This document shows, in pieces, positions 1 to 64,000 of a stretch of 64,000 nt of DNA. The notes under the pieces are model-generated. The model was not told where the DNA came from. It saw nothing but the letters and a program-made list of their open reading frames with translations, and did not search any database. Position 1 is the first letter of the stretch. Each line of letters starts with the position of its first letter. The stretch is taken from positions 38,197-102,196 of the forward strand of contig NXFV01000926.1 of the NCBI GenBank assembly GCA_002803225.1. Reading direction: 5' to 3'. The translations under genes and the position numbers were made by a program. This DNA comes from Gamarada debralockiae (taxonomy: Eukaryota; Ascomycota; Leotiomycetes; Helotiales; Hyphodiscaceae).

Positions 1-79
1 CCTGAACTTGAAAGCTTGCACCTGCGGCAGAGGAGACAACGCACGCGACAACGAACGAGAGAACGGAAAGCCACGCCAT
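1..79 (-). CDS. N-terminus of a secreted protein (partial)
   Basis: Reading leftwards from an ATG at 79, the first codons encode a clear signal peptide: Met-Ala-Trp, a hydrophobic core rich in Leu, Val and Ala, then a small-residue cleavage region ending Ser-Ser-Ala-Ala-Gly. The frame stays open to the window edge, so only about 26 residues are visible. The mature protein and its function cannot be named. A possible intron donor (GGTGCAAG) lies near codon 20, so the coding part could end even sooner. The start is chosen because it is the only ATG giving a signal peptide. It is divergent from the SUR7-like gene at 859 and its promoter must lie in 80-500. Confidence 0.55.
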   Translation of the reverse strand, partial: MAWLSVLSFVVACVVSSAAGASFQVQ

Positions 80-858
80 TTTCAAGACAGAAATCGAGCT
101 CAATGTAAGACGCGATGTGTAGAAACGAGAAGGAGAAGAATCATGTGAAGATATAAGACAGAAGGAATCGAAGGACAAACTGACGAGAAACTAATCTGCA
201 GGGTCCATGTTACCAAGTAGCGGGCTGCTGGCTATGCTAATACTCAAAATAGCATCACGTTCGATTACAACTCAAATTGTTCCCGCGATGTGAAATGAAG
301 GGCTGGACTGGCTGAAAGTTATCGAGAAGACCTGTCGGGATCTGGCGAGTGTTGGGGCATTAGCGCTGACTGTGTTGGTAGTCTGCGATAGCTTGTAACT
401 GGATATTCCCAGAATCAGCATATGCCCCAAGAATGCACCCTCCATGTCCGTGCCCTCAATCCCTGAACTCTGGCTCGGTTGGTTGTTTTGAGGTTGAACT
501 ATTCGCCAAATAGCCTACCAAGTGGCGGCCGACGCTGTAACCCCTGTGCCATTGTGGCGGGATACCCGGTTAGGACGCACATTCGAGGCTCATTGGGCGG
601 TAATCTCAAATTTTGGGGTTTGTTGGTTGCACAAACCCCTTATCGTTGGCTTGGGGGTTTACATCAGCAACGTAAGCAAGGCGCAGCCACCAAAGATCAG
701 CCAAAGTTTCGGATCCTGACGAGGTAATTTGGATTGAGCTTTGGGGTAAACTCTTCCTGATAACCTTATGTATGTCCCTGGCGCTTTCATCTTTGCTTTC
801 TCGTGATATTTCTCTGTTGTCTGAATCAAAAGAAGGAGGTTGTGAAAGTAACGCAAAA
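80..858. other. Intergenic, divergent promoter region
   Basis: This stretch separates the left-edge secreted-protein gene from the SUR7-like gene. Only short frames without recognisable content occur here. It should hold the promoters and 5' leaders of both genes. Confidence 0.5.
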
Positions 859-2017
859 ATGAGAGGTGTTCTCTTTATCTCATTGGGGCTTTTGGGTCTC
901 TCCGCCATTCTGATTTTGCTCATTCTCATTGCCGGCGCGAACAAACATGTGTTGGTGGATTGGTTCTTCCTGAAGGTGAGTCTCTTTTTTCCTTTCGAAT
1001 CCATTGGGCGGATACTGATGTTCACAGGCAAATACGGAAGCCCTATCCATTTCCTCGAAGCTCTCCAACTCCACGTATCTCGCAGGCATCTCGAAACTCA
1101 CTGGAACTGACCTCGTGGGATCCAATGCCACTGCCGCCTCACTGGGCATTGGAGACTGGACTACTGTCTCCTTATTCACGTCTTGCACAGACACAAATTC
1201 CTCCATAACCTGCACCACTCCCCACTTCGGTTTCAGCTTCAACCCATCTACCAATCTGAAGCTTGACTCCACAGGAATGCAAGGTTCGAATGGATTGACT
1301 TCCATTCCGTCATACGGCACACTCTCCCAATTCCTCGGAATCGCATACATCCTCGCCTTGTTGTTCACGGTTCTTACAAAAGGGCTGAACATTCTGAGTT
1401 GCTGCATCCCTCGGGCCATAGTCGCCAGCGCATTCACCTCCATTCTCGCGACGATTCTTCTTCTCGCTGCCTCGAGCGCTGCACTTGCAGTTTTCACGAA
1501 CCTCAGGGGCAAATTGAACGCAGCGTTGTTGTCTGCAGGTATCAAGACTGCGCTTGGGAGCAGCCTCTTTATCATCAGTTGGATCGCCACAGTGCTAATG
1601 CTCCTCAATTCCATCATACTGTGCGTTTCCCATCGCCATAACAAGCATGGTAGACAACGCGGGATGGCCAGGGGAGTGGGAGTCATTGATCACAGCGGAA
1701 TGGACAAGAGTGAGGTCGGAACTGAGGCCTTTGCGGCGCCCAAGCGGACGAGAACTTTGCAGCTGCTGAAGAGAGTTGGGACGTGGAATAGGCAAAAGTA
1801 CACCCAGATTGAGAAGCAGCCGGCAGTCAGAGGAATCCCCGATGACGAGGATATTTTGAACAGGAGAGGGTTCGGTGGCGGAGAGGAGGAGGAGGAGGAG
1901 GAGGTTGAATTGGTAAGGAATTCGACGAGAGGAATTCCCTTGCAGCCATTTGGAAATTCGCAGACGAGGGATGTTACTTCGGCATATGAGCCGTACCGAC
2001 AAACTGTGACCGAATGA
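859..2017 (+). CDS. SUR7/PalI family four-TM membrane protein
   Basis: Two exons, 859-975 and 1028-2017, with a 52-bp phase-0 intron (donor GTGAG, branch ACTGAT, acceptor CACAG), encode about 368 residues. The layout is that of the fungal SUR7/PalI family: a first membrane helix at residues 3-25, an extracellular loop with two cysteines ten residues apart and several N-glycosylation sequons, three more helices, then a long basic and acidic cytosolic tail with a run of seven glutamates. Family members sit at the plasma membrane, in eisosomes or in pH sensing (PalI/Rim9), and contribute to cell-wall and membrane organisation. The tail is longer than in yeast Sur7. A long antisense frame over this gene is a shadow. 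Which branch of the family it belongs to is uncertain. Confidence 0.8.
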
Positions 2018-4279
2018 TGAGGATGATGACCCTTAACGCTGAGGCCTTGCATACCCGGTGAGAATCCGACATTGTTGGAGTGTAAAGGAGTTACTAAGGT
2101 AATCTAAAATTGAATACAAACCACTTGTTAAAACGGGTCTCAAGGAACGCTCTAAAGGTTCGAAGTGTCTCGGGGATGGTGAAAATGTGTTGGAAGGATT
2201 GCGTGGCGTCGAAGACTGGAAGCTTTGACACGGCCATGGTGAGTTGCGTATTGGTAATTGGTAAACGAAAAATGATTAGTAGAGGATTACACATCATCAA
2301 GCAATCGAATGCATTGGTATTCATTTTAAAGACGGCTCAAGCCCCGGTCGCATCTTGAGCGGGATAGGGGTTAAGGTACTTGCAGGATGGGGAATTATCC
2401 GCGATACGGACCCTATGGCCATCTCAGTAATCTACAGCCCAGCGGCGGCTTGAACCATGTCGCGAACCTGACGCGAGAAAATAGGCCAGGCATTCTGTCA
2501 GATCCTAGCTCACAAAATAAGCTTCTTTTTCAGACGAAGCCCCAAAATTTCGTAGCAGTTCGTAGTACTCTGAGATTGAAAAACTAAAACCATCAACCGA
2601 AAGAAACATCAAAACTAGCTGAACTTTAGGGTATAGCTAAATATAAAGCTGTTGGCTTCCGCTTTGGAAAGCGATAGCGATGGTCCTGTGGTGAATCGCA
2701 GACCAAACTAGATCATGTGATACTTTCAGTCACATGACCATCTCGAGTGACTTTCGAAACTGGCGAGAATACATTCAAACAACACAAACAACAGCGTGAT
2801 CCGCACGAATTTAGGCGACAGCGCGAGAAATTACCCAAAAGAGTAATTCACCAGCCTTGCAGCCTACGAACGACTCAACTATGATTCACATGCCCACTAA
2901 GCACCAATGAGTCACGTCATATTCCGCACGATCTCGAAATCCGAATGCAAACAGTGCAAACATCCACCTGTCAAAAAAGTATAAAATACCCTCTCTTCGC
3001 CCACCTCAATTCCCTTTTTTCTCCTCATCTTCTCTTTGCCATGTGGCTTAGATCAAATGTAGTATCTGTTCTATTCAGCTTAATCCCTGAATCCCTTCCA
3101 CAAGAAGGCTATCTTCGGATTGAACTCAATCTTTTGAAAGAGAGGGATGACCGCTGTGCTTGCATATGTGGTCGTCTCTCAACGTGTCTCTGGTCTTCCA
3201 CTGTTTCCAGGCGATGCGAACTTTTCATTGCGCTGTCTGCTTTGGCAGACTCGTGAAGAAGAGATTGACATACGAGGCAAAGGATGATGAACAGGTTACT
3301 TTGATGAAACCTAGAGATAGGATCACGAATGGAAGCCTGCCTCGACAGTGGGATTTGTTTAAATCTCGGCCACGTGACCAAACTCTTCTTGACCACTTTC
3401 TCCTAAACGAGGCAAGGGCCCTCAATCAGCTGGTAACTGTCTGAAGGGTTAGTTCGATGAGTTCAGATTTTATAACCTCACAATAGTTGACATTGCCATT
3501 CAGAACGTTGCTGTCGTTTTACCATCGCCACCACAATCCCGCCAGACTCAGGACATGTGTCACCAGCAACACCACGAAGCAACCCACAAGCTAGCTAACC
3601 GCCAAAAGAAGAGCAAAACATTCACCGTGTTGAATAGCCAGGAGCCACTCTGAGTGAAGTGTATGGACCAAAGATTTACGCGACTGAAATACAGTCAAGA
3701 ACTCTCGCGAGCTTGTCAATGATGAGAAGGTCGTATACACAGTCGGTTTGTCAAAGGGACTCGACGTACGTCAGAGTGATGCAGGCGGCTGAGGGAGTAG
3801 GTCTCATAGTCCGGCACCAGTGAGTGGAGGTCTTTGGCGTATGGTTTATTTGTCTGGGTACACAGCATCCGATACTGGTTGGGTCAGGTTCTTGGATCAT
3901 CGTCAACCAGATGGTCCTGCTACGGCCTCTTCAGGACATTTCTGGTATTAATTAACGACTTGTATTTTCTTTCCTTTGGGCATACGCTGTTCTGCGCGAT
4001 TAGTGAACAAATCAATTCTACCGGCTTAAGAAGTTTATTCATGGGACACGTCACTGTGCGACATTCACCGACATCGATGCGGTCGACTCGTCCTCACTTG
4101 CGACTTCTGCCTCTCATCCCAGGTCTTTTCTCCTCCATCACATTGCTTTTTCTCCTTTAAATCATTCCAATTGTCTTTTACTAAACTAATTTTATATCGT
4201 TCATCGATCACGACAATGCGCGCCTAAGTTACTCTCCCTTCGGTCACGGACTCAATGTCCCAGTAATCATCGCACTGTT
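2018..4279. other. Intergenic, no supported gene
   Basis: Short open frames around 2110-2360, 2945-3440 and 3834-4160 show no domain, conserved motif or convincing splice pattern. The part from 4100 to 4200 is CT-rich and could be the promoter of the decayed gene that follows. Confidence 0.4.
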
Positions 4280-5399
4280 CTGACATACGGGACTCCAAAC
4301 TTCGGCGTAATAGGCAGTATAACTGCTCCTGAATTACGATCGGGCACGCTAGATTTCCGCGATGGCACTGGAAATCCCGATGCGGCAAGGATGTGTATGG
4401 CCTTGGGGTAAGACTGGGATTCTACCTTCATGGCTTTACATCTCTCCTCCACACAGTACCACGCAGAATAGGCAGTAGCCGAGATACGAAATTAGTTTGA
4501 TACTTTTCTTGCTCTCGCAAGTATGGACAAATGTCGTGTCAACATGGGACATTTACTGTACTTTACCGCTCGTGCCTGTCCTTGAGACGAGGAATGTGGT
4601 TTATTTCTTTCGAACTGTCTCAGTGACTGGCTGGTTCGGGATATTTATGCTGGTATGGTGTTCTATAATTGGCTTCTTATACTGGTTCAGATCTATTCCA
4701 CCATTATTATCGGGACGGGTTGCTTTGTTCTGTTACTTCCGTGGGATGAATGAGTTACCAGAAGAGGACAGAAAGAGAGCACACGAATCTCAAATGATCA
4801 TATATAAGATTGCCATGGTACTAGTTGGGCAACGAAAGGCCAGCGGCTTTGAGTTCTTGAGCACAGTTGGCCAATTAGTTGCGTCTTTCGTTGCTTGAGG
4901 CTTATTCATTGCGATGGCAGAGAAAAATATCCTGTTGAATCGCCTCTCACCGGGACAATTGATTCAGTTGGTTACTGGTCTTGCCGTCGCTATTGGCAGT
5001 GTTCTCTTCTTTTGTTGTCCTTCTGGAGGTCAGGGGTCGGTCGAACAATACGAAGCCACCAGGACCAGGTACTCCTACGACCCATGCATCCGTTGAAGTC
5101 TTTTCTAACTCAGCATAGGTTAATTTACCTGCAGAGGACCCTAGATGCTCTTGGTAATCAACACAGTAAATGAAAAATTCATGGGGCTTAGCTACGAGCA
5201 ACGGGATGAGCTCCAGAGGCCTGGTAGAGGAATCCATCCTGCTGATTTCAAAGCAGCTGAACGGGTGTTATACGACAATGGGGCATTGAGTAAATACGAC
5301 ATCTATCGAAACTGTGGCACACGGTTTCGGGGAGCTTGGAGAAAGATGACTTGGAGCCAGGAATGGGTTCATGGTTATCTGGATCGTTTTGGACTCTAA
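4280..5399 (+). pseudogene. Decayed fungal multi-TM membrane protein gene
   Basis: Pieces of one membrane protein are spread over three frames. The first, from 4280, begins Leu-Thr-Tyr-Gly-Thr-Pro-Asn-Phe-Gly and reaches a Gly-Asn-Pro-Asp motif, then shifts by one base near 4388 into a frame reading Val-Tyr-Gly-Leu-Gly-Val-Arg-Leu-Gly-Phe-Tyr. That pair of motifs is common at the N-terminus of a large uncharacterised family of ascomycete integral membrane proteins. Further helices follow at 4560-4740 and 4914-5030. A 50-bp intron (5069-5118) fits, then another one-base shift near 5150 leads to a C-terminal block ending at 5399. At least two frameshifts and one early stop make a functional product unlikely. 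Family membership is recognised from memory and not checked. Confidence 0.5.
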
Positions 5400-5988
5400 T
5401 ATTACCCACTTGAATACTTTCTTATGGGTATATCCAAGGAAAGACGTATAATGTGCCTAAGAGGCCGTTCGCCTCCCAGGATTGGAAGAAGTAGGGTTTC
5501 CTATTTAGAGCATAAGTTCTAAATCATAATAAAAGATTCAAGACAGCATCTGCCTTGGGGATTCATTGCCTCTCTTTCGCTCGCAACGCTAGGTCAGAGC
5601 ACAAGCACCTAACGAAGGGAGGATCTTTCGAGACCAGCACCAACTATGATGCATAGTCTTCTCGATTCGATGCAATAGGAATTTTGGGGTTATTGATGAA
5701 AGCGTTCTTAAGAGTCTTGAAGTCTTGAAAGAAACCTTGAAACGGGCGGATGGATAAAGACACCCCGATAACCGAGTGCCGTTAGCGCAGTGTTTGCCTG
5801 GGGTGGAAACGTGGGGAGAGCTCCAATCTTCTCTAGCTCGCGTGAGCAGGTAAAACACCTCAACAACACCAACACGAACTCCTTCAACTCCTTCTCAACC
5901 GTCTCGCGATACTTCTCCTCGTTCTGCGGATTTCCCAGCTATCTGCAGCGTCATACACGACCTCTCAGGCTCTCCAACAGCATCCGCA
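5400..5988. other. Intergenic and 5' leader
   Basis: No gene is recognised in 5400-5800. The CA- and CT-rich part from about 5850 to 5988 looks like the promoter end and 5' leader of the small membrane-protein gene that starts at 5989. Confidence 0.45.
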
Positions 5989-6375
5989 ATGGCAACCCAG
6001 CGAAGCATCTTTGCGTACGTTTACGTCACAACTCCGCACTTCCTGGGCTCCCTTACTCTGTTCTACAGTTGAAGCGTAATACTGATCTCTACATGCGCAT
6101 ACAGACGCCGACCTATCCTCTTCCTTACCCTCTTTAGCGGAAGCGCTTTCTTCATCGGAATGAAATGGCGAGCGGTGCTACAGCAAAGCGAAGCAGCGAA
6201 GAAAGCAGGATCGAAGGACGTCAATTATTCAGTCGCGCCAGGACGAAGCGGTACATATCCATTATTCCATCTCCTCCATCTCCTTCCCTTCAGTTCAACA
6301 CAGCTCGAGTTTGCGGTACAATAGTACGGATGTATTGCTGACAGTAGTGCCTGTTACACAGGTGGCGGTATTTAA
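5989..6375 (+). CDS. Small single-pass membrane protein, 61 residues, three exons
   Basis: Three exons, 5989-6014, 6105-6250 and 6362-6375, join in frame across introns of 90 and 111 bp. Intron 1 starts GTACGT, has branch sequence ACTGAT and ends ACAG. Intron 2 starts GTACAT, has CTGAC and ends ACACAG. The product starts Met-Ala-Thr-Gln-Arg-Ser, has one hydrophobic helix at about residues 12-27, a basic lysine/alanine stretch and a C-terminus reading Gly-Arg-Ser-Gly-Gly-Gly-Ile. All three joins keep the frame and the last exon codes only five residues before the stop, which is hard to obtain by chance. I recall small fungal proteins with a similar RSGGGI end but cannot name a function. Single exons are too short to stand out as open frames. 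Confidence 0.65.
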
Positions 6376-7045
6376 TGCACGAATCACGAACGACCTTCCA
6401 CAAACATATGGCGGAAATTGGGGAAATTGCTGTAGATGGAATATAAAGGCTATATATAGATGGCCGCTCATTTATGTATGCGCGGCTGGTCTTTCGATGA
6501 ATTGAGGGCGTTGGAATTGGAGTTTGCGCGTGCTGCGGATGATCTTCCATCGAGAAGAAAGACGAATTGAATGCGAAGCCCTCGTGCTAAGTAGCGATGA
6601 AATATAATGCCATTCAAAATGCCCCGCGCAAAGACTGTACTTGTCCACTGGAATACTTCGCACTGTTGACAGATTCCAGGGACTCCAGAAGGGGATGTGC
6701 TTTTGGAGCTTTTGTAAACCAGGCCAAGTCACACCTCTCCACCACCCTCCTTTCCATGCCAAATGCAAGCTAACTGAAAGTAGAATCCTCTCCCGTTAAT
6801 ATTACAAGCTTCTTACTTGTATATGCAACGTCTATTGTCAAAGAACTGCGAGCTGAATAGCGTTTTTCGGCAATACAACAAATACTCCTCTTAGCCAATC
6901 AAGCATCAGGCCCCGTTCGTCCCTTTCGGCTTGCCCCTACCCTGAGAAATTATCAACCTCACTCACGACCGTTCTCTCACTAAGGACGGGACCGATCAGG
7001 GACCGATCAGGGACCGAGAAGAACACCAGGAAGTATTTTGCCATG
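6376..7045. other. 3' region and intergenic DNA
   Basis: This is the 3' side of the small membrane-protein gene followed by DNA with no recognised gene. At 6986-7018 the GGGACCGATCA unit is repeated in tandem just before the hairpin MITE. Confidence 0.45.
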
Positions 7046-7212
7046 CAGTAAAACCCCGCTATAAGAATAGCCTTGGGACCGGCGATTTATAAGAATATTG
7101 CGAGGTTATTCTTATATTTTTAGTGAGCCTCACTAAAAATTATCTCGGCGGGACCGGGAATCTTATTCTTATAGAGGGGTTTTATAGGGGATTCTTATAG
7201 CGGGTTTTACTG
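7046..7212. mobile_element. Hairpin MITE, pogo/Tc1-like ends, 167 bp
   Basis: The element starts CAGTAAAACCCCGCTATAAG and ends with its near-perfect inverse, giving terminal inverted repeats of about 23 bp. In its middle, at 7116-7140, is a perfect 12-bp palindrome around a single C, so the whole element can fold into one long hairpin. It has no coding capacity. A CAGT start with T-A-rich repeats is usual for non-autonomous derivatives of pogo/Fot-type Tc1-mariner transposons. The flanks are TG on the left and TA on the right, so a TA target duplication is not intact on the left. Confidence 0.75.
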
Positions 7213-7474
7213 TACCTTCACGGAGTCTTGAAGTTAAGACCCGGAGTTTATTTAAGATCCGCTAAGCCTGTACGAAGTTTATTTATACACTGACGGGCTG
7301 ACAGATACATAAGGGGAGACGATGCAGCGTTCTCTACTCCTCTCTTTCGGCCATCTCAACACTCATTAGCAGTACAATCTGCCTCCCACCATCCTAACTA
7401 CCAACTACCATCAAAGTCAGACTCTAATATCATATTCGTTGGTTCCGTTTTAGTCTATGGACGTGAGCTGCTGC
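7213..7474. other. Spacer between MITE and repeat tract
   Basis: No gene, repeat or site is recognised here apart from CT-rich low-complexity sequence at 7330-7420. Confidence 0.4.
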
Positions 7475-7615
7475 TGCTTTAACCTGAGCTGAGGGTGAGC
7501 ATACCTGAGCCGAGGGTGAGCTTACCTGATCAGTGCCTGAGCATGCCTGAGCAGAGCCTGAGCAGAGCCTGAGCATCCTGAGCACACCCTGAGCATGCCC
7601 TGAGTCAGCCTGCGC
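7475..7615. repeat. CCTGAGC short-repeat tract
   Basis: About a dozen irregularly spaced copies of CCTGAGC or CTGAGC occur, several as GCCTGAGCA, together with GAGGGTGAGC. The same words, including CTGAGCCGAGGGTGAGC, recur at 16143-16217. The spacing is about 11-17 bp. It lies just beyond the mariner-interrupted GH43 relic. It could be a degenerate satellite or the subterminal repeats of a transposon. Confidence 0.6.
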
Positions 7616-7629
7616 ACTATAATTTAGAA

Positions 7630-7668
7630 CCTATTCTGGCCTCCTGTGTGCCCCGGCCACAGTTTCCT
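7630..7668 (-). pseudogene. Probable continuation of the GH43 relic beyond the mariner
   Basis: If the mariner element (7671-8963) and one TA are removed, the minus-strand reading of this short stretch continues the GH43-like frame. It shows Gly-Asn-Cys-Gly-Arg where relatives have Gly-Asp-Leu-Gly-Pro, then a one-base shift and an Arg-Arg-Pro-Glu, stop, Val-Leu-Asn-Tyr stretch where relatives have Glu-Arg-Pro-Lys-Val-Leu-Tyr-Asn. Similarity is weak and short, so this is a suggestion. Confidence 0.3.
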
Positions 7669-7670
7669 TA

Positions 7671-8963
7671 CGAGCCCAACCTCAGTAGTCTGTGCGTTCA
7701 GGCTGTCAGGCATACTTCACCCACAACAATTGCTTCAATTATAATTATTTAACTAGGAGTTGACCACTCTCTACGCTCTGCTAGTACATGCACCTAGTGC
7801 TCGTGTTTCAGAATCGATTGATTAATCCATTTCCTTGTGGGATTGCGTCCCATTCCTCCGTCACTGCCTGCTCCATCTAGGCCTCCGTAGTAGGTTGGTA
7901 CTTTCGTTTATGCAGTGACTGCTTGATCCCTCCGCTAGCACTTCTCAATTAGGTTCATATCAGGACTTATAGAGGGGTGAGGCATTAGCACGATACCATG
8001 CTTCGTACGTCATTTGGCATAGCAGTTACGGATAGACTCGTGACCGTGAGCTAAGTTGCCATCTTCTACAAAGAGAGGCTTAACGGCAAGGCAAAGTAGG
8101 TGAGTAATCGCCGCGAAGACATTGACGATAGCCTTAATGTACGGCTCAAGGATTCGAGACAAATAATCGCGTTGTGTAAGAGCACTTTTCTTGCCAGATC
8201 CGTGGATAAATAGCAAAGGACTCTTATAGCCATATCCAATTGCACCCAATGCGTTGACTAGTGTCATATGACCACGATGAAGCTAGTGTTGTATACACGT
8301 CTCATAGCGACGCTCCCATCTCTTTCCCGTCACTTTCTCCTTCGCTGTCTTGCCTCTAATTAAGCAGTAACCTCATCCGCCCAAAGCACCTTCAGCCACT
8401 CTGTATGCTAGAATATATGCGCCATTGCCTAGAGATATTGCGCAATAACTTGGGCCTTCGTGAGGTAGGGTTTTTGACAAGCAGTACACCGGAAATAGCC
8501 TCGTTGTTTGAGCCTTCGCTCTAACGTTTGGATAGAGCATTTGAGCCCAAGCCCCGTGCGAAGGACGTCGTACTTAATAATTCGATGCTCCCACGGTTCG
8601 GAGGCGTAATTGATAATTTCGTCGACCTTTGCATCTGAGAGAGAGTAGGCAGGGCCAGTTCGATTTGGACGTCTACGAAGTACGCTCAGGGTAATCATAG
8701 CTCAAGACGCGACGGATTAAGCTCTGGCCGAAGGGATATCGCACCATAATCATTGAAACTGGTGGGTGGCCAAATCAGTGCAATTGGCGTATCGCTTCCT
8801 TGTGTTTTGTAGGGATTTCATAGCCAAGAAGGTGCTGAAAATCAAGTTGGGGGGGGGGAAATAGTAGTCATTTTGGTAGTAATTTAAGAAATTAGTGTGG
8901 GTGCGGGGTGAAGTGTGGCCTTAAAGAGCGCCTGAACACCACAGACTAGTGAGGTTGGGCTCG
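7671..8963 (-). mobile_element. Complete but dead Tc1/mariner transposon
   Basis: The element is 1,293 bp. Both ends carry an inverted repeat starting CGAGCCCAACCTCA and matching over about 33 bp with one or two differences, and a TA lies at each flank (7669-7670 and 8964-8965). The transposase reads leftwards. The helix-turn-helix part lies at 8429-8698, a Trp-Ala-Asp-Glu-Val motif near 8380 supplies the first catalytic Asp, the Gly-Ala-Ile-Gly-Tyr-Gly core and Glu-Asp-Gly-Asn lie at 8010-8267, and Ser-Pro-Asp-Met-Asn-Leu-Ile-Glu with the third acidic position near 7950. Stops (Trp or Gln to stop) and frame breaks separate these pieces, so no functional transposase is made. Length and domain order match a full-length element. 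Confidence 0.85.
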
Positions 8964-8965
8964 TA

Positions 8966-9412
8966 AGGAGTTTGTTTATAAAGGTCCATTGAACGAGATC
9001 TAGCAAGAAGAAGCTCAGACGGCATGTATCTATTTGCGTCCGTGAAACAAGGGGAGCGGTTAGATGAGGTGGTGAAGCTCTAAGGAAAGTAAGCAAACTT
9101 ATAGTGCTGGAATAGAAATTGATGCTCTGAAAAGCGCTCTCATTGAGTTTGTTCTCTCTAATTAGGTAGAAGACATTATTGACCTTAACGATCCCGCCGC
9201 TATGAGCTTGCATATGCTGGTCTGTTTCCGTGGTGGTTATTGTTGAGCCTGGAAGCTAGAATTTATTTATTGAATCATTAGTACGACACATTGCGCATAC
9301 GCAAAGATACAAATGATGTGGCTATCTGTTTTAAGGAAAGACTTACGATTTGAATTGAGGCTGCCGTAAAAGCAGCCAGAAGGCCAATGATATAAATTAC
9401 AATAGACAACAT
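8966..9412 (-). pseudogene. GH43-like secreted glycosidase, 5' part, interrupted by mariner
   Basis: Reading leftwards from an ATG at 9412, exon 1 (9347-9412) encodes a 22-residue signal peptide. After a 91-bp intron (donor GTAAGT, acceptor TCTAG), exon 2 (9099-9255) contains Met-Gln-Ala-His-Ser-Gly-Gly-Ile and Asn-Lys-Leu-Asn. A 99-bp intron (donor GTTTGC, branch CTAAC, acceptor GCTAG) leads to exon 3, reading Asn-Leu-Val-Gln-Trp-Thr-Phe, which stops at the mariner TA site. The motif order resembles the N-terminal beta-propeller blade of fungal GH43 galactan 1,3-beta-galactosidase-like enzymes, which act outside the cell on plant polysaccharide. Only about 85 residues precede the insertion, so it cannot be active. 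A CreA-like CCGGGG word lies upstream near 9630. Confidence 0.7.
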
Positions 9413-10140
9413 CTTGGCACTCGGATCAAGGCTTTTGAAAAGATTTCAAGGGCAAATGCGGAGCTCATGGAAATACTAGGAGAATTACTTATACAAATCT
9501 AAGTTTCATGGCAAGAACGGACTAACATGAGCGAAGAATACGTGCCGAAAAAAGGAATGAGTGGATGGAAGAACAGATCCCTGTCCGGGTCGGCTTAACC
9601 TGAATTCCCCGAGTTCTCCCCGGATTTGGTCTTACGTCTTGATCATACGCCAATCTTAGCACCACTTGATGCAAGCATTAGGTAGCAACTGTCCTGATGT
9701 TTGTCTGAGAATCTGAGAGCATGTTTTGTTGTATTTGTAGGTTTGAGAGAGCTGATAAATGGATTGGCTACCCCCCTCATCCACGGTTAGAAACGCACCA
9801 ATCAGGAAATATACAGAAGATCGCTCCAGGCACTAAGCAGACTCTTTCGAAGGTCGACGTGATTAGTAGCCTAGTCCGAGTTGCGTGGGTTGCCCACGAT
9901 CTGGACAAGCATCTACATTGAGATAAACGCAAACCAAGTGAACAATCTTGATGTTACCCTTCATAATACTTCAGAATGTAGTGCTCTGATGGTTTATCTT
10001 GGCCTCATCGAAGATGTCTGAAGAGGTTGAAGATCGGCCAGCTGAACCCCACCTTTAGAAGCTATCCTTCACCAGCTCTACATTTGCGCACTATATATAT
10101 TCTATTCTATTCGCCAGAATCCTATTAAAAGCCGAACGGA
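9413..10140. other. Intergenic between GH43 relic and HET relic
   Basis: The right part should hold the remains of a promoter for the HET relic, with an AT-rich TATATATAT stretch at about 10093-10101. The left part is upstream of the GH43 relic. No gene is recognised. Confidence 0.4.
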
Positions 10141-10720
10141 ACGATACCCCTCTTAGAACGCAATAATGCTGGCGAAATTAGCTTGACCAGGGACTTCTTT
10201 AACGATGACATCACCAATATGCTATATTCTCGCACACATGGGGAGCAGATACCGAAGGGGTCAGCTTCAAAGGTCTGTTAGATGGTACTAGGAAGAGCCA
10301 GCTTGGCTATAACAAGATCCGATTCTGCGTAGAACTGGCCAAGTATACTCGTAATGGCTTTCAATACTTTTGGGTTGACACTTGTTGCATCGACAATTTA
10401 GATAATACTGAACTCCCGGAGGCTATCAATTCCATGTTTTGTGGTACCATCATTCGATTAAATGCTACGTCTTCCTTAGAGATGTCTCAACATCCTCCTT
10501 ATAGCTTGGCAATAAGTCTGGCCAGCAGCCTTGGAAACAGGCCTTTCGGGAGAGCAAGTGGTTTAGTCGGGGATGGACCCTTCAGGAACTCATTGCTCCA
10601 ACTTTGCTAGAATTTCTCCAAGGAGGGCAAGAAATTAGGCGATAAGAAATCTCTGGAGAGAGTTATCCACAAGATAACGGGGATTCCAATTCCACGCTCA
10701 TGCACTAGGTTGACTCCGAG
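10141..10720 (+). pseudogene. HET-domain (heterokaryon incompatibility) relic
   Basis: Several HET hallmarks appear in order but in different frames: Leu-Leu-Glu-Arg at the start, Asp-Asp-Ile-Thr, a displaced Tyr-Ala-Ile-Leu at about 10222, Tyr-Phe-Trp-Val-Asp-Thr-Cys-Cys-Ile-Asp at 10365-10394, a Trp-Tyr-His-His plus Cys-Tyr-Val-Phe-Leu block near 10445-10480, and Gly-Trp-Thr-Leu-Gln-Glu-Leu-Ile-Ala-Pro at 10570-10599. At least three frameshifts and a stop after Ser-Ser-Leu break the protein. HET proteins trigger cell death on fusion of incompatible strains and often carry NACHT and repeat domains. The relic points toward the NACHT-ankyrin gene on the other strand. The rest of the original gene beyond 10720 is not recognisable. 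Confidence 0.75.
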
Positions 10721-11290
10721 CATCCGATCCAGCTAGCCTGAGGCAAGGGATTATGCCAGAGCTCAGTTCGCCTCCTTAGGCATAGCAACGATCTGATGAA
10801 ACAGGATGGTGTCCTAGAAGAAGAATTAAAAAATTTGATGCCCAAGCCTACGCGCTTGACGCATTTGCAAGTCAAAGCCTCTGGGCGGTATGGTTGCCTA
10901 TGGTTGAAGCAACCGCGAACTGTTGGATTTTCCAAGACAGAACATAAATATTGATCAGCTAGCGTACGACAAGGGGAGCGGCTTGGCATGACATAACCTC
11001 TCAGATACCCTGAAATGAGAGTAGGTTCGAGTTGTTCAGATACAGAACGTCTAGTAAATCAAGATTAACTAAAAGAGAGGTCTGAGGTACCGGATATATC
11101 AACAATGATGTGGTTCTCGCTGATGCTTAGAACCAGATATAGGGACAAACGGTGATACAGCCCAAGCAACCACATAATGGCCTAGACAAGTTGGTAATGC
11201 TGTTGCATTATTTAGCTCAATAGTCTGACCATCTCTATAAGCATAATCCGGTTCGACCCTTTCGCTTGACCTCCTGGAGGTATCCCCAAC
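10721..11290. other. Region between convergent HET relic and NLR gene
   Basis: It may include unrecognised remains of the C-terminal part of the HET gene, since its plus strand still shows lysine- and leucine-rich pieces around 10800-10860. No domain is identifiable, and it also holds the 3' end of the NLR gene. Confidence 0.35.
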
Positions 11291-14200
11291 CTAACTATCT
11301 GCAATTATAGAATCCCTATGTTCCTTCGCCCTAAACACCGTTTCAATCTGATACCGATTAGTTCGCTCCCTGGAGTAATTCATCGGCGTCATCTTATATA
11401 CGTCGACCGCATTCGCATCCGCCCCTTCATCCAACAGCATGCCAATAACATCGGTTGTCGACCGCCAAGCAGCAATATGCAGCGCTGTCTGTTTCCACTT
11501 GTCCTCAACTCTTATATCGGCGCCCGCCTTCAGCAGCAAACGAACTACTTTCACTTCGGAGCCTTCAGCCGCAACATGCAGCGCCGTATTTCCTCCATAA
11601 TTCTGAAGATTCACATCTGCTCCTGCATCAATGAGCACTCGCACCGTTTTCACCGCCGATGTCTCCGGATTACCCCAAGAAACCGGAGATGCAGCAGCGA
11701 ATAAAGGATACTGGTGCAGAGTCGGAGTTCTCTCATTTGGGTCTTCACCTAGTTCTAGAAGTCGACGAACGCAAGAAAAGAGCTTATGCCGACTACAGTA
11801 ATATAAGGCGCTCTCGCCCTTCTCGTATTCGCGGCTGCTGGGGAAGTGAGAAACACCGAGCATGAGTGGAAGAGAGGAGAACAGAGCGCTGCGGTCCGAG
11901 AGTAGGCGACTCAAAACATTGCTCTGGTCTATCAACTCTTTTTCCGCTGCTTCAATGTGGGTAAAAAGGTAGGTGGCTACATAGGGGAGTAGAATCAAAG
12001 GCTCTTGTGAAGGTCTACTAACTCGGGAGTGTGCGCTCCGTGCAGCGCTGCTAACCTCGCTGGTTTGAAGGTAGTTCACGCACGTCAATGCTATGGAACT
12101 ATGAGCTTTCCCTGTAATGCTGCCTTCGAATTTTGGGTCCAGGAGTTGAAAGCCACTGCCCGTGAGGAAGAAATCACGGACCGATTCGTGAATGAATTGT
12201 AATGAAGGGTCGGCCTCAGTCGAGATCACAGGCTCCACAAGGCCTCGTGATAGAGTCGTAATCATCTGAAGCTGTTTTTCGGGAGCAAGAAATTCGTCTG
12301 AATCCTTCCAGGATTGAATAGAGTGATGCACGTGCTCTTCTGAGAAACCGAGAATACAATGGAGCTCGGATAGCTTTACAAGTTCCTTGGCGAACAAAAT
12401 CCATTGCACAAGACAAATTGCTTTCTGTGAGTCGCGTTTTTCTGTAGCTACTTCTTGAAATATATCGCAGAATAGCCGGTCCAATTCTGGTGGGATCTCC
12501 TCGAGCTTCTTCTCCATCCATTTAAGTGAATTCCCGTAACTTAACCTCTTGAGCATGGAGACCACTAGTACGACCCAAAGGAAAACGCCTTGGGACTTTG
12601 TGAAGATCTTGTCTTGTAATTTTGATACCGTATCGACGTATTCTGCCTCAGTTCGGATATACTCCAGAATATCTTGCTCATTATGATGTTCAATGACAAC
12701 TTCAGGACAAGCCTTGATCGATATATTCGGATAATGCCGACTGGAGAGACAAATGCTGAGATGAGCTCCCTCAGACCATGCTTTGGTTGTTAAGTCTCTG
12801 AAAAAGTCCACCAGATAGCGCACTTCTCTCTCATCACATTCATCCAGCGCATCGATGAATATGAATACGGGATCCGGAGTCGTACATGCATAGTACAAGA
12901 ACTTCTGCAGATCAGCTTGATGCCATTGAACCTGACGCTGGGTTTCTCTCTTCTGCAAGTAGTTCGGTAAAATATAGGATAAAGCTTCTTGATTCTGTTG
13001 CAGGATTTGGTGTAAAATCGAGCGAAATAATCCCAGAGAAGTTTTTTCAAGCTGCTCGGCACTTCTGGCGTTGAAAAAAAAACCAGCAGTAGTAGTTTGA
13101 GTTCCAGCATAAGTTTCTTCAGCTCTTTGCAGAGCTTCTTTCAGCAGTGTTGATTTGCCGGCCCCTGGCTTTCCTTTAATCCATAAGAGACCGTGATGTT
13201 CTGAAACCTTGTACCGATTGATCCAGTTGTAGTATTCAGGAGTGGAAAAAAACCAGTTGCATGTATTGCTTAGAGCGTCCCGAATGTTCTTCTGGCGCAG
13301 ATACATTGCTGGAAAATGTAACGAGCGGAGAAGATCTGTGTTTAATTAGCAAAGCCCGACAAATGGGAATTTTGGTCTCCCTTAGGTGTAACTTAACTTT
13401 GCACTCTTCAGTGAGCACAGCAGCTTTTGAGGATTGAGAGTCGAGCACTGAGGTAGTTAATACACAGCTTTGAGCGGATAATATCGGCGTGCACTAACAA
13501 TTATTTTTAATGCTTCGCAACATGAGGGCTATCTCTGCGGATATCTTTTTGTATCCCAAATCCGTAGCATTTGAAAACCTACATATATCCATGTGGTTCG
13601 CGGATATTGTCTCGGCGTGTTCACGAGGATCGTCTAAAGACGAGGAATAATCAGGGACAACCTAAAAGTCGCAAATAAGCTGTGAAAAGTCCAAGTTTGG
13701 ACGTATACTGGTATTTCCAAATATTAGATTACCATATAAGACGCTACGACCCACCTTTCTATTCAATGGACCGGCGTTGACCCCCGATATTCCGAACGCC
13801 TCCTGAAAGGTCTTAACCTGAAAGCCAAACGTTCTCCACTGTGTGATAAAGGACTCGCGACTTAACTCTAGCTCTGGGCTATCGAGGCCCAGAGCTCGGA
13901 GCAGCACCGCGTTTGAATCCATCATAAGTATTGTACTAGCAGCACTCCGCGCTATTTCTCCTAGATTAGCAAGATCTGGGCTCCCGCGGTGAGGCGTCCC
14001 AAGAAAAATGACCCCAATGGTCGACTTGATGATGTCTTGAACTTCAGGCTCAGTTGATACTTCTGAGCGACGCAGTACCTAATCGCTTGATTAGCATATA
14101 TGTTAGGGCGACAATGAGGCAAGTAAAACTTGCTTCTTTGACAATGAGCCCCCCAAGTGAATGAGCTACAAATATAATAGGTCGCCTCAGCGCTCTATCC

Positions 14201-14686
14201 CTACGCAAAGAATATAATAGATCTTTAGCATGAGCAAAAACATTACTCTTATTTGATTGAGCGTAGCCTTTCGTGATGTGCGAATCGTAGGCCCACGTCA
14301 TGATCCGAGAATGAGGACAGTCACGTGACAGAAAATCACGGGGCCAGTGAGAGCCTTGTTTTAGAGCATTGCCGTTGATTTCTCTTTCGGGGTTGAGGTT
14401 GGTATGTCTGATTGTGAGCTTCTTTAAAGCCCTAGAGAGGATCTTTGATGATGATGAGCCGGGTCTAGAACCTCGGCAAAGATCTGTTGCTGACGAGGAG
14501 GCGAACGTCTTGTGCGGATGCCCCCCTAGGCCGTGAAGTATAATGATGCTTGAGCGAGTTAGAGTTTTGCTTGATATGATAGTGGCTTTGATTCAGGACT
14601 TACTCCGATGTAGGCTGGCTTGGGTCATGCAAAATGGTGAATCCCTCATCCGAGATTTCCGGAGGCTTAGCGGCGTGGGCGGCCAT
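11291..14686 (-). CDS. Alpha/beta-hydrolase-NACHT-ankyrin NLR-like protein, splice-damaged
   Basis: Six exons read leftwards from an ATG at 14686: 14604-14686, 14130-14548, 13755-14078, 13499-13661, 13397-13447 and 11291-13335, about 1,027 residues in all. The N-terminal third is a SERAC1/DUF676-like hydrolase with His-Gly-Leu-Gly-Gly-His, the nucleophile motif Ala-His-Ser-Leu-Gly-Gly and Gly-Thr-Pro-His-Arg-Gly. The last exon holds NACHT Walker A (Gly-Lys-Pro-Gly-Ala-Gly-Lys-Ser), Walker B (Phe-Ile-Asp-Ala-Leu-Asp-Glu-Cys) and C-terminal ankyrin repeats (Gly-Ala-Asp-Val-Asn, Thr-Ala-Leu-His). This is a fungal NOD-like receptor layout, implicated in nonself recognition and programmed cell death. 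Two joins are faulty. The donor of the last intron reads TTAAGT where GTAAGT is needed, and intron 2 (14079-14129) is one base out of phase. It may therefore be recently disabled, although the 671-residue last exon is fully open. Confidence 0.8.
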
Positions 14687-15187
14687 GGTCCGCAGCTCGT
14701 TGGTGCCAACGCTCCAGAAGTGGACGATAGAATATGCTCAAGTAGAGTATTTGAGTTTATATGTTTGTGATATAGAACGAGGGCTCTGTCACTCTCCGAA
14801 GCGATGATGATGCGAAAATTCGCCATGTGAGGATGAGGCTGCATTGCGGTAGCACAGAACATAGAATGATTGGCTTGAATTTTTGCATTACGAAATGAAA
14901 GTAGCCACAAATAAACTTAATAAATCCCACCCCGTACCTCTCAACTGAAGACGTTTTTACTGTAACCCCCATATTCTTGTCTCTTTTCTCAATACTGCGG
15001 CGATTGCTAGATCCTGTAATTATAGTAAAATCAACCCGAAATCAATTGATTTATTTCGTAATTTATTTGCTTAATATCGTCCTGCTCCCGCCGCTCCTCA
15101 AGGGTAAGTCGTCCCCGGGCAAAGCCTCGCCGGCTGACTATCGTCAGTTCGGGCACTGCGCACTCTCGACGAGGAGTCGCGACCCTG
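14687..15187. other. Upstream region of the NLR gene
   Basis: This should contain the NLR promoter. Minus-strand frames at 14757-14972 and plus-strand frames at 14977-15291 carry nothing recognisable. Confidence 0.4.
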
Positions 15188-16085
15188 AACCACGTCAAAT
15201 GCTACTGTCAGCAATCTGCTGGGCCATCTGTTTATGGTCAACCTGGTACGCCATGTCAGCGCCGACGATGTCGTCATACCAGAATACATAGCCTTTCTCT
15301 GAAATGACATCCAATCATCACCAACAGTGAAACGAATCGCGGGGCTTTGGTTGGGAGAAACATTGAAACGGGATCTTTCCCCATATTTGGGAATGGAGAA
15401 GGGGCGGTATTCGGCTGTGATCTGCAGAGAAAGGGGCTCGGCTTCTAGAACGGATACTTCCTATTTCCTCGTGCTTTGTGAATTATGCGATCATTTATGA
15501 GAATGTTTGACACTGAGCTTGGAAGGAATTTGGAGGGAAGTGTTCACATGTGAGTGATCACCTCGGTTGGCTTTGACGGAGGAATAATGGTGTTGACCTC
15601 TGAGTGTATCAGATATGCTACATATTTCCCTCTAGGATAGCTGGGATGCGTGAATATCGACATAGTCCCAGAGTATACCCCAAGAACCATAAGGGCCATG
15701 ATCAACAAGGTCCCCATGGAGGCTTGCCTCGAACCACCCTCCGTCCATCCCGATGCAGTTGTCACCTATCATATCTTGGGCGCGGAAAGGTTCGAAGCTG
15801 CTTTCAGTTGCGGGCGATCCCCATGCCCAAACATCAGTGACAACAGCATCCGGATCTGCGCCAATCCTTTGAATCAGCATCGGTTTTCCAACGAGTAGTG
15901 AGACGACTGTGTAGAAAGAAAGTTGTAGCTCAAACTCATCACCAGTCCAATATATCTTCCGAACAATTCCCGTTTGCTTTGGGTAGTGGCCCGTGGCGTA
16001 ACGTAATCTATTTTCACGGAGGTCCTATTCGGGATGCTTGGGAGCCTCTTTGGGCTCCTAGGAATAATCGTCAAAACTTGACAAA
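15188..16085 (-). pseudogene. Relic of an unrecognised gene
   Basis: The minus strand shows protein-like fragments in alternating frames. Near 16000 there is Met-Ser-Leu-Ser-Tyr-Asn-Phe. At 15632-15880 there is an 82-residue frame with Trp-Ala-Trp-Gly-Ser and Gly-Met-Asp-Gly-Gly, overlapped at 15544-15765 by another frame with Pro-Arg-Gly-Lys-Tyr-Val-Ala-Tyr. Around 15370-15430 the strand reads Ile-Thr-Ala-Glu-Tyr-Arg-Pro-Phe, then Gly-Tyr-Val-Phe-Trp-Tyr-Asp-Asp-Ile at about 15280. Fragment quality suggests a once-real gene with several frameshifts, but I cannot assign a family. Confidence 0.35.
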
Positions 16086-16142
16086 AATAACATGATGTAC
16101 GCCCTAAGCTAACATCTAGCCTTATTGGTTAAGTGGGTACTG

Positions 16143-16217
16143 CTCAGGTTGCTCGGTCAGCTCACCCGAGCTGGCTGAGCCGAGGGTGAGCCGAGGGTGA
16201 TTAGCGCCTGAGTGGAA
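16143..16217. repeat. Second CTGAGC / GAGGGTGAGC repeat patch
   Basis: The words GCTCAGG, GGCTGAGCCGAGGGTGAGCC, GAGGGTGA and GCCTGAGTGG are clustered here and match the vocabulary of the tract at 7475-7615. The two patches are probably parts of the same dispersed repeat family. Confidence 0.5.
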
Positions 16218-16323
16218 GCGGCCATGCTTACCAACCGAATGTGGAACGAAGATTGAGGGATTAGAGTTGAACTACCAGACGACAAAAGATTGAAACCCCA
16301 ACACAACACACAAGAAACCAACA

Positions 16324-16425
16324 ATGGCTTTCGCACCAGCACCAGCCCCGAAGTCCCTCCTCGGATACCACCGCCTCCTCCCCAACAGCCGGCATCCGCG
16401 TCTCGCCGCTCTGCCTCGTCGCCAT
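16324..16425 (+). pseudogene. Aldo-keto reductase N-terminal fragment
   Basis: From an ATG at 16324 the frame reads Met-Ala-Phe-Ala-Pro-Ala-Pro-Ala-Pro-Lys and Leu-Gly-Tyr-His-Arg-Leu-Leu. After a one-base shift near 16386 it reads Thr-Ala-Gly-Ile-Arg-Val-Ser-Pro-Leu-Cys-Leu. That is how fungal aryl-alcohol dehydrogenase or norsolorinic-acid reductase-like aldo-keto reductases begin. The similarity ends at about 16425 and AT-rich, non-coding DNA follows, so about 90 percent of the gene is missing. It is a truncated relic. Confidence 0.6.
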
Positions 16426-17417
16426 AAAGACCCCAACCCTGAAAAACAAGGCCACAATAATTTTCCCCGCCACAATATAGACTATAAAAGGCTAGGGAAA
16501 GACTAAGGGTTTATATAATAGCTAGTGTTTTATAAATTAAAGGGGAGTTAGGGGTTAGTTAGGAGGTGGCTAGTAATTTGCCAGGGAGTTATAAGCCAAG
16601 GCCGTAACAAAGAGCACAAAATAATACGCCGAATAAGGTCATTCAAAAATATCCAGAGATATATAGTCATATAGTGTATAGATAGATTAAAGCGGATAAG
16701 GAAGATAAAAGAAGAGTAGTTAATATATAAGAGAAGCGTCTTGTAGAGCCTTACTATAAGCGGTATAAGTAACTTATAGCCAAATTTCCTATGTTATATC
16801 GTTAGGCAAGAGGTAAGGGAAGGATTATTGTGCGACATATAAAGAGTTAGGGCTTAAATAATAGGGTCTTATTATATCTTCAATATCCACGAAAATTCGC
16901 TGGTGATTTACGCATTGACCGCCCTCGCCCAATATGGGCGCTAGCCGAACGATTACCCGGGTTAAGCTTCTAGAGAGAATATTGTGGCGCCCGACGCTTT
17001 CTCGGAAACCACACTTTAGGGCCGCCACGGGATGATATGAAACCTCCCCGCATTGCAGCACATTGCAGCACATTACTGGGGAAAGCTTCCGCGAACAAGA
17101 TTTCGGCAGCATTTCCGTTCCTGTTCTTCTGTCATATCACATCACCCTTTGGAGGGCGAAGACTTAACGCCTCTTCCCCGCACGAACTTATTAGTACTGC
17201 GTATAAGGGCGAAGCCTCAGGACGCCACTAGATCAGACAGAGCAACGAGGTTTAAGGGCCTGACGGAACAGCATCTTTAGCGATGTTTATAGGGCCTATG
17301 CGCCATATTTGCGCCCTGAGAGGCCTGTAAGGCCGCTCTCTGGTTGCCGTGCAACGCCCCTGCTAACTAAGCGAGAAGCGGTGTCAAACCCTAGCAGTCG
17401 CTTAATCACGGGGCCAC
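16426..17417. other. Gene-poor DNA, mixed AT-rich and repeat-like
   Basis: The first 400 bases are AT-rich and full of TATAA words. At 16880-17400 the composition becomes GC-richer, with repeat-like sequence such as a GCAGCACATT direct duplication near 17055-17075, but no recognisable protein motif. It may be transposon remains. Confidence 0.4.
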
Positions 17418-18650
17418 CTGATCTATTAATTTTTATGGCTTCGCCTAATTAGTGGGATTTAGCAATATAGTCGTTTTCATTAATACAGTCGATTTTTTGA
17501 CCATAGTGTCGAATAATTAATTAAATATCAATAATACAACTTAAAAGCTCTTAGAATTAATAGTTTATCTAATCAAGTCTGTAAAATAATATTTTATAGC
17601 TAAGTATAAAAAGTCCTAAAGTTGTGACTTAACCTATAAATTAATAGCAATTTTCTACATGTGATTTATATTCAAAATTGTTCAAAATACAAATAAAAAA
17701 AATATAATATAACCTTATATTATAATTTACATAATAAAATACACTATTTTAAAAGCTTCTTAATTAAAATTAACTTTAACTTACTAGATTTTTGAAGTTA
17801 TAATTCAGTAAATTCGGCTTGAAATGTAGTCATATGCTATTATGACTATAAAGATAAAAAGTTTATTTATTATATATTAAATTACAACAATACTTTATTA
17901 TAATAAACTATAGTAAATTATATAATAAAGTATAAAGATTTAAACACAGCTTTTGAGATATAATTTAATATATTACTTACAAAGTTATTTAAGATTTTAT
18001 ATAAAGTAATTAATTTCAAAGGGTTAATAATTGTGTTCGGCGTTGGAGGCGTGCGATGTCACGAATCCAAATTCAGGGCTTGGAAGGCAAGATAGAATAG
18101 GTTCAATTACGACTATTCAAAGCTAAGGAAAAGAGGAAAGAAAGGTTTGAGCTTCCTGAACTCGTATAAACATGTGATCAATACGCCAGCGACCACAGCG
18201 TTGCCCAGCAACCAACTCCCTAGCTTTCCTGGCTGTACGGGCCATCCGTACGAGCCGTGATATGCGGCATGCGTCAGCATTGGGTTATCGCCTATGTAGT
18301 AGAATAGCGAATAAGGCTATCACCTTATTCTTGTGCCTTTTTGGCCAGTTGGCAGAGTGGTTCAAAGCTATTCTCACCGCTCCTATGCAGCTTGGTCAGC
18401 TGCCGTCACAGTAATCAGGTTTAATCTAAAATATTAAGACCTTCCATTTATACTATAGACTTAATAATTTTACAAATTATATCTTAATCGCTTTTATTTT
18501 ATATAGTATTTATACTATTAAAAACATAGTTACAATATTAAGGTAATCTATAATAGAGTTGTTACGCCTGAAAAATCGAAATATATTGAAGAAACGGCTG
18601 TATTGCTAAAGCCCATTAATTAGGCGAAGCTGTAAAAATTAGTGGGTCAG
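17418..18650. mobile_element. AT-rich element with long terminal inverted repeats, RIP-like
   Basis: The left end, from CTGATCTATTAATTTTTATG at 17418, and the right end (18565-18650), read on the other strand as CTGACCCACTAATTTTTACA, match over about 80 bases. Many of the differences are C-to-T or G-to-A, the pattern expected from repeat-induced point mutation. The interior is very AT-rich except for a block of normal composition at about 18040-18420 that has no recognised gene. No transposase is visible, so this is either a non-autonomous DNA element or one mutated beyond recognition. No clear target duplication is seen. Confidence 0.65.
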
Positions 18651-18844
18651 TTCGTCCACGATTATAGCCCACATATCTCCGGCACTATGACGAGCTGCCT
18701 ACTCTCGTCTTCGACGCGTTCAACAAAAGCACAACTTTACCGATACTAAGTACAAGAAAAAGGCCAGGAGTTCATCGGACCCTTCGTCGGGAATGAGTTT
18801 AGCCATTGGAACGGTACTTTTTGTTCCCCGCCAATTAAATATCT

Positions 18845-19051
18845 TCAAATGTAACTCCACTGGATTTGCCTTTCTTCGTCAAACCGCAGAAGTTCAGAAC
18901 TGACTCGCCAGGCATGCATGTTCGGATAGAAGGCTATCCGTTCCATGCCCAGTGCCCCTAGAAAATTGTTTCTATCATAAGGATATCCGCGAAATGCGGC
19001 GGAGGTTGCATACAAAAAGCCACATGTACAAATAAACAGCACTTGTTTCAA
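18845..19051 (-). CDS. Hypothetical small protein with signal-peptide-like start
   Basis: A 68-codon frame from an ATG at 19051 begins Met-Lys-Gln-Val-Leu-Phe-Ile-Cys and has a hydrophobic N-terminus ending Ala-Thr-Ser-Ala-Ala, followed by Arg-Gly-Tyr-Pro-Tyr-Asp and a Trp/Arg-containing body. It could be a small secreted protein or the first exon or relic of a larger one. No family is recognised and it sits next to AT-rich repeat DNA, so chance cannot be excluded. Confidence 0.35.
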   Translation of the reverse strand: MKQVLFICTCGFLYATSAAFRGYPYDRNNFLGALGMERIAFYPNMHAWRVSSELLRFDEERQIQWSYI

Positions 19052-19465
19052 AGCCTGTCTTCTTTCTCTCTACAACTCAGTCATGGTTCCTTCCTCATGA
19101 TAAGCTATGCGACAGCTTTTGTATCGCAATATCAGTTCGGGATTCACCTAGGGTATGGCAATCTCCGTAAAGGTGTTGGAACAAGCAGCCACGAAAGCCA
19201 CAAATGATACTTGTATGGACGCCGCGAGAAAACAGAGTTTCCCCCGCCTATGATATGGCTTTTCGATGAGCCCACCCCTGGCACTGAGTTTTTCATTCCT
19301 CGCATTTGGATTATGTGCGTCTCTAAGTTGAAAATGATCCAGAAGGGGCCTTGTGGGTATTTTCCGGTCGTGCTTTCATATATCTGAGTTCCATTTTCTG
19401 CTTATCACTTCCTTTTCTAAAGCGATCTTGAGTCTCATGTGGTGCAAACTGGTTCGAACTTGATC
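19052..19465. other. Intergenic, promoter side of the rhodopsin-domain gene
   Basis: No gene is recognised. It should include the promoter of the gene starting at 19466. Confidence 0.4.
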
Positions 19466-20954
19466 ATGGCTACCTCTACAAATACGGAGGACATTGCGTC
19501 CAGCGTGATTATCTGCAACGCGATCATGATTTCCCTCATGACATTCTGCATCGGAATAAGGTTCTACACTCGGTTCTTTGTCACTAATTCCCATGGTTGG
19601 GATGATCGTAAGTCATCTCGCGATTGGCAGATACTGAAGCTAGTTTTTAACATCCAATAGTCTTTATAGGAGTGGGCTATGTAAGCCCGCACCGATTATC
19701 ATCAGAAATAACACAAGTGCTTATTCTTTACGTAGCTCTTTGCGATGGTGTTGTGTGTTACGACTACTATCGGTAAGTACATTTTATTGATCTTAGTATA
19801 CCTATACTTCGCAGTCTAGTTACTGATCTTTCTAGAAACTCGATACGGCCTTGGACGCCATATTTCTACAGTTTCATCTGAGGATTTGGTCACCCTCCTG
19901 AAGGTAAGGCACGTTGAATATGCGTTGAATGACATTCATGAACTTTTAGCATTTATATCTGCCCTTTGAACCTCTGATAACTAACTCGTAACAGTACAAC
20001 TTCGCAGCAGAACTGGCCTACATATATTCCTTCGTGGCGTCCAAATTAGCCTTTGTATTCTTTTACTTGAAAATATTCCCCTCGAACAGCCTTCGATACA
20101 GCAGCTATGTCCTCGCATCAGTCTTGGTGGCCGAGCTGATTGAAGAGTCTGCTGTGGTCCTCTCTCAATGTGCACCTTTGCGAAAAGCTTGGAATCCGGA
20201 ATTGCCAGGCACATGCTTGAACCTACTTACCTTCTTTTATGTCTCGTTTGGTATCAAGCTTGCAACAGATATCGTCCTCTTCTGCCTACCGATCCCGATG
20301 TTAGGGAAGCTGAAGATCGGTCTCGGCAAAAAGATTGGTGTTATTTTTATGTTCTCCCTTGGTTTATTGTAAGTTATTCATGCTTCTTACTGCTACTTAT
20401 ATTAGTAATGTCTTTCCTATCTAGGGTTTGCATTATCAGTATTATCCGTGTGACGTTCTTACAGAACACGAGTACCGATATCACATGTAAGAAAACATTC
20501 TCATCTTCTGCTCCTGATCCTTGAGCTACTGCGAACGCCACAGCTTACCCCTCTGCTAGTTATTTTACCTCCCGAACTAAATTGGTCGACAATCGAAGTG
20601 TGTAGCCTCGTTATTTGCGCTTGCATTCCTACCTTCCGCGCCTTCTTCCACCTTTTCCCCTGCATCGGCCGCCTGCTTGATCTCTCGACTGAGCAAAGCG
20701 AATTCTCAACTGCACAGCATGGAAGGTCCTATCGACTAGAATCTCTCAGTGGAAGGACCAAAACCGACAATTTTACACACAGCAAAAATCTCTCTACAAG
20801 GGTTGGATCTGCCGGCAATGAGAGCCAGGTTGAAATTCTTCAAGAAGATGGGAAGGATGGAATCAAGGTCACAACGAACGTGCGGATCGACCATAACAAT
20901 AAGAATAAGGACAGAGACTCTGAGCCTACTTTCATCTTTGATAATAATGTCTGA
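19466..20954 (+). CDS. PTH11-like/rhodopsin-domain seven-TM protein
   Basis: Seven exons give about 362 residues: 19466-19607, 19670-19680, 19736-19772, 19836-19903, 19995-20368, 20425-20486 and 20560-20954. All introns are GT-AG and every join keeps the frame. The product has an extracellular N-terminus of about 15 residues, Gly-Trp-Asp-Asp after helix 1, Thr-Arg-Tyr-Gly-Leu-Gly-Arg-His, Tyr-Asn-Phe-Ala-Ala-Glu, Leu-Pro-Ile-Pro-Met and an Asn-Trp-Ser-Thr-Ile-Glu motif before the last helix. These are hallmarks of the fungal rhodopsin (SAT4/DUF3405-like, PTH11-related) integral membrane family at the plasma membrane. The C-terminal tail is hydrophilic and charged. There is no CFEM domain. Exon 2 is only 11 bases. 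Ligand and signalling partner are unknown. Confidence 0.8.
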
Positions 20955-21944
20955 GATGAAATATTTGGGCTTTCGTTGGGCCGACCCTGCGTGTATAACG
21001 GGAATATCTAGATGAAGGAGTTTGGCATTTTGGCGTTTTCATAATAGGTGGCGGGAAGTGGCGGCGTGGGCGGAGTAGAGGAAATTCCAGAAATTCCGTC
21101 GCAGTGTCATTCATAAGATGACTTCTCGAATGTTCTATACTTCGTTCTGAATTGCCTATGTTACGGAAGTAAACCTCTTACTTCTTTCGGACCCTATCTG
21201 TAGGGCACAAAGAGGCCTGGCCGCGCTGCGCGTTCCTGATTGAGAGCAAGAGGAAGGCCTATATTTAGTCAGGAGAGCGTGCCTCTTTCCGTGTCTCTCC
21301 GTTGCTCAAAAGCTGTAAGTCAAAAGCGGATGTGTACTCGCGTTGTTCAGAAATTTGAAACTAACGTAAGGTTCTGACGATTCTAGGTACGAGCTTTTTC
21401 TTAACGCAAAGGCCTGCGTGACATAATAGTCGGTGCTAAGGCTTGCTCCTAAAAGCCCTTTAGCGAAAGTGGGTTATCGTGTGAAAGTAAGGTATTATGT
21501 TTCGCAACTTTTTATTTCTCTTTTGTATATGAACACTACCAAAAAACATTAATTAATTTATTATACTATTAGATACTATAATATAAATTAATGGCCAGCA
21601 AAGTCGAACTCTCAGCTTGTACAAGGCGCTGGCTACAAACCTTCGATTGCAATACTACCGGAGAGCTGATGAGAGATTATCTCATATAATAGAGCGCGTT
21701 AAGGCGGTTGCCAAGTCTCGCTAGCTGTCTCCGGCGAAGCGTGGGTGACACAGAACGGAGGACTACTATCAAACTAGGTACTAAAACCATCTGATATATA
21801 AGTACTCGACTAAGGAACAAGCCTCTAGTGGCATGCTAGCGTGGAACTTGTCACGAATCTACCTCAAGCAGACACACCAAGACGGTATTTCCAACTAAAA
21901 GAATAGCTAAGGAGAGAAGAAGGACTCGAATACATGAAACCAAG
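20955..21944. other. Intergenic with repeat-like AT-rich patch
   Basis: No gene is recognised. A patch at 21520-21600 is strongly AT-rich, and the neighbouring 21200-21500 and 21600-21800 look like transposon debris, but I cannot identify an element or its ends. Confidence 0.35.
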
Positions 21945-23713
21945 TTGAATCCCTACCGCACAGACCATCTACGTGACCATTACTGCCAGAGTCGTCACAG
22001 AACTAGTACCTATTCGTACGATAGGACATCTCTGGGGTGGCGGTGCAGAGAGTTCATTAGGACGGCATTCACAGCGCACAGTAATACAAGTTGCCCGAAG
22101 GACCTGATAAAGTCCAAGAGAAAGATCTCCAACCTCAACCCTCTTCAGTTTCGATGGCAATCACCCAGAATCATCCACTTTCCTGAAATTCGAATTTGGG
22201 GAGCCAGAGAGTATTTTCGCGACCCATGCTTTGATGACCTGTTTGCTTGATAGCTCAGCAAGCGCATCCAGAGACGCTGTTCGTGAGATCAGGGTATCAG
22301 GATTTGCATATCCTGCAGACGACAACGAACTCAATTCTATCTTCAGACAACTCACCAACCTAGAGGTCATTCATTGGACCGCTCATCGGCCCATCCCTTC
22401 GTCGATCCTTCATTCTTGGAAACAAACAACCCGACGTCTCGGCTGTACTACACTCTGAATTTCCGAACCAAGAGCTAGACCTGAATTCAGTTGTTGGCTC
22501 CACTCTCCTTGTCTCCCTCAAAGCAGACATCAGCTACGGAAGCGAAGAAAACTTCCAAGATCTCTCCCTCATTTTCGAAATTCTGAAAATCTGCCCAAAT
22601 CTCCGCTCACTCGAACTCAGCATCCATCATTATGGCTGCGTCACAAGCGGCTGGACACCGTACGCATTTGACTTCCGCTCAAATCTAGATGTCAAATTCC
22701 CTGCGCTTGAAATCCTCAAGCTCGATGGCTACAGCTTTGATGAACAGTCCGATGGGGGGTATGCGTGGTATTTTAAAGATGCTCCACCGTTCAACTGGAC
22801 GGCGTTCTACGAGGACGATATTGAACCACCGCCACGACCTATCAGCAAAGAGCGAGATGGGAGATCGAACCTTGATTGTTGGTTGGAAGCGATGGATTGG
22901 TCGCATCTACATACATTGGAACTCGGATCTTTGTCCTTGTCGGTTGCGACTCTGACAAACCTCCAAGGTGCAGCGCTCCCGAGTCTAAAACATGTTGCCT
23001 TATTAGGGGGTAATGGAAGTAAAGAGGTATTCGACAATGCTACTCGAGAATTCATGAATGCGACGGTACTGCATTTGGAATCTATTTCGCTACAGAGTAT
23101 TGCGTCTTCTGACTGTATTGTTGAAGTAATTGCGAACCATCATGCACAGGAGCTCACGAATTTGACACTTGGATATTCCGCTGGTACATTGCCGATTAAT
23201 AAGACTCAAGTTGAAAGGCTGATGAGTACTTGCACCAAACTTTGCTCAGTCAATATCAACCTTCTAAGGCCGGAGAATCAAGAATAGGGTTGGGATTACG
23301 ATATATTTGATCCCTTCGCTAAGGCACCCGAGCTGGAGCACTTAATCCTCCGATTTCCCTCGCCTGATCATAAAATGTACAAAGGGCGATATCTGTATTC
23401 TGATACTATTACTGGAGAGAATGTCTGGCGAAACTTCAGGGAGTTTGGGGGTGAGGGTGATATTCCTGACCTGCATATCAACACCACTTCTATAGAGAAA
23501 TTATTCACTGAATTGCGGATAAGGAGAAAGAATGCGGGAAATGAGCTAAAACAGTTGAAGAAATTAGATATATATGTTGTGGAATGGGAGACAAGACATG
23601 AAGTAGTCCTTTTTGGTGGTGGAGGATGGATGAGAGTGTGGCATTGGGAGTGCAGTCATGACAAAAATGGAGCGGAGAGATGTGTCGGCGGACAGACTAA
23701 GAATGATGTGTGA
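21945..23713 (+). pseudogene. Leucine-rich F-box-type hypothetical gene, frameshifted
   Basis: Long protein-like segments continue one another across frames. An N-terminal part lies at about 22160-22400, then come short shifts near 22405 and 22470. A long open stretch from about 22480 to 23287 contains Cys-Pro-Asn-Leu-Arg-Ser-Leu-Glu-Leu and Leu-His-Thr-Leu-Glu-Leu-Gly-Ser-Leu-Ser-Leu motifs. After a stop at 23285 it resumes in frame with Ala-Pro-Glu-Leu-Glu-His-Leu-Ile-Leu, ending at 23713. Regular leucine spacing and overall style match the many ascomycete F-box or LRR-like hypothetical proteins. At least two frameshifts and one nonsense codon argue for a pseudogene. No F-box itself is clearly visible. 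Confidence 0.5.
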
Positions 23714-24666
23714 CACTTCAACCTAGTTTATCCCAATATCCAGAAAGTTTGCGTAGCAGCTCATGTCAAATAATAAGAACAAGCTGATGGTATTCTGCTC
23801 TATCATAACTGATGTGCCTTTTGTTGAAAGGTTGATCTGTGATAGCCACGCCCCAGGAACCTCTCCACTTGCGAGACGCCTACTTCAACCAACTACGCCG
23901 GGAAGCAAAATCTCGACGAAATCTCGATAACGAAACGTGAAAAGGTGAAGAGAGAGCTGAAGGCATTTCCAGCTTGTCCGTCGAAGGAAATCGATCATTT
24001 TAGTGAAGTCGGACAGCAGGTCGGCATAAAAGTGCCTGCGCAGTTTTGAAGGGGGTATTACACTTGGAACAACCGTTGAGTATCCATTGGAGAAACCATC
24101 GCGTCGGGCTACGTTATGAGATATTCCCGTTACTTCGAGAACAAGCTCGGCGGTACCGGGGCCTAGTCAACGTCACACTTTCATCGCCATGCCTCGCACC
24201 GAGATGTAGTTAATATTGATCGTTCTGACATTTCAATCTCTCGACGTTCAAAACTCACCTTGAGGATAGCAAAGCCATCGACACTGAGATGTGTTCACGA
24301 CAGAAACTGTGTTTGCGTCTCGAAGTCTGACAATGAGGAAGACTCTCGGCTGAGAACAGAGGTGCGTTGGCGCAGTTCTTAATAATCTGAAGGTAATACA
24401 TCATGAGCAATAATATTTACGCTTTCTGATTCTGTGAAAATGGAAAGAGGAAGGTAAGGACTAAGAAGGAAACGGAAGATGAGCCTCACCGGTTCCCGGT
24501 GGATCTGGAACTGGCTTACATAATCCAGCCCTACTCCGTCGTTGAACTTCCATGTCCATTCCGTGCATCCTATCTTGTTCCTAACTTCACACAACGTTTA
24601 TACAATCCTCCTTAACCCTCGCTCCACAACTCTTATTAATATACCAAAAGCCATGTAACCACTTCC
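23714..24666. other. Intergenic, promoter of the METTL4-like gene
   Basis: No gene is supported. A 71-codon minus-strand frame at 24379-24594 has no recognisable feature. The last 60 bases are CT/CA-rich leader sequence. Confidence 0.45.
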
Positions 24667-25812
24667 ATGTCTTCATGTATCCTCTATCAAAACCCCTCCG
24701 CAACAATCACCATCCTCGACATCCCTCGATCCATTGAATTAGCCCAAGATCCCTCATTGTCTCCCACATCACTTCGTTTGTTATCATCAAAGCCGCTTGA
24801 GCATCCTTATGCATCCGTGGAACCAAAATCAGCTAAAGCGAAGGCCAATGTGGGATCTACTTCTCTGGAGGACTTGCTTCAGCAGAAACACTTGGAATTT
24901 GCGCTTGACGAGGTGAAAGGACAGTATGAGGGACTGTGGCGCCTGCCTCGAGTTGCTGTAGAGGATGGGCAAGATTTTATGGAGGGAAGGAAACGGCGAA
25001 GACTTGATACGCAAGAGGAGGAGCGGGGTCCTGCAGCGAGTCTGAAGAAGGAAGCCGAAATCGACGTCAATCACGTGCACGCTCATGATTCTCTCACCAG
25101 TGCCATCCACTATCACAACCCGAATCAAGCATCTATACATGTGGCTCTTGGACCTGAGAAGCTGCAACCCATGATTCCATCCAAGTCAACGCTCCTACAA
25201 GGAGCTATTCACGAAACACTCGGCATTTTCAAGAACTCTGCACCGAAGTTCGACCTCGTTCTCCTTGATCCACCGTGGCCAAATCGTTCAGCAAGGCGGA
25301 AGCAATCCTACTCTATATCGTACGGCAATCTTGAAATCAAATCATTGTTATTCCCTATACCTATCTACGATCATCTAGTTGATGATGGAATTGTCGCAGT
25401 CTGGGTCACTAACAAACCCTCCTTCAGAGAGATGATCCTTGGAGAGGGGGGGTTATTCGAGGAGTGGGGTGTAGAGTTTGTAGAGGAATGGATATGGTTG
25501 AAGATTACAAGTAAAGGGCAGCCGATCTGTGCTTTGGACTCGACGTGGAGGAAACCTTACGAAGTGCTGCTTGTGGGTCGAAGAGGCGGGGGGATTGAGG
25601 AAGGCTCTTTGAAGCGGAGGGTTATTATTGGTGTTCCCGATTTGCATTCGAGGAAACCAAATCTCAAAGTACTGTTTGAGAACATTATGGGGAAAGAGGA
25701 GAGCGAATATGAAGCCCTGGAGATATTTGCTCGAAACCTAACATCCGGTTGGTGGAGTTGGGGAAACGAAGTGCTGAAATTCCAGATGGAAGAGCATTGG
25801 GCTGAACCTTAG
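24667..25812 (+). CDS. MT-A70 family adenine N6-methyltransferase, METTL4-type
   Basis: A single open frame of 381 codons starts at the first ATG after a CA-rich leader. Residues 196-204 read Asp-Leu-Val-Leu-Leu-Asp-Pro-Pro-Trp, the DPPW catalytic and substrate-binding motif of MT-A70 enzymes. It is followed by Trp-Val-Thr-Asn-Lys, a Trp-Leu-Lys-Ile strand and Tyr-Glu-Val-Leu-Leu-Val-Gly-Arg, in METTL4 order. METTL4 proteins transfer a methyl group from S-adenosylmethionine to adenine N6 in snRNA or, as proposed, DNA. The N-terminal 190 residues are low in conserved motifs and contain a basic Lys-Arg-Arg-Arg cluster at about 109-112, a possible nuclear signal. There is no intron, and it is convergent with the uL23m gene 80 bp away. 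Confidence 0.85.
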   Translation: MSSCILYQNPSATITILDIPRSIELAQDPSLSPTSLRLLSSKPLEHPYASVEPKSAKAKANVGSTSLEDLLQQKHLEFALDEVKGQYEGLWRLPRVAVEDGQDFMEGRKRRRLDTQEEERGPAASLKKEAEIDVNHVHAHDSLTSAIHYHNPNQASIHVALGPEKLQPMIPSKSTLLQGAIHETLGIFKNSAPKFDLVLLDPPWPNRSARRKQSYSISYGNLEIKSLLFPIPIYDHLVDDGIVAVWVTNKPSFREMILGEGGLFEEWGVEFVEEWIWLKITSKGQPICALDSTWRKPYEVLLVGRRGGGIEEGSLKRRVIIGVPDLHSRKPNLKVLFENIMGKEESEYEALEIFARNLTSGWWSWGNEVLKFQMEEHWAEP

Positions 25813-25892
25813 CACCGTTTTATGCCACATATTCGTACATAGTATACATCTATCCAAACACCACGTTCCAATTACCATTCCATCCGTTATAA

Positions 25893-26684
25893 TCACCGTT
25901 CAGGCCTTGGTAACTCAACATCAGTCTCCACCTCCCTCGCCTCACCCACATCCTCCCAATCCTCAAGTCTACCGGTCGGTTTCCATTTCTCCTCCCCAGT
26001 CAAAAACTTCTTCGCTTGCTCTTTCAATGCTGCTCGCTCTTTCGATGGCTTTTCACGCGCACCAGGTTGGTACGATTCTTCGGCTTCTGTCCTCTCCTTC
26101 CGGCCTGCGTCGAACATTTTCTTATCCCACCTGCACATGTCACAGTTAGCACTTCCATCCCGACACTCCCCCCAATCTCTCCAATAATATAGAGGCCAAC
26201 TCACTTTTCCAATTCATCGCCCTTCGGCTCCTCAGGCCACACAAACGGCCGTTCCATCTCAACAGTCATCTTCTTAATACTCCGCGGGCGGAACCACTTC
26301 CTAGGACTAATTCTCATCGCGCCCGGCTTATCCTGTCTCAATTTCTGCAATTGGATATAACTCCTCACACCCACCACCGGTACCCCATACGCATTCCATA
26401 GATAATCTCTTAAATCCAGCTTATTCAGGTTGAGCGGCACGATGAAGGATGCGAACGTCGGAGGCAGCTTGTCGTTTCGGATCATGGTGAGCGTGAAGTT
26501 CGGCCTGCATACCAAAGGGTTAGTGGAAGAATTGGGAAGGACGGCAGAGATAGAAGGGGATAGGAGATGCGAACAGGAATATCTGCTTGTTCCCGAGATT
26601 CTTCTTGAACATGGGTCCTTTGACCACTGCTTGTGTGACAGCCTCCGTCATGGCTTCTGCAGCCTGTACCGTTTTCGTAGCCAT
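25893..26684 (-). CDS. Mitochondrial large-subunit ribosomal protein uL23m
   Basis: Three exons, 26575-26684, 26205-26504 and 25893-26130, with introns of 70 and 74 bp, code about 215 residues. The core reads Pro-Asn-Phe-Thr-Leu-Thr-Met-Ile-Arg, Phe-Ile-Val-Pro-Leu-Asn-Leu-Asn-Lys-Leu-Asp, Arg-Asp-Tyr-Leu-Trp and Ala-Tyr-Gly-Val-Pro-Val, then Val-Arg-Ser-Tyr-Ile, which is the L23/L25 fold of fungal mitochondrial uL23m (yeast Mrp20/MRPL41). The C-terminal third is a charged Lys/Glu extension, usual for mitochondrial copies. The protein sits at the polypeptide exit of the mitoribosome. The start at 26684 gives a Met-Ala-Thr-Lys-Thr N-terminus that is a weak presequence, and no better ATG was seen upstream. 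Confidence 0.85.
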
Positions 26685-27046
26685 GATTGCGACGTCGGGG
26701 CGGATAGCAACGCTTGTAGTTGAAGCTGTTGATAAAAGTCGCAGAGATCGCTTGAATTGGAAAATTGTCGCGCGTCTAAGGTGCGAATTGGCGCTATTAT
26801 TTCTTAGCGTCAGATCGGATTTCGTCCGGATTTAAGCCTTGTGGCTGCTACCCGATTGGGGATGTGACGAGGCTATGGGACCGGGTTGAGTCAGCTCTTA
26901 CAAAGCGAGCATGAGAGCCCCGCATGCCCCTCCACAGAGGCATCCCACAGGTACGTGTCTACAAAAACAAACTTTTCTCCTACAATTGGCTTCCACTCTT
27001 CACTCTCACATTAATAGTTTATTCAAGAGACAATCAAGCAAAGAAA
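26685..27046. promoter_or_regulatory. Shared promoter of uL23m and dienelactone hydrolase genes
   Basis: The 362-bp divergent spacer separates a ribosomal-protein gene from a hydrolase gene and must hold both promoters. No TATA box or specific factor site stands out. Confidence 0.5.
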
Positions 27047-28022
27047 ATGGCATCCAACCCTCCCTCCACCTGCTGTACTGTCGGTGTGAAGCACGAGTAC
27101 GTTCCAGTAACCTCTTACCCGATCGACGCCAGCCAAGCTGACACGCAAACAGCGGCGAGCCTACAGGATCCTCCATCAAAATCGGCAGCATCGACGCCTA
27201 TGTCGCCGAGCCCAAACCCGAGAGGGTCCACAAAGATACCGCGATCCTTTTCCTTCCAGATGTGATTGGTATCTGGAAGAACAGCCAATTGATGGCTGAT
27301 CAATTTGCCGAGAACGGATACTACACTCTCATTCCTGATTTGTTCAATGGCGATGCATTGAGCTTGAATAGGCCGGATGGATTCGATGTATCTGCTTGGT
27401 TGGCGAAGGGAACAAGTGGAAATAATCCCCATACTTATGAGGCTGTTGATCCGATTGTGGAGAAGAGCATTAAGTATTTGCAGGAGAAGGGGTTTAAGAA
27501 GATTGGAGCTGTTGGGTACTGCTTTGTAAGTTTGAAGTTTCGATGGTCATTGGGGATAGGAGTGCTAATTGGGTGCAGGGAGCCAAATACGTCGTCCGCT
27601 TCCTGTCCAAGGGTAAGGGCATCGACGTCGGATTTGTCGCTCACCCCTCGTACGTACCCTTTCTTCAGCCTTGTGTAGCCATACATGTCACCCACTCTCC
27701 TTACCGTGCCTCTAAACCACCCCTAATTTCCATCCACTAACCACTCATCCCTCACAGTTTCGTCGAAGAATCCGAGCTCTCAGCCATCTCCGGTCCCCTT
27801 TCCATTGCAGCCGCAGAAACTGACCAAATCTTCCCGGCCGAGAAGCGCCACAAGTCGGAAATTATCCTCGTTGAGACCAAGCAGCCATACCAAATCAACC
27901 TTTTCAGTGGTGTTGCTCACGGTTTCGCCGTGCGAGGCGACGTGACCAAGAAGCATGAGAAGTATGCTAAGGAGCAAGCTTTTATTCAGGCTGTTACTTG
28001 GTTTGATGAGCACTTGGTTTGA
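27047..28022 (+). CDS. Dienelactone hydrolase family protein
   Basis: Four exons, 27047-27096, 27153-27525, 27579-27649 and 27758-28022, join in frame to give 252 residues, the usual size of fungal dienelactone hydrolases. The protein has Cys-Cys near the N-terminus, Phe-Leu-Pro-Asp-Val at the oxyanion strand, Asp-Leu-Phe-Asn-Gly, and the catalytic triad Cys140 in Gly-Tyr-Cys-Phe-Gly (split by an intron), Asp187 in Glu-Thr-Asp-Gln-Ile-Phe-Pro and His219 in Ala-His-Gly-Phe-Ala-Val-Arg. The family opens lactone rings, in bacteria in chloroaromatic and beta-ketoadipate breakdown. The fungal cytosolic paralogues mostly lack a known substrate. No pathway partner lies beside it. Confidence 0.9.
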
Positions 28023-28997
28023 CTAGCCGAAGCAAGTAGGAGTAGGAGGGGAAGCTGTAAATAACTCCACATGCAGGCCGGATGGCATTATGATGAAGAA
28101 GAGACATCGATTGATGACTTTTGTTTGATTTCCTTCCTTTCTTACTCTTTTCCAAGCTTGCGCTCATGAAGGACGTAATCCTGTAGATTGAAAGAGTATG
28201 CAAGTGCCACATGACCGCATACCCGCCTAGATCTCTTCACGGAGCAAACCCATCCTAATATGTATAACTCGTGGTCATTCCCTCCTCATCCAGATCATCC
28301 ATCTTTGCATCAGCATCGGCATCCGTCCATAATCTCTTGTCCATTTTGGGCGGCTCGTCTTGCTGCTCGTCTTTCCCAGCGTTCCCAGAGAGGTTCATCA
28401 CTGTAAACACTACCATCATCCTCATCCTCCCCCTGCCATCAACATCTCCGCTAGCAATAAAAGCCCCTCCATTTCTTCACAAATCATCAACTTCTAGAGC
28501 GACCACAGCTCGTAATGCAGCAAGCTGTCTCGCCCTAATCAACCCTTTATCATCAATCTCCCCCAGTCTCTCAACCCCATCAATTCCTCCTCCTCATTCT
28601 TTCTCACCGTGTGCACCTCGCCAATCTCCCTGCTTGTCTCATCCGCAGAAGTACCTTCTCCCCATCCTCATCATCCGTATCCTCCCTCTTCACAGCAATG
28701 ATAGGCTTTTAAAAAAAACATCCTAGGGACCACTATATTCTCCTCGGATTGTTTCTAGGCACTTCTAAGGTAATCTCCTGCATTCCGTTCCTCGGCAGCA
28801 AAGAACCCGCCAGAGTATTACTTGCGCACAAAAGCAACTTCTGCTGCAAGACAGTACGTTTCATATCTAGAATGCAAAGGAAAATCAAAGTCGAAGAATG
28901 ATTGAGAACACTTTCGATTATCGCTACCCCTACCGGAATACCTTTGGAGTTTGCTCACTTGAATATGGGACTCTAGTCATATGTCAAGTTCCGGCAT
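28023..28997. other. 3' region and unresolved stretch
   Basis: The minus strand between 28270 and 28720 carries glutamate/aspartate- and arginine-rich fragments in two frames that could be a decayed or multi-exon gene, and its complement is a Ser/Pro-rich 151-codon frame. Neither is convincing. No domain is seen. Confidence 0.3.
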
Positions 28998-29249
28998 TCA
29001 CTCGTTTTCACCGTAGTAGAAAGCTTCTACCTCTCCTTTCGAGTTGATGAGATGCCCGATGTGCTCTTCATCAATGTCGTCCATCCCGTGAATGGCGCTG
29101 ATCCAATGTCTTATGTCACTGCCAGTGTATTTCTTGGATTCGATGGCGAGAAAGTGAGGACGATTTGTCGAGAGGATCCATCGGAGGGAGAGGAGGAGAG
29201 TTGCGAGCCGAAGAGCAACAAAAAGTGCTGGCAGACTGAAGAGTTGCAC
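28998..29249 (-). CDS. Hypothetical protein, C-terminal exon(s)
   Basis: The last 83 codons, without an internal ATG that would make a sensible start, read as a hydrophobic segment rich in Leu and Ala, then Lys-Lys-Tyr-Thr-Gly-Ser-Asp-Ile-Arg-His-Trp, Met-Asp-Asp-Ile-Asp-Glu-Glu-His-Ile-Gly-His and a C-terminus ending Tyr-Tyr-Gly-Glu-Asn-Glu. The sequence looks protein-like, with a membrane segment. The 5' end probably lies in one or two small exons upstream, where a GTAAGT donor is present near 29402, but I could not settle the joins. No family is recognised. Confidence 0.35.
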   Translation of the reverse strand: MQLFSLPALFVALRLATLLLSLRWILSTNRPHFLAIESKKYTGSDIRHWISAIHGMDDIDEEHIGHLINSKGEVEAFYYGENE

Positions 29250-29662
29250 AAGGAGGGTGTTCGTGATGAAATGCGTTTTCCTACATCACGGTGTCAACAT
29301 ACGGTAAGAAGAATGGACTGGGTTTGAGATTGAGAAGTTGAGGGTGTGGAATCACTGAATGGTCAGTGGAGAGCTCAAACGTATGGTGCAGAGGAACTTA
29401 CGAGACTGATTTTGCGTTGATCAGAAATGGTTGATTAAATTGCGCCGTGCTTTTGATGGAACTTTCTCAGGACCGGGGTCGTTTTTCGATAAGTGAGGAT
29501 CTGCGGTTGGAAGGTAATGAGACGAAGAGAGACGGGAAATTTTGTACTCAGAACTTGGAGTTGAAATAGGTTCACTGGATTCACCTAATCTCTTGAACTG
29601 TCCTTTCACCTAACTCAATATCATAAACTTTGCATCCAATCTTCGGAGCCCACTCCACTCCC

Positions 29663-30457
29663 TCAGTACATAGCCCAACCCCCACTCACACTCAAACTTT
29701 GGCCCGTTACCCACCTGCTTTCTGGGCCCGCTAGCCATGCTACAACATCAGCAACCTCCTCCTTCATACCCAGTCTGTTCTCCACTGGCGTGCCTTTCTT
29801 CTGCATTTCAACAATATCCTTCGGTATGTTATCCAACATCTCGCTCTGGACCGGTCCAGGGTTCACGCAGTTGACAGTTGTACCGTTATGTCCCAGTTCG
29901 GCGGCCCAGCAGCGTGTAAGTCCCTCGAGAGCGGCTTTGGATGAGCAGTAGAGAGACATGTTTGGGAATCCAGCTCGGGCTCCGACTGAGCCGATGTTGA
30001 TGATGCGGCTAGATGGAGGCATGTAAGGAAGGAGGGCTTGTGTCAACAGCAACGGCGCCCTGACATTCAAATTGTATACAGCCTCGAAATCTTCGGGCAT
30101 TATGTCCTCTAGCTTTTTCACCACTTCCATGCCAGCATTGTTCACCAAAATATTGACGCTCATCGATGCCTTTCCTTCGCGCCAGTTTGTCAGATACTCG
30201 ACTATTCTGCTCGCGGCTCCGCTTTGTCTTAGATCTTCGCGTATGGAGAAGGCCTTGGGCCTGTGAGGGAGCGATTTTATCTTCTTTTCGAGCTCGATGA
30301 TGAGGGATTGGCTGCTGAGGGAGCCGTAGACTAGGGCCACGTCGGCACCACGACATGCGAGCTCGTAGGCTAAGGACGCACCGATGCCGCGGGAGGCGCC
30401 GGTAATGAGAGCTGTTTTGCCTTTGAGAGGCCGATGCTTGTGTGCTTCTGAGGCCAT
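29663..30457 (-). CDS. Short-chain dehydrogenase/reductase
   Basis: One intronless frame of 264 residues has all classical SDR landmarks: the cofactor loop Thr-Gly-Ala-Ser-Arg-Gly-Ile-Gly at 19-26, Asn-Asn-Ala-Gly at 106-109, Ser157, the catalytic Tyr170-x3-Lys174 in Ser-Leu-Tyr-Cys-Ser-Ser-Lys, and Pro-Gly at 200-201. It ends Gly-Gly-Trp-Ala-Met-Tyr, like fungal 3-oxoacyl-ACP reductase-like SDRs. It uses NAD(H) or NADP(H) in the cytosol, substrate unknown. The start at 30457 is the only ATG that includes the first strand. It is divergent from the TSC1 gene and no metabolic cluster surrounds it. Confidence 0.9.
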   Translation of the reverse strand: MASEAHKHRPLKGKTALITGASRGIGASLAYELACRGADVALVYGSLSSQSLIIELEKKIKSLPHRPKAFSIREDLRQSGAASRIVEYLTNWREGKASMSVNILVNNAGMEVVKKLEDIMPEDFEAVYNLNVRAPLLLTQALLPYMPPSSRIINIGSVGARAGFPNMSLYCSSKAALEGLTRCWAAELGHNGTTVNCVNPGPVQSEMLDNIPKDIVEMQKKGTPVENRLGMKEEVADVVAWLAGPESRWVTGQSLSVSGGWAMY

Positions 30458-31017
30458 TTTGAGATGAGAGAAATAGAGCGAGGGTGAAACAGAGTGATCC
30501 GGAGTAGGGAAGACAAGAACAATAATTGCGAGTTAACCGTACGAAGAGTGACTTGAAAAAGATGGTACTTAGCTATATTTATATCCTCACTCCAATCGCT
30601 AACGCCGAATCGCCGAATAGAGTAATTTGGTAGCCATTGGACGTCTGCGTAGACTGATGCTTGGGTTGACGTCGTTGTGGTTGAAGATCGTTCGGCGATA
30701 AGATTAGAATATGGCAGACTTTATTTTCGCTTCACCCGGCCGACGAAAGCTCTTGGGAGGGAGGACAATCGCTTTTGCTTTTTCTCTCCTCAAACCTCAC
30801 TCTCTTTCAAACATCATTGATCACAGCCCTCACTCTAAAATCGAAGGGAGGCCATCCAAGAGATATAGGTCCCGATGCGCGCTCTCTCCACTGCATCAAC
30901 AACGTCTTATCATACGCCGCATCCCTGACCCCGCGGTACCAGGAAGACCCCAGCCTACGACGAAGTAGAAAGCATCTTGGAGGACTGCACGTTCAGTCCC
31001 CGCAACTCTTATGAACC
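30458..31017. promoter_or_regulatory. Divergent spacer between SDR and TSC1 genes
   Basis: A TATATTTATA word at about 30571-30580, near the SDR side, is a plausible TATA element. Short open frames on the plus strand at 30711-31014 have no coding signature and probably belong to the TSC1 leader. Confidence 0.4.
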
Positions 31018-34000
31018 ATGTCTTCTGGGTTGGTCCTCCATTCTTGATCCATAATCGCGCACATGGCTTACGTATGATATGGCAGATCCTTCAAAGACCT
31101 CACAAAGACCCTCTGTGCCTCCCTACCAGCCATCTCACTGCCCCTCCCCGACGACCTCCTACAAGTCCTCCATGCATACCTCGAGAAACATGCTGCGCAA
31201 GATGAATCCGACTCACAGCGTCTGCAGGATGAGCTCCTCAGTCTCTACGAAAGCCACGTCCATGATAAGCCAGCCCGCCTTGCGCCGTTCCTTGCGATCC
31301 TGCGGACATTGAAGCCGGGCATTCGCGGCTCAGGCAGGCTGTTACAATGGTGGGATAAACTGGCTCTACCAGTGCTGAACAATATTGGAGAGGAGAAGGG
31401 CTTGGCTCTGGAAACGAAGAACACACTCTTGGGCTTATTGGTATATGATGAGGACGATGAAATACAGAAGGCAGATGCGGTGCATACGTCTGAGGCCGTA
31501 TCCGAGAATCTGCTGGCTGTGTGGTTGAAGAAATACCAGGCTGGAAATGCGGAATTCGATAGCGAGGCGAGATTTGTGGAAGGGCAGATCCAATTGATCT
31601 TGTTAGCGTTTGGCAGGAAGAGACCGAAGGTCCGTTTGAGATCATAAGGCACGGAAGTCGATGCTAACGTTGCGTTTCCAGGACCTTTTGAATACAATCA
31701 ACAAATTCTTCGTCAAGAAAGAGAGCAGAATATTGGTTCTTCAACTACTCTGCGAGTTCATACGACATCAGCCTCCGCACCTCCATCAACTGCTTCAGAC
31801 CCCCTTATTCGATAATCTTTTGAGATGCCTTCAGATCGATACATCGACGAGAGTTATCTCACTTGCTATGACAGCACTGGTAATGTTTTTACCGCATATA
31901 CCGAGCGATTTAGTCCCCCACCTTCCGGCTCTCTTCAATATCTACAGCCGAATGCTTTTCTGGGACCGGGAGCGCCGAGAAACAACGGAAAATGCGGTAG
32001 CTAAGGAGGATGATGAGAAGGGAGAGAAGTCTCCGCCAAGCCCAGAAGACGAGAACTCGTGGGCGAAACTGTCTTACCTGCTGGAGTCCGATGACGAGAC
32101 GGTGCCAGAGCTCTTGCATTATTTTACATTCCTATATGGGCTCTACCCCATTAATTTCATGAGCTACATCAGGAAACCTCAGAAATACCTACGACATGCG
32201 AATTTCCCCGGTGCCGACGATCTCGATGTTCAGCCTACTGAAATTCGTCAACGATCAGAACCTTTCAGACAAGTCCATCTTTTGCACCCAAATTTCTATG
32301 AGATGACTATTGAATCAGAGTTGACTGACAACAATCGTTGGATGAGGAGTGAAGCTGCGGATGTGGTTGCTGAGTGCATGGCTCTGTACAGTCCTGGAGA
32401 GGAAGGTCATTTGCATGCCACTCGATCGAGGGGATCAAACGGATCGAAGATTGTCGACACGAACGCGGACGTGCCTGAGCAGCCGCTGCTGGAGCAAGAA
32501 GCAGTAACTCCATTCCCATCTCGGCATACGAGCTGGCGAAATACCTCGTCAACAATGGTCGCATCACCAGATGGATGCAGGAACTCTGGACTGCACCGTA
32601 AAGCGTCGCAGACCAGCCAATCGATGCCATCAATTGCGGACTCTCCAAGCATAAGACCAGTCGGCGATAGTCCAACTCTACCTCCGCATATGATCAACTC
32701 GGTCTCCCACCCCCAATTGCAAGATATGCTCAACTCTCAGAGGTCAACTCGCGGAAGCCTTTACCAAGCTCTCACGAATGATAGTGTTGCATCTCTCGCT
32801 CTCAGTCAAAATCACCAAGATAGCTCTACACATGTAGATGCGTACCTGCAATCCCTCACCCGAGAGCCAGCACCCCGCTCCCCTTCTTTACGACCTACAC
32901 ATAACGACCCGAGTCTCAAAGTCGCCTATCTCCACCGCGAAATCCAGTTGCTCCGCAATGATCTCAACTTCGAGCGTTACCTCAAACAGCAACATCTCTC
33001 GCATATCGGTCAGCTTCGTCGAAAGCAAATCCGCGAAGCTCGCGTAGAAGCGGAGACGCAAAACCTCCTCAACTCCAATCGAGGCCTTAAGTCCAAATTA
33101 GAAGAAGCGAAGAGGTTGAATGCACAGATGAAGAAAGAAGGCGAGAAGAGCAAGAGCCACAGCCGGAAATGGGAGACCGATCTCTCCGCCAAACTGCGTG
33201 CCTTGAGAGACGAGCAGAAGAAATGGGTGCTGGAAAAGGAAGAGCTGAATCGCGAACTCGGTAAATTGAGGGACGAAGCTTTCGCTTTACGTCAACTTGT
33301 TGTTGCTTCAGAAGCTAGCGAGTTGGCTTCTCGGCAGAAAGTACAATCTATCGAATCCAACCTCGACGAACTGGAACGGCTGCGTGTTGAGGTGGAGAAG
33401 CTGACTCTTGCACTACGCACGTACGAAGCGGGCGAGACTCAAGCGGTTCAAGCGTGTGAACGCGAAGAAAATGCCTTGAAAGAAGTCGAGGTGTTGACGC
33501 TGAAGCTTCGTGCCAGAGACGAGGAGCTGAATAAGCATAAGGCTGCTTTCGAGGCTGAGCTTCAATCTCTGCGCTCTGCATCTGCAGAAGGGATTAATGG
33601 CAATATCAACAAGACGAATCAAGACTTGACGCAAGACATGCTCGATTCCGCTCTCGCCGTATCCCGGTCCCGGATTGTTGAAATCCAAAAAGCGCACAAC
33701 CACCTCCTGAAACGCTACAACGCCTTACACTCCGCATACCTCGAGCTGAAAGAAGCACACGATCAAGGCGAAGATGAGAACGACGACCCGCTCTTAGGCG
33801 GTGGTGCTGCTCGGCCGTTCCTGAAAGGCAGCCAAACATTCCGAGCGCAAAGCACCACTCCGATGATAGGTGATGGGGTTAGGAGGAGAAATCATACCTT
33901 CTCCGAAACGGAAATCGATCATAACTTGGCGGAGTCAAGCAATTTCCCAGTCCGCCCAGCGAGATTGGATACAAGTTTTACGCCGACGGGACAGGATTCT

Positions 34001-34353
34001 CGAAGTCCCGTTAGTGGGAATGGAGGGTTGTTCCATTCGCCGTTTGGGAGTGGGAATGGAAATGGGGCTGGAAGGGGGAGTATGGATTCGGAGGGTTTGA
34101 GCTTGGATGGCCAGGGCAAGCCGAAGATTAAGCCACAGAGTGATGTTAGGGTATATGGCAGAGGCATGTCTTCTTTCCTTTGCCAAATTTGTGCTTATTG
34201 GAGGCTGATAATTGTGAAATAGGTGGTGTGCAAAACATCGGCAAAAAAGAAAAAGAGAAGAAAGACAGAGGCAAGGAGAAGGAGAAAGAAAAGGACTCGA
34301 CTGATGGAAAGAAGAAGAGTGCGGGCATCAGAGGCATTCGGGGCTTTGTATAA
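31018..34353 (+). CDS. TSC1: Hamartin (TSC1) homologue
   Basis: Four exons, 31018-31028, 31086-31629, 31682-34163 and 34223-34353, encode about 1,055 residues. The N-terminus reads Met-Ser-Ser-Gly-Ser-Phe-Lys-Asp-Leu-Thr-Lys. The next 350 residues form the helical hamartin domain (Asp-Leu-Leu-Asn-Thr-Ile-Asn-Lys-Phe, Val-Leu-Gln-Leu-Leu-Cys-Glu-Phe). The middle is Ser/Pro-rich. About residues 600-860 form a long coiled coil, and the C-terminus is a Lys/Glu-rich tail ending Gly-Ile-Arg-Gly-Phe-Val. Hamartin stabilises tuberin (TSC2), and the complex is the GTPase-activating protein for Rheb upstream of TORC1. Exon 1 has only 11 bases, and the last intron (34164-34222) begins with GC, not GT. 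GT alternatives there give a wrong frame. Confidence 0.85.
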
Positions 34354-34949
34354 TGGGTGTAATGAATCGCGTAATGTGCAGATGCTCGGAGTTCTTTGGG
34401 CAACAAAGCAAAGGTCGAGGTCTGGTGGAGGTTTGGTATCTGGGCAACGGCGTTGAGAGGCTTTGGTGTGGCCTGGAGATATGGGCTGGGAAAAGTTCTT
34501 CACACATGTCACGTCGAAGGGTACGATAATTGTAATGCAAGGAAGTCGGAAGCTCGCAAGTACCGGCGTGAACTCAAGAGCGAGTGCCGACATCTGCACG
34601 GTATATCCTTTCGAACGCCATGCTCATGCACCCAAAGTGGAACGATCGCATGCACAACCGACGACCTGGCTCGCGTATCTCAACGGATTCCTCCTTCCGT
34701 ACCTGGCATAGAACTGGAATGTCTTCCTTTTCATCCAGATTTTCAAATTCAAAGCTCTATCTCCCTGTTATTTTGCTGCTCTATTATTCTGTATATATCT
34801 CTCCTCACAAGCTCACAATGTCTTAACACGGACTCGCAGTAGGTTTTTTAGCTTTCCTAAAGGGAACTAGCCAACCCCCTTCAGACTAGCGAAAGCTCGT
34901 CTCAGTCCTCGCGCTCTCGCTCGGGAGTCGCTCACTTTCCTTACATAAC
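34354..34949. other. 3' region of TSC1 and intergenic DNA
   Basis: Several overlapping short frames exist because the DNA is purine-skewed, but none shows a domain. A run of AGCT-rich short words at 34885-34930 precedes the ankyrin fragment. Confidence 0.4.
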
Positions 34950-35135
34950 TTGAATGCTGCTGCTGGTTGTGGTTGGATGGATCATAAAGGTCGGACGCTC
35001 ATCGCGAAGGCTGACGTCAATGCTCCTGCTACTGCTTGTCATAATGGAAGTTGTGGTCGGACGGCGCTACAAGCGGCAGTGGGATGCGGTCCCCTCGAGG
35101 TCGTAGAGCGGCTCAAAAAGGCAGGAGCATTGTAA
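34950..35135 (+). pseudogene. Ankyrin-repeat fragment
   Basis: The frame contains Ala-Lys-Ala-Asp-Val-Asn-Ala-Pro, Gly-Arg-Thr-Ala-Leu-Gln-Ala-Ala, and Leu-Glu-Val-Val-Glu-Arg-Leu followed by Lys-Ala-Gly-Ala-Leu-stop. That is one and a half ankyrin repeats of the type found at the C-terminus of fungal NLR proteins. No gene body precedes it, so it is a stray C-terminal fragment. Confidence 0.6.
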
Positions 35136-35867
35136 AACACTACCCTACCTACCGCTAGCAACATATCACGAGAGGAAGCTCTAGAAACATCTTGCAATAT
35201 TCGTCGTTTCCAGAAATAAAACATACCATGTGACGCATCGATGAAATTGGGTTTTGCAATTGATGTCAGGATATGAATGGTTCCCATTGCTAGGCGGCAC
35301 CCGTGACATACTATACTCCGGCTTCAACGATGCGAGTGGATGGCATATAGTGGAATCTCGCTAGGTGCTATTCCAGAAACGGAGTGACGAACATCTATTA
35401 CAGCTTTTCACTGATTTTTTGGTTGCCTTGATTTCCTTGTTGCAAAGCCGTGCACGTGTCTACCTTATCTTTGATCCCTGCTGTCATCTGGCGATAGTGA
35501 CAGCACACAGTAGTGATGATAGATTGATGAGCTTGATGGACTGGGACTTCTTCTTTGATAGTATGAGTGAGTTGTTGAATGATGAAGATAGTGATGGGGC
35601 TCTCCCAGTCCCTATATACAACGCAGTAATTACATAAACAATTCCTGACACTAACTTATTCTTTGGTAGTGCTGTCACACCCCGATGTTGCGAAGCCTAA
35701 TTCGACACATGACTTCGAAGTACAGACGATAAGTATTCAAAGTTTCGAGTCATATACGGTAGACAACTCTCCTCGACCATCATAAACTTTTTTTTCCAGT
35801 TTTTAATTCATTTCTTTCCTAAGCATTATCTGTGGACTTTTAAGGAAGCTTAATGATAGATATCCTC
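35136..35867. other. Intergenic, no supported gene
   Basis: A 90-codon plus-strand frame at 35365-35637 has a hydrophobic start but no recognisable features. The rest is non-coding. Confidence 0.4.
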
Positions 35868-36306
35868 TCAAACATGCACATGAACCTTCACATTCTTATC
35901 CGCACACCTCGTCACAAGCAACGCCCCACAATGCCCACAATGCTGCTGCGCATCCTTCACGAGATTTGATATATACGGCACGAAGCACGCCAGCATAAAG
36001 AACATGCAAATAGCCACACAACTACAATCCCAAAATCATCAGCTTAAATTATCTCACTCTCTTCCTCTCTCTTATGTGGATATAACCTACTGCGTAGTTG
36101 CACTGGTGACATATTTCACTGTGGTGAGCTCTCGCTGTCCGCAGACAGGACAATCAGTCACGTCAGGGAAACGCCCCAGCTCGCGGTAGGGTGTTGTGTT
36201 CTTGTACTTGTGTGGGTAGCCTAGTGCTGATGTTGTTGCTTGGGGTGTTGTGTCTGAGGAGTAATGGGGTGGTCGGGGAGGGTTGACGGAGACTACATGT
36301 CCAGAA
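35868..36306 (-). CDS. LITAF-domain (zinc-ribbon membrane) protein, 5' exon unresolved
   Basis: Two exons, 36091-36306 and 35868-36021, with a 69-bp GT-AG intron, encode a proline/tyrosine-rich N-terminal region and then a LITAF domain. The first zinc knuckle is Cys-Pro-Val-Cys. The hydrophobic hairpin reads Cys-Val-Ala-Ile-Cys-Met-Phe-Phe and Ala-Cys-Phe-Val-Pro-Tyr-Ile. The second knuckle is His-Cys-Gly-His-Cys-Gly-Ala. LITAF proteins insert this hairpin as a monotopic anchor into endosomal, lysosomal or plasma membranes and bind zinc. The first listed exon begins after a TTATAG acceptor, and its frame needs a preceding exon ending two bases into a codon. A candidate start at about 36445 with donor GTACTC is one base out of phase. 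The gene is therefore listed from its secure exons only. Confidence 0.65.
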
Positions 36307-36444
36307 CTATAAGGAGGCGTGTGTTAGGCTTGAGGGGTTGTTCTAGTCTGGTTTGTGAGAAAATGGAGAGTACTTGCTGCTTGATTTCTGGAGAGTTGCT
36401 TCCTTCCCAAGCTTCTAGAGAATGTGGTTGCGGCATCATAGGAT

Positions 36445-37641
36445 TGGTTTGATTCTGGATCTTGAGAGTTTGGCACTTGAACTTTTGTTTAATGCGTTGC
36501 TTCTGACACAGAAGCAAGTTATTTCAAGCGGACTTGACTCAGATTAAATGCCTTTCTTTACCCATCCTTTAACCCCCTTAACCCCTTAGCCCACCACTTC
36601 TCCCAAAAAGATTATCTGGTGGCGGAGCCTATTTCTCTCCTAATTATCGCCCGATTCCAGGTTGCCCCAGTTGCCGATTGGATAGAGTAGGGTTGTTGCA
36701 GAAGAGGGAAATCACAGCCACCACCACCGAAGATTTTCGGGTCATCTCTGTTGCGGTAAATTATTCTGAAAAGGGTTGCATTTTGCGATCACGTGCTCCG
36801 AAGTAGAGCTGCAAAAATGAAATGTTGAGATTTTTGTATTGAATCAAGACTCCCAGAAGGCGGTATTCCAGTCGTCAGAAGAGTTCATTGTCGTCGCGAT
36901 TCTTATGTACCCATTCATCCTTTTCGCTTTAGTCGTAAATTGGTCCACACAGCCGGGGACAGCGTAAGCTCCCTAAAGACCGTAACTCTGCCGAATTCTC
37001 TTTTTTGCTGCATCGATCCTCTCGAGACTCGAGGACCCGTAAGCCTATTTTATCCCACCCACTGCAGCAAGCAAATTTTTGCTACGGTCTTTCAGCCTTG
37101 GTTTTTTGTGGGGGGGGGTTCAAAACGCTCCGAAGCTCTCTGACAATGAGGACCAACAATCAGCAAGCATGGCGGACATACATTTGTGCTGCTAGCGTAG
37201 GTGATATTGGGACCAATCTCAGAATGAAGTACGCGACACTCTCCGACAAATAGCCAGCATTTCACCTTTGACACGAAAGCCCTTAGTTGACACACTCTGC
37301 TCTATAGAAGCGGACGAGAAGAACGGCGACTCTCGTCAATTTCTTCTCCCTGATGTCCAAATTTCTCGGTTTGAGCTACGCACAGAGTCTTGCCGTAGAT
37401 ACAGTATGCAAGGCACCTTCATCCCGAATATTCACCTTCCTTAAACAACTGTGCTTCCTACAAAAAATCGCAAGAGGGAGAACTGTCAAAGACGGAAGCG
37501 CACTCTCCTTAAAAAGGCTTATGAATATGGAAAACTAAGCGGTGCTGATCAATTTTCGGGATGTGGGCAGTAGTAATAATAGAATTCAACATCAGTTCAA
37601 ATTCCTCGCTCTTAATCTAGCCATTCCTCAGCCTCGGTTCT
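36445..37641. other. Intergenic, possible LITAF 5' exon at left end
   Basis: The left end holds a candidate Met-Met-Pro-Gln-Pro start for the LITAF gene. Beyond 36520 no gene is recognised, and a G9 homopolymer lies at about 37111-37119. Confidence 0.35.
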
Positions 37642-37982
37642 CTACCCATCGGTCGATGTCACGCCTTTCTCAATGAAAAAGTCAGGGTCTTGATCCTCAT
37701 GGATCTGTACAAGGTCAAAACCATCCGCCCATGCCAGGTCGCAAGCTTTTTGAAACTCCACTTTTAGTATCTCATTAATGGCCGACGCGAGGAATCCCTC
37801 GCTCTGGGGAAATGCTGACTCAACGGAAGCGTACACCATTTACAACGGCCGTCTTCGGGCATCTCAAACCCATTTGGGAAATAATCAAAACAAGCAGAGT
37901 ATATGGGCCATGAGTTACCTGGCACAGGCATGGGGAAGAATCTTGGCTTTAATGAGGGCGCCAACAGCGAGAATGCGAGCAA
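37642..37982 (-). pseudogene. Relic of an unrecognised protein
   Basis: Two overlapping minus-strand frames carry protein-like sequence. The 3' one (37642-37839) reads Val-Glu-Phe-Gln-Lys-Ala-Cys-Asp-Leu-Ala-Trp, Ile-His-Glu-Asp-Gln-Asp-Pro-Asp-Phe-Phe-Ile. The other (37764-37982) reads Asp-Tyr-Phe-Pro-Asn-Gly-Phe-Glu-Met. They probably belong to one frameshifted gene. The HEDQDPDFF-like motif resembles something I have seen in repeat-associated fungal proteins, but I cannot name it. Confidence 0.3.
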
Positions 37983-38190
37983 CTTTGTGTTCGAGAGTGT
38001 AGCATCCCAGTCTTTCGGCGACTACCTCGCGGACACCGGCATGGACACAAGAAATTCCACTCTCCCGTTTACACGCCGCTGGGTCTGGTACTGCAAGCCC
38101 CCTGCATGTCCGATTACTACTCTGCCTGGTCCTGCAAGACGAATTGCACTGCAAGAGAAGGTTAGCCTGTATACCGGATAATGGCATCAA

Positions 38191-38609
38191 AACCTAACAG
38201 AAAACCCATCGTGAACGGGAATACCTGATAGAGGAGGCTATTAACAGCATCCTGAATGATTTGGATGACACCTTGCTGACCAACCCAAGCAGAAGGAACT
38301 TTGGTATGCCGATTTCAGATTACACTGTTTTCAAGTTAGCCAAATCGTCATTTGTTTATAATATAAACACCTACTTATCACGATATCGACGAAATACTAT
38401 GATAGTTCTACGTTGAATTCGATAACTGGGGAGTGTTTTAAACCAGGGACTTAGGTAGGGGTTAAAAACCGAGGGGCTGGGGGTCAGGTTTGTGAAGCCC
38501 CCAAGTGCATCCCCCCTAGACGGGCTTTCTGAACTATCCGGATCATTGAACATCGGTACTCAGCGACTAACTTAGGAAAACGCTTGCCTGTATCGACTCC
38601 GCCGAGAGC
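38191..38609. other. Intergenic
   Basis: No gene is recognised. A C6 run and GGGG-rich words occur near 38460-38520. Confidence 0.35.
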
Positions 38610-38852
38610 CAGCAAGTGCCAAAACCCCTGATAAAAACCATCATCGCAGCCATGGGCGTTCTCATCGCCAAGTTCCGGAATACCCCGGATATGAGCGCAG
38701 TCATGCAAGCCCTCGCAAACGTTCAGAATGATCTTAAAACGACAGCAGAAACAGTAGAATTCACAGTAGAATTTACAGTAGCGAGAGTCCAGAAGAATGC
38801 TATTACGCACCAACAGATTGCCACACTGAGCCAGGAGACCAACCAAACGTGA
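38610..38852 (+). pseudogene. Coiled-coil fragment, possibly retrotransposon ORF1/gag
   Basis: The plus strand reads Met-Gly-Val-Leu-Ile-Ala-Lys-Phe and continues as a helical, Gln/Thr/Val-rich stretch with a short duplication (GAATTCACAGTA followed by GAATTTACAGTA). Fungal non-LTR or LTR retrotransposon first-ORF proteins often look like this upstream of their zinc knuckles, but no knuckle or reverse transcriptase follows. The assignment is tentative. A longer antisense frame over this interval is judged a shadow. Confidence 0.3.
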
Positions 38853-39309
38853 AGGACTCCGCCTCTCATAACCAATGGACATCAGCCAGCAAGGCTCTAA
38901 TAAAGCTTGAGGACAAAATTTCACAGCTGTATTGTGTTCATCGAGTCCTCCGAGTTCTAGGACAATAACATCTCTCAATATGTTGATTCCTTCCCACCTC
39001 TGGAAAGTTGAGGAAGTGACCTCCCAGGACTTGCGGGCGGCCGGGGAGTGGGTATGCGGGGCTATGGAAAGCTTGTTGGTTGTTGCAAGCAGGCGGTCTC
39101 TGATGGTTTCGAACAGTGTTTCCAGTAGTGCACACTGCAGTGTGAAAATGGGCCTGAGAAACTTGATGCAATAAATCTTTAGACAGCTCTCCCATACAAA
39201 TTGTGTAATATATTGCAATATATTGCAATAATTGGCAATATAATAATCAAATTTATTCCAAGTAGTAATAAAGGGGGGCGATTTTCTACACTACTAAAAA
39301 CACTGGTTT

Positions 39310-39480
39310 CGAATATGTTGTAAGTTCTTATTTATACCTCGCAGCGTGCTGCATTGACAAAGCAAGCAGTAGCGAGCTATTAGAAGCCATCAATTCTACG
39401 TTTTAATGGCACTGAAATGCCCAAATATGTTACGTGTATCTTGCCGATCAAGAGACAAAGTAAAAGACGATCACTAGTCG
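39310..39480 (+). pseudogene. HET-domain fragment
   Basis: A short stretch reads Cys-Cys-Ile-Asp-Lys-Ala-Ser-Ser-Ser-Glu-Leu-Leu-Glu-Ala-Ile-Asn-Ser-Thr-Phe, then after a stop Trp-His and Cys-Tyr-Val-Tyr-Leu-Ala-Asp. This is the middle motif block of HET domains. The preceding Trp-Val-Asp is degraded and nothing follows, so it is a remnant of about 50 codons. Confidence 0.7.
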
Positions 39481-40001
39481 CGAGAAGTCGTGCTGCATTA
39501 TATCGGCGACTTGCCAGCCCTTCGACCATAATGCAAGCTCACTTAACACCGGGACTGCTAAATGGCTACTACGTCCGGGCTTAAATTGCCCCATTGGACG
39601 TATTATAACGTAAGAAGCTCTTATGTGAGGCAGGAGGAATTTGCAACGCTTCAGGTATGAGATCACGTGGGAAGCGTCATAAGTTTGAATACCCTTTGAT
39701 AGCGTGACAATGTATACCTGTGAGGAATCCAGTGTGCTATGACAACTGCACGAAAAACGTGACTGCACGTCGACGTGCTTGTGTTTCTGCCGACATGTTT
39801 GATATGCTTTTCTAGCCCATGGTGGGGTTTTTGTGGCTTAAAATCGTGGGGCAGAGCACGGCTGACGTCTATGGCTTGGCTTGTGCAGTTGAGGAGGTTC
39901 AGCCCTGCGAAGACCCGGCAAGAAAAACACCGCATGCCGTCCTTAGTAGCCTCCTGTATCAGATGCCCCTGTAGTTTGGACTGTTAGTAAGCTGCTCCGC
40001 T
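39481..40001. other. Intergenic with one copy of a dispersed repeat
   Basis: No gene is recognised. The part at 39775-39870 is copy A of the dispersed repeat described for 44850-45320. Confidence 0.4.
39775..39870 (+). repeat. Dispersed repeat, copy A
   Basis: The core TTTTGTGGCTTAAAATCGTG, preceded by GGTGGGG and followed by GGGCAGAGCACGG, recurs inverted at 44850-44950 and, shortened, direct at 45240-45320. Matches extend upstream to CCGACATGTTTG in copies A and B. Confidence 0.6.
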
Positions 40002-40006
40002 GCGGA

Positions 40007-40386
40007 TGTTCTGGAGACCGCCCGGAAGTGGTCAAACTCAGTTTCGGATTCGGGTGTTGAATTTCTAGGTGCCTAAGGCCCTGGAGAAGGCCCCCCCTGT
40101 AGTCTCAACTGTACTCTGAGCTGGTCTCAGCTGTACAGGAAGTTACGGCCTGTATTTCAGCATGGCAAGGCCTGTAAATTGAGCTCTTCCGGGGACCCCG
40201 AGCCTGAATTACAGCATGTGGCCTAGGAATCAAGACCAGGAGCACTATAAATATAGGCTACGTAGCACTGTAAAATAGCAACCGATGAAAATCAAAGCAA
40301 ATCACTATATGCTTTATGTTGCCTCAGGCCTGTTATTCCAACCAAAGGGTCGCAAGAGCGAGACAATTACAGAATCCTGTATTATC
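40007..40386 (+). repeat. Possible solo LTR
   Basis: A 380-bp block begins TGTTCTGGAG, contains a TATA-like ACTATAAATATAGG at about 40244, and is flanked by GCGGA on both sides (40002-40006 and 40387-40391), as a 5-bp target duplication would be. The right end does not finish in CA, and the flanking identity really extends to GCGGATGTT, so a 9-bp duplication by another element class is also possible. No coding sequence lies inside. Confidence 0.35.
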
Positions 40387-40391
40387 GCGGA

Positions 40392-41186
40392 TGTTAAAGG
40401 TACTGTCCCCTGCAAAGCAAAGTAATAAGAAAGTGCATAAAATCTGAATTGGTTTAAGAGCCCCTAGGCAAGCCTTATTTCTTTCACATTTCAAACTCTG
40501 TTCGATGCGGCCGTTTCTCCCAATCATTTCAAAACTTCCTAAGTTCTAAACTAAGTTTCTAACAATGTGCCGAACATCACGACTTGACGGGCTCAATAAT
40601 GGCAAGATCAAATTTGATTCCTATTATCGACATCACATCGAGGTACTTTAATCCCTCAGTTTGGTCATGGTTTGGCCTGCCCTGCACGGGCTAACTCTCA
40701 TCCGATACGAGGTAAGAAATGCGCTCAACCACAATTATACAATACATCACACGATGCAGAACCATGAAACGAGGCTGAAAGTAGCGCATATGGTTGGACA
40801 ATTCAATGTTGTATTTTCCGTCAGCGAATAGGGAAAAACATGAGGCCATCCTACACTGCCTAATCCAGGTTTTCGCAGCGACACTTCGCAAGGCTATCAA
40901 TGGCTCGGCCTACTTCGATCCATGCTGAAGGATTCTAGCGAGGGTGCCGCGCGGTGTCGAACGCCCTACCATGCACTCCACTTCCCTCCACCACCTTGAC
41001 AAACCATATCGCTGACGCGTATCAATCATGAGTGGGTATACTCTCTGATCATCGCGTCGAAGGGATTAAGCTTTAAAGTTGTCGGTAACCGCTCTTAGTC
41101 TCTTTGGCGGAGCTCTTCAATGTCAATCAAGCATTAGAGAAAGGAAAATATCCACGCAGTCCTCTCCCAGAAGGTTTCCGGTCAAT
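40392..41186. other. Intergenic, promoter side of the four-TM gene
   Basis: No gene is recognised. Short minus-strand frames at 40333-40527 and 40691-40900 have no features. Confidence 0.4.
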
Positions 41187-42484
41187 ATGGCCATCACACT
41201 TGCTATGCCCATGCTTTGGAGTCGTATATTTCAAGTCGCAAGCTGTATAATTATTCTAGGTACAAATGGCTTCCTCATCCATCTCAGTGAGTTTCCATTT
41301 CCCCCTTCCCGGTCTGGGCAAAGCATACAGTGAGCCAATTCTGGCTTCCCCGCATTGGTTTACACGGGATGGTGTGCTCTTAACTCAATTTGAGCCTTGT
41401 CTGACTTGTCAGTTTCATTGAGAAGGTTAGGCCTGAATGTGAATATGATTGTACTTCAGATAATGGTAAATGTTCCCATCGCCTCAGCGAGTTGACCTGA
41501 CTTATCAATTTCTCAAGGCCACTCTCGTTCTCTTCTACACATTAATATCTATATTAGCATTACACATATGTCGCAAATCGGTTAGGACTTACTGGATCAT
41601 CGCTTTCATAGTATGGGATCTCATTTTCACTGGTGTCTGTATCGGCATGATTTCAGTTTATTCCTTTGCTGGCGTACCATCAGATTGTGGTGGTCTGACC
41701 AGGCAAAACTGTAAGTTATCAACCCTTCCTCCTTTCAATATCACCTAGAGTCTATCTAACGTATTCAAGGGGCTCCTGGTGATGCTCCGAATAATCCACA
41801 TCCAGGATTTTCGACAGTCAGGTTTAGCCATGGGCTTTTCGGTGCCTATGGAGAGCTGGATATCTATTGCGGTCTTCCCAAGACTGACTACGCCTTTGTC
41901 GTTATCTTGATGTACGTTTTTTCTAGACCCCCCAATGAAAGTTTCTTCACCTAACCTAGATTAGCTTCACCTACACCCTCAACGTCATCCTCTCCGTACT
42001 CCGCGTCTTAAGCTTCCAATATATGCACAAAGCCGAAGTCACAAAACTCTGCGAAGAAGCCGAACTGAAAGGCAAAGGGTCGTACTCAGACCTAGCCTCT
42101 CTAATCACCCGTGTCAGCTCATATCACACACCTCCTTCCAATCTACCCACCCACGCGAGCCCACCATCCTCACCCGCGCCTTCCTTTCACTCCTCGCCTG
42201 TATCACATGGCCCTTATACTCAAATTCATGCCTCGCCCATATCAACCCATCCTCCAGCTCAGGTATCGAACCTCTATCTTCCAGACGACACGGACGAAAT
42301 GAATATGGCGGATGGATTGGTTGCGGATGGATTGGTTTCGAATGGATCGAGAGGAGAAAGTCAGAACAGTAGGACTAATCTACCGCCGTATATACCGGAT
42401 CTGGAGGCGAATCGACCGAGTGCGGGGAATAACAGCCCTCTGGGAAGTTATGGGAAAGATCAGGACTTTCCGGGACTGCGATGA
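41187..42484 (+). CDS. MARVEL-like four-TM membrane protein
   Basis: Five exons, 41187-41286, 41413-41465, 41518-41710, 41770-41911 and 41965-42484, join in frame to 335 residues. Four hydrophobic helices fall at about residues 13-33, 51-70, 75-103 and 150-175, with a cysteine-bearing loop (Asp-Cys-Gly-Gly and Tyr-Cys-Gly) between helices 3 and 4. This is the MARVEL-like layout of many fungal membrane proteins. The cytosolic C-terminal half is Ser/Pro-rich and ends in an acidic, low-complexity stretch with a duplicated Met-Ala-Asp-Gly-Leu / Val-Ala-Asp-Gly-Leu motif. Such proteins sit in the plasma or vesicle membrane. Molecular function is unknown. Confidence 0.7.
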
Positions 42485-43061
42485 TGAAAGTTTTGCATAT
42501 TCATGGAAATGGAAAGGGGTTCGAGAAGGCGCTAGGCTGATGGCCTTATTTCTGTGGTTGGAATTCAGTGATTCCCCAAGTAGTTGTACTATTCAGGCGT
42601 GCGGGGTTTTCGTCCCCTTTTAATTCTAATGAACCCTTCGGTTGAAAGTTAGAGTCATGTCAATGATTCAGATGTATCCGCCAACGGAGCATATTTATAA
42701 CGCCCCACACTCACCAAAGTCCCTTCTATCCTTCACTCGCTGTATCGACGGGTTTCTTTGCTTTATACCAATCGCCATTCTAATCTCACTAATTATCAAG
42801 TGGATAGACTGCGCCGAACTCCGCAGACCTTATCTCCAATCTCTGAAGTGGGGTCGACGAGACTTACACGGAGCTGTTTGACACAGGTATAACATCAAGT
42901 ACACATTAGCACTAAATAGTATGAAATGTTTTTGTTCCAATCACAACGGATCTTTTTCCCCAGTCACCAAAACCCCCAGCTCCACCTTCAATGCCCCGAC
43001 GATAGACCTCGCGCCGTATCTCCTCATAAGCTGAACGCCAAGGTACGACTTCCCTGGATGA
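42485..43061. other. Intergenic
   Basis: Short frames at 42642-42881 and 42926-43195 carry nothing convincing, although the first contains a hydrophobic segment. Confidence 0.35.
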
Positions 43062-43355
43062 AAGCAAATTCACGAGCAAGAGCTTCAATTACCGCTTGGC
43101 ATAGTCGAGCTCTGTTCGCGCCTCACGCTCGTCAATGGACTTGCGATTCATCTGGGACAACGGGTAGTACAAGCGCAACAACGCCGTCTCTTTAGGGAGA
43201 GTTTCAAACATAACTTATGTTATAATTACGATATAGTAGCCCCAGTTTTGAGGAAGTTTGTAAAGGAAGGTAAAGCCAAGGTTGATTGGGTGCGGGATGG
43301 AGTTGGTGATGAGATTGAGGAAGAGAGTCCTGATGATAATGATAATGATGGTTAA
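43062..43355 (+). pseudogene. Open 3' fragment of an unrecognised gene
   Basis: An open frame without ATG reads Ile-His-Glu-Gln-Glu-Leu, Cys-Ser-Arg-Leu-Thr-Leu-Val-Asn-Gly-Leu, Asn-Tyr-Asp-Ile-Val-Ala-Pro-Val-Leu-Arg-Lys-Phe and Val-Asp-Trp-Val, and ends in an acidic Asp/Asn tail. It looks like the last exon or a relic of a real gene. The frame is closed by a stop at 43059, and no good acceptor is found upstream. No family is recognised. Confidence 0.35.
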
Positions 43356-43500
43356 GGGGGGCTGTCGGGTTTTTGACAGCTAGGATATATATTTCGCCTG
43401 AGTTTACAAATTTGTGATGATTTCAGGGGTTTGATTTGTATTAGATTAAGCGCTGCTTTCTAGATACCCGACAATGCGATGACTTTTTCCCTACCTCATT

Positions 43501-43618
43501 GGGAGTGACCACCCACTCGATTTGACTATTTACTGGAGTGGCCATCCAGTTGGAGTGACCATCCCCTCGATTTGGTCATTCACTAAGAGTGAACAGTCTC
43601 CTAATTTGGGCCTTCACT
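43501..43618. repeat. 34-bp tandem repeat, three and a half copies
   Basis: Units start at 43501, 43551 and 43585, with a 16-bp half unit at 43535. The consensus is roughly GGAGTGACCATCCCCTCGAT followed by TTGGTCATTCACT. The units differ at several positions, so the array is old. No gene overlaps it. Confidence 0.75.
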
Positions 43619-44258
43619 CCCAGGAAACATTTACAAAAAGTAAGCCGTTCAGCCCGTTCTCAACGTGGATCATCACTCAAAGGAGACTTTTGCGCTAAAT
43701 GGATCTCTATCTCAAGCGAACCTTTGACCTTGTATCTGCGGGTTTAGGTATTAGATCATGACAGTTTTGTAGTAGCATGGATGTCAGTCTCGGTGGGACT
43801 TAGGCCACAACTGGATGATTTTGGAAACTACTGTTTTCAATTCTTATGTAACTACTTTCAGTACTTTTCAACATCTTCGGAGAATGGTCAACCCTTGAAT
43901 GAGGATAATGAATCCTCGAAGACAGCCCGCTTCGCAACCAATTTCGACATTTTAGATTTGTTCAGAAAGTACGAAATTTCATCCTCGATGAGAGCGGTGA
44001 AAGGTTTCAGGTGCCTCAACATGCACAAAAAACATCAGGTTCTTCTTTGCTCTCCACGATCTCATTGATTGCCAAGCCAGATTTCTCAAAGCATGGGCTC
44101 CTGCGACCAGAAGACCTTCCCGACAGAGATCTAACATCTCCCCGGGCTGAATGAGACATATAATCAGATTCGTCGCAGTTACTACGATCGTAGTTTGCAG
44201 ATTTGAGGCGGTAGGCTGCTGGAGTCATGCTGTCGTCCGAACTTGTCCAGCATTTGAG
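43619..44258. other. Unresolved stretch
   Basis: Plus-strand frame 43781-44068 and minus-strand frame 44016-44228 overlap. The minus strand also reads Leu-Cys-Arg-Glu-Gly-Leu-Leu-Val-Ala-Gly-Ala near 44110 in another frame. This may be part of the same decayed minus-strand gene as the fragment at 44259-44483. Confidence 0.3.
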
Positions 44259-44483
44259 TCAAAGCCTAGAAGGATGCAAGCAGGGTGCGTTTCTTACCAA
44301 GACTCTGGCGCCGACGAAGTTTTTGCATGTTTCATAGCCTTTTATAAGAATGTCTAGCTGCTTGGTCAATTGTTCGCGCTGGGCACGATTCTCATCGAAT
44401 TCACCAGCAATCTCAGTCACGAGCTTGGCAGACAGAAGTGAACTGGTTTTGTCATTGCGCCTCTTCTTTGGGCTATATATCAC
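44259..44483 (-). pseudogene. Charged helical fragment of an unrecognised gene
   Basis: The 74-codon frame reads Pro-Lys-Lys-Arg-Arg, Glu-Ile-Ala-Gly-Glu-Phe-Asp-Glu-Asn-Arg, Gln-Leu-Thr-Lys-Gln-Leu-Asp-Ile-Leu-Ile and Cys-Lys-Asn-Phe-Val-Gly. It is strongly helical and amphipathic. A GTAAGA word near its 3' end could be a donor, but the next AG would give an intron of only 32 bp. No family is recognised. Confidence 0.3.
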
Positions 44484-44610
44484 GAAGAATGACCGGGCCT
44501 ACGGCCAGGTAGGTGCTGCGGTTGGGATATTCCTGGCGCCTTGGGGGTTTCTAGGGACTATGTTTGGCGGCTTAATAGCTATGCTTAGGCAACGCGGCTA
44601 CTTAAAGTAA

Positions 44611-45966
44611 AGGTTAAGATTTCAATACCGGCTCTCTTCGCACAATCTGTTCAGAACGATACTCTCTTCGGCACAAGTTTCTGCCACTATTTCCATCCTC
44701 CTTCTCTATCCTGATGCTCACTGGAATTCGAATTGACTGCTAAATTGACTGGTCGTCCCTTATCCCTGAATCATTTTCGTGACGGATCCTTTCCTCCTTC
44801 CCAACTGGATGAGACGCGGCTGCCGCATCCTCTTTGAGTCAAGTCACCCTCGTTCTACCCCGCGATTTTGAGCCACAAAAGCCCCCACCACATATCGTGT
44901 CGACCGCAAACATGTCGGCCACAAACATGGTGGCCACAAACAACTAACAGAGTTAGGACATTGCGCCCCACAGTATAGTTTACGTAACCCGGCACGGGCT
45001 GTCGGGTATCTATCTCTTGTCTCAACATACCACTCGTAGAAGCTCCAGAGAGTGGCCTGTTAATGCCATGTATTCGCGGCTAACTGTGTCATTATAATTT
45101 CTCTCTTGAGTGAGCAAGTTACTTAGCCAGCCAGGTAACTTTGATGGAAAGGGAGCGACTGTGGCGCTGGACGGTATTTATATGAAGACTTCAGACTTCG
45201 ATTTACAAGGTAGGCACGCACTAGAGCAATTCGCACCGTATATACCTACTTGTAACATTATTCTCTTGTGATGAGGCTTTTGTAGCTAAAATCGCGAGGC
45301 AGAATGCAGCCTTGCGGTCAACCTCGTTTATTTCGGTGCATTCCGGAGTCTGCGACGCTAATTATCCACGATATTATCTCCTACAACTCCCACACTAACA
45401 TGATATAGCCGGGACTGTATCAATTGCTTTAAAAAGGCTCTCTTTTGGCCCATAATCTTAACGACTCTGCAATTAGCTTCTGGCCCACCTCGGGTAATCC
45501 GCGTAGGGCCTGCCGTGAGGGACTTTTCAGGAAGTCCATATGGTGTGGATGTCCCACGATGTACTGTACGGCCTAAGTATCCATCCCCTGGACTCAATCC
45601 GCTGTTTCCGTACCTCGCACCGGAAGGTACCATACTCACCCCCCTTCTCAATCCCATCCCGTCGGGTTGATGAATGTAGGAAGTCGCTCTTCCCGCGGGC
45701 CGAGCATTACAACAACTTAATGTGGTGATCTCCGCGGAGCGTAGAGCTAAACTATTTTGGGCTAAATTGGTAAGGACAAAATGAAATTGGAAATTGCCGT
45801 GGATGACAGCTTGATTCTCTTCCTTCTAAGTTAAACAATATCAGATGCATAGGTGAGCTTAGTTATAATTCCTCTCACTATGGTTACAGCCTTTGTATAG
45901 ACAAGTAGGACTGATCGACGGACCACAGAGATTACCTTTCATTCGCGGCAACGCTCTCCTTCACAC
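44611..45966. other. Intergenic with two dispersed-repeat copies
   Basis: Besides the two repeat copies, a 99-codon minus-strand frame at 45358-45657 has no recognisable content. The last 60 bases lead into the 2EXR gene. Confidence 0.4.
44850..45320. repeat. Inverted pair of the dispersed repeat, copies B and C
   Basis: Copy B (about 44850-44950, minus strand) and copy C (about 45240-45320, plus strand) share TTTTGTGGCT.AAAATCGCG with each other and with copy A at 39775. Facing in opposite directions 300 bp apart, they could be the ends of a small element, although outer boundaries are not clear. Within B, the words ACATGTCGGCCACAAACATG and GTGGCCACAAACA form a short direct duplication. Confidence 0.45.
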
Positions 45967-46873
45967 ATGCCTCCTCTAGTAGAGCCTCTCTCTAGTACCG
46001 CGATTCAGGACGAAGGGTCTATCCAAGGGGAGATACGCCGACTCTGGAAGGATCAACCCCTCAAAGCATATCTACCCTGTACATTCCACGTATTTCCGAA
46101 ACTCCCACCTGAACTCCGGAACGAAATCTGGCGATACTCTCTCCCAGGTCCCCGTACCATTCAGGTATATCTCCGCGCGGATGACTCCTTCTTCTTCAGA
46201 GGTGTTCGCCCTCCAGCGGTACTTCACGTCTGCCGAAATGCTCGCCAAGAGACCCTCCCTTTCTACAAGCCCCTATTCGAAGTCGACTCTACGATAGATG
46301 ATAAATTCCGAGACCCTAACTGCAAAACGCCAAGACCGATATACCTCAATCCGGCTCGCGACACTATCTATCTCATGGTGACTTTCGATCAAGGAAAACC
46401 CTTATATCTGGAATTCGCTCAGAGATTTCCCGATATAGCAAAATTCCAGTCTTTAGCTATTGAGTTTCGCCCTAGCTTATATATCAATAAAGAACTTGGT
46501 GACATCATTCTTTCTCTTCCGTCAATCTCAGGGAAGTATTGCTTGTCATTGGACAGTGTTCAAAGCGGGTATATGATTTCCGATATGGAGGTAGTATCAA
46601 GTTTTCTCAGCTTCATGACGGCTCGATCCCTGCCGGGATATTCGAGGCACAGTGGCCCGGGCAGACGTGGGAAGACATAGAGCTGGCGCATCGACTGCGT
46701 TGGCGCGAGACGGTCGCTGGCTATTGCTCTCCGCTTTCGGGTGTAAACCAGGATATGAGAGAAAGAAGATGGACAGGATTCAAGTCCTGCTAAAGGGCGA
46801 AGAGGAGGGAGATAGGTACGGGTTCTTCAGTGTGTTCAGGGATGATCTTGGCATGGACGAGATGCGGAGATGA
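45967..46873 (+). pseudogene. 2EXR-domain protein gene with two frameshifts
   Basis: The first 190 codons from an ATG at 45967 carry the 2EXR signature: Phe-Pro-Lys-Leu-Pro-Pro-Glu-Leu-Arg-Asn-Glu-Ile-Trp, then Leu-Pro-Gly-Pro-Arg, His-Val-Cys-Arg-Asn-Ala-Arg and Thr-Ile-Tyr-Leu. Near 46530 the coding frame moves by one, into Leu-Leu-Val-Ile-Gly-Gln-Cys and Trp-Glu-Asp-Ile-Glu-Leu. Near 46735 it moves again, into Arg-Ile-Gln-Val-Leu-Leu-Lys-Gly, ending at 46873. No intron signals explain either shift, so the gene is broken or the assembly has two indels here. 2EXR proteins are abundant in ascomycetes and their role is unknown. Confidence 0.7.
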
Positions 46874-49511
46874 TTTTTTTTGGGGAGGGGAATGGGGAGA
46901 CATTGGGTGATTGTTACGATTTTGGGATTTATTATTGAATTTGGGTCACGGAGTGTTATGTTAAGTTTTGAGGGGTCTGGAGTGGTTGTGGAATTGGAGG
47001 AGGGAGAGGTGGTGCGAGAAAGGAGTGATCGAAGAATATGTTGAACAAGCCAAAAATCCTATACCTCGAAAGATAAAAGATGGCAGATCGATCTATCTAT
47101 CGCACAATAAATTTAGTCCAATGAAACCATTCCGTATGTCGGCTTAGCACAATCCAGGTGGATAGTTCGAAATCTTCAGATACCGTATCCAACGACCTCG
47201 ATTTTATATTTGTACCGCTCGGCTTGGCTAGCTCGTTCTTCAGCACGAACATTGAGCCGCTTCGTGGATGACACCGCTGTGGATCTTTCATCCCCACGTA
47301 CTTGGCGATTCCTGACGTTTTTCATTTTTAGTCCTTGTTCAGCCTGAGGGTGGTTCGGGAGTGGTCGACACGAGCTCCCGCCAGAAGCGGCCTGGCTCAG
47401 TTGCCGAGGATTCCCAGGCCCTTATCCAGCTTAACAATGATTCTTCCGTCGATGCCCAGGTATCAGGACTCTGGGTCGCCGGACGACACCAAATTTCTAT
47501 TTTGTCTTGCGTCGACCTCATTATTCGTCAGCGGTTGTAATACTGACGACGAGGACCCACGACTGTAGAGCGACGAAGGCCATGCCCGGTGCCTTCCGCG
47601 ACTCCAACTCGCCGCAGCAGAGTACCCCAGAGGTCCATCACTCTGGGGTGCGCCAGCAAAGGTTACAATCCCTCACGAGGCTGCTACGTCTTCCAAATTT
47701 ATCCGGCAGCGTTGCGCCTTCATAAAGCGCGCATACGCGACCGCGAGGCGTTGGATCCTTCTAACCTATTTCCGGTACCTCCAGTTCGCCATTATGCCTG
47801 AATTCCTGTCCCGCACCGAGATAAGGGTTGTATTTCCGCGGAGTAATTTTCCGTGGATTGTTCCTAGTGCGTCAACCTGAAAGTTAAAGGTTTATTTAGG
47901 TTAAGGTTTTGTACTGCAGACCACCGACCTAAATTTTTATGTAGCTCTATTGTGCCTCTGTCACTACCTCTCTCTTTCGAGCTGCTGCAAGGTGAGTAAG
48001 GAACCTATATAATGAAGCACCAGCCACGGTTGGGGAGACTTGTTCACAAACATTTAAATGACTTGTCTTGGGACATCGAATCGTTCACAACGCTCCAACT
48101 AGCGTTTTCTGAAGCATCTATCTATCTCCTTCAAAATCTAATACCCTTCGAAAATGTATTTGAAATGTTGTTAGATTGGATCCATTCATTGATTCTTGAA
48201 CTATGTGCGTGCCCTCCGTTGGCATAAGAGCTGCTACTACTAACCCGCCCCCCGGGTTCAATCCACTGATCAAAGGTGTGGTCTCAGATCAAAATACCGT
48301 GATCGGGTGATATTCAGTACATGTTATTGGTCAGATTACCTTAAACACGACCATAATCCCTTGATATCCCACAATTACAAGGTCATAGACCAATATGCGG
48401 CTGCAATTTCTTGACTTAAGACAAATCCTCGTCCATTAGATTGAGCCTAGAGGGGGGAAGTCCAGTAATTACATACGAAACAATAAAGATAACCGAACCA
48501 ACGGCTTTACGGGAATCTCAATGATCCTCGGATTAGATTGGATTGGTTGGGGATTTCGCAGGGGTGGAGGCTAGTGATGACACTGAGCAATCGATCTGAG
48601 GGAGCGGAATGGTTCTGTTTCAACCCGGATTGTACTCTTGCTGCCGAAATATTACATTGACACACTTAGAACACATCTAAGGGGGAATAGTGTCTTGGTT
48701 CATCCAGCCAATCAGAGAGCTTAATATTTTTGAGCTCATCAACCTCTTGAGAGCTCTACGATCACTGCAATTTAATCACTTGTGTTGTATGAGTACCCTG
48801 ATACTGTGGTACATATGACGCTAGTCCCACATAGGCTTGATTGTCTTCAATTCTTGACCTCTACCTCCCTTTCTACAAGGCGCAACCTCCTTATATCTAC
48901 TATTTCTGACTCTAGCTATTCTGTCTAGCCGACGGCTACTCCGATACTTTCGGTCTGGCCAAAGGTCTACTATATACGGTCTCTACGAATCATACAGATA
49001 TCACCGTATCTTCTAGACCTACCAACACTTTTACCTCATCTCAGATAGCTCCTACATCTTTGTTAATAATCCTTTCCTGCCTTGTTGTTGACGAGGCTCG
49101 AATTTGAACGTGAAGAGAATGTGTCATTGCTTGCCCTGGTTCGCTCATGTGGTGCTTTTTTCCACAGAACAGAAATCGCTCATACTAGAGCCTCAAACTT
49201 CGAATGTGGGAGGTTGCATTTATAGATTCGAACCGTATTGTTGTGGTGCTCTTACACAAGCATCAGGAGAGGACCATCTGCATTGTGAAGGAGGTGTTTC
49301 TCGCACACTGGAGTCGAGAGTTCTATGGAGCTGATACCTTATAGGACTAGGGCCAGTATCATGTCTCGACAATTGCAAAAGGAGTACATTGGTCTGCCAA
49401 AAATCGCGCCTTGCTGATTTTTCATTGAGGTTAGTTCACCAACCCCTTTCGTGGGAACTCTCCCGCAAGACCACAAAAGTGCCCATATACTAATATTAAA
49501 GCTTTAGCAAG
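46874..49511. other. Long gene-poor stretch
   Basis: Frames at 47335-47801 are rich in Arg, Ser and Pro and conflict on both strands. 48012-48227 and 49104-49334 carry nothing recognisable. At 48930-49060 the plus strand briefly reads Ser/Thr/Pro-rich sequence that might belong to the gene at 49512, but no join is supported. No tRNA is found. Confidence 0.35.
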
Positions 49512-50086
49512 ATGGCCGTATCTCAAGTCACTATTATTTTGACCCCTATTGAAGTGTATTTGGAGACAGTAACCGGGGGACTTGAGACGGCAGCAGCAAG
49601 TCTTCTCACAATCACTCAGACGGCCATCCAAACGATCTCGAAACCCGACACAATCCTCTCCACAATAACAGTCGAAACAGTCGCAAACAATCCTACTCCC
49701 ACGAACAGCGAGATTCTGGCCGTCATCTGCACTGGCGTGCCTGGCTCTGAAACATCCTCGCCCTCGTCCACCGCTCTCACAACGTCGTGCCCCAGCTGCT
49801 CGAAGAAAGAGGCCGCAATTGGAGCAGGTACTGGCGTTAGTTTGGGGCTTGCGCTTTTGGCTGCTCTGGCTCTTCTATTCGGGAGGAGGAATGGTCGTCC
49901 GTCCCACATATCCCAAGGTGCAGTCGTCGCGGCTGTTCCGATGACGCAGAATAACACACACATGTCTATCCGCCAGGAGGAATGAGCACTGCGAATATGC
50001 AAAGTCAGACGATTCGGCAGGGAAATGAAGGGAGTTATGGGAGTTTGCGTACGGATTCACTGCCGATGTATCGGACTGGTAAATAA
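49512..50086 (+). pseudogene. Ser/Thr-rich single-TM protein, frameshifted near C-terminus
   Basis: From an ATG at 49512 a Thr/Ser/Ile-rich extracellular part runs about 95 residues. A Cys-Pro-Ser-Cys pair follows, then one membrane helix (Gly-Thr-Gly-Val-Ser-Leu-Gly-Leu and a Leu/Ala run) ending Gly-Arg-Arg, then a cytosolic tail. The frame stops at 49985, but the next frame continues smoothly as Met-Ser-Thr-Ala-Asn-Met-Gln-Ser-Gln and Gly-Ser-Tyr-Gly-Ser-Leu-Arg to a stop at 50084-50086. A one-base insertion in the GGAGGAA tract near 49977 explains this. The layout resembles Mid2/WSC-like wall sensors without their cysteine-rich domain. Upstream exons with a signal peptide may be missing. 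Confidence 0.5.
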
Positions 50087-50927
50087 GGGACAGGTCGAAT
50101 TGTATTTGCGAGCTTTCTGTTTATCAGCTGGCTGAGGGTGTCGTTCGGACTGAATCAAAGTGCCCAGGTCTTCGTCTGGAGCAGGAGTCTCTTGAATGAA
50201 TACCACGGACTTTTGACAGAGTTCGTCAAGAGGCATTATGAGAGGGCCTATATAAACCGGCATGGGCCGACCATGCGGGACTTCTGGAAGAATCCAGGTT
50301 CCACACCACCATCCTCGCTGGTAGAACAAATCGTAGTAGGAATTCCGTTCAAATTGATCCCGCTCCCAGGTGTTGGCAGCATGTCCGGGCATATATCCAT
50401 CTTTTTGAAGAATTGTAAGAAAGCTGAGTGCAGTCTAGGCATTCCCCTCTTCCCCAAGCTAGACTAACACCTGCTCAGCTCCCGTGTAGATCTCTCGCAT
50501 CATCTCTACTTGATGGTGCTTTTCTGACAGACCCTGTTGATTGATACGCATCGCGTCCATCAGACGATCCGTTTACGATCTTTCAATGGTGGCTCCTGCT
50601 TGTTGGTCACGTGAGGACACCTTCGCGCAACTGCCCCAAGGATATGATACAGCCTCATAGACAGGATGATCATCGAGGCAGGATGGAATTATCTCGCGAA
50701 GAACGTCGTCCGAGATATCGATAGCTAGAAGGATCTGGACGAGTCGTATTTGGCGGGAGTTTGCTTCGATGACATGCTTCTCGAAGCCGAACACGTCGTC
50801 CTCGCAGCTGGGTTGGTCTATAGCCCCTGGTTATTCGGTATCGTCGGCCATCTGAGCTGGTTATCGGAGACTGATGATGGAGCTGAATTTGTTTGAAGAT
50901 GGGAAAACTGGCGAAGCTGGAGGTCAC
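50087..50927 (-). pseudogene. HET-domain gene relic with RIP-like stops
   Basis: Reading leftwards from about 50927, the strand shows Glu-Ala-Val-Ser-Tyr-Pro-Trp-Gly at about 50640. After a frame change it shows Arg-Ile-Asn-Gln-Gln, Glu-Lys-His-His-Gln-Val, Met-Met-Arg-Glu-Ile-Tyr-Thr-Gly-Ala-Glu-Gln-Val-Leu-Val, a stop, Leu-Gly-Glu-Glu-Gly-Asn-Ala, another stop, and finally Trp-Ile-Leu-Pro-Glu-Val and Tyr-Ile-Gly down to about 50090. The order is exactly that of HET domains. The two stops replace a conserved Trp (TGG to TAG) and probably a Gln (CAG to TAG), which are G-to-A and C-to-T changes. The gene is dead. Any domain after HET is absent. Confidence 0.75.
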
Positions 50928-51201
50928 GCTGCCAGAAGCGAGAATGCCATCTCACTCGGGTGCCCCCAATGAAGACAAAGTCTCTCTGTGCAGAGTTGAC
51001 AAACATCGAACTACTGATACTAGGATGATACACTATTTCAAGCTAACTTCTAATAAATTTGCAGCTACCGTCAAATGGAATGAAATTGAAGAGGTGAAAG
51101 GGGTGTCTGGTCACATGACTCTCTTGATACTTGCTCACACAACTTGTTCGGCAGAGGACTTTACGGTATTTCGCCGCTAAAGATTATTTCATCATCAATT
51201 T

Positions 51202-51903
51202 CTACCCCTCTATCTTTCCTATCCCACGAGAATCCATTTCCAGCTTCGCATCATTGAATTCCGTACTCTCCGGAAGTTCCATCCGAATATCTTTGATGAC
51301 AGCACCGCTCATCTCCGCTTCATTCGCTTCCAACTCCAGAACATGCCCACCGCAGTCTCGGTCTGCTGACACGAAATGAAGATGGCCACCTGCAACTGAA
51401 ATGCCTTGAGAGAAAGGCGGTGATCGGAACCCAAACACAGTTCCCTTGATGTTCTTATACGTATTGACCGATTGGCTGTCCCCAAGTTCGGCTAGAGGTT
51501 GCCCTTTGTATTTCTGGCCTCGGACTGCCCTTACCTTGATGCTTGGGAAGATAGCTTCGATTCTCAACGCCAAGTACAAATTACTCGTATTCGGAAAGAG
51601 TTCTTTGGCTGTCTTATATATCGCATCTTTGTCCGGCAGCGACACTTTATGGGATAAAATCGGCTCGAAGCGCGTCACCATGGCGAATGGAAGCTTGTTG
51701 TGTGCTGTTGCTGTCTCGATGCTCCCGTCGGCTCGCAGGTGGTATGAAAATCCATCTATCATTACCATTTCGCCGTCGATACTTTCGAATGTACCCAGAC
51801 CGTGTGTTCCGAGCTGTTGAAGCTTCGAAAGCTCGATGCCGCCGGATGCAACGCCATCCATGAGCGCGCTTATGATGGAGTATTGGTATAGTTGGTTGGC
51901 CAT
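51202..51903 (-). CDS. Alpha-acetolactate decarboxylase
   Basis: A single intronless frame of 233 residues matches bacterial BudA/AlsD-type enzymes over its whole length. The zinc site is visible as Gly-His-Leu-His-Phe at 173-177 (His174, His176) and Gly-Gly-His at 185-187 (His187). Glu45 in Asp-Gly-Glu-Met-Val and a basic Val-Arg-Ala-Val-Arg-Gly segment at 124-129 match the active-site Glu and Arg positions. The enzyme converts alpha-acetolactate to (R)-acetoin with release of CO2. There is no signal peptide or presequence, so it should be cytosolic. It is divergent from the acetolactate synthase at 52389, which makes its substrate. Bacterial-like sequence, absence of introns and gene pairing suggest horizontal transfer. 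Confidence 0.92.
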   Translation of the reverse strand: MANQLYQYSIISALMDGVASGGIELSKLQQLGTHGLGTFESIDGEMVMIDGFSYHLRADGSIETATAHNKLPFAMVTRFEPILSHKVSLPDKDAIYKTAKELFPNTSNLYLALRIEAIFPSIKVRAVRGQKYKGQPLAELGDSQSVNTYKNIKGTVFGFRSPPFSQGISVAGGHLHFVSADRDCGGHVLELEANEAEMSGAVIKDIRMELPESTEFNDAKLEMDSRGIGKIEG

Positions 51904-52388
51904 TTTGAAAGAGCTGGTGAATTGATTCGTGGGAGCTATTGAAGTGTCCGGTAGGCGGTTTGTTGGGACCGAAGAAGGTCGTCAATTCGCCCCTCCTAAA
52001 TGCGGCAAATGCGGCCGTGTCCTACCCCCGCTATCGTAACGCCATTCCGTCTCGAGAATAGGAGCTCTGATGAGTGTTCTGGATGAGTAAGCTAGATGCA
52101 GAACAAAGCTTGTTTGTTCGAGCACTCTCGCTAGCAACTTTCATCTTCAACGTCAAATGACAATTTTGCTGGAGTGGGCGAAAAGACTGAGTTCATTCCT
52201 CATTTCACACACTTTGTACGTCAGGCTATCTACCTCCGAGTTCACTTCATTGACGAATATCTAGGCCTTTTCAGAACCACTGAAAGAGGCGAGAAGTCAA
52301 GCATCAAGTTTTGCGAAATACCTAGTGCGAGAATTTCCATTGAAATTTATTGCTCTGGGCTAACAAACTTCATCTCAGGAAGCTTACG
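51904..52388. promoter_or_regulatory. Shared bidirectional promoter of the acetoin gene pair
   Basis: The 485-bp spacer is the only sequence from which both genes can be transcribed. It contains a perfect 9-bp tandem repeat, AAATGCGGC twice at 51998-52015, in a GC-rich patch, and a CCCCGC match to the CreA carbon-repressor consensus at 52026-52031. The right part is AT-richer leader sequence. The site assignments are pattern matches only. Confidence 0.5.
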
Positions 52389-54077
52389 ATGACTTCAACA
52401 AAACAAACGAGTCATATCATTGTTGAGAGTCTTTACAATGCCGGTGTTCGGCTTGTGTTCGGGATCCCGGGAGCTAAAGTCGACTCAATTTTCAACACAT
52501 TGTTAGATCATCCTGACATCCATCTCGTTGTATGTCGCCATGAGCAGAATGCCGCTTTTATGGCCGCGGTGGTCGGCCGATTGACAGGTCGCCCGGGAGT
52601 TTGTATCGCCACATCAGGCCCGGGAGCCGCCAACCTGACGACTGGCCTTGCAACAGCCACTACAGAGGGAGATCCAGTCTTAGCAATTGTTGGAATTGTC
52701 CCTCGGACGCAGTCTCACAGACATACTCATCAATCCCTCAGTATCCCAAACCTGCTCAGTGCCGTCTGCAAGTCCGTCTTGAACATCGACGTTGAAGACC
52801 AAGTTTCAGAAGTTGTCCTGAGATCAATCCGTATCGCGAGCCAGTTTCCACAAGGAGCCACCTGTTTCGCTATCCCTATGGATGTCGCCCAAGGCGTTAC
52901 GAAAATCCCGGCATTCGATACGAAAGCTTTCAGCGCACCCAAATACGGAACTGCACCTGTCACAAATCTGGAAGCAGCAAGTCAGCTGATCGAGAGAGCA
53001 AAGATCCCAGTTCTCTTCCTTGGAATGCGAGCTGGAAGCCCGGAAGTTGTGAAAGCCGTTCGAGGATTCCTGAAACGTTGCCCAGTTCCCGTGGTCGAGA
53101 CCTTCCAGGCAGCGGGTGCCATCTCAAAAGACCTTGTACACCTGTTCTCTGGTCGAGTGGGCTTATTCCGCAACCAGCCAGGTGACAAGTTGCTCGCCAA
53201 GGCCGACGTGATTATTTGCGTTGGTTACGATGCCTACGAATACGATGCGAATCTCTGGAACAACCACACTTCAGAGGCAAAACTGATCCATGTCGATTAT
53301 CACGAAGCGGATTACGGTATCAACTACTCGCCAGAGGTAGAATTATTGGGCTCAATTGAGTCGAATCTTGATCGACTTGTCCCTGCTGCGAGCAACGATC
53401 TTCCACGACCGGAAATATCCGCCGTTTGCGAGACCCTGCAAGGCGAACTGAATGGGTGGAAGGCGACTGCGAAATTCCAGTCTCAGCCAGATGGCCCCGT
53501 TCACCCTCTCCATTTCATCGCACTGCTGCAAGAATCTTTGTCAGAGGATACTCTCGTGACTGTCGATGTCGGAACCGTTTATATCTGGATGATGCGTTAT
53601 TTCCACGCATACCAACCACGCCGCCTTCTCAGTTCCAATGGACAACAGACGCTGGGAGTTGGACTTCCTTGGGCCATAGGGGCTAGTTTGATTCAAGATC
53701 CTCCATGCTCACAGAAAGTGGTCAGTCTCAGCGGAGATGGAGGATTCATGTTCTCGTCCCAAGAAATGAGCACTGCCGTGCTACAAAAGTGCAACATCAC
53801 GCACTTCATCTGGAATGATGGCCATTACAACATGGTTGAGTTCCAAGAAGAGATGAAATACGGTCGAAGCAGCGGAATTGCACTTGGGGGAGTTGACTTT
53901 GCCAAGTTTGCTGAAGCTTTTGGTGCGAAGGGATTCCGAGTGGACAAGGCTGAGGATCTGGAGATGATAATGTCCAAGGCGCTCGCGTACACGGGTGTTT
54001 CGATTGTGGATATTAAGATTGATTATTCGCACAACCTGGAGCTGGCACAGCATGTTATTCCTGAAAATTATAGATAA
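52389..54077 (+). CDS. Catabolic alpha-acetolactate synthase, bacterial AlsS/BudB type
   Basis: An intronless frame of 562 residues starts at the ATG giving Met-Thr-Ser-Thr-Lys-Gln. It has the three domains of thiamine-diphosphate enzymes. The N-terminal Pyr domain carries Arg-His-Glu-Gln-Asn-Ala with cofactor-activating Glu52 and Gly-Pro-Gly at 77-79. The middle domain carries Gly-Tyr-Asp-Ala-Tyr-Glu-Tyr-Asp-Ala near 279-287, as in FAD-independent catabolic enzymes, where the anabolic Ilv2 type has its FAD contacts. The C-terminal PP domain carries Gly-Asp-Gly-Gly at 449-452 and Asn-Asp-Gly at 476-478. It condenses two pyruvates to alpha-acetolactate and CO2. No mitochondrial presequence is present, unlike Ilv2, so it should work in the cytosol with the adjacent decarboxylase. 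Horizontal origin is likely. Confidence 0.92.
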   Translation: MTSTKQTSHIIVESLYNAGVRLVFGIPGAKVDSIFNTLLDHPDIHLVVCRHEQNAAFMAAVVGRLTGRPGVCIATSGPGAANLTTGLATATTEGDPVLAIVGIVPRTQSHRHTHQSLSIPNLLSAVCKSVLNIDVEDQVSEVVLRSIRIASQFPQGATCFAIPMDVAQGVTKIPAFDTKAFSAPKYGTAPVTNLEAASQLIERAKIPVLFLGMRAGSPEVVKAVRGFLKRCPVPVVETFQAAGAISKDLVHLFSGRVGLFRNQPGDKLLAKADVIICVGYDAYEYDANLWNNHTSEAKLIHVDYHEADYGINYSPEVELLGSIESNLDRLVPAASNDLPRPEISAVCETLQGELNGWKATAKFQSQPDGPVHPLHFIALLQESLSEDTLVTVDVGTVYIWMMRYFHAYQPRRLLSSNGQQTLGVGLPWAIGASLIQDPPCSQKVVSLSGDGGFMFSSQEMSTAVLQKCNITHFIWNDGHYNMVEFQEEMKYGRSSGIALGGVDFAKFAEAFGAKGFRVDKAEDLEMIMSKALAYTGVSIVDIKIDYSHNLELAQHVIPENYR

Positions 54078-54287
54078 CAGAGCGGATTTGTTTTTATTTC
54101 TGGATGAGTTGTTCAATTCAAGTGAACGTGGATTTCCCTAAGGGTCGTCGCGTGACTTTGCATCACTTGGCATTTAGCCTAAGAATTGTTGTAGTTGCAG
54201 AAGCTTGCACCTCAGCAATGATTCAGACTCATCGTCTTCTCTACAGTTTGTAAATAGTATCAAGAGTTATCTGAATCAAGTCCGAAT

Positions 54288-54830
54288 ATGCATCTATCTT
54301 GCCTAACACTTGGGGTCATTGTTGGTTGCGTTCGCGCACAGCAGTCCTATACCAAATTGGCGAAAGCATATGCTGTGGACTGGCCAGTTTCTGGCTACGT
54401 TCTAGCCTCCGTCGGTTTCCCGCCCATCTGCAGACTCCCCAGACTTCCCAGAGACTTTTGCTAAGAAAGAGCAGGAACCCAATATAGCGACTACATATCT
54501 TCTCGCATGCAACTCGGGAACGAGTGCCAACGATGGCGGCGTCTGTAATTTCGCGCAGCCACAAACCTTCATTCAGGGTCCCAACACGTTGGCTTTCAAT
54601 TACGCAGGTCTTGCGGGTTTGGCTCAACGTATGTCAAAGGCTTCTTCCCCTTCCTGGTTCTCATTGAATCAATCATTCATTGATTCCATTTTATGGCTTG
54701 GCTGATATATATGTCACAGAACCTTTTCATGGGCCTGCAGCCTCATGGTTGCTACCTACATGGACTGCAAAATCTCGGGGGAGGCCCGCTCAACAGATGG
54801 AGTATGTGCCGGCAAGGCCTAACCCATCTT
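54288..54830 (+). pseudogene. Small secreted cysteine-containing protein, decayed
   Basis: From an ATG at 54288 comes a signal peptide (Met-His-Leu-Ser-Cys-Leu-Thr-Leu, ending Arg-Ala) and about 40 further codons. The frame then stops at 54463. In the next frame coding resumes upstream of the stop with Ser-Pro-Asp-Phe-Pro-Glu-Thr-Phe-Ala, Thr-Thr-Tyr-Leu-Leu-Ala-Cys and Gly-Gly-Val-Cys-Asn-Phe. After a plausible intron (GTATGT near 54629 to TCACAG near 54719) it reads Phe-Ser-Trp-Ala-Cys-Ser-Leu, Met-Asp-Cys and Asp-Gly-Val-Cys-Ala-Gly. The style matches fungal secreted cysteine-pair proteins of unknown role. A frameshift near 54400 breaks it. Confidence 0.45.
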
Positions 54831-55881
54831 TACAAGTTCCACATGGGCCGGTACACAAGCAGCAAGTACATTTACCGGGAATCCAATCGCGACTACTTCG
54901 ATGTCACTCTTGACCTATCTCCGGCTGGAGCTACTACAGTTAAACCTGGCTATAAGCATACTGGGTATAAGCATACCCTGACAAATAAGCATATTGTCGC
55001 TAGTCCCGTCGATTTTATATAGGGATATAAGCATAACCTCTAAATTATGTATATGCTTATGATTTTCAAGTCTTAATTCTGAAATACTACTTACTCCCCC
55101 CTCTAATATGCTTGTAAAACTATAGATTTTGTAAGAAATATGCCGTTAAAACCCTTCGTTGATATTAGTTCTCTCTTTAAAGCATAGGATACTAAGTATA
55201 CGACCGCCTAAAAGTACAATTCAAAGTACCCTTATTACTCTAGCTTACTAAAGCAAGCTCACCAGCGGGTGCGAGCCAGGGAGGTGTTGGGAAAGTCAAG
55301 ACGGATTTGGGAGGGCTTTTGCTTCTGCTGTGGCAGTCTTTGTGGGAGAAATGAAGTTGATGAGGCATTGAGGCTCTCTAGGAGCGCCTGCGGCTTACAA
55401 GCTCGGGGCCTCCTAACTCCGCCCATTCGATGTGGACCGAACCGAGGCATGCGGAAGGCGGGACAACCAGAGGCTAATTAGGCGAGAGGGGAACGCCGCC
55501 AAAAATGGTCCGTGAGCCAAACCACTTAGCCTGATCTAGCATTCTACTGGGATTGCTGGCCCCTTTAAACTTCGGATAAACGGGCTGGACCAATCGCACT
55601 GGTAGTCTCGGGTCGTCACTCTGACATGCCCCAGAAGGGATCTTACGCGAAGTAGCCCGATGCAGAAATGACCACTACGGATGACCCACAAAATACGGTG
55701 CAAAGATTTGGCAGCGAGGGCTCTAATTGGTTATATTGCCCATCCTTGATGAACTATCTCACTCGTACATGCGACTATCCGTACAAGCTCCACTATTTTT
55801 TATGGCACAGCAGCAGATATCATTCAGTGCTTCCCAAAATCAAGCGTCCTGCGTCCAGATCCTTCCCGCACAGAAGTCTCA
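54831..55881. other. Gene-poor stretch with ATAAGCAT repeats
   Basis: At 54950-55060 the word ATAAGCAT occurs six times, once inside the hairpin GGGTATAAGCATACCC. 55260-55500 is GC-richer and repeat-like. The part from 55750 leads into the FAS1 gene and may contain its broken N-terminus. Confidence 0.4.
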
Positions 55882-57406
55882 ATGGCTTCGCGGAAAATTC
55901 GCGATATTCTCCCGGCATCGATCCTCCCAACGTTGCAGAGCTATTCGGATCTTAGTACTCTCAACTCCTACATAAACGGCTCGACGAAACTTTACAATTT
56001 GCTTGCAAATTCCACAAACTTTACCTTCTTGGCGCCGACGAACGATGCGTTTGCGAAATGGATTTCAAGTCAGGGCAACAGTACCCCGAGTGCGGATGTT
56101 ATCGAGGCCACATTATCTTACCATCTCCTCAATGGTGGCTGGCTAACGGTAGATTTCTCAGACCGGCCTCAGTTTGCGGCTACGAATCTCAACAATGTCA
56201 GCTATTCGAATGTTACTGTCAGTCCCGGCGGCCAACGTGTTGAAGTCATTACTGGGTCAAGCGGGGAGCCTGAGATCTTGTCGAACAACAAAACTGTCAC
56301 AACCATTGGGACCAAGGTATGTTTCGGAAATAGCGCTGAGGAGTTCTGTTAATAACCATAAACAGGATGTTGTTTGCCTCGGAGGATTGATCCAAATTGT
56401 CAACTCCATACTCAGTATTCCGACCAGTATTGTGCTTCTAACGGCCCAAGCGAATATGTCCTTCTTCATTGCGATCCTTAATAGAGCAAACGTGGGTCAT
56501 CTGTTTCATGTTTTCTGATTTAAGAATATCTTGGGTTTAGGGAGCAGTTTTGGCCGTTCCTACTGCCATGATCTATGATCTACAGAACTAACAACTGATA
56601 GTTCCTCTCTGTGGACGATGCGGGTCTCATCGACTTTGTTAACTACGCTTCCTTCACGCCAAACATGACATTTTTTGTCCCGAACACAGCAGCCGCCCTC
56701 GCTACCTTCACAAACATCTCATCAACACTCTCTGCAGATAACCTTACGGCACTCTTCGACTACCACATAGTCCCCAATTCCCTTCTCTACAGCCCGTCTT
56801 TAAAGAATGGAACAGTATTGAAGACTACACAGGGAGATAATTTAACCATCACCACCCAAGGCTCAGATATATATGTCAACTCCGCAAAAATACTCGAACC
56901 TGATTATCTGATCGTAAATGGAGTCATCCATACAATTGACAGGTAAAACTCCTCTCATTATCCGCATACCCGCACAGCCAAGCTAACGGAATAAAAACAG
57001 TATCCTCGATCGCTTCAACCAGACCATCCCTCAACAAACTTCAAATACCACAACGACACCTTCATCGTCTTCCACCTCCGCCACCGCGGCACCTTCTCAC
57101 AGCGGTCTCTCAACAGGAGGAATAATTGCCGTCAGTGTCGTCATACCTATCGTCGTCCTCGCAGCTTTGGCTGGGCTCCTATTCTGGTTCTTTAAGAGAA
57201 GGAAGACAACCCGAGCACAACACGAACTCGATACAAGTGCTGCCACGGGAGAACTGGGATCGAATCCTGCCGCGAAAGAGTTAGGAGCCAATGACCCTGC
57301 GGCGAAGGAACTCAACGCAGTGGAATCGAAAAAGGAACTTGACGCTTCGCAGCCCCCGCAGGAAATGTTCGCGCATCATTCGGGGCCGCCTGTGGAATTG
57401 GAATGA
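55882..57406 (+). CDS. Two-FAS1-domain (fasciclin-like) membrane protein
   Basis: Four exons, 55882-56316, 56366-56491, 56602-56942 and 57001-57406, join in frame to about 435 residues. FAS1 domain 1 has Leu-Tyr-Asn-Leu-Leu, Thr-Phe-Leu-Ala-Pro-Thr-Asn-Asp-Ala-Phe and Tyr-His-Leu-Leu. Domain 2 has Thr-Phe-Phe-Val-Pro-Asn, Phe-Asp-Tyr-His-Ile-Val and Asn-Gly-Val-Ile-His-Thr-Ile-Asp. Many N-glycosylation sequons are present. A Ser/Thr-rich linker, one membrane helix (Val-Ile-Pro-Ile-Val-Val-Leu) and a charged tail with Ala-Lys-Glu-Leu repeats complete it. Such proteins mediate adhesion at the cell surface. The chosen ATG gives no signal peptide. A hydrophobic Met-Arg-Leu-Ser start in another frame upstream (about 55757) suggests a one-base frameshift or an unseen exon. 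Confidence 0.75.
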
Positions 57407-58292
57407 GAGGAGATGCTTGCATTGAAAGGCGCTTTTGTTTATCGGTCTTTGGCCGCACTCATGATCTAGACAACGCTTTGAAGCTGCTGTCCGTTGAATG
57501 ACAAATTGGGTGCTTCAACGAAGCGCTCGACGAAATTCGAACGTGATAGAATCACGCGCTGTCTCTCCGTGATCAGCCAGACTGGGTCACTGCTCGACCT
57601 ATACCCTAATTCTGGAGCTGGAGGATGGTGGTTAGATGTTGAGGAGCGACAATGTCATGGTTTTCACCTCCTTTGACTTGGAGTACTTGGTTTAAGAATC
57701 TACAAGAGGGTTGAAGGAGTATGGGGTTCGATTGAGATTGAAATCACGAGATACTTTATAATCGAGTAATGTTGACGAGAGATGGGACTTGATTTCGTTT
57801 GCGGAGCCAAGACTAGACATGGGCTCATCAAAAAGGGAAATATTCAGTCAGAGCAGGTCCGGTGTAAATATTCTCGTAGACGTACATAATGTTACTACGT
57901 AATCGGAAAATCTTGAGCATATTCAAGTGAAGTCTCTGACTCCAACTCAATGCGTTCCATATCTTTCACCTTATTCTGTACTCACCTCGAGGATAGAGTG
58001 CTCAGGATACTCTTTCGGATAAGGATTCCCTGGATTCCGAAAAAGTGGTCTGGTCCTAAGGACTTCTCCGCTAATTTGAACCACTGCTACTGAAAGAATG
58101 AGAATGTTTGCCAGCTTGAGAAACCGAGACCGATATAGGGCTAGCAGATATCAGCTTCCAATCTGAAATATGTGGGGAATCGCAGTTCTGATTGGCTCCC
58201 GAATACGACAGCCGCGCTAGGTATTTACCCTAGAAGGCAAAACCGCCTCACGTCAGATGTCCCTCTTCCAGTGCTGCGTTAGACGGGTCTCC
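57407..58292. other. Intergenic
   Basis: The first 100 bases are the 3' side of the FAS1 gene. A 60-codon frame at 57494-57676 is featureless. No other gene, repeat or site is recognised. Confidence 0.45.
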
Positions 58293-59124
58293 CTAATCTT
58301 GATTCCATTTCTCAACGCAAAAAACCCTCGGAATACACAAAACGGCTCCACGTGTTGACTCGTGATACGCTTCCTCAATCACTGTATGAAATGTCGACGC
58401 TGCGTCCTTCCCCACCCTCGTCAAGCTAGCCGGAAACCCCTCCATCGTAAGTAAATGTTGCTCATTGAACGCCCTCACCAACTCATTCCTATCTCCAACC
58501 TTCTCCATTGTAACACACTGGAAACCTTGGGCCATGAAGGAAGGAAGTTGGAGTGTCCAATTACACCAGCCGTTGGCGTAAGACATCTCTCGGATCTGGT
58601 CTAGAGCGGGAGATGGAAAGAAAGGCGAGATGCGCTTAAAGTGTACGTTCATACAATCGAGTTCGTCGCATTGGATATATCCGCCTGGCTTCAACATCTT
58701 CATGAGCTTTCGAATGAGTGATGGTGGGTCCCTCTACTCAAGAACCATAACCAGTAGTCTAACATGCACAAAATCAAACCCTCCAACAAACTCTTCAGTT
58801 ACGTCCTCGAAGATATTCCAGTGATGAACGAAAATGTTTGAAGGAAGCCATTGACCTGGGCGAGATTGTTGTCGAAGCCGTGGAATTCAGAGAGAGGAAG
58901 TTGGTGAGCAACATCTGTCATCCACATGCACGTGCCTGTTGCTACATCTGCTATGGAACTGCCATTTGATATCGGAATTGACGGGTGGATGTTGTAGCCT
59001 ATTGCGTCTTTCCAGAGGTAGATTGGAGGTTTAGACGGCAGGCTGCGGTGTGGCTGCGGTTGCCGAGCATATAGCTGCGGCCTTCTGCGAGGTTGAAGCC
59101 TGTTTTGGAGGGTTGGGTATCCAT
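58293..59124 (-). pseudogene. SAM-dependent methyltransferase, broken
   Basis: From an ATG at 59124 the strand reads an N-terminus with Arg-Ser-Tyr-Met-Leu-Gly-Asn-Arg. After a one-base shift it continues as Leu-Trp-Lys-Asp-Ala-Ile-Gly-Tyr-Asn-Ile-His-Pro, then Ile-Ala-Asp-Val-Ala-Thr-Gly-Thr (SAM-binding motif I). A second shift leads to Trp-Leu-Pro-Ser-Asn-Ile and Asp-Phe-Val-His-Val-Arg. An in-frame TAG near 58740 precedes Met-Leu-Lys-Pro-Gly-Gly-Tyr-Ile-Gln, the classic post-motif, and the rest is open to 58293. The family is the LaeA/GliM-like fungal class that methylates small molecules. Three lesions make it a pseudogene. It is divergent from the P450 relic. Confidence 0.7.
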
Positions 59125-59897
59125 GGTTCAGCTGGATCTAGATGAGCTTCAGGTGTTGGTGGGAGGTGCGAAGATTCTTACTCAGCGTGCTGTATTATAA
59201 CACAAGGCGCAAAGGTTGTTCCTCGCTGAGATCTTGGTCTGATGTGATCCATGACAGAAATAAAGGGGGAAGATCCATTCTTAAACGAGCAGCATTTCCC
59301 CTAGTAGAACATCGGGTCGTACTCAAACTTGCTCACTTATTGGTGAAGGAGCCTTACCTCAGGCGGGAGCTGCTCAGCACTATGCAGCTTGCCACTTATC
59401 CCACTGGCGGGGTTGTACCCATCGAAGCGAGATCCAATCCGAAGCAGTATTCGTATTGATTACGAGTAAAACAGCAAACATGAAAGTCTCTGGTTAGGAG
59501 TTTAAGAGTTTGAGCATGATTTCGGGAAGAACGCTGCAAAACGAGCGATGTATCTTGCAATTTGTGTTGGTGATTGATATAATTCTAAGAAACAGAACGC
59601 CGAACTACAGCGGAAGGATTCAGATATCAGAAAAATCCACGCCCAGAAAGTTAAGCTGCATATTGCCAAGGTCGCCGAGGTCTTATCCACAGGCTTTGGA
59701 AAGCATGTAAGGACGGGGAGAAGATCAATCGTTACACAACCCCTTGTGTAAACTTACATCCCAGATATATGGACACGGATGGAACCATGAAACCTTGTGC
59801 CAAGTAGCTCATGGTACTGCAGACCTACTTGAACCCGCAGTCATCTTCTCGAGATTGCCAACCTTCTGGTTCCATATCACCTCTAAATTCCGCCGCC
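59125..59897. other. Divergent spacer between methyltransferase and P450 relics
   Basis: No gene is supported. Frames at 59142-59459 and 59510-59710 are featureless. It would have held the promoters of both former genes. Confidence 0.4.
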
Positions 59898-61152
59898 ATG
59901 GATCTCTCTAGATTTGTACGTCAAAGGATATGTCTCCACAGTACGAATATATGCTTGCGTTCTCCTCCTTAGGTCCTAGGCGTCTCAATCTATCAAGTCT
60001 GCCTCAGTTCATTGTCAGCGGTCCCAGATCCTAAGTTCGCTGCTCTCACTTCCTGGTATGAGTTCGCCTTTCACCTCTTAAGACCTTCGTCGAAAATATG
60101 GGTTGAACTCTGCGCCTGGAAATTGGGTTTTGTCTAACATGTAATATGTCCAATTATATAAATCAATCGAACAGAAGTACATATCGATGTTCCGGAATAC
60201 TATGAGACGATCTATTCCCATAGTCTCCGTTTGGACAAGCCTCAAAGTTTCAATCATCGCTGAGAGACTCCTGGTTCGATTCAAGGCGACTTCAACCCTC
60301 TCTCGGCATGAAATGTGAAGCTGACGTGCGCAGTCACTGGACCACACGCCCAACATCGCATGCGCCGTAAAGCACTCAACTACTTCTTCTCCAAAGGAAC
60401 AAATTGCTACTTTGTAGCCCTACATCCTCGAAAAGCCCGAGAAGTTATGCTCCATCCTCGAGACCGTCTACTGCGACAACAGGAAACCTTTAAACCTCAA
60501 ATAGGCATGTCGTTGTTTTGGCATCGATGTGTTATCAAGTATGCCTTTGGCAAATACCTTAATGATTTGGTCGCTGCTATGCCGGATAGAGACATAACGA
60601 TGACTTGGGCTGAGCTGGAGGGACTTTTCGTACTTCACGGCTACTATTCGAGAAGGCACGCGACCCCATCGCCATCAACCTCTGGGATGAGAGCACGAGA
60701 CTAATAACAGCTAGCATTGCGTCTCTCATATGGAGTAACACACGATCCCCAAGACTCTCTCCCCACCAATCAATTCAATACAAAGAGTTCACCATCCCAC
60801 CTGGATATGCGATCGGAATGGATCCAGTGCACATGCGCCACAACGAAGAAGTCTTCCTCGATAGCTCTGCTTTCAAGCTCGAACGCTGGCTCCGAGGCTC
60901 TGCTGAAATGAAGAAACTTCAACGATACAATATTCCGTTCTCTAGAGGCCCCAGGCAATGCCTTGGATTGAATCTAGCCTGGGCTGAGATGTATTTTCTT
61001 CTTTCAATTGTATTTAGGAGATTTGAGAAGGAATTGTGGGAGACGGATGCGATTTGTGTTGAGATTGAGGCGGATTTCTTTTGCCGAGATGAGGGATACG
61101 GAGGGATTGAAAGTTATGATCAAGACGAGGAGAAGCGAGAAATAAGGTGTTG
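59898..61152 (+). pseudogene. Cytochrome P450, broken
   Basis: Exon 1 (Met-Asp-Leu-Ser-Arg-Phe, donor GTACGT) joins after TCCTTAG to Val-Leu-Gly-Val-Ser-Ile-Tyr and Lys-Phe-Ala-Ala-Leu-Thr-Ser-Trp-Tyr-Glu, the usual fungal P450 opening. The strand then reads Val-Pro-Glu-Tyr-Tyr-Glu-Thr-Ile-Tyr-Ser and, past a stop, Arg-Met-Arg-Arg-Lys-Ala-Leu-Asn-Tyr-Phe-Phe-Ser-Lys. Shifted pieces with Glu-Lys-Leu-Cys-Ser-Ile-Leu-Glu and Cys-Arg-Cys-Phe-Gly-Ile-Asp follow. The C-terminal part is open: Ile-Pro-Pro-Gly-Tyr, Phe-Lys-Leu-Glu-Arg-Trp and heme motif Phe-Ser-Arg-Gly-Pro-Arg-Gln-Cys-Leu-Gly. The I-helix and ExxR region (about 150 residues) is largely missing. The style matches trichodiene-oxygenase-like P450s. 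Not functional. Confidence 0.75.
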
Positions 61153-61541
61153 ACTGTTTCCTCACCGGAATCTCGATACTATGCTCACGTGACCAGTACC
61201 GCACTCAGGTTGCTCACCCTGCTGATACATCTCATCAGAATTCAGAAATCGTCAACTTCTAAGAGGAGTCCGAAAGGCCCCCCATTCGAGCTAGGGGTGC
61301 GAAATCTGTCACTACTATATATCATAACCTCTTCTAACGTGAAAGGGTCGGAATTGAAGGTATTGATACATTGTGAACTGCCTGGAGAGAGACGAGGAGC
61401 TAGCTGTGCGCGGAGCGATATTTAAGGTTGGTTGGAGGTGTCAGAACTAGAGATGTGGCAGCGGTAGTTCTGTGTGTTCATTGATGTCTGTATTGATGTG
61501 TATGATGATGATGCTGTCTGGAAAAAGGTTTCCTTCTAACT
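61153..61541. other. Intergenic
   Basis: No gene is recognised. A short GATGATGAT tract lies near 61500. Confidence 0.4.
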
Positions 61542-61754
61542 CACCAAGGGTTGACAAGTCTGTCGGGACATTCGAAAATTACAAAGCCGTATTTAACTTT
61601 TCAACGCAACATGATATAAAAATTCCGAATTGACAAAAATTGTTTATTGAAATTTTCTCTGCATTTATATTTCCGTTTTATTTATTTAGTTGTTGTGGCT
61701 AGCAGAGAAAATATAGCGCGCAATATTTGAGTGTCCCGACAGACTATGGTGACT
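61542..61754. mobile_element. MITE copy 1
   Basis: The ends share AGTCTGTCGGGACA.TC.AA in inverted orientation. The left end also has ACCAAGGGTTGACA, of which about ten bases are missing from the right end. The interior is AT-rich and aligns, in opposite orientation, with the neighbouring copy at 61788-62004, for example over TTTAACTTTT.AACRCAACAT. There is no coding capacity. Confidence 0.65.
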
Positions 61755-61787
61755 GAGCTTCACTGATTACATTAGCATTTCCTGGGA

Positions 61788-62004
61788 CCACCAGGGGTGA
61801 CAAGATAATCGGGACACTCGAATAATTTGCTCCGATTTTCTCTATCAGCTACAACAATAAAATAAAAATAAAATAGATATGCGTATAGAGAAAGTTTCAA
61901 TGAATCATCCTATGGATTCAAAAATTTTACATTATGTTGTGTTAAAAAGTTAAATGAGGGTTATAATTTTCGAGTGTCCCGATTATCTTGTCACCCCCTG
62001 GTGG
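61788..62004. mobile_element. MITE copy 2
   Basis: A 217-bp element starts CCACCAGGGGTGACAAGATA and ends with the inverse of CCACCAGGGGGTGACAAGAT, giving inverted repeats of nearly 40 bp that include CGGGACACTCGAA. The interior is AT-rich and non-coding. It lies head to head with copy 1. No clear target duplication is seen. Confidence 0.8.
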
Positions 62005-63028
62005 ACCCTGCTCTATAAAACACGTGATGATGGGGAAATGCTTGAGCACTATTACCTTAGCCGCTGGTTAGGCCAGATTGCATTAGTAGCAGTCATTGCT
62101 CGTAATATTCAATTAGGTTTATTAGGATAATAGTCTGAGATGTTTTACGTGATGAAACTAGGTCTACCTCAATTGCCCGTGGTCTTACCGATGTGGGCAT
62201 AGCACCTCCGAGAAAACTTCAAGGAGTTTCACGCGGTGCACTTCTTAGTCAAACCGAGCGAACGTTGATAAAGGCATTAGAACATAGCATACAAGCGCGA
62301 TGACCTCGTTATCTGAAAACTCTACGTTGTTGCAATTAAACTGTGAGCTGGCGATAATCTGTTTGGATACAAAGCGCGCCCTAGTGCCTCTCACAGCCAG
62401 GAGGAGGAAGCCAAGCCCGAAATAGCCTGATAGTTTTGTTAGCTGCTTTCTAAGGTAGTTTTGCCTGTGCAAGAGCTATTTTCGTCTGTCTTTCTTTTCG
62501 ATGAGACCCCAAATCCTCGGGGTATAAACGCTCCAAGAGGAACTCTATCCTATACGTAGCGGCCCCAACCCCGGGCTGTTTTGTATCTTGGACTTCTCTC
62601 TCGTCAACCATCCCAACGTAGTACTGATACTGGAGAATTCAGTGGAGGAGCATACAAAGATGATCTATATTGGTTCGTTCCTCCAGAACACTGACGCTGT
62701 GTGATATCTTCACAAAATAGTCAGCAGTCGAGTCTTCGTTGGATGGTGCCCGTAGATCTTACGGATCCCACATTCCTCTCCAGAGAAAGAGTTGATCTCT
62801 TAAGAACGAGATGGCACTGTCGCGGACTAATAGATCTCCAGTTTTTAGGACTTCAATTAATGTGTTCTCACTGATGATTGAGCTATCATCTTAACTGCCA
62901 TCAGGAACACCTCTTTTTCGGAGCGGAAAAATATTTTTTCCGGAGGAACACGAAAATCCGGATGTAAACATAAAATGTAAACAACCATCTTAAATCAATA
63001 ATATCTCACCCAAAACACACCTTTTACG
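62005..63028. other. Region before the piggyBac-like gene
   Basis: A 75-codon minus-strand frame at 62245-62472 is featureless. A TTAA lies at 62892-62895, the type of site piggyBac elements use, about 135 bp upstream of the transposase start, and could mark the element's left end. This was not verifiable because no matching right end is in the window. Confidence 0.35.
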
Positions 63029-64000
63029 ATGTCTGAAAGCACGAAAAATGACCCTACGGATAAGGGAACAAAGCGCCCTAATGCTCCCCCGCTTTTGAAC
63101 AAGGGTTCAGTGTTCAAACCTATGACTTTACCTAATTTTGACTTCGAAATTACCCTTCCTAATGACGTCTCTCCAGACGACCCTATCTCTTTATTTGAAA
63201 TGTATTATACACCAGATATTATCGACCAGATCGTGCGCCATACAAATCGATACTTTAGGGCCCCTAAAGAACCCTCAAAAAAGCACTCACGTGCTCACAA
63301 TTAGTATCCAACCCACCCAGCCGAAATCTATACCTACCTTGCGATTCGAATATATATGACTCTCCATGTCGATAATGAGATTATCAACTATTGGAATACA
63401 AGTGAAATGGCTCCATCTCACCCTATTACTAAGCATATGTCGAGAAATCGATTCCAAGAGCTCCATATGAGGTTCCGGGTACATGGACCAGATAATAAAG
63501 GGCCATATTCAAAGGTAAATTAAAAAAAATAACCCTTAATTATATATTTAAAAACTAATGATATATTTAGGTAGAAATACTTAGCTAACACATCCAGAGA
63601 GTCAATCTCCAATTATGGAAGCCAGGGCGTGATATTTCGATCGATGAAGCTATGATAGCATTTGAAGGCAATGTATCTGAAGCTACAACAATACCAAATA
63701 AGCCTACGCCTACTGGTTTCAAGTCTTGGTGTGCTGCTAATCGCGGCTTCCTATTAGTATGGAATTGGCATACTCCTAGTGATGGAAATGGCCTAGTTGG
63801 AGTGAAAACACCACGTGAGCTAGGTGGGACTATTCGTGAAGGGAAAGGCGGGAACAAAACACAAGTAGTTGCTCTCTTATTAGTTGAAAGATTACCAAGG
63901 AAAGGCTATCAATTGTTTGTTGATAATCTCTTTACCTCTATTGTGGAGGGGCGAAATGCGAGTATAAGCGCTTCCCGATTGCGCTGTGTGTCGCACGTGC
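63029..64000 (+). pseudogene. PiggyBac-like transposase, partial, with stops
   Basis: From an ATG at 63029 an N-terminal region of 91 codons ends at a TAG (63302). The same frame continues with Glu-Ile-Tyr-Thr-Tyr-Leu-Ala-Ile-Arg-Ile-Tyr-Met and Met-Ser-Arg-Asn-Arg-Phe-Gln-Glu-Leu-His. A possible intron (GTAAAT near 63513 to TTTAG near 63571) comes next. After a further TAA it reads Ser-Ile-Asp-Glu-Ala-Met-Ile-Ala-Phe-Glu-Gly, the first catalytic Asp block of DDE_Tnp_1_7 transposases, then Asn-Lys-Pro-Thr-Pro, Gly-Phe-Lys-Ser-Trp-Cys and Phe-Val-Asp-Asn-Leu-Phe-Thr-Ser, the second Asp block. The third lies beyond the window. Stops at likely Gln/Trp codons suggest RIP. Confidence 0.75.

Follow-up and report, generated by a model that had tools for sequence, protein, structure and literature searches.

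Organization of the locus

The window analyzed here, a 64,000-nucleotide stretch of the genome of the filamentous fungus Gamarada debralockiae (positions 38197–102196 of its contig in a 54.3-Mb assembly of 1112 contigs), contains two adjacent genes, alsD and alsS, which are predicted to encode an alpha-acetolactate decarboxylase and a catabolic-type acetolactate synthase, and which lie head to head in divergent orientation with 485 bp between their start codons (Table 1). Each gene consists of one ATG-to-stop frame that is colinear with the bacterial enzymes along most of its length, and a scan for consensus-type introns found none in either gene, the background in the window being ∼0.7–0.8 per kb per strand. 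Both frames are at the positions given in the original prediction, which had described the pair as divergent and intronless. The start of alsS was taken at its ATG, while the ORF list opens this frame at a TTG (52350). Upstream of each start, a stop codon occurs before any in-frame ATG, which leaves no room for an uninterrupted presequence, in keeping with the prediction that both proteins lack a mitochondrial one. The divergent layout suggests that the region between the genes is a shared promoter, which could drive both genes and so place them under joint control. A small motif scan of this region gave two SYGGRG-type matches and no CCAAT or TATA-type match.

Table 1. Features of the window, in window coordinates.
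Feature	Position	Strand	Details
NACHT-ankyrin frame	11294..13345	-	684 codons
SDR frame	29666..30532	-	complete, intronless, 289 codons
alsD, alpha-acetolactate decarboxylase (predicted)	51202..51903	-	ATG at 51903, stop ending 51202, 233 aa, single frame
Region between start codons, candidate shared promoter	51904..52388	.	485 bp; from coordinates and small motif scan
alsS, catabolic-type acetolactate synthase (predicted)	52389..54077	+	ATG at 52389, stop ending 54077, 562 aa, single frame
Fasciclin gene, first frame	55882..56352		FAS1 Pfam match
Fasciclin gene, second frame	56611..56946		
Transposase piece	63589..63999	+	DDE_Tnp_1_7 (piggyBac/IS4-type)

By Pfam match, the neighbors to the left of the pair are SUR7, NACHT-ankyrin, MT-A70, hamartin, and 2EXR genes, and those to the right are fasciclin and cytochrome P450 genes. 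The pair had been predicted to stand out as intronless among intron-rich neighbors, and this was borne out in part, since the pair has no introns and the fasciclin gene looks split into two frames. The contrast is not distinctive, however, because the window holds other long uninterrupted frames (hamartin-like, 860 codons; NACHT-ankyrin and SDR, Table 1) and elsewhere in the genome Ilv2 (583 aa) also lies in one frame, and hence the intronlessness of the pair is a weak argument. The NACHT-ankyrin frame combines an N-terminal NPHP3/NACHT-type NTPase with C-terminal ankyrin repeats and resembles fungal NOD-like receptors, and the transposase piece lies at the window edge. Elsewhere in the assembly there is a single 5.8S rRNA match (contig C211, around 763–913); by eye, the nearby end of the SSU rRNA seems to be interrupted by a group I intron-like insert of a few hundred bases, and the second ribosomal spacer looks very short, perhaps because of an assembly join. 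The sequence of the spacer region would fit a leotiomycete.

Identity of the two enzymes

AlsD matches Pfam PF03306 (AAL_decarboxy) with an E-value of 9.8e-74 (score 247.8, cut-off 25) over profile positions 1–218 of 219 and passes the NCBIfam equivalog TIGR01252 (192 bits, cut-off 180.65). AlsS passes two catabolic equivalogs, TIGR02418 (662.1 bits, cut-off 551.1) and NF006378 (703.7, cut-off 510), and fails the biosynthetic Ilv2-type model TIGR00118 (286.7, cut-off 538.35). Among solved structures, the two proteins are closest in sequence to acetolactate decarboxylases and to catabolic acetolactate synthases, one of them a computed ancestor, with E-values far below chance: the best are 5xne for AlsD (9.5e-42), and 9zgl (7.7e-174) and the Bacillus subtilis enzyme 4rjj (4.1e-148) for AlsS. 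Structure models built from alignments of 22 (AlsS) and 24 (AlsD) sequences agree with these assignments. The AlsS model has a mean pLDDT of 87.3, with low confidence in the last seven residues, and a TM score of ∼0.9 to the AlsS structures 9zgl, 4rji, and 1ozf, while the AlsD model has a mean pLDDT of 86.0, with low confidence in the last nine residues, and a TM score of 0.92 to the solved decarboxylase 4bt2.

The active-site residues cited for both proteins are in place. In AlsD, Glu45, His174, His176, and His187, which we take to be the metal-binding and catalytic residues, occupy columns that show no variation among the 53 bacterial AlsD sequences. The C-terminal glutamate, for which we assume a metal-binding role in acetolactate decarboxylases, is matched by a glutamate in each of the 11 bacterial sequences listed. 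In AlsS, Glu52, presumably the catalytic glutamate, and the GDG motif (G449, D450, G451), presumably that for thiamine diphosphate, occupy columns that all 45 bacterial sequences conserve; of the NDG motif (476–478), D477 alone is among the near-invariant columns (45/45). AlsD departs from two of the 16 near-invariant bacterial columns (F110Y and G117A) and AlsS from 14 of 125, all these counts leaving out the fungus's own paralogues (L003–L006). By family score, catalytic columns, and predicted fold, AlsD is thus identified as an intact acetolactate decarboxylase, with the corresponding activity predicted, and AlsS as an intact catabolic-type acetolactate synthase, which, to judge from its family, would work without FAD. 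The expectation that the pair would look functional is upheld by the retained catalytic columns and by models that match solved enzymes.

Related enzymes in the fungal genome

A canonical Ilv2 is encoded elsewhere in the genome (752.7 bits with TIGR00118, above the cut-off that AlsS fails; 1058.6 bits to 7egv). Like AlsS, fungal Ilv2, or acetohydroxyacid synthase, uses thiamine diphosphate to convert pyruvate to acetolactate, but the Ilv2 of this fungus belongs to a different family (TIGR00118) and is 23–26% identical to AlsS. In yeast, Ilv2 is an FAD-containing, mitochondrial enzyme with a regulatory subunit. The next best match to AlsS in the genome is 26% identical; others are an oxalyl-CoA-decarboxylase-like protein, which scores below the cut-offs of the oxalyl-CoA-decarboxylase models, and a further thiamine-diphosphate enzyme in two pieces on contig C1030. 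The alsD gene is itself the single match to AlsD in the assembly. The acetoin reductase model TIGR02415 has 19 matches in the genome and none above its cut-off, as judged from the 16 of 279 first-look candidates that were scored, with exons matching separately. The third best match is the SDR frame in the window (143.2 bits, cut-off 304.35), which lies ∼21 kb from the pair and is not counted in the acetoin module.

Bacterial relatives

Bacterial relatives were sought in 398 genomes around a Methylococcales center (seven with AlsS at E 1e-100), 398 around Acetobacterium (four at E 1e-100), 299 from one class of the phylum of Acetobacterium (34 at E 1e-120), and 72,556 plasmid records, of which 136 matched AlsS (E 1e-100) and 170 matched AlsD (E 1e-5), every one below 60% identity. 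Actinomycetota were not sampled on purpose, and loci are labeled Pseudomonadota or Bacillota by the phylum of the center genome of each survey. The highest identity to AlsS, 49–50%, was found in Bacillota in the survey around Acetobacterium and the highest to AlsD, 39–40%, in Paraburkholderia. In all 45 bacterial AlsS loci (39 of 39 genome loci, which cover 39 of the 43 distinct genome AlsS matches, and six plasmid loci), alsD adjoins alsS and is read in the same direction, and the stretches matched by tblastn, from which the gaps were measured rather than from annotated gene ends, are no more than 193 bp apart. The alsSD operons of Bacillota and the budA-budB operons of Pseudomonadota contain the same two enzyme families, side by side, as the fungal pair. 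In contrast to these co-directional genes, those of the fungus are adjacent but do not share a strand, with 485 bp between start codons, and their products are at most ∼50% (AlsS) and ∼40% (AlsD) identical to the bacterial ones.

A scan of genome contigs with AlsD gave eight bacterial relatives (29–37% identity), and none of these eight genomes had a match to AlsS at E 1e-60. The AlsD sequences from these genomes group together in the tree (SH-aLRT 88), a hint that these bacteria use AlsD with another synthase. Viral contigs gave seven and nine pattern matches, with no relative among them.

Quick trees were computed from bacterial sequences and the fungus's own paralogues only, with 48 rows for AlsS (two fragments from the fungus, L005 and L006, being left out) and 54 for AlsD. 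Both window proteins are very long, isolated branches (2.26 for AlsS and 2.55 for AlsD) that belong to no supported set, and the nearest rows by tree path are from Bacillota in both cases. The root of the AlsS tree was not used because the outgroup branches are saturated (length 10). Hence, within this sampling, both families are bacterial, and the fungal proteins have diverged far from the bacterial ones.

A comparable pair in Penicillium

Acetoin genes of this kind are already known in fungi, since an adjacent pair has been studied in Penicillium digitatum. According to the available portion of that work, PDIG_14840 (ALS) and PDIG_14850 (ALD) are neighbors within a five-gene cluster responsive to the antifungal protein AfpB, they are expressed and respond jointly to AfpB, and the authors read them as an acetoin pathway (PMC10269557). 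In the same portion, single and double deletions of ALS and ALD gave normal growth and infection with a two-fold higher AfpB MIC, and the available account of the deletions contains no acetoin measurement (PMC10269557). The words "divergent," "orientation," "bidirectional," and "bacteria" do not occur in the main text, where layout and origin are not discussed (PMC10269557). An alpha-acetolactate decarboxylase of P. digitatum (K9G6C0) appears in a proteomics table in the accessible part of a second report (PMC8775614).

Going by the published description, the G. debralockiae pair is like that of P. digitatum in that the genes for the synthase and the decarboxylase are neighbors, and the two pairs may be kin. 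No further fungal acetolactate decarboxylase is named in the titles and opening lines of abstracts among the matches listed, most of the subscription literature lying outside their scope, and two other reports, as far as their accessible text goes, concern bacterial enzymes or a mixed community (PMC13188119; PMC8417691). Within the literature examined, two features of the pair may be new, namely its divergent layout and the explicit assignment of a catabolic AlsS in a fungus.

Origin of the pair

The original prediction held that the two genes were acquired jointly from bacteria and then rearranged. Joint acquisition is plausible, and the co-directional order in all 45 bacterial loci would agree with rearrangement of an operon that had both genes on one strand, but the trees leave both window proteins as isolated branches in no supported set. 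In a fuller scenario, filamentous fungi would have received a bacterial alsS-alsD operon once, in an ancient transfer, after which it would have been rewired into divergent orientation around one shared promoter, come to provide a dedicated cytosolic acetoin route beside mitochondrial Ilv2, and been kept intact in scattered lineages including G. debralockiae and Penicillium. As a whole we regard this scenario as tentative, possible rather than probable. In Pezizomycotina, interkingdom transfer has been described as probably isolated rather than recurrent, in the accessible part of a 2025 study (PMC11898892) whose main text contains neither "acetolactate" nor "acetoin."

If the two genes instead had separate origins and were brought together later in fungi, the different sources of the best identities (Bacillota for AlsS, Paraburkholderia for AlsD) would be accounted for, although neither placement is supported. 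At such divergence, however, best-hit identity says little, the nearest rows by tree path are from the same phylum for both proteins, and the two genes are partners in bacteria, which together make separate origins unlikely. A recent joint transfer of the operon to this fungal lineage only, after which one gene was inverted, would agree with the bacterial nature of both families in the sampled data and with the presence of alsD next door in every bacterial AlsS locus. It would be hard to reconcile with the lack of any bacterial relative found above ∼50% (AlsS) or ∼40% (AlsD) identity, with the long isolated branches, with an adjacent ALS/ALD pair in Penicillium, and with a host-like codon usage (third-position GC is 0.547 and 0.510 in the pair, 0.534 in Ilv2, and 0.531 in the hamartin frame), and we consider it very improbable. 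Bacterial contamination or an assembly chimera, the former a danger named beforehand in the original prediction, would explain two bacterial-type, intronless genes but has next to no chance of being correct, as it is disfavored by the host-like codon usage, by eukaryote-type genes on either side of the pair on the same contig, by the low identity of AlsS and AlsD to bacterial proteins with no close bacterial relative found, and by a divergent layout unlike that of the 45 bacterial loci.

Function and significance

Acetolactate synthases of the AlsS type convert two pyruvates to acetolactate, which AlsD decarboxylates to acetoin. In the fungus, AlsS with thiamine diphosphate would form alpha-acetolactate from two pyruvates in the cytosol, the metal-dependent AlsD would convert this to acetoin, and the acetoin would then leave the cell or be reduced further. 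With no upstream in-frame ATG a presequence is unlikely, and a cytosolic location is the best reading of the two genes, so that conversion of cytosolic pyruvate to acetoin is the likeliest function of the pair. This route would be separate from that of mitochondrial Ilv2, which serves branched-chain amino acids, and a cytosolic route beside Ilv2, as originally proposed, is probable given the enzyme identities, the active sites, the absence of a presequence, and the separate Ilv2 gene.

A different use is conceivable in which AlsD mainly clears acetolactate escaping from the Ilv2 pathway, AlsS is otherwise used, and acetoin is a by-product. The P. digitatum deletions, which have no growth or infection phenotype in the portion of the account available (PMC10269557), would fit such a role, but a dedicated catabolic-type AlsS adjoins AlsD and would itself supply acetolactate, and we judge leak-clearing to be quite unlikely. 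The same deletion phenotypes, together with the departures of both proteins from near-invariant columns, also count against a functional module. On balance, we think it highly probable that the pair works as a two-enzyme acetoin module in this filamentous fungus, and for it we infer the activity, the location, the promoter, an entry into fungi long ago by descent from bacterial alsS/alsD (budB/budA) genes, and a kinship that would make it a pair of the same kind as P. digitatum ALS/ALD.

Acetoin is a volatile, and the pair would add a second concrete case, in another fungal genome, of a complete route from pyruvate to acetoin beside the usual mitochondrial enzyme, here with the catabolic type of the synthase established. 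If trees of the fungal proteins give one shared origin, the pair would illustrate cleanly how a bacterial operon stayed together in fungi while being reorganized around one promoter. In addition, the release of acetoin by fungi becomes testable by simple gene deletion.
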